Assembly: GCF_902381825.1 (NCBI RefSeq)
Contig: NZ_LR698973.1
Location: 3,150,823-3,168,329, forward strand
Length of the DNA stretch: 17,507 nucleotides
Direction of reading: 5' to 3'
Source of the DNA: Pseudocoprococcus catus
GTDB lineage: Bacteria; Bacillota; Clostridia; Lachnospirales; Lachnospiraceae
Positions 1 to 17,507 of the stretch are shown one piece after another. The notes under the pieces were generated by a model. It was not told the origin of the DNA. It ran no database searches and was given only the letters and a program-made list of their open reading frames with translations. The first letter of the stretch is position 1. Each line of letters begins with the position of its first letter. A program made the translations under genes and the position numbers.

Positions 1-21
1 TAAAGGGTACACTTTAAAATG

Positions 22-60
22 GAGCTCGGAAATCCAGCATTTATGCGGGTTTCCGGGCTC
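22..60. terminator. Hairpin at left element end, possible bidirectional terminator or att site
   Basis: A long inverted repeat pairs GAGC at 22-25 with GCTC at 57-60 and continues through CGGAAA and TTTCCG. There are two G-T pairs, one bulged A at 36, and an inner GCAT/ATGC stem. It overlaps the last codons of the minus-strand metalloprotease gene, so it probably ends that operon. It resembles the hairpin at 13461-13500. Confidence 0.6.
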
Positions 61-1399
61 TTGTTGTGTGGTTTGAGTGCAGATTGAGTATAAAAATTAA
101 TTTTTCTTTTGAAATATTTCTTCTGTTTTTTCGAAAAAGAAATTGATCAAACTCTTCAGTGTTGGTAATCCATTCTAAATCAGAACGACTGAGAAATTTT
201 TGTTTTAATATATTATAAAATTCTTGTTTAGAATAAGAACACTGAGAACTATTTAGATTCCCTATGATTCCATTTATGCGACCGAATAGGCTAGCACGTT
301 CTTTTTTGTCTGGATAATAATAATCAATAATATTATGTAAAATAGTTTTAGAATCCCTTCTATCATGTGTGTTTCCAGTGAATTTGTAATCAGCACGACA
401 ATACCAGACGGTAATTTTTATATGCTTGCCAGAAGCAGTTGTGTGATAAATACAATTTTGGCTGTACCAGTTATCTGTATCAATGTTGTTTTGATAGGGA
501 GAATGGATATATGTATTAGGAGCAAAAATATATTTATAGTTATGTGATGAAACAACTTCTATTTTTAATATGGTTCCTGGTAATAGATATTGTCTAAGAT
601 TTTTAAATAAATGAGCATAATTAATATTTGAGGAAGATACAAGTTTATTGCAAATAGTGGCACAATGAGATTTAGTTGAAATATGCTTTGCAATTTTTTG
701 TATGGTAGTTTCATCAAGTATATTTTTGAAATGATATATTTTGACGCTCATTATGTCAGTATCAATATTTTCAGTATCTAAACAGTTAATTGCAAGCCAA
801 TTATTATCAAGCGTGTAATTGGGATTTTCCAGTAAAAAAGGTCTAGGACTATTAGAACCATATTTCATATGTGAATAATTATTAATTTTGTTATTGATTA
901 TAAATAGATAATTTGCAGGAAGTAGTGGTATTATATTATATATTGCGGCAGGCAATGAAACAATCGCTCTTTGACATATATCGTCTATTAATGTTGTAAT
1001 TTTGTTATTATGTTGTGCTATTAAGGATTGTAACCAGGATGAAGGCATAAGTAGCTCTGCTGCAAAAGCATTTGCTTCTTGTTCCATTTGATAATACTCT
1101 GTTATATCAATTTCATTTAAAAATTCTGTTGTACATGAAATCATTCCGGTATGTGAAGGTATTTGCAAATGAGCTAGCTCATGTGCATATGTGAATCGTT
1201 TACGTAAAGGAGACATATTGCTTTTTATAATAATGAGGGGGGCGTCATTATTGAGGCAGATGGCATCACCATCAACAGGAATATAGGCTTCTTTAACGTC
1301 GGCATAATGCTTCAAGAGTTCATCTATTTTTACTGGTAGTGATAGTTTATGATATTGAAAAAATTTTTTTGCTCTTTTTCGTGCTAATTCTATACTCAT
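41..1399 (-). CDS. ImmA/IrrE-family metallopeptidase with long unknown C-terminal region
   Basis: A 452-aa protein. The N-terminal third is an ImmA/IrrE (COG2856) zinc peptidase: residues 73-77 read HELAH, the HExxH zinc site, and EQEANAFAAELLMP at 106-119 supplies the usual third zinc ligand, probably E108. Family members cleave XRE-type repressors or antitoxin-like partners, as ImmA does with ImmR in ICEBs1. The remaining roughly 300 residues match no domain I recognise and are rich in Asn, Ile and Tyr. The start codon overlaps the stop of the upstream small gene by one base (TAATG), so translation is coupled and this is the last gene of the four-gene operon. The final codons lie in the hairpin at 22-60. 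Cutting of the operon's XRE protein or of the antitoxin is inference from context. Confidence 0.85.
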   Translation of the reverse strand: MSIELARKRAKKFFQYHKLSLPVKIDELLKHYADVKEAYIPVDGDAICLNNDAPLIIIKSNMSPLRKRFTYAHELAHLQIPSHTGMISCTTEFLNEIDITEYYQMEQEANAFAAELLMPSSWLQSLIAQHNNKITTLIDDICQRAIVSLPAAIYNIIPLLPANYLFIINNKINNYSHMKYGSNSPRPFLLENPNYTLDNNWLAINCLDTENIDTDIMSVKIYHFKNILDETTIQKIAKHISTKSHCATICNKLVSSSNINYAHLFKNLRQYLLPGTILKIEVVSSHNYKYIFAPNTYIHSPYQNNIDTDNWYSQNCIYHTTASGKHIKITVWYCRADYKFTGNTHDRRDSKTILHNIIDYYYPDKKERASLFGRINGIIGNLNSSQCSYSKQEFYNILKQKFLSRSDLEWITNTEEFDQFLFRKNRRNISKEKLIFILNLHSNHTTRARKPA

Positions 1400-1713
1400 T
1401 ATTCAATCATTCCTTTTTCTTTAAGCCAATTATAAATCTTTTTTGCTTCTTCCGGTGATGAAGAACGAGCGACTAATTTAGAAGTATATTCTTCTTTAAG
1501 TAATTCATTAATATTAATGTCTTTTTCGTGAGCTGAAATGATATATTTAAGATAGAAATCATTTTCAACCCAAAGAAAGTATTCTTCTTCTGTCATACCA
1601 AGATATTCAAATACACTACAATCTGTATCTGAGTCATGCCATTTTTCTATATAATCATCAATTTCATCTAATATTGCGTCTGCATTAATAACATCATTGA
1701 TAAAATTAGACAT
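1399..1713 (-). CDS. Small acidic protein, probable antitoxin/immunity partner of the E3-type RNase
   Basis: A 104-aa protein, strongly acidic, with no membrane segment. A motif around residues 36-51 reads EYLGMTEEEYFLWVEN, which I recall only from hypothetical proteins of Firmicutes. It does not resemble the colicin E3 immunity protein Im3. A GGAGG at 1724-1728 serves ATG 1713 (spacing 10) or an in-frame GTG at 1716 (spacing 7); I chose the ATG. It overlaps the end of the RNase gene by 8 bases and is joined to the metalloprotease by a one-base overlap, so the three are translated together. Position right after a basic RNase, the acidity and the size all suggest that it binds and neutralises the toxin. 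That role is inference; other possibilities are a protease adaptor or a regulator. Confidence 0.75.
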   Translation of the reverse strand: MSNFINDVINADAILDEIDDYIEKWHDSDTDCSVFEYLGMTEEEYFLWVENDFYLKYIISAHEKDININELLKEEYTSKLVARSSSPEEAKKIYNWLKEKGMIE

Positions 1714-1942
1714 CACTTAATTTCCTCCCTTTTACTGCTGGTTTAATTGTTCGACCTGTGATTTTATCAGCGGATCCAAGATGTACTCCGTTTTTAGCAC
1801 TATAGATTTCTACGTCACCATGCTGTGAATCCCACTGATATAGTCTTTTTCCATCTCGGGATTTCCAAGTTTTTTTACCTTCAATTCTTTTCGAAAGAAT
1901 AAAGCAATCTTCGAGAAAAGAAGGTGGACTATATGGTATCAA
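1706..1942 (-). CDS. Stand-alone colicin E3-type ribosomal RNase toxin
   Basis: A 78-aa protein consisting almost only of the cytotoxic RNase domain of colicin E3 (Pfam Cytotoxic). The segment at 35-46, YQWDSQHGDVEI, matches YEWDSQHGELEG of colicin E3. Without any gap, D38, H41, E45 and R73 fall on the four E3 residues known to matter for catalysis, D510, H513, E517 and R545. GVHLGSAD and the following TG also align. Colicin E3 cuts 16S rRNA in the decoding site (A1493/G1494) and stops translation. Here there is no receptor-binding, translocation or secretion region, so it should act inside its own cell. Translation starts at TTG 1942, nine bases after GGAGG; no ATG fits. The upstream XRE gene ends 33 bases away. 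The weak TTG start may keep toxin output low (inference). Confidence 0.88.
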   Translation of the reverse strand: MIPYSPPSFLEDCFILSKRIEGKKTWKSRDGKRLYQWDSQHGDVEIYSAKNGVHLGSADKITGRTIKPAVKGRKLSDV

Positions 1943-1975
1943 ATGTTTATTCCTCCTTATTTTTAAACGGATATA

Positions 1976-2584
1976 TTAAGGAATTAATCTTATTTCTGAT
2001 CTCTGCAATTCCAATTCCACTTTTTCTTTTGTTTCTGCTATTTCATCTATAGCTGCTTGCGTAGCTTCATTTGGATTATCTCCAGCGGATTTCAAAGCAC
2101 TCTGGTAGAGGTAATTCATCTTTTCCCATTTCAACAAGTCATTAAACACCTTATAACTTCTGATATTTAACAAAGCGTCCTGCAAAGACAGCGTATGTGC
2201 TTTCCCTCTGGTGGTATATCCGATTTCGAGATAAGAAGAAAGAACTGGATTCAGATGGATGGATACAGTATCATCTTTTAATATCTTATTTTCCCCTCTC
2301 TCCCCACTGATTTGGAGGATGCCGGAATTACAAAGCACCATAAGTACGCCCATCAGGTCACCGACTGTTTCCAGACGAAGTCCGGCGGTATCACTGCCAT
2401 TCAAAGCATTATAACTGACACCGAGTGCAGCTGCAATTTTCTCTAACTGAGGAGGTTGTGGCTGCATTTTATTGGTTTCGTATTTTCGGATAGAAACCGG
2501 ATGGATGCCGGTCAACTCAGCCAGTTTATCTTGCGTGATGCCGATTTGCTTTCTGCAGTATTTGATTTTTTCTCCTATGGTCAT
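1976..2584 (-). CDS. XRE-family transcriptional regulator of the element
   Basis: A protein of about 202 aa with a Cro/C1-type helix-turn-helix at residues 4-58 (motifs GITQDKLAELTG and VSIRKYETNK). An alpha/beta region of unknown fold follows, with a Glu/Lys-rich helical tail. GGAGG at 2594-2598 is nine bases from ATG 2584 but only three from ATG 2590, so I prefer 2584 (MTIGEKI). It is transcribed divergently from the excisionase and integrase, and three copies of one 14-bp palindrome lie in the shared control region. It is the obvious candidate to bind them, repressing integration/excision genes and its own operon. It heads the RNase-antitoxin-ImmA/IrrE operon, and an ImmA-type protease downstream of an XRE repressor recalls the ICEBs1 switch. 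Confidence 0.85.
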   Translation of the reverse strand: MTIGEKIKYCRKQIGITQDKLAELTGIHPVSIRKYETNKMQPQPPQLEKIAAALGVSYNALNGSDTAGLRLETVGDLMGVLMVLCNSGILQISGERGENKILKDDTVSIHLNPVLSSYLEIGYTTRGKAHTLSLQDALLNIRSYKVFNDLLKWEKMNYLYQSALKSAGDNPNEATQAAIDEIAETKEKVELELQRSEIRLIP

Positions 2585-2601
2585 TTTCATCGTCCTCCAT
2601 G

Positions 2602-2615
2602 TATCGAGATGGCTA
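2602..2615. promoter_or_regulatory. Operator O3 in the XRE leader
   Basis: TATCGAGATGGCTA matches the consensus TAGCGA-NN-TCGCTA at 10 of the 12 fixed positions. It lies between the -10 box of the XRE promoter and the XRE start codon, where a bound protein would block that operon. Confidence 0.55.
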
Positions 2616-2616
2616 C

Positions 2617-2645
2617 ATTATACCATGTTTGAAAAAAATTTTCTA
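2617..2645 (-). promoter_or_regulatory. Promoter of the XRE/toxin operon
   Basis: Read on the minus strand, TATAAT (2622-2617) is a perfect -10 box. TAGAAA (2645-2640) is a fair -35 box (4 of 6) at 17-bp spacing. Confidence 0.6.
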
Positions 2646-2662
2646 CTGGCATTTCAAAATAC

Positions 2663-2691
2663 TTGACAATAGCGAAGTCGCTACATATAAT
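2663..2691 (+). promoter_or_regulatory. Consensus sigma-A promoter for excisionase/integrase
   Basis: TTGACA at 2663-2668 and TATAAT at 2686-2691 are both perfect and are separated by exactly 17 bp. Such a strong promoter would need a repressor, and operator O1 fills the spacer. Confidence 0.85.
2670..2683. promoter_or_regulatory. Operator O1 inside the integrase promoter spacer
   Basis: TAGCGAAGTCGCTA has perfect 6-bp arms with a 2-bp spacer. It sits between the -35 and -10 boxes of the excisionase/integrase promoter, a classic repressor position. Confidence 0.7.
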
Positions 2692-2705
2692 GGAAGCATA
2701 AAATG

Positions 2706-2719
2706 TAGCGATAACGCTA
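2706..2719. promoter_or_regulatory. Operator O2 downstream of the integrase promoter
   Basis: TAGCGATAACGCTA has perfect 5-bp arms and matches O1 in all but two positions. It lies 14 bp after the -10 box, near the expected transcription start. O1 and O2 are 36 bp apart centre to centre. Confidence 0.65.
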
Positions 2720-2743
2720 TAAAAAGAAAAGGAGGATGCATAT

Positions 2744-2932
2744 ATGGAAGAAAACAACAAGATTTATATTACTGCAAATGAACTCGCAGAAATGTTGGGT
2801 GTTTCTGTAGGTCATGCGTACAAGCTGATTCGTAAGCTGAATCAGGAACTGGAAAAAGAGGGATTTCTGGTGATTGCGGGCAAAGTTTCCAGAAGATATT
2901 TTGAAAAACGCTGGTATGGCTTCAGTGTGTAG
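2744..2932 (+). CDS. Excisionase-like small winged-HTH protein
   Basis: A 62-aa protein with a MerR/Xis-type DNA-binding helix pair: residues 8-29 read ITANELAEMLGVSVGHAYKLIR, followed by a basic wing (AGKVSRRYFEKRWYG). Small proteins of this type lie just before tyrosine integrases in many Firmicutes IMEs and ICEs and act as directionality factors or integrase-promoter regulators. The gene has a strong AAGGAGG (2729-2735), eight bases from its ATG, and is first in the operon, 11 bases before the integrase start. The excisionase role is inferred from position and fold. Confidence 0.8.
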   Translation: MEENNKIYITANELAEMLGVSVGHAYKLIRKLNQELEKEGFLVIAGKVSRRYFEKRWYGFSV

Positions 2933-2943
2933 AAGGTGGTCGG

Positions 2944-4011
2944 ATGAAAGCGGAAAAAGACAAGAAAACAGGGAAATGGTTGATTCAGTATCGTTATACG
3001 GATTGGCAGGGGAAACGCCGGAAATCCACTAAAAGAGGTTTTGCGACCAAAAGAGAGGCCGAGGAATGGCTTCGGAATTTCCTTATTACACAAAAAGCAG
3101 ACTTTGATATGAAGTTTGAGAATTTTTGGAAGATGTATTGTGCAGATATGGAAACTCGCCTGCGGGAGCATACCATAAGAACGAAAAAGTATATCGTGGA
3201 GCTGAAAATTCTCCTGTATTTCGGGAATAAGCGGGTAAATGATATTACTGCAGCTGACATCCGTCAATGGCAGAATGAATTGATTAAAATGGGGTATTCA
3301 CCCACTTATCTGAAAACAATTAATAATCAGTTGAGTGCAATCTTTAATTATGCAGTTCGATATTATGATTTGAAAAGTAATCCCTGTGCAAAAGCCGGAA
3401 GTATGGGTAAGAGCAAGGCAGAAGAAATGGATTTCTGGACAGGAGAGGAATTTAGGAAGTTTATCGACAGTGTCATGAACAAAAGACTTTCTTATATGGC
3501 ATTTATGACTTTGTATTGGACAGGAATGCGTTTGGGAGAGCTTCTGGCCCTGAATCCGAAAGATGTAGATTTGGAAAAGAGAACAATTACTATCACAAAA
3601 TCATATCAACGTCTTGGCAAGAAAGATGTGATCACTCCACCAAAGACACCGAAGAGCAAGAGAGTGATTACCATTCCAGAGTTTCTGGCTGCAGATATCA
3701 AAGATTATATAGACAGCTCATATGAGTTGCAGGAGAACGACAGGTTGTTTCCCATTACAAAATATTATCTGGAGCATGAAATGCAGCGAGGAATTAAAGA
3801 AAGTGGAGTAAAGCGGATAAGAGTACACGATTTGAGACATTACCATGTATCACTGCTTATCAGCATGGGATTTTCGGCGGTATCAATCGGAAACAGGGTG
3901 GGGCATGAAAGCGTGGATATTACTTATCGCTATGCTCATATGTTCCCGACGGAACAGACACAAATGGCAAAATTGCTGGATGAAGAATTTAAGGAGGGCG
4001 CAGAGGAATGA
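2944..4011 (+). CDS. int: Tyrosine recombinase/integrase
   Basis: A 355-aa protein, full length for Tn916-like integrases. Order of domains: an arm-type DNA-binding domain at about 10-48 (GKWLIQYRYTDWQGKRR and a following strand-helix), a SAM-like core-binding domain at about 55-150, and a catalytic domain at about 165-345. Catalytic residues visible: R196 (TGMRLGELLAL), a lysine in the 234-239 region, H295 and R298 (VHDLRH), H321 (GHES) and nucleophile Y330 (TYRYAH). It integrates and excises the element, probably with the upstream small protein. Its stop overlaps the next start as ATGA, so the mobilization genes are coupled to it. No frameshift or truncation is seen. Confidence 0.95.
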   Translation: MKAEKDKKTGKWLIQYRYTDWQGKRRKSTKRGFATKREAEEWLRNFLITQKADFDMKFENFWKMYCADMETRLREHTIRTKKYIVELKILLYFGNKRVNDITAADIRQWQNELIKMGYSPTYLKTINNQLSAIFNYAVRYYDLKSNPCAKAGSMGKSKAEEMDFWTGEEFRKFIDSVMNKRLSYMAFMTLYWTGMRLGELLALNPKDVDLEKRTITITKSYQRLGKKDVITPPKTPKSKRVITIPEFLAADIKDYIDSSYELQENDRLFPITKYYLEHEMQRGIKESGVKRIRVHDLRHYHVSLLISMGFSAVSIGNRVGHESVDITYRYAHMFPTEQTQMAKLLDEEFKEGAEE

Positions 4012-4385
4012 GCGGCACACACAAATATCCGACAATCAGTTTCTGTATCTCTCTGAGAGAGAGGGAAGAAATCGAAGCAAAGATTTTCACAAGCGACATG
4101 AAGAAAACAGATTATTTTGTCCGTTCCTGCATTTATAACCGGGTGTGCGTGGTAGGCAAGAAAGAAACAGTTTATCAGATTGTGGAACGGTTGCAGGAAA
4201 TGGAGAATCGTCTGGTGGAACTGGCGGAGCAAATTGATGGCAAAAAGCCGGGGATTACTTCCGAAGAAATCAGAGATTTGCGGGAAGCCTATGAAGATAT
4301 GCTGAAAGCAATTCTTTGGATGTTGGACGGTGCAAGGTATCTGTGGCAAGGCGAAGAAAAAAGCCCTGACAGCGGCAACTGTTAG
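4008..4385 (+). CDS. MobC-like relaxosome accessory protein
   Basis: A 125-aa protein. The N-terminal part (TISFCISLREREEIEAKI, then KTDYFVRSCIYNR) has the strand-helix-helix look of ribbon-helix-helix MobC proteins, which help the relaxase bind and melt oriT. The middle (about 52-80) is a predicted coiled coil rich in Glu, Arg and Leu. It is translationally coupled to the integrase by a 4-base overlap, and GGAGGG lies 11 bases before its ATG. The relaxase is 1.6 kb downstream on the same strand. Assignment rests on fold, size and context, not on strong residue-level identity, so a DNA-binding regulator is the alternative. Confidence 0.65.
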   Translation: MSGTHKYPTISFCISLREREEIEAKIFTSDMKKTDYFVRSCIYNRVCVVGKKETVYQIVERLQEMENRLVELAEQIDGKKPGITSEEIRDLREAYEDMLKAILWMLDGARYLWQGEEKSPDSGNC

Positions 4386-4389
4386 GGCT
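4362..4389 (+). terminator. Hairpin overlapping the end of the MobC-like gene
   Basis: AGCCCTGACAG (4362-4372) pairs with CTGTTAGGGCT (4379-4389), with one G-T pair and a six-base loop. No T-run follows, so it may be an attenuator or a processing or protein-binding site rather than a strong terminator. Confidence 0.5.
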
Positions 4390-4390
4390 G

Positions 4391-4446
4391 TGATAACTGG
4401 AAAACCTCTGTTATCAACAATCACAATTCAAGTATAGCAGAGGTTT
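4391..4446. repeat. Two overlapping inverted repeats upstream of the RepA-like gene
   Basis: TGATAAC (4391-4397) pairs with GTTATCA (4410-4416). AAACCTCTG (4402-4410) pairs with CAGAGGTTT (4438-4446). The pairings share base 4410 and interlock, so the two hairpins exclude each other. The arrangement suits attenuation or replication control ahead of the RepA-like gene. GTTATCA also occurs in the putative origin region near 13312. Confidence 0.5.
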
Positions 4447-4485
4447 CTTCCGGTGACAACGAATTTTTCAAAAACGGAGGACATT

Positions 4486-5466
4486 ATGGCAGGAACGAGA
4501 ACAGAATTACAGATGATTAAAATGTCGGAGATACAGTCGCAGGAGGTGGCGTGGCTGTGGTTTCTGTTTATCCCTTATGGAAAGCTGACGATTATACAAG
4601 GCGATCCGGGGGACGGTAAGACAACGTTTGTGCTGAACATAGCGGCGAAGCTGTCAAAAGGCGAGGGTCTGGACAGCAAAATGAAACTGACGGAGCCGCT
4701 GAATGTGATTTACCAGAGTGCGGAGGACGGGCTTGCAGATACGGTTAAGCCCCGTTTGGAAACGGCAGGAGCAAATTGTGAAAATATTTCCGTCATTGAC
4801 GAGAGCATAAAATCACTTTCCATGATAGATGAACGTCTGGAAGAAGCAGTCATAAGGAAAAAGGCGAAGCTACTGATTTTAGACCCGATATAGGCGTATC
4901 TCGGCGGCGGTATGGATATGAACCCGGCAAATGAAGCAAGGGATATGACAAAGAAGTTGGCGACTTTGGCGGAGAAATATCAATGTGCCATTGTACTTGT
5001 AGGGCACATGAACAAAGCGGCTGGAAATAAGGCAGCATATCGGGGCATGGGTTCCATTGATTTCTTTGCGGTGGCAAGGAGCGTCCTGCTGGTCGGCAGA
5101 GTGGAGGGCGAAGCGAATATAAGGGCGGTAGTCCAGATAAAAAACAATCTGGCGGCGTTTGGGCACCCGAAAGCCTTTGAGTTGTCGGAGGACGGTTTTC
5201 ACTGGCTCGGAGATTATGAGATTACCGCTGATGAAGTGTTGGGCGGTATCGCTCCGAAAGCGAATAAGCTGGAACAGGCGAAGCGTCTGCTCCGGGAAGT
5301 GGCAGAAACAAACAATGCCATGCAGAGCAATGAGATTTTCAATCTTGCAGAGGAACAGGGTATATCCAGACGGACGCTTGAAAATGCGAAAAAGGAATTG
5401 AGTATCAGAGCAAAGCGGATAAACAATTCGTGGTATTGGGAACTGGATAAAATCAAGCCGGAATAA
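4486..5466 (+). pseudogene. RepA-like AAA/RecA-fold ATPase interrupted by an in-frame amber codon
   Basis: If the TAG at 4891-4893 is read as a sense codon, this is a 326-aa RecA-fold ATPase of the AAA_25/RepA helicase type. ATG 4486 has GGAGG five bases upstream. Walker A is GDPGDGKT at 39-46 and Walker B is LLILDP at 129-134. The stop falls at residue 136, followed in frame by AYLGGGMDMN and then the sensor region IVLVGHMNK. In relatives I recall, this site reads DPIQAYLG, so one C-to-T change of CAG explains the stop. The C-terminal roughly 60 residues look like a winged helix. Genes nearby use TAG as a normal stop, so routine read-through is unlikely. The second part could restart at ATG 4912 but would lack Walker A. 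The intact protein would help replicate or stabilise the excised element. Confidence 0.85.
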
Positions 5467-5482
5467 GGCAACAGCGCAACAA

Positions 5483-5551
5483 TGCAGAGTATATAGAATT
5501 TGCGGGCTTGGTGTCTGCAAGGTTGCAAAAGATATAGACCTTGCGTTGTTG
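5483..5551 (+). repeat. Two imperfect 28-bp direct repeats
   Basis: Copies at 5483-5510 and 5524-5551 agree at 20 of 28 bases, with shared cores TGCA, ATATAGA and TTGCG and a 41-bp period. They fill the gap between the RepA-like gene and the next ribosome binding site. They could be iterons for the RepA-like protein or operator sites. Confidence 0.5.
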
Positions 5552-5574
5552 CGGTCTTGAAAAGGAGGGCGAGT

Positions 5575-5814
5575 ATGATACGACAGCCAGAATGGGGAAC
5601 CCGGAATGTGAACAAATATTTTTACGAGAGTGAAGCCCGGAGGATTGCCGAACTCAATGAAATATTCGGAGATATAGAATTGACTGAGGCAGAAATGCGG
5701 ATGCTGATATGGCTTGCCGGATGGGATGAATATACGATAGAAAATGTACTTTCGGCTATCCGAAAAGCTATAGCGGCGGAAGTAAAGCGGCGGCAACAGC
5801 CGCCCCGTCCGTAG
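5575..5814 (+). CDS. Small conserved-looking protein between repA-like and relaxase genes
   Basis: A 79-aa protein starting at ATG 5575 after AAAGGAGGG (5561-5569). The reading frame is open further upstream, but no earlier start has a ribosome binding site. The sequence is mostly helical, with ELNEIFGDIELTEAEMRMLIWLAGWDE in the centre (described here in two parts: acidic helix 19-30, then a hydrophobic helix 31-45) and a basic Arg/Gln/Pro tail. I do not recognise a family with a known function. Its place between a replication-type gene and the relaxase suggests a plasmid-like maintenance or mobilization role; this is context only. Confidence 0.7.
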   Translation: MIRQPEWGTRNVNKYFYESEARRIAELNEIFGDIELTEAEMRMLIWLAGWDEYTIENVLSAIRKAIAAEVKRRQQPPRP

Positions 5815-5819
5815 GACGG
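5789..5819 (+). terminator. Tandem GC-rich hairpins after the small gene
   Basis: GGCGGC-AACA-GCCGCC (5789-5804) is followed directly by CCGTCC-GTA-GGACGG (5805-5819). The second contains the stop codon of the small gene. There is no T-run after either, so termination would be weak; they may also shield the adjacent oriT region. Confidence 0.45.
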
Positions 5820-5884
5820 AAAAGCCCCGGCAGGGCGCAAAGGCAGCTTTTGATGGATGGAACGGCTGTCAAAAGTGCTTTTGC

Positions 5885-5940
5885 GTTACTTTCGACGAAA
5901 GTAACAAAGCTTATGCGCCGTATCCGGCGCTGATTGCCCG
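5885..5940 (+). other. oriT: Putative origin of transfer (oriT)
   Basis: Directly upstream of the relaxase there are two clean hairpins: GTTACTTTC-GAC-GAAAGTAAC (5885-5905) and GCGCCG-TATC-CGGCGC (5925-5940). Between them lies an AAGCTTAT spacer. MobV relaxases nick beside an inverted repeat next to their own gene, so this is the best oriT candidate in the window. The nick position cannot be told from the sequence. Confidence 0.55.
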
Positions 5941-5961
5941 GAAAGGGAGAAAGGATATTGA

Positions 5962-7332
5962 TTGAAGCGAACTATCAGCTTTATGACAGGAAAAGGCTCT
6001 GACAACCATAATAGCAGAAAATTCCATGCAAAGAATACTGACCCGGAGCGAAGCTGTCTGAACGTGGAATACTGCAATGAAAATGTTAAGGACGTATATC
6101 ACGAATTATTTGATGAAGCACTCGCTTGGTACAATGAGAAGCAGACCAGAAGTGACCGCCGGATTGACGATTATTATGAGAAAATCCGTTCCGGCAAGCA
6201 GGAAAAGCCATTCCATGAAATTATTTTGCAAATCGGGGATAAGGACAACATGGGGGCAAAGACGGAGAACGGACGACTTGCGGCAAAGGTGCTGGATAAA
6301 TATATGCGGGATTTCCAGCGGCGAAATCCTACGTTAAGAGTATTTAGTGCCTATCTTCATATGGACGAAGCAACGCCCCACTTGCATATAGATTTTGTAC
6401 CGTATACGACAGGAAGCAGGCGGGGGATTAATACAAGAGTTTCTTTGAAACAGGCGTTATCTGCTCTCGGATTTAAAGGCGGTACAAGGCGGGAAACGGA
6501 ATTAAATCAGTGGGTAGCTTATGAGAAAGAACAGCTTGCCGCTGTCATGCTGGAACATGGGATTGAGTGGGAGAAGAAAGGCACACATGAAAAGCATTTA
6601 TCTGTTTTGGACTTTGAGAAAAAGGAGCGGGCAAAGGAAGTCGCAGAATTGGAGCAATCTATTTCTGACGGAAAAGAGCGATTATCAGATATTCAGATTC
6701 AGCATAGAAAAGCAGTGCAGGAAACAGAGCAGATACGGCAGAAGGGCGAAGCAATCCGGCAGGAAGTATCGGAACTTTCGGAAACAAGTGATTTGCTGAA
6801 GGAGCAGGCGACAACGCTGGCAGAGGACAAGAAAAAGCTGCTGTCTTATAATGTGAAATTGGAGAAGCAACAGAAGAAATTGCAACGAGATATTGAGAAA
6901 ATGGTTCAGTCTAAGGCGGTCATGGAACGGAACATACACGCTTATGACGAGGATGAGAAGTGGCAGCTGCCTGAACCGGCGGCGTTGATGTCTGCAAAGG
7001 CTTATAAGGATAAAAAAGCTTTTCCGCTTGTGGAGAAATTGAAAGAGACGATAAAAGCATTGACGATTAAATGCGTCCAGCTTGCGGAACAGGGGAAGAA
7101 ACTGAAAGATAAAGTTACCCGGCAGGAACAGCAGATCAGCCGCCTGACAGATAAGGTCATGGAGCAGAGCGACATTATTGACCGATTGCAGGAGAAAACG
7201 GCAGATTTGGGGCGTTTGGAACGCTATTTCGGCAGAGAACAGGTGCAGTCGATAGTTGAGCGGTCTAAGGCCCTGGAATGGGCAGAAAAGGAAAATAAAC
7301 GTCCGAAACGTGTATTTGATATGAGCAGATAG
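5962..7332 (+). CDS. MobV/Pre-type relaxase
   Basis: A 456-aa relaxase that should nick oriT and lead single-stranded DNA into a helper conjugation system. Motif I is N15-H16-N17-S18-R19, in the place of the HNER motif of pMV158 MobM, whose histidine is the nucleophile. A downstream RSCLN..Y stretch follows. Motif III is HMDEATPHLHIDF at 133-145, the metal-binding HxxDxxxPHxH pattern. From about residue 210 to 430 the protein is Glu/Lys/Gln-rich and probably a long coiled coil, usual for this family and used for dimerization. The start is TTG 5962, with AGGA six bases upstream and no in-frame ATG near the conserved N-terminus (KRTISFM). No disruption is seen. Confidence 0.9.
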   Translation: MKRTISFMTGKGSDNHNSRKFHAKNTDPERSCLNVEYCNENVKDVYHELFDEALAWYNEKQTRSDRRIDDYYEKIRSGKQEKPFHEIILQIGDKDNMGAKTENGRLAAKVLDKYMRDFQRRNPTLRVFSAYLHMDEATPHLHIDFVPYTTGSRRGINTRVSLKQALSALGFKGGTRRETELNQWVAYEKEQLAAVMLEHGIEWEKKGTHEKHLSVLDFEKKERAKEVAELEQSISDGKERLSDIQIQHRKAVQETEQIRQKGEAIRQEVSELSETSDLLKEQATTLAEDKKKLLSYNVKLEKQQKKLQRDIEKMVQSKAVMERNIHAYDEDEKWQLPEPAALMSAKAYKDKKAFPLVEKLKETIKALTIKCVQLAEQGKKLKDKVTRQEQQISRLTDKVMEQSDIIDRLQEKTADLGRLERYFGREQVQSIVERSKALEWAEKENKRPKRVFDMSR

Positions 7333-7346
7333 GGGGGATTGATAGA

Positions 7347-7661
7347 ATGACAGATATGGAGAAAAAAGTTATGGTTCGGCTGTGTGCGAAAATCCTTTCA
7401 GAAACAGATTTGTATGATACAGATATGGAAGTACGCAATCTAATTGACTGGATATGTGTGTCGGAGCAGATAAAATCAAACAATAACGAGATACGAAGTA
7501 TAACCGGGGAATATAAGCGGATAGAGCCGGATTGCCGGGAGGGAGTGCGGACGCAGTTGGAGCACATGAAGTCACTCTGTAAAGAACGTGAGAGCTTGTA
7601 TGAGAAGCAGAATGATTTGAAAGGGCAGAAGCAGAAAATCGAGAGAGCATTGGAACGGTAG
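7347..7661 (+). CDS. Small coiled-coil protein downstream of the relaxase
   Basis: A 104-aa protein, highly charged, with an N-terminal globular-looking part (about 1-45) and a C-terminal coiled coil (about 65-104, with KERESLYEKQNDLKGQKQKI). Its ATG is 14 bases after the relaxase stop, with a G-run as the ribosome binding site, and a terminator-like hairpin follows, so it is the last gene of the mobilization operon. No function is recognised; the position suggests an accessory mobilization factor. Confidence 0.7.
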   Translation: MTDMEKKVMVRLCAKILSETDLYDTDMEVRNLIDWICVSEQIKSNNNEIRSITGEYKRIEPDCREGVRTQLEHMKSLCKERESLYEKQNDLKGQKQKIERALER

Positions 7662-7667
7662 GGATTT

Positions 7668-7699
7668 GGGGCATGGCGGCGGCTGTGCCCCTTATTTCT
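7668..7699 (+). terminator. Rho-independent terminator after the mobilization operon
   Basis: GGGGCA (7668-7673) pairs with TGCCCC (7686-7691) around a GC-rich 12-base loop, followed by TTATTTCTT. It separates the mobilization operon from the yjdF transcription unit. Confidence 0.7.
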
Positions 7700-7749
7700 T
7701 GTGGCAAAATTGCTGATAATATGCTAAAATCAAAGAGCAGAGATAAAAA

Positions 7750-7858
7750 CACAACGTAAGGGATAACATCTCTTATAGAGCCGGTAGGTAGTCCGGCCGC
7801 ACAGTTTTGGTGTAAGTAGCCCTCCCTCCTTGGGTCGTCCGTTCTTTGTTCAGTACAA
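7750..7858 (+). ncRNA. yjdF riboswitch (azaaromatic-sensing RNA motif)
   Basis: The 200-base leader before YjdF carries the features I know from the yjdF RNA motif: GTAAGGGATAAC near the 5' side, a GCCGG...CCGGC hairpin (7780-7797) enclosing TAGGTAGT, then GGTGTAAGTAGCCC, and GGGTCGTCCGTT near the 3' side. AACG (7753-7756) can pair with CGTT (7840-7843) to close the structure. This RNA class sits upstream of yjdF genes and binds aromatic heterocycles, usually turning translation on. The AAGGAGG of the gene begins about 6 bases after the motif. The match to motif and gene together is convincing; outer limits are approximate. Confidence 0.85.
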
Positions 7859-7877
7859 TTTATAAGGAGGAATTGTC

Positions 7878-8294
7878 ATGGACAAAGTATCAGGCAGATT
7901 GACAGTATTTTTTGAGGAACCATTCTGGATAGGTGTGTTTGAACGCATATCGGAGGGAAAATTATCTGTATGCAAGGTTACGTTCGGGGCGGAGCCGAAA
8001 GATTATGAGGTATACGATTTTGTTTTGAGAAATTACTATCGACTGAAATATAGTCCGGCTGTGGCAACTGATGTAAAAGAAGCTGGTCGCAATCCGAAAC
8101 GGGTACAGAGAGAAGTGCGGAAACAGATGCAGAGTGCTGGAATAGGCACGAAGTCGCAACAGGCTTTGAAATTACAGCAGGAGCAGTTGAAAACTGAACG
8201 CAAGACTGCGAGCCGGGAACAGCGGGAAGCAGAGAAACAGAGACAGTTTGAACTGAAACAGCAGAAAAGGAAAGAGAAGCATAGGGGCAGGTAA
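7878..8294 (+). CDS. yjdF: YjdF family protein (DUF2992)
   Basis: A 138-aa protein. The N-terminal half is a small beta-rich domain (GRLTVFFEEPFWIGVFER, then VTFGAEPKDYEVYDFV). The C-terminal half is very basic and conserved in the family: NPKRVQREVRKQM, GTKSQQALKLQQEQ and a tail ending in KQQKRKEKHRGR. It resembles B. subtilis YjdF throughout. Biochemical function is unknown; from its riboswitch it is thought to help cells deal with toxic azaaromatic compounds. The charged tail suggests RNA or ribosome binding (inference). The start is ATG 7878, with AAGGAGG about eight bases upstream. It is the last backbone gene before the cargo. Confidence 0.92.
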   Translation: MDKVSGRLTVFFEEPFWIGVFERISEGKLSVCKVTFGAEPKDYEVYDFVLRNYYRLKYSPAVATDVKEAGRNPKRVQREVRKQMQSAGIGTKSQQALKLQQEQLKTERKTASREQREAEKQRQFELKQQKRKEKHRGR

Positions 8295-8315
8295 CGCCTG
8301 TTCCGGCGTTCCTTT
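8293..8315 (+). terminator. Terminator after yjdF
   Basis: AACGCC (8293-8298) pairs with GGCGTT (8305-8310), followed by CCTTT. The stem is short but GC-rich and overlaps the yjdF stop codon. Confidence 0.55.
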
Positions 8316-8483
8316 ATCAAATTGCGTAGACTTTGTTGTTACGCTTTAGAGGGTTTGAAACGCTTGTTTTATAAGGGCTTGGAAGTGCCGAAATGATATG
8401 GGCGATACTTTATACCTTTACCGTTCAAATTGGATTTTGGTTGCGTAACAGGAGCGATTGCACATTTCCTTGGTGGATATAAT

Positions 8484-8505
8484 TACATGGTGCTAGCACC
8501 ATGTA
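8484..8505. promoter_or_regulatory. 22-bp perfect palindrome, operator candidate for the AbiTii operon
   Basis: The half-site TACATGGTGCT is followed immediately by its exact reverse complement, with no spacer, centred on CTAG. It lies 36 bases before the start of the AbiTii partner gene. The 247 bases between yjdF and that gene hold otherwise only the yjdF terminator and a loose GCGTA/TACGC repeat (8324-8344). Confidence 0.6.
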
Positions 8506-8541
8506 GAAATAGGATCAGAAAGGTTAAATGGTGTTTTCATA

Positions 8542-9258
8542 ATGTCTATATCAGTAAAGCTGAATAAAAATGGTATTAAAAAATTACAGAAAGAATTAGA
8601 ACAAGAAATGAAAAAGAGGACGATAGTGAGGGAAGGCGTAGGATTGCGTAAAGATAGTGAGAAATTTTTGAAAATAGTATTGGAAAAAAGAGAAGAAAAT
8701 GGGAGTGATATTGTCACTTGTACATTAGATATGTTTAGTGAAATTCCAAACATTGAATTTAATGTTGGAAATATAATGGATGATTTGAAACTACATAATT
8801 GTATTAGCAGTAATAGTACAGTATTTATTTCTGGCGAGGTGCAGGTTATATTGACTATAGATGGAATTGAGTATTTTAAGGAGAAGGAGATTCAAATGAA
8901 AGAAAATCAAAGAATTACGAATAATACCAATAATTTTTATGGAGAAGTTACCGGTGTACAAATTCAACAAGGTACGGTTAATTCTTCACAATCTCAATCA
9001 GTTAATCAAGGGTTTGATTATGCTGAAGTGGCTGAAATCATTCAGAAGATAAAAAAATATGATTCTTTTTTGGATGATGAGTATGGAGAAAATGCTTTGG
9101 AAATGCGAAATAAAATCGACGAAATAGAGGATTTGGTGCAAAAAGAAGAAAATCCCAGTAGAATAAAGGCTTTGCTAAATGATATTAAAAACTTGTCCAT
9201 AGGTGTGGCAGGTAGTTTAATTGCTTCTGGTATTGTTACTCTTTTGAGTAGAGTGTAG
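8542..9258 (+). CDS. AbiTii-partner protein with C-terminal hydrophobic glycine-rich helix
   Basis: A 238-aa protein. Residues 1-120 are a mixed alpha/beta region I do not recognise. Residues 127-150 contain NNFYGEVTGVQIQQGTVNSS, a tag I associate with the part following the AbiTii domain in many AbiTii proteins. Residues 158-215 are helical and acidic. Residues 217-236 (LSIGVAGSLIASGIVTLL) form a glycine-zipper-like hydrophobic segment near the C-terminus that could insert in a membrane. The downstream AbiTii protein ends in a shortened form of the same tag. The genes are nine bases apart, so they form one operon. I infer that this is the partner or effector half of an abortive-infection system. 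The ribosome binding site is weak (GGTG). It is visibly AT-rich compared with the backbone. Confidence 0.75.
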   Translation: MSISVKLNKNGIKKLQKELEQEMKKRTIVREGVGLRKDSEKFLKIVLEKREENGSDIVTCTLDMFSEIPNIEFNVGNIMDDLKLHNCISSNSTVFISGEVQVILTIDGIEYFKEKEIQMKENQRITNNTNNFYGEVTGVQIQQGTVNSSQSQSVNQGFDYAEVAEIIQKIKKYDSFLDDEYGENALEMRNKIDEIEDLVQKEENPSRIKALLNDIKNLSIGVAGSLIASGIVTLLSRV

Positions 9259-9267
9259 GAGGCATAT

Positions 9268-9879
9268 ATGGGTGGTATAGTCATTGAACTTCAAAGAGAA
9301 GCATTAGATGAAAAAATCTCTATTGAATCATTGATACGAAAAGCATATCTTGTTGCTAAAAAATTAAAATTAAAAGAATTTGAAGAATGGCTTAATCAAG
9401 AGCAAAATGGCTATAAAAAGGAGATTCCAGAATATCGAAATATTACAGGAGAAATAAAAGCATGGAATCCATATCATGGTTGGATTCCAATGATATTACC
9501 TGCAAAAGTGGCAGATATAGCTTCAAGAATGCCCATTCCAAACTCAATATCTTCTCTTTTAGATGTATACAATTCTAGCGAAGATAGAGTCGCTTTTTCG
9601 GTAAATGGGGCAATGACAGAATTTTTTAATAACAGTATAGATTTTATGCCAACAAAATATGCGTTTTTTGTTTCAAAAAGTGAGTTATATAGAATTATGA
9701 GTACTGTTAGAAATAAAATATTAGATTGGGCATTACTCCTTGAAGAAAATGGAATAGTTGGGAATGAGATGACTTTTACTGATGTAGAAAAACGGATAGC
9801 GATAGATACACCGATAATCAATAATTACATTAACAATTTTTATTCTAAGGTGTCAGATGTTGATATGAAACAAGGATAG
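9268..9879 (+). CDS. AbiTii-domain protein, short form
   Basis: A 203-aa protein. Residues about 10-180 match the AbiTii (abortive infection, toxin-immunity type ii) domain as I know it: SLIRKAYLVAKKLKLKEFEEW, then NGYKKEIPEYR, KAWNPYHGWIP, and near the end WALLLEENGIVGNEMTF. The domain was named from comparative genomics of defence systems; its molecular action is not established. After it comes NNYINNFYSKVSDVDMKQG and the stop. Relatives usually continue past this tag into a further helical region, and here that region appears in the upstream gene instead. GGAGG overlaps the upstream stop and lies five bases before ATG 9268. Defence against phage is inferred. Confidence 0.75.
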   Translation: MGGIVIELQREALDEKISIESLIRKAYLVAKKLKLKEFEEWLNQEQNGYKKEIPEYRNITGEIKAWNPYHGWIPMILPAKVADIASRMPIPNSISSLLDVYNSSEDRVAFSVNGAMTEFFNNSIDFMPTKYAFFVSKSELYRIMSTVRNKILDWALLLEENGIVGNEMTFTDVEKRIAIDTPIINNYINNFYSKVSDVDMKQG

Positions 9880-9993
9880 TATATTCGTGATACCTGTATG
9901 ATACCTGTTTATGGTAAAACTGTAAATAAGGTGTGGAATTTGGATATTATGAAGAAATAAATCCGTAAAAAAACAAGAAATATTTAACAATTA

Positions 9994-10002
9994 TGTTATA
10001 AT
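9994..10002 (+). promoter_or_regulatory. Extended -10 promoter of the XRE gene
   Basis: TGTTATAAT is a TGn extended -10 box, 31 bases before the GTG start. No good -35 box is seen, as is usual for extended -10 promoters. Confidence 0.55.
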
Positions 10003-10032
10003 TGCAAGGAGTTTGAATAAGGGGTTGTTGAA

Positions 10033-10371
10033 GTGCTTATCAGCGAAAGAATCTTCCTTTTAATGGATAAGAACGGACTAAGTCAGAAAGAATTTTCAGA
10101 GCAGACCGGAATTTCCCAAAGTACGATCAGTGATTGGAAACGGAAAAAAACAAATCCATCTGCGGACAAAATACTTAAAATATGTGAAGTATTACATATT
10201 ACGCCAAATGAATTATTAGCAGAGGGAACAGTTCATGATGATGGCAGGATGGATTATGTATTTGCAATGAATAAAGACGAAGAGGTTGTTCTGGAAAGTT
10301 TCAGAAGTCTGGAAAGTCGGAAAAAAGAACGACTATTGGGCTATATGACCGCTTTGAAAGAAAATAAGTGA
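10033..10371 (+). CDS. XRE-family regulator
   Basis: A 112-aa protein with a compact Cro/C1 helix-turn-helix at residues 4-60 (GLSQKEFSEQTGISQSTISDWKRKK). A short C-terminal helical region (about 75-112) may be for dimerization. The start is GTG 10033, with AAGGGG eight bases upstream. A perfect 13-bp terminator stem follows directly, so it is monocistronic. The long palindrome before the next gene is a plausible binding site for it, which would make it the repressor of that unknown gene. No protease or toxin lies adjacent. Confidence 0.85.
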   Translation: MLISERIFLLMDKNGLSQKEFSEQTGISQSTISDWKRKKTNPSADKILKICEVLHITPNELLAEGTVHDDGRMDYVFAMNKDEEVVLESFRSLESRKKERLLGYMTALKENK

Positions 10372-10377
10372 CACTTT

Positions 10378-10418
10378 AAATCGTATGTCAGGGATGTCTT
10401 GACATACGATTTCTTTTG
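10378..10418 (+). terminator. Strong terminator after the XRE gene, with an embedded -35 box
   Basis: AAATCGTATGTCA (10378-10390) pairs perfectly with TGACATACGATTT (10400-10412), with a nine-base loop and CTTTTG after it. The 3' arm contains TTGACA (10399-10404), which with TAAAAC (10422-10427) at 17-bp spacing could be the promoter of the next gene. Confidence 0.75.
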
Positions 10419-10428
10419 AAATAAAACA

Positions 10429-10451
10429 TGTATATACGTTACGTATATACA
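10429..10451. promoter_or_regulatory. 23-bp palindrome upstream of an unknown gene, operator candidate
   Basis: Perfect 10-bp arms TGTATATACG and CGTATATACA surround TTA. It lies right after the likely -10 box and 22 bases before the ATG at 10474, so a bound repressor would block this gene. Confidence 0.6.
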
Positions 10452-10473
10452 AACAAAGAAATGGAGAGAGTAT

Positions 10474-11175
10474 ATGGGAGATGTAAGTATTATTGCAAGA
10501 CGACTTGAGGATGGTCATGTTCAGTATGGATGGAGCGGAAATGGTGGATATTATAAAGTGGTAGGGGTACGGCTTCTATTATGGTATCTGGAGCCGGAAG
10601 ATGTGGAATATCTTTTTGGATTGGGGCAGACCTCATTAATTGGAAGACGTGGAAGCGAATACGGAGGATACCGTTGGCTTGAAACACATAGCCTTACGGG
10701 TGAACCATTTTGGTTAGACTGTTCGGAACGAAGTATTTTCAGTAGAATTGCATTTATTGATTATGGATATTTTTATGATCTGGATCACAAATGGTACTAT
10801 ATCATTCCGGGACCGTTTAGGATTAAGATGCCTTTAGAGTTGATCGATCAGAATGTAGATGAACAAAACTATGAATTTGATTTTTGTAAAAAAGTTCAAG
10901 ATAAAATACTTCGTTATATTCTGGGGGATTATAGAGAAAAAAATTCGGAGTTTGCTGAGTTTTTGGATAAAGAAGGATATTGCGTAGCGGATATCCTTGA
11001 AAATATAAGCGAAAATGGCTTGTTATCGGTTATGGAATTCTATCACAAGTATCGGAAAATATTTGATTATTTTGATGACTGGATTCTTATTAAAACAAAT
11101 GAGGAAGATACTGAAATCACAGATATTGTTATGAAGAAAATGAGTGAAAATCATGTTGAGACATGTGAGTGGTAA
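10474..11175 (+). CDS. Protein of unknown function
   Basis: A 233-aa protein with no signal peptide, membrane segment or recognised domain. The first 130 residues are rich in aromatic residues and glycine (YGWSGNGGYYKVVGVRLLLW, later RRGSEYGGYRW, then YGYFYDLDHKWYYIIPGPF) and are probably beta-sheet. Residues about 140-233 are helical and acidic. GGAGAGAG precedes ATG 10474. It follows an XRE gene, a terminator and a long palindrome, and is 17 bases before a broken gene that begins MGTNFYLMSKSKK. The tight control and the cargo position would fit a defence, toxin or anti-phage protein, but nothing in the residues proves it. Confidence 0.75.
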   Translation: MGDVSIIARRLEDGHVQYGWSGNGGYYKVVGVRLLLWYLEPEDVEYLFGLGQTSLIGRRGSEYGGYRWLETHSLTGEPFWLDCSERSIFSRIAFIDYGYFYDLDHKWYYIIPGPFRIKMPLELIDQNVDEQNYEFDFCKKVQDKILRYILGDYREKNSEFAEFLDKEGYCVADILENISENGLLSVMEFYHKYRKIFDYFDDWILIKTNEEDTEITDIVMKKMSENHVETCEW

Positions 11176-11192
11176 GATAAGGAGTTTAGTTT

Positions 11193-11632
11193 ATGGGAAC
11201 AAATTTTTATCTAATGAGCAAAAGTAAGAAACTGATTCGAGAAAATTTTGCAGTTGAAAAAATTATGGAGTTACAGATGTCGAATATGAACTTGTAGATG
11301 AGCCATATCCAGGATATCAGATTCATCTTAACAAATTGAGCTGTGGATGGCGTCCGTTATTTCAAAGACATAAGAATATTAAGAGCTTTAAGCAGTTAGA
11401 AGATTTTTGCATGAAGAATAAGAATATTGTTGAAATCTATGATGAATATGGCGAAAAGTATACATGGAAGCAGTATTATGACAAGGTATATAATCACAGT
11501 CAATGTAAACCAAAACCATTTAAATGGGTATATGAAATAGATCCTCTTTTTAAGAATAATAAACCTGCATTACATGTTGTGCCATGTACGGAATGCATTC
11601 ACGATATTTGGAACAATAGGGAGAGCAGATAG
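11193..11632 (+). pseudogene. Frameshifted MGTNFY-type phage-like protein gene
   Basis: ATG 11193 (with GGAG nearby) opens MGTNFYLMSKSKK, but the frame ends after 34 codons at a TAG (11295). The other frame continues without a break as NYGVTDVEYELVDEPYPGYQ, then KLSCGWRPLFQRHK, and on to a TAG at 11632. One extra A in the A6 run at 11257-11262 would join them into a protein of about 146 aa. Proteins beginning MGTNFY with a later GW motif occur in phages and mobile elements; I know no function. It follows the 233-aa gene by 17 bases, so both were probably one operon. The cause may be real decay, a contingency tract or a base-call error. Confidence 0.75.
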
Positions 11633-11764
11633 ATCACTTGTTATTCCGTTAATAGTAGCTACTTTTTGCTTAATCTACGGAAACTTAGGATTAATACTAG
11701 AGTATACAGGCGTGTGCGAGGGAGATTGTGGATAAAGAGATAATTTACCAGTAAAAACATAATG

Positions 11765-11799
11765 GAGGGCAAGTCAAGAAATGGCTTGCTCTCTATTTT
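11765..11799 (+). terminator. Terminator in the 11633-11884 gap
   Basis: GAGGGCAAGTCA (11765-11776) pairs with TGGCTTGCTCTC (11782-11793) with two G-T pairs, followed by TATTTTA. The rest of this gap holds no gene I can support. A TATAAT at 11819-11824 may be the promoter of the lost gene whose 3' end follows. Confidence 0.65.
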
Positions 11800-11884
11800 A
11801 CAATAATATTTGTTGATGTATAATAGAGAAAAAGAGACAAATCGGGATTGCCCGAACTGAAGGTGAAGGATACTTCTTGTCTAA

Positions 11885-12241
11885 AGGGCAAGAAGATGGG
11901 GATTAGATCATGAAAAATCACATGGAGAGAGTTTTCTCGCATTAGCACAGAATAATATGAATCCCAATGGCTTGTATCTTTTTGACGAGCCGGAAGCTGC
12001 ATTATCACCGCAGAGACAGCTTACATTGTTGATGCAAATATACAGATGTGCAAAAGAGGGAGCACAGTTTATTATAGTTACGCATTCGCCGATTTTGTTA
12101 GGAATACCAGATGCAGATATTTATTGTTTTGATAATGGATGCATACATCTGTGCGAATATGAGGATACAGAGAGTTATCAGGTGACAGAAATGTTTATAA
12201 ATAATAGGCAGATGCTGTTGGATAGATTACTAACAGATTAG
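11885..12241 (+). pseudogene. 3' remnant of an AAA/ABC-type ATPase gene
   Basis: The open frame starts after a TAA at 11882. From 11906 it reads DHEKSHGESFLALAQNN, then NGLYLFDEPEAALSPQRQ, a Walker B/D-loop, then IIVTHSPILL with the H-loop histidine, and ends normally at 12241. SHGES is the signature-like motif of RecF/OLD-type predicted ATPases (COG3910-like). Walker A and the whole N-terminal half are missing, and no intact start with a ribosome binding site exists. The remnant of roughly 110 codons is therefore inactive. Such ATPases occur alone and in defence systems; its presence indicates gene loss in the cargo region. Confidence 0.8.
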
Positions 12242-12372
12242 ATAATAAAGAAATCGACAAATTCCAATTGCGAAAATTGATGTGACAATTACATATGGTG
12301 AGAAATTGAAAAGAAAAATTAGAAAATTATTTTGAAAAAGAGTGTCCGTAATGTAGAAAGGGGGAAACCAAG

Positions 12373-13242
12373 ATGAAAAACATGAAAATAGATGCCAATG
12401 GAACAGAAATCAGAGTGATAGGCGATGTTGTTAATGAAGACGCTTACATTTCGCTCACTGATATTGCAAAATATAAAAATCCAGACAATGCTTTTATCGT
12501 GGTAGCAAACTGGATGCGTAATCATTCTACGATTTCATTTTTGGGCTTGTGGGAACAAATTCACAATCCCAATTTTAAACCTATCGAATTCGATAGGTTT
12601 AAAGCAGAATCTGGTGATAATGCTTTTACGCTGACACCGCAGCAATGGATAAAAGCAACGGATGCAATCGGTATCGTATCAAAATCGGGACGGTATGGCG
12701 GCACTTATGCCCATACAGATATAGCTTTCGAGTTTGCTTCATGGATTTCACCGGAATTTAAGCTTTATATTATCAAAGATTATCAGCGGTTAAAGAAAGA
12801 TGAAGCAGATCGGTTAGCGATTGGATGGGATGTAAAGAGAGAACTTTCAAAAATAAACTATCGTATCCACACAGATGCAGTAAAAGAATTTTTGATAACG
12901 CCCACATTATCTCCGCAGGAAATGGCATATACATATGCTTCAGAAGCAGATATTTTAAATATGGCTTTGTTTGGAAAAACGGCAGTACAATGGAGAAGTG
13001 AAAAAGGAATAAAGGGGAAAACTCCTAATATCAGAGATTTTGCTTCAGCAGAAGAATTGGTTGTGCTTATCAATCTGGAAGATACAAATGCAGATTTGAT
13101 AAGACAGGAAGTGCCTAAAATTGAAAGACTGAAAATATTAAGAGAAAAAGCGTACAGGCAATTAGAGCTTTTGAGAAAGAACCAGGATACGATTGCGGCA
13201 TTAAAGAAAAATCTTATTGAAGATACAGAAACAAATGGTTGA
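12373..13242 (+). CDS. KilA-N domain protein
   Basis: A 289-aa protein with an N-terminal KilA-N DNA-binding domain at about 10-130. Visible motifs are AYISLTDIAKYKNPDNAFIVVANWMRN in the first part (helix and loop, residues 25-51), FLGLWEQIHNPNF, TPQQWI, then GRYGGTYAHTDIAFEFASWIS. The C-terminal half includes a second globular part (about 165-235) and a coiled tail. The family is spread through phages and mobile elements as DNA-binding proteins of poorly known role. AAAGGGGG precedes ATG 12373. It is the last gene before the right end of the element. The coding sequence contains a 30-bp perfect palindrome at 12574-12603. Confidence 0.9.
   Translation: MKNMKIDANGTEIRVIGDVVNEDAYISLTDIAKYKNPDNAFIVVANWMRNHSTISFLGLWEQIHNPNFKPIEFDRFKAESGDNAFTLTPQQWIKATDAIGIVSKSGRYGGTYAHTDIAFEFASWISPEFKLYIIKDYQRLKKDEADRLAIGWDVKRELSKINYRIHTDAVKEFLITPTLSPQEMAYTYASEADILNMALFGKTAVQWRSEKGIKGKTPNIRDFASAEELVVLINLEDTNADLIRQEVPKIERLKILREKAYRQLELLRKNQDTIAALKKNLIEDTETNG
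12574..12603. repeat. 30-bp perfect palindrome inside the KilA-N gene
   Basis: The half-site TTTAAACCTATCGAA is followed at once by its exact reverse complement, centred on GAATTC. It codes for FKPIEFDRFK in the KilA-N domain. It could be a binding site for the protein itself or another factor, or form a cruciform. Confidence 0.8.
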
Positions 13243-13288
13243 TTTCCTAAGCAAAACCGTTTATAATCTGAATCGGAACATATTGCTA

Positions 13289-13341
13289 TTATCCACAGTT
13301 ACGGAGCGAGTGTTATCAACACCGATAACAAACTGATAACA
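13289..13341. other. DnaA-box cluster, putative replication origin
   Basis: TTATCCACA at 13289-13297 is a perfect DnaA box. TTATCAACA at 13313-13321 differs by one base. TGTTATCA (13311-13318) and TGATAACA (13334-13341) form an inverted repeat with another GATAAC between them. The 13243-13777 intergenic region holds no gene; besides this cluster it contains the right-end hairpin and the promoter of the regulator gene. Confidence 0.4.
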
Positions 13342-13460
13342 TTAGCCCATATAGGCAGGACAATATGGATAGATCAAATAATCGAAAGAAAAGTGAACAC
13401 GGCAACAAATAATCTCTAAACAAAATTGATTAGTAATTGCCGAGTTTGAATAACGGATTA

Positions 13461-13505
13461 AAATGCCGAAAGCCTGTATTTATGCGGGCTTCCGGCATTT
13501 GTTTT
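13461..13505 (+). terminator. Right-end hairpin/terminator, similar to the left-end hairpin
   Basis: AAATGCCG (13461-13468) pairs with CGGCATTT (13493-13500), with further pairing of AAGCC to GGCTT, followed by GTTTTA. The loop side ATTTATGCGGG (13478-13488) and TTCCGG match the left-end hairpin exactly. Confidence 0.65.
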
Positions 13506-13701
13506 ATCAAATGGCTCTAGTTTGGCTCTATTTGTGGGCGGGATAAGGGTTGCGAAAGCACTGATGGAGAAATAAAGGCATAATGGTAAGGAAAAAGTGA
13601 TATATGCATCTTGGAAGCACAGGAATAATGAAAATTATAAGTTCAGCTGGAACAAAAAGTATGTTATGTACTGGAGAATTCCGGGGATCTGTGGGGAGTA
13701 A

Positions 13702-13730
13702 TTGCGGGAAAAAAGGGAAAAGCGTATAAT
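13702..13730 (+). promoter_or_regulatory. Probable promoter of the regulator/ABC cassette
   Basis: A perfect TATAAT (13725-13730) lies 17 bp after a weak TTGCGG -35 box (13702-13707), 48 bases before the response regulator start. A weak -35 box is common in promoters that need an activator. Confidence 0.5.
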
Positions 13731-13777
13731 GCAAGAAAATAATGTTTTCACAGTGTAAAATAGAGGAGAGAACTATC

Positions 13778-14464
13778 ATGCAGAAAATACTGATTGTAGA
13801 AGATGATACAAATATCAATAATCTGCTTCAGGAAGCATTATCCAAAGCAGGCTATTCCTGTGAGCAGGCGTTTTCCGGAACTGAGGCAAAGCTGCTTTTG
13901 AATATGCAGGAGCATAGCTATGCACTGGTGTTGCTGGATTTGATGTTGCCGGGAATTACAGGAGAAGCAGTTCTGGAGGAAATACGGAAAAAGGGAAATC
14001 TTCCGGTTATTGTTTTGACTGCGAAAGATAGCTTGGATGAAAAGGTAAAGGTTTTAACTAGTGGGGCTGATGATTATATAACGAAACCATTTGAAATCAG
14101 GGAAGTGCTGGCGAGAATTCAGGTACAGCTCCGTCATAAAGAAGAAAAAGAAACAGAAGAAGAGCATAATCTTTCATTTAAAAAGATGGTATTGAACAGA
14201 GATACTTTTCAGGTCAAAATTGATGGAAAAATACTTTCTAAGATAACAAAACAGGAGTTTGCGATTTTAGAATTACTGCTCAGGAATCCGAAGCAGGTTT
14301 TCAGCAAAGAGGACATCTTTGAATATGCGTGGGACGAACCCTATATGGGTGAAACAAAGACTCTGGATGTACATATAAGCAATATTCGTAAAAAAATCAA
14401 AACAGTTACATCTGAGGAATATATTGAAACAGTCTGGGGAATCGGTTATCGTCTGCATGTTTAA
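13778..14464 (+). CDS. OmpR-family response regulator
   Basis: A 228-aa protein. The receiver domain covers 1-118, with acidic pocket E8-D9-D10, phosphoacceptor D54 (LLDLMLPG), T81 and K103 (ITKPF). The winged-helix DNA-binding domain covers about 130-228 (KITKQEFAILELLL, then TLDVHISNIRKKI and a final WGIGYRL). The start is ATG 13778 after GAGGAGAG. It is first in a cassette with ABC ATPase, permease and histidine kinase, so it should be phosphorylated by that kinase and regulate the transporter. This layout is typical of Clostridia systems sensing antimicrobial peptides. Confidence 0.93.
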   Translation: MQKILIVEDDTNINNLLQEALSKAGYSCEQAFSGTEAKLLLNMQEHSYALVLLDLMLPGITGEAVLEEIRKKGNLPVIVLTAKDSLDEKVKVLTSGADDYITKPFEIREVLARIQVQLRHKEEKETEEEHNLSFKKMVLNRDTFQVKIDGKILSKITKQEFAILELLLRNPKQVFSKEDIFEYAWDEPYMGETKTLDVHISNIRKKIKTVTSEEYIETVWGIGYRLHV

Positions 14465-14551
14465 TCTTTACTCTTTTTTTACTATTTATTTGCGTTTGGT
14501 TAGGATTATTCCTTTATGATAAATGCAGATAAGAAAAAGGAGATGAAAAAC

Positions 14552-15469
14552 TTGAGCGAAATGTTATTGGAAACAAGAAATTTGACTAAGCAATATGGAC
14601 ACCATAAAGCTGTGGGCAGTGTCAATATGCATATTAAAAAAGGTGCTATTTATGGTTTTATCGGTCGGAATGGAGCTGGGAAGACAACTTGTCTGAAGAT
14701 GATCAGTGGACTTTCCAAGCCAACTTGTGGAGAAATCGAGATGTTCGGATACAAGGGAAAGGATTTGCAAAAAGTTCGATCACGGATAGGATGTCTGATT
14801 GAGGCACCGGGACTTTATGGAGATATGACTGCATATGAAAATCTGAATATCAAATGCAAGCTGTTTGGAATAAAGAAAAAAAGTTATATTGAAGAAATAT
14901 TGAGAATTATCGGTCTGGAGAATGTGGGAAAGAAAAAAACAAAACATTTTTCACTTGGAATGAAACAGCGTTTGGGAATTGGTCTTGCTTTGGTTGGAGA
15001 ACCAGATTTATTAGTTCTTGATGAGCCAATCAATGGATTGGATCCACAGGGTATTGCAGAGATCCGGGATACGATTCAGAGACTTCAGAAAGAGAAGAAT
15101 ATGACAATATGCATTTCCAGTCATATTCTTGAGGAATTATCGAAGATTGCTACTGATTATGGAATTATTCATAATGGAAGTTTATTACAGGAAATTACAA
15201 GAGAAGAATTAATAAGAAGATGCAGTGAACGGATAGAGTTGACATTGGATCATCCGAAACAGGCGATTCCGGTGATGGATTCTATGGGATTTACCAACTA
15301 TCAGGTAACAGATAAAGAGCATATTCATATTTTTGAACGATTGAATGAAAGTGCAGCGTTGAATATGGAACTTGCAAAGTCAGGAATTCCGGTAAAAGGG
15401 ATTTCCATAACCAGTGAAGAACTGGAAACTTATTTTCTGAATCTGACGGGAGGTGTGGATCATGCTTAA
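14552..15469 (+). CDS. ABC transporter ATP-binding protein, BcrA/lantibiotic-immunity type
   Basis: A protein of about 305 aa with Walker A GRNGAGKT (38-45), a degenerate signature SLGMK (134-138, in place of LSGGQ), Walker B LLVLDEP (153-159) with NGLDPQG as D-loop, and H-loop histidine 191 (ISSH). The C-terminal 80 residues resemble the extension found in BcrA-type ATPases. I prefer TTG 14552, nine bases after AGGAG; ATG 14543 directly abuts the AGGAG and ATG 14561 is 18 bases away. The gene overlaps the permease by eight bases. It should power export or removal of a peptide antibiotic from the membrane; the substrate is unknown. Confidence 0.9.
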   Translation: MSEMLLETRNLTKQYGHHKAVGSVNMHIKKGAIYGFIGRNGAGKTTCLKMISGLSKPTCGEIEMFGYKGKDLQKVRSRIGCLIEAPGLYGDMTAYENLNIKCKLFGIKKKSYIEEILRIIGLENVGKKKTKHFSLGMKQRLGIGLALVGEPDLLVLDEPINGLDPQGIAEIRDTIQRLQKEKNMTICISSHILEELSKIATDYGIIHNGSLLQEITREELIRRCSERIELTLDHPKQAIPVMDSMGFTNYQVTDKEHIHIFERLNESAALNMELAKSGIPVKGISITSEELETYFLNLTGGVDHA

Positions 15470-16307
15470 TATAATAAAAATGGATTTATACCGGATGTTT
15501 AAAACCAAAAGTATGTATGTAATCTGGATCGTACTGGCAGCAATATTATTGATTACAACATCTTTATGCAAGACAGATTATGAGCTTTTGACTGAAAAGG
15601 ATGCCATGAAACAGGAGCAGGTTACTGAACCAACTGCGGAAAATATGAATGTGGGAATGATGGTAACGCTGCCTACGGAGCCGGGAGAAAAGGTGACGGT
15701 ATATGATATCTTTTTTGCCAATTCCCAAGGAAAATTGTATGCACTGCTTTTGGTGATTTTTACTGTTCTGTTTTCAACAGCGGATATCAGTAGCGGATAT
15801 ATTAAGAATATAGGAGGTCAGGTTAGAAATAGAGGAACTCTGATTTTTTCCAGAGCAATTGCCTTGGCTGTCTTTACGGTACTGACAATGGCAGGTGCAT
15901 TCTTATTTCAGGCAGCGGCGAATGGTATTGTTTTCGGGGAATTGGAATGGGGAAATACAAAGGCAATTTTATCTTATTTTGTGACTGAACTGGCTCTTCA
16001 TTATGCACTTGTGCTGATTTGTATGGCGATTGCAATTATTTTGAAAAATAATGTAATCAGCATGGTCATTGCTGTCTGTCTTAGCATGAATGTAATGACC
16101 ATTGTGTATGGGGTGATCAATAGTGCTATTCAAAAAATAGGAATTCAGAATTTCCAGATTTATAAGTATACGATAACAGGAAAATTATCACTGCTTCCTA
16201 TGAATCCGAGTGGAAATGAGTGTTTGGCGTCATTTGGTGTGGCAATAGTGTTCATCGTTATGATGATATCAGTAAGCAGCGTTGTTTTTCAAAAGAGGGA
16301 TATTTAA
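15462..16307 (+). CDS. ABC-2 family permease
   Basis: A 281-aa membrane protein with about six hydrophobic segments: near 18-35, 92-107, 130-152, 168-194, 197-219 and 256-276. A roughly 55-residue extracytoplasmic loop follows the first segment and could meet the substrate. This shape is typical of BcrB/LanE/LanG-type permeases. GGGAGGT is seven bases before ATG 15462. It overlaps the ATPase gene and is followed after three bases by the histidine kinase. There is only one permease gene, so the transporter is probably two permease copies and two ATPases. Confidence 0.88.
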   Translation: MLNIIKMDLYRMFKTKSMYVIWIVLAAILLITTSLCKTDYELLTEKDAMKQEQVTEPTAENMNVGMMVTLPTEPGEKVTVYDIFFANSQGKLYALLLVIFTVLFSTADISSGYIKNIGGQVRNRGTLIFSRAIALAVFTVLTMAGAFLFQAAANGIVFGELEWGNTKAILSYFVTELALHYALVLICMAIAIILKNNVISMVIAVCLSMNVMTIVYGVINSAIQKIGIQNFQIYKYTITGKLSLLPMNPSGNECLASFGVAIVFIVMMISVSSVVFQKRDI

Positions 16308-16310
16308 CGG

Positions 16311-17219
16311 ATGAATATCGTAATTGGGATATTAGCAGGAATTATTATCTTACAATTTATTATTATGTGGAAATACCAGCGGCAGGTGAAAGACATCTGC
16401 CGCCAATTGGCGTTTATGATGAAACATGACAGTAACATGTTGATTAACCATGAATTTGATGTGGGTGGAATAGGAAAGCTTTCTGACAAGTTGAATGAGT
16501 TTCTGGAACTGCGAAGAAAAGAGAAGCAGCATTATCAGGAGAAAGAAGCTCTGATTGCAAACACTTATACAAATCTTTCTCATGATATCCGCACACCACT
16601 GACATCTTTGGACGGATATTTCCAGCTAATGGAAGAATGTGAAAATATAGAGGATCAGAAACGTTATTTAAGCATTATCCACGAAAGAATTCATAGTCTG
16701 AATGAAATGTTGGAAGAACTTTTTATGTTTACAAAGTTAAAAAACGAATCTTACAGTTTGGAATTGACATTGTGCTGTATGAACCGGATTTTGAAAGAAA
16801 CAGTTTTTTCATACTATGATGAATGGGTAAGAATGGAAATTCAGCCGGATATTCAGATTACGGAAGAACAGTTGTATATACATGGAAACAGGCAGGGACT
16901 CCGCCGTGTTATCCAGAATGTGATAAAAAATGGGCTGGATCATGGAGAAAAGAAGATTAGCATTGTGTTGGAACGTGATCAAAATCAGGCGGTGCTTAGA
17001 ATCAGCAATCAGGTTACACATCCAGAACAGATTAATATAGATCATGTGTTTGAGAGATTTTACAAAGCAGATGCTGCCAGAAGTAAAACATCTACTGGAT
17101 TGGGACTATCTATTGCAAAGGAGTTGGTTAGTCGGATGGATGGAGAGATTGAAGCAAAAATAGAAAAAAAAGAGTTTATTGTTGAAATGAACTTTCCGAT
17201 TGTAACCGATGCTAAATAG
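16311..17219 (+). CDS. Sensor histidine kinase, one-TM type
   Basis: A 302-aa kinase with one N-terminal membrane segment (about 2-19) and practically no external domain. The HisKA H-box is NLSHDIRTPLTSL with H91. The catalytic domain has an N-box around N203-N207 (QNVIKNGLDHG), an F-box FERFYKAD and a G2 box TGLGLSI. The usual DxGxG G1 box is replaced by ISNQV. Kinases with almost no sensor domain commonly get their signal from a partner ABC transporter, which fits its place three bases after the permease. It should phosphorylate the response regulator at 13778. Confidence 0.92.
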   Translation: MNIVIGILAGIIILQFIIMWKYQRQVKDICRQLAFMMKHDSNMLINHEFDVGGIGKLSDKLNEFLELRRKEKQHYQEKEALIANTYTNLSHDIRTPLTSLDGYFQLMEECENIEDQKRYLSIIHERIHSLNEMLEELFMFTKLKNESYSLELTLCCMNRILKETVFSYYDEWVRMEIQPDIQITEEQLYIHGNRQGLRRVIQNVIKNGLDHGEKKISIVLERDQNQAVLRISNQVTHPEQINIDHVFERFYKADAARSKTSTGLGLSIAKELVSRMDGEIEAKIEKKEFIVEMNFPIVTDAK

Positions 17220-17507
17220 TATTTTGCAACGTAGAGGGATAATCAATAATTTTTATTTATCCTTGCAGAAGCATTAGCTCTTATGTTAGGATACTATCTA
17301 AGGAAAGTACCCATGGGATGTTTGATCATAGGGACTTGTTTTTATCGGTTGTTTGCAGGGGAAATGTATCCATATGCGAGAAATAGCTATTGGAAAAGGC
17401 GGTTGATGCGATTGCACGCTGATTGCACAACAGTTTGATTTTTGATGGTTTAATTGTTTCCTATATTGCTTTAAATTGCCCTAAAATAGGGGATTTTACG
17501 GCATATG
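17220..17507. other. Terminal 288 bases without a supported gene
   Basis: A 51-codon open frame (17283-17438) has hydrophobic and aromatic residues but no ribosome binding site. GATTGCAC occurs twice close together near 17411 and 17423. CCCTAAAATAGGGG at 17479-17492, followed by ATTTT, is a possible weak terminator. Confidence 0.4.

Follow-up and report, generated by a model that had tools for sequence, protein, structure and literature searches.

Gene content of the locus

The window analysed here is a stretch of 17,507 nucleotides from Pseudocoprococcus catus (contig NZ_LR698973.1). Its left end carries a minus-strand operon with the gene order XRE repressor, toxin, antitoxin and protease. 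A gap of 33 nt separates the XRE gene from the toxin gene, the toxin and antitoxin genes overlap by 8 nt, and the protease ATG overlaps the stop codon of the antitoxin gene by one base. The earlier note on this DNA had described an RNase gene and its partner at 1399-1942. Both genes do lie there on the minus strand, but the operon is larger, and its XRE and protease genes had been missed. The features are as follows.

29..56, no strand: likely left attachment site, a 28-nt repeat 86% identical to 13468-13495
41..1399, minus: ImmA/IrrE-type metalloprotease (Peptidase_M78), 452 aa, HExxH at residues 73-77, CapP-like (PF06114, 2.6e-16; PADLOC capP, 2.2e-28)
1399..1713, minus: proposed antitoxin, 104 aa, ATG start, acidic, predicted all-helical (co-occurrence, alignment, model pLDDT 78.8)
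1706..1713, minus: 8-nt overlap of toxin stop and antitoxin start, ATGTCTAA
1706..1942, minus: stand-alone colicin E3-type RNase (toxin), 78 aa, TTG start (PF09000 match)
1724..1729, minus: GGGAGG, codons of toxin G72 and catalytic R73, likely Shine-Dalgarno of the antitoxin gene (sequence, AGR bias)
1951..1958, minus: likely ribosome-binding site of the toxin gene, AAGGAGGA
1976..2590, minus: XRE-family repressor, first operon gene in this element (HTH_3, 1.5e-14)
2617..2645, minus: promoter-like site for the operon, TAGAAA-17-TATAAT with TG before the -10 (consensus match only; 18 such sites found in the region against 14.8 expected)
2706..2719, no strand: palindrome TAGCGATAACGCTA, candidate XRE operator, beside the divergent promoter-like sites
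2744..4011, plus: excisionase-like gene (2744-2932; weak HTH_17 match, position) and tyrosine integrase (2944-4011), divergent from the operon
13468..13495, no strand: likely right attachment site, the counterpart of 29-56 with the same 86% identity

Back to back with the promoter-like site of the operon lies a perfect-consensus match for a promoter of the excisionase-like and integrase genes. The element also encodes a Mob_Pre relaxase. Integrase, relaxase and flanking repeats fit an integrative mobilizable element (IME) of about 13.5 kb with the operon at its left end. The IME location proposed earlier is thus supported by the integrase, the excisionase-like gene, the relaxase and the 28-nt repeats. 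A human faecal record labelled bacteriophage (MT835780) contains a 97%-identical copy of window 16-3857.

A stand-alone E3-type RNase and its acidic partner

The 78-aa protein had been interpreted as the E3 nuclease domain and nothing more, and the searches bear this out. It matches the Cytotoxic family of Pfam (PF09000) with E=7.9e-14 and 52.2 bits, well over the curated cut-off of 22, and colicin E3 with E=6.6e-11 by sequence and 1.5e-13 by profile. Five PDB sequences were matched in the sequence or profile search, and every one is colicin E3. At the sequence level, chance cannot account for a resemblance to the E3 RNase this strong. The profile alignment with colicin E3 runs without gaps through E3 residue 545, so that D38, H41, E45 and R73 correspond to D510, H513, E517 and R545, as the earlier note had it. 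An alignment of 24 sequences, the window toxin and 23 of 42 toxin relatives, has D38, H41 and E45 in every sequence and R73 in 22. In the two exceptions, P0030 and P0031, the N-terminal half is foreign and the altered C-terminus lacks R73. Structure prediction gave an E3 RNase fold with a complete domain. Some of the toxin relatives are labelled 'colicin E3/pyocin S6 family cytotoxin' by NCBI.

No delivery domain is present in the toxin protein, as had been claimed; the 78-aa ORF has its own start and ribosome-binding site, and no delivery gene was seen in the window. The E3-type RNases known to act on the decoding centre belong to toxins that are released or delivered. In the window, the enzyme is apparently a resident toxin.

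The partner gene proved to be overlapping and acidic, as described before. In the window, the toxin is basic (pI 9.7) and the 104-aa protein acidic (pI 4.3). Across 14 loci, the antitoxins are acidic in every case (4.3-5.3), and the toxins range from 6.5 to 10.1, two of the 14 being non-basic (6.5 and 6.8). The alignment divides the antitoxin into an N-terminal WH..LGM..EEY domain and a C-terminal part with conserved AR and WL. No Pfam or NCBIfam family matched the 104-aa protein. Pfam presumably includes both the Cloacin immunity (Im3) and the Imm45 families. In sequence searches with 38 aligned antitoxins at E<=0.01, neither of these nor any other Pfam immunity family was matched, in agreement with the earlier remark that the protein does not resemble Im3. 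Judged by sequence, this family is likely a new antitoxin type without a Pfam entry. One relative, P0102, is named Coprococcus catus and is identical over 38% of the query. Over 14 loci, toxin distances and antitoxin distances are correlated (r=0.73, reached by 0 of 5000 permutations), as is expected of any co-inherited pair.

Junction of the two genes and the catalytic arginine codon

Upstream of the antitoxin start lie the purine-rich codons for toxin residues G72 and R73. In the window, their GGGAGG is 10 nt from the antitoxin ATG. We compared this junction in 24 loci, which include near copies (L021 of the window and L023 of L008). The antitoxin ATG falls within the ATGTC-stop of the toxin in 15 loci, and four more have GTGTC-stop in the same register. 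The register is therefore kept in 19 of the 24; L003, L009, L015, L018 and L020 differ.

Codon choice at the catalytic arginine is biased. Among 18 GC-rich loci (GC >0.52), 15 use AGA or AGG at this position, with L003, L007 and L018 as exceptions. These codons make up only 29 of the 129 other arginine codons of the same toxins (Fisher 7.9e-7, a value overstated because the loci are related by descent). The bias may reflect selection that keeps the ribosome-binding site of the antitoxin inside the catalytic codon. If the site does lie there, a mutation that weakens antitoxin translation would also hit the active site of the toxin, forming a genetic lock.

The toxin and its proposed antitoxin occur together

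The toxin alignment was used to scan one genome per species from 84,980 species. The scan gave 76 pattern matches, and 20 were confirmed as relatives. Their hosts include Desulfosporosinus, Paludibacterium, Competibacter, Contendobacter, Nitrosomonas, Chromatiaceae, Acetobacteraceae and a Sphingomonadaceae, as well as a spirochaete and a verrucomicrobium, both from metagenome-assembled genomes. An antitoxin-family gene lies directly downstream of the toxin in all 20 loci, of which L011 and L012 are close relatives. The antitoxin profile A3 was built from 13 of these loci, and it also finds the other seven (L003, L010, L012, L013, L014, L018 and L020) with E of 1e-13 or lower. Partial antitoxins are found at L020, which stops after about 50 residues, L008 (81 aa), L010 (at most 77 aa) and L013 (at most 92 aa). 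The antitoxin also adjoins the toxin in four of four phage records, namely MT835780 and three Gordonia phages whose match scores are identical, so that the four represent two lineages. Two of the Gordonia phage pairs are annotated as HicA/HicB-like.

Among 299 genomes of the bacterial family of L019, PF09000 was found at 19 places in eight genomes. Window-type toxins are followed directly by the antitoxin in eight of eight cases, three of which (L014, L015 and L019) are already among the 20 loci; this count rests on setting the other 11 places apart as a second type after their ends had been viewed. No antitoxin was found at those 11 places, four of which have an internal stop. Of these 11 toxins, the readable ones end mostly in EP, KP or DP. 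Two second-type toxins, L030 1462-2003 and L036 1255-1961, have a DUF7683 protein (PF24731) downstream, as seen in both opened loci, and nine further second-type places in the same bacterial family lack the 104-aa antitoxin. In a sample of 398 genomes around the Desulfosporosinus genome, PF09000 matched two longer frames, of 273 and 405 aa, besides the seed; neither has such an antitoxin within the 3 kb examined. L025 and L026 are examples of such longer frames, with an E3 domain at the end and no window-type antitoxin. No small window-type toxin without an antitoxin was seen in the surveyed loci.

The co-occurrence that the earlier note had asked to see is therefore found in 20 of 20 genome loci, four of four phage records and eight of eight window-type toxins, and homologs in these toxin-first surveys do not regularly lack the 104-aa neighbour. 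Such conserved pairing of small adjacent toxin and antitoxin genes is the pattern by which type II toxin-antitoxin systems are recognised. The module is not specific to this element. Scans of viral contigs with single window proteins as queries confirmed no relative; with the toxin alignment they gave one locus, L023, with the same junction as L008. Tandem arrangements also occur. L018 6155-8290 (genome G008, contig C110, Rhodopila) has three antitoxins and three PF09000 matches in tandem, and L035 and L044 each have two tandem toxin-antitoxin pairs.

Free-standing N-terminal domains of the antitoxin

Searches that started from the antitoxin gave a broader picture. In the same 299 genomes, eight of nine places adjoin the toxin, and the ninth is a weak match (5e-4) without one. 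A sample of 398 genomes around the Paludibacterium genome returned the seed genome only with the antitoxin profile. The IMG/VR viral contigs gave 51 loci for the antitoxin or for its N-terminal domain. Eight of these antitoxins match to the end of the profile, and seven have the toxin upstream. The exception, L059, encodes a full-length antitoxin and the protease with no toxin, so antitoxin without toxin does occur. L060 has a truncated antitoxin copy with the toxin upstream. No toxin was detected upstream in the remaining 42 loci, some of them near a contig end, which makes 43 of 51 with L059. The N-terminal domain alone is therefore not diagnostic of the antitoxin.

Phages also encode the N-terminal 50-65 residues (WH..LGM..EEY) as a separate domain, and the full two-part protein is the toxin-linked form. 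The free-standing domain matches four PHROG families (12828, 14299, 12685 and 10992). Phages of Mycobacterium, Streptomyces and others (L066-L106, L107 and L108) carry it without a detected toxin. These orphan proteins may be antidotes, or the domain may just be a common helical one. On plasmids, toxin-like matches were found in 895 records, with many named bacteriocins among the matches listed, and the antitoxin in only two or three records with each of three queries.

The protease downstream of the pair

The gene behind the antitoxin encodes the M78 protease. In the Pfam search, it showed just M78 and a sub-threshold DUF7025, with no HTH part. H73, E74 and H77 of the HExxH motif and E106/E108 are invariant in 12 aligned relatives. 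A C-terminal region is common to the 12 as well, that of L007 being cut short. The PADLOC capP model matches 12 of 12 relatives, and each RmrA model matches 4 to 12 of them. The C-terminal tail encoded at window 41-130 is unlike that of the close relative in L021 (452 vs 433 aa). In L016 (6444-9000), the protease is in two pieces around a long opposite-strand frame (7007-8380), and its translated motif is LELGH in place of HELGH.

Of 30 loci examined with an HMM built from the 12 relatives, 20 have the protease close to the toxin. These are the 12 source loci, included by construction, together with L012, L016, L056, L057, L058, L063, L064 and L065. An XRE gene was detected within about 2.5 kb in four of the 20, leaving 16 without one by a crude detector (four seeds, with three source loci among those tested) that missed the annotated HTH gene of L022; the count is also affected by contigs ending within 1.5 kb upstream in L002, L004, L009, L015 and L057. 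In 10 of 30 loci, the HMM found no protease, so the toxin-antitoxin pair does not require it. The contig of L061 stops immediately behind the antitoxin gene, a short IrrE-like gene in L022 falls just below the cut-off (21.1 versus 22), and in L008 the HMM found no protease of the window subfamily.

The commonest neighbour of the protease is therefore the toxin-antitoxin pair, and in most other loci an XRE gene was not seen with the module. Since the protease tends to travel with the pair rather than with a repressor, the antitoxin would be its likeliest substrate. A repressor-type gene does precede the pair in three lineages: window/L021, Gordonia phage L022 and Nitrosomonas L008/L023. It is an XRE gene in window/L021 and an HTH gene by annotation, with no Pfam match, in L022. 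In L008/L023, a Peptidase_S24 gene lies about 120 nt upstream of the pair. A tyrosine integrase is near the pair in L022 (by annotation), L056 and L061.

A proposed three-gene module and its relation to known systems

Because an ImmA/CapP-like protease accompanies the pair in the window and in 20 of 30 loci, and no repressor gene was detected in 16 of those 20, we read the module as RNase, antitoxin and protease trigger. A three-gene toxin-antitoxin module of this kind, carried as cargo of the IME, is probably what the locus holds. An intracellular pair with a new type of antitoxin, as first suggested from the window alone, gains support from the Cytotoxic HMM, the predicted E3 fold and the co-occurrence. 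Colicin E3 cuts 16S rRNA after A1493. The 78-aa RNase would cut 16S rRNA in the decoding centre inside the cell and stop translation. The acidic helical protein would act as its antitoxin and be made by coupled translation from the ribosome-binding site that overlaps the catalytic arginine codon. It very likely binds the toxin; the toxicity and the 16S target are inferred. As the operon starts with the XRE repressor gene, expression is expected while the element is integrated. The downstream protease is most likely the trigger of the module; once activated, it would cleave the antitoxin and free the RNase. That it cleaves the antitoxin rather than only a repressor is plausible, with a chance slightly short of even. 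By analogy with PprI and CapP (PMC10904395), the activating signal would be single-stranded DNA. Such a module may serve in defence or addiction.

ImmA-type proteases are known from other settings, and these offer two alternatives for the protease. CapH-CapP and PprI-DdrO have ssDNA-activated M78 proteases, and the window protease and its relatives match the capP model as described above. The substrates of PprI and CapP are transcription repressors, according to the excerpted text of PMC10904395. The conserved pair of CapH-CapP and ImmR-ImmA is an adjacent HTH repressor and M78 protease; the window has a gene of each kind, but 16 of the 20 protease loci lack a detected XRE gene. The protease could serve the element, with XRE and protease forming an ImmR/ImmA-like control of excision and a real toxin-antitoxin pair inserted between them. 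The XRE gene heads the operon and is divergent from the excisionase-like and integrase genes, with the palindrome by the divergent promoter-like sites, and in ICEBs1 the proteolytic inactivation of ImmR needs ImmA, as stated in the excerpt of PMC2701414. We consider this rather doubtful, because the protease subfamily lies close behind the antitoxin in the loci counted above, mostly without an XRE gene detected by the crude search, so that, unlike in CapH-CapP and PprI-DdrO, its neighbour is the antitoxin. In RosmerTA (RmrT/RmrA) and the XRE-COG2856 modules, which are often found on mobile elements, the toxin likewise shares an operon with an ImmA-type protease. Among the predictions of Makarova et al. 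2009 is a three-component XRE/COG2856 module whose toxin is of the RelE or PIN type (PMC2701414, in part), and in the NetFlax paper (PMC10440598, in part) the ImmA-domain protein of RosmerTA is treated as the antitoxin. On this model, the window protease would be a second antitoxin component that inhibits the toxin or aids the 104-aa protein, with no release trigger. The matches of the RmrA models to the proteases speak for it. It is nevertheless unlikely, since RmrA-type antitoxins, from what the excerpt conveys, often have an N-terminal HTH, which the window protease lacks, and a separate conserved protein adjoins the toxin even in loci that lack the protease. The toxin also differs, being an E3 RNase with a separate helical protein as its likely antitoxin.

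Two further explanations concern the toxin itself. The colicin E3 RNase domain (PF09000, Tox-ColE3) is found here without receptor and translocation domains, apparently acting in its own cell, and the antitoxin has no match to the Im3 family of the colicin E3 partner. The pair might be an orphaned toxin-immunity cassette derived from a polymorphic secreted toxin of the CDI, LXG or Rhs kind, kept for recombination or for immunity to neighbours. E3 RNase tips and stand-alone cassettes are known (PMC3482391, in part), and one sampled genome has an E3 domain that ends a 273-aa frame. In the excerpt of the same paper, Zhang et al. 2012 pair the Tox-ColE3 of polymorphic toxins with Imm-Cloacin or Imm45, and neither of these was matched by the 38 antitoxins. 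Moreover, the window toxin has its own start and ribosome-binding site with no delivery gene seen in the window, and each antitoxin query found only two or three plasmid records, against 895 with toxin-like matches, all of which makes the orphan cassette quite improbable. A decayed, inactive remnant of a bacteriocin gene would account for the short protein and its TTG start, and a stop also splits a further gene in this IME (4453-5466). Conservation of the catalytic residues in the relatives, the complete predicted domain and the overlap register kept in 19 of 24 loci make such decay extremely improbable.

In the preferred reading of RNase, antitoxin and protease trigger, the protease next to the pair suggests a built-in trigger, and the recurring gene set suggests a little-noticed self-poisoning switch. 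By record title, the resident E3 toxin is spread over bacteria of at least four phyla (two via metagenome-assembled genomes only) and Gordonia phages. A more far-reaching form is an abortive-infection module, in which the ssDNA-activated protease senses phage or damage and destroys the antitoxin of the E3 RNase, and the orphan N-domains of phages are blocking antidotes. Such a module would be widespread, with a colicin warhead acting as an internal suicide enzyme. We regard this extension as speculative and not very likely.

Toxin-antitoxin RNases that cut 16S rRNA are also known in Mycobacterium tuberculosis, namely RelE1 and RelS-RelI (PMC13284704 and PMC12620021, both in part). In these partial texts, they are RelE-like and cut at or near the anti-Shine-Dalgarno, a site distinct from the decoding centre. 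By title and start of the abstract, no paper on an E3-type toxin-antitoxin system and no earlier report of activity for this family was found among the matches listed in the CC-licensed PMC literature, a collection without bioRxiv, subscription papers and toxin-antitoxin databases.

Other cargo of the element

The element carries abundant defence-type cargo. Window 8542-9879 and 11957-13242 contain AbiTi/AbiTii matches together with an AAA_21 fragment and a KilA-N/PDC-S22 gene. This cargo and the setting suit, without proving, a role in defence or addiction. At 4453-5466, the split gene mentioned above is an AAA_25 gene, divided by its stop codon into 4453-4893 and 4912-5466.
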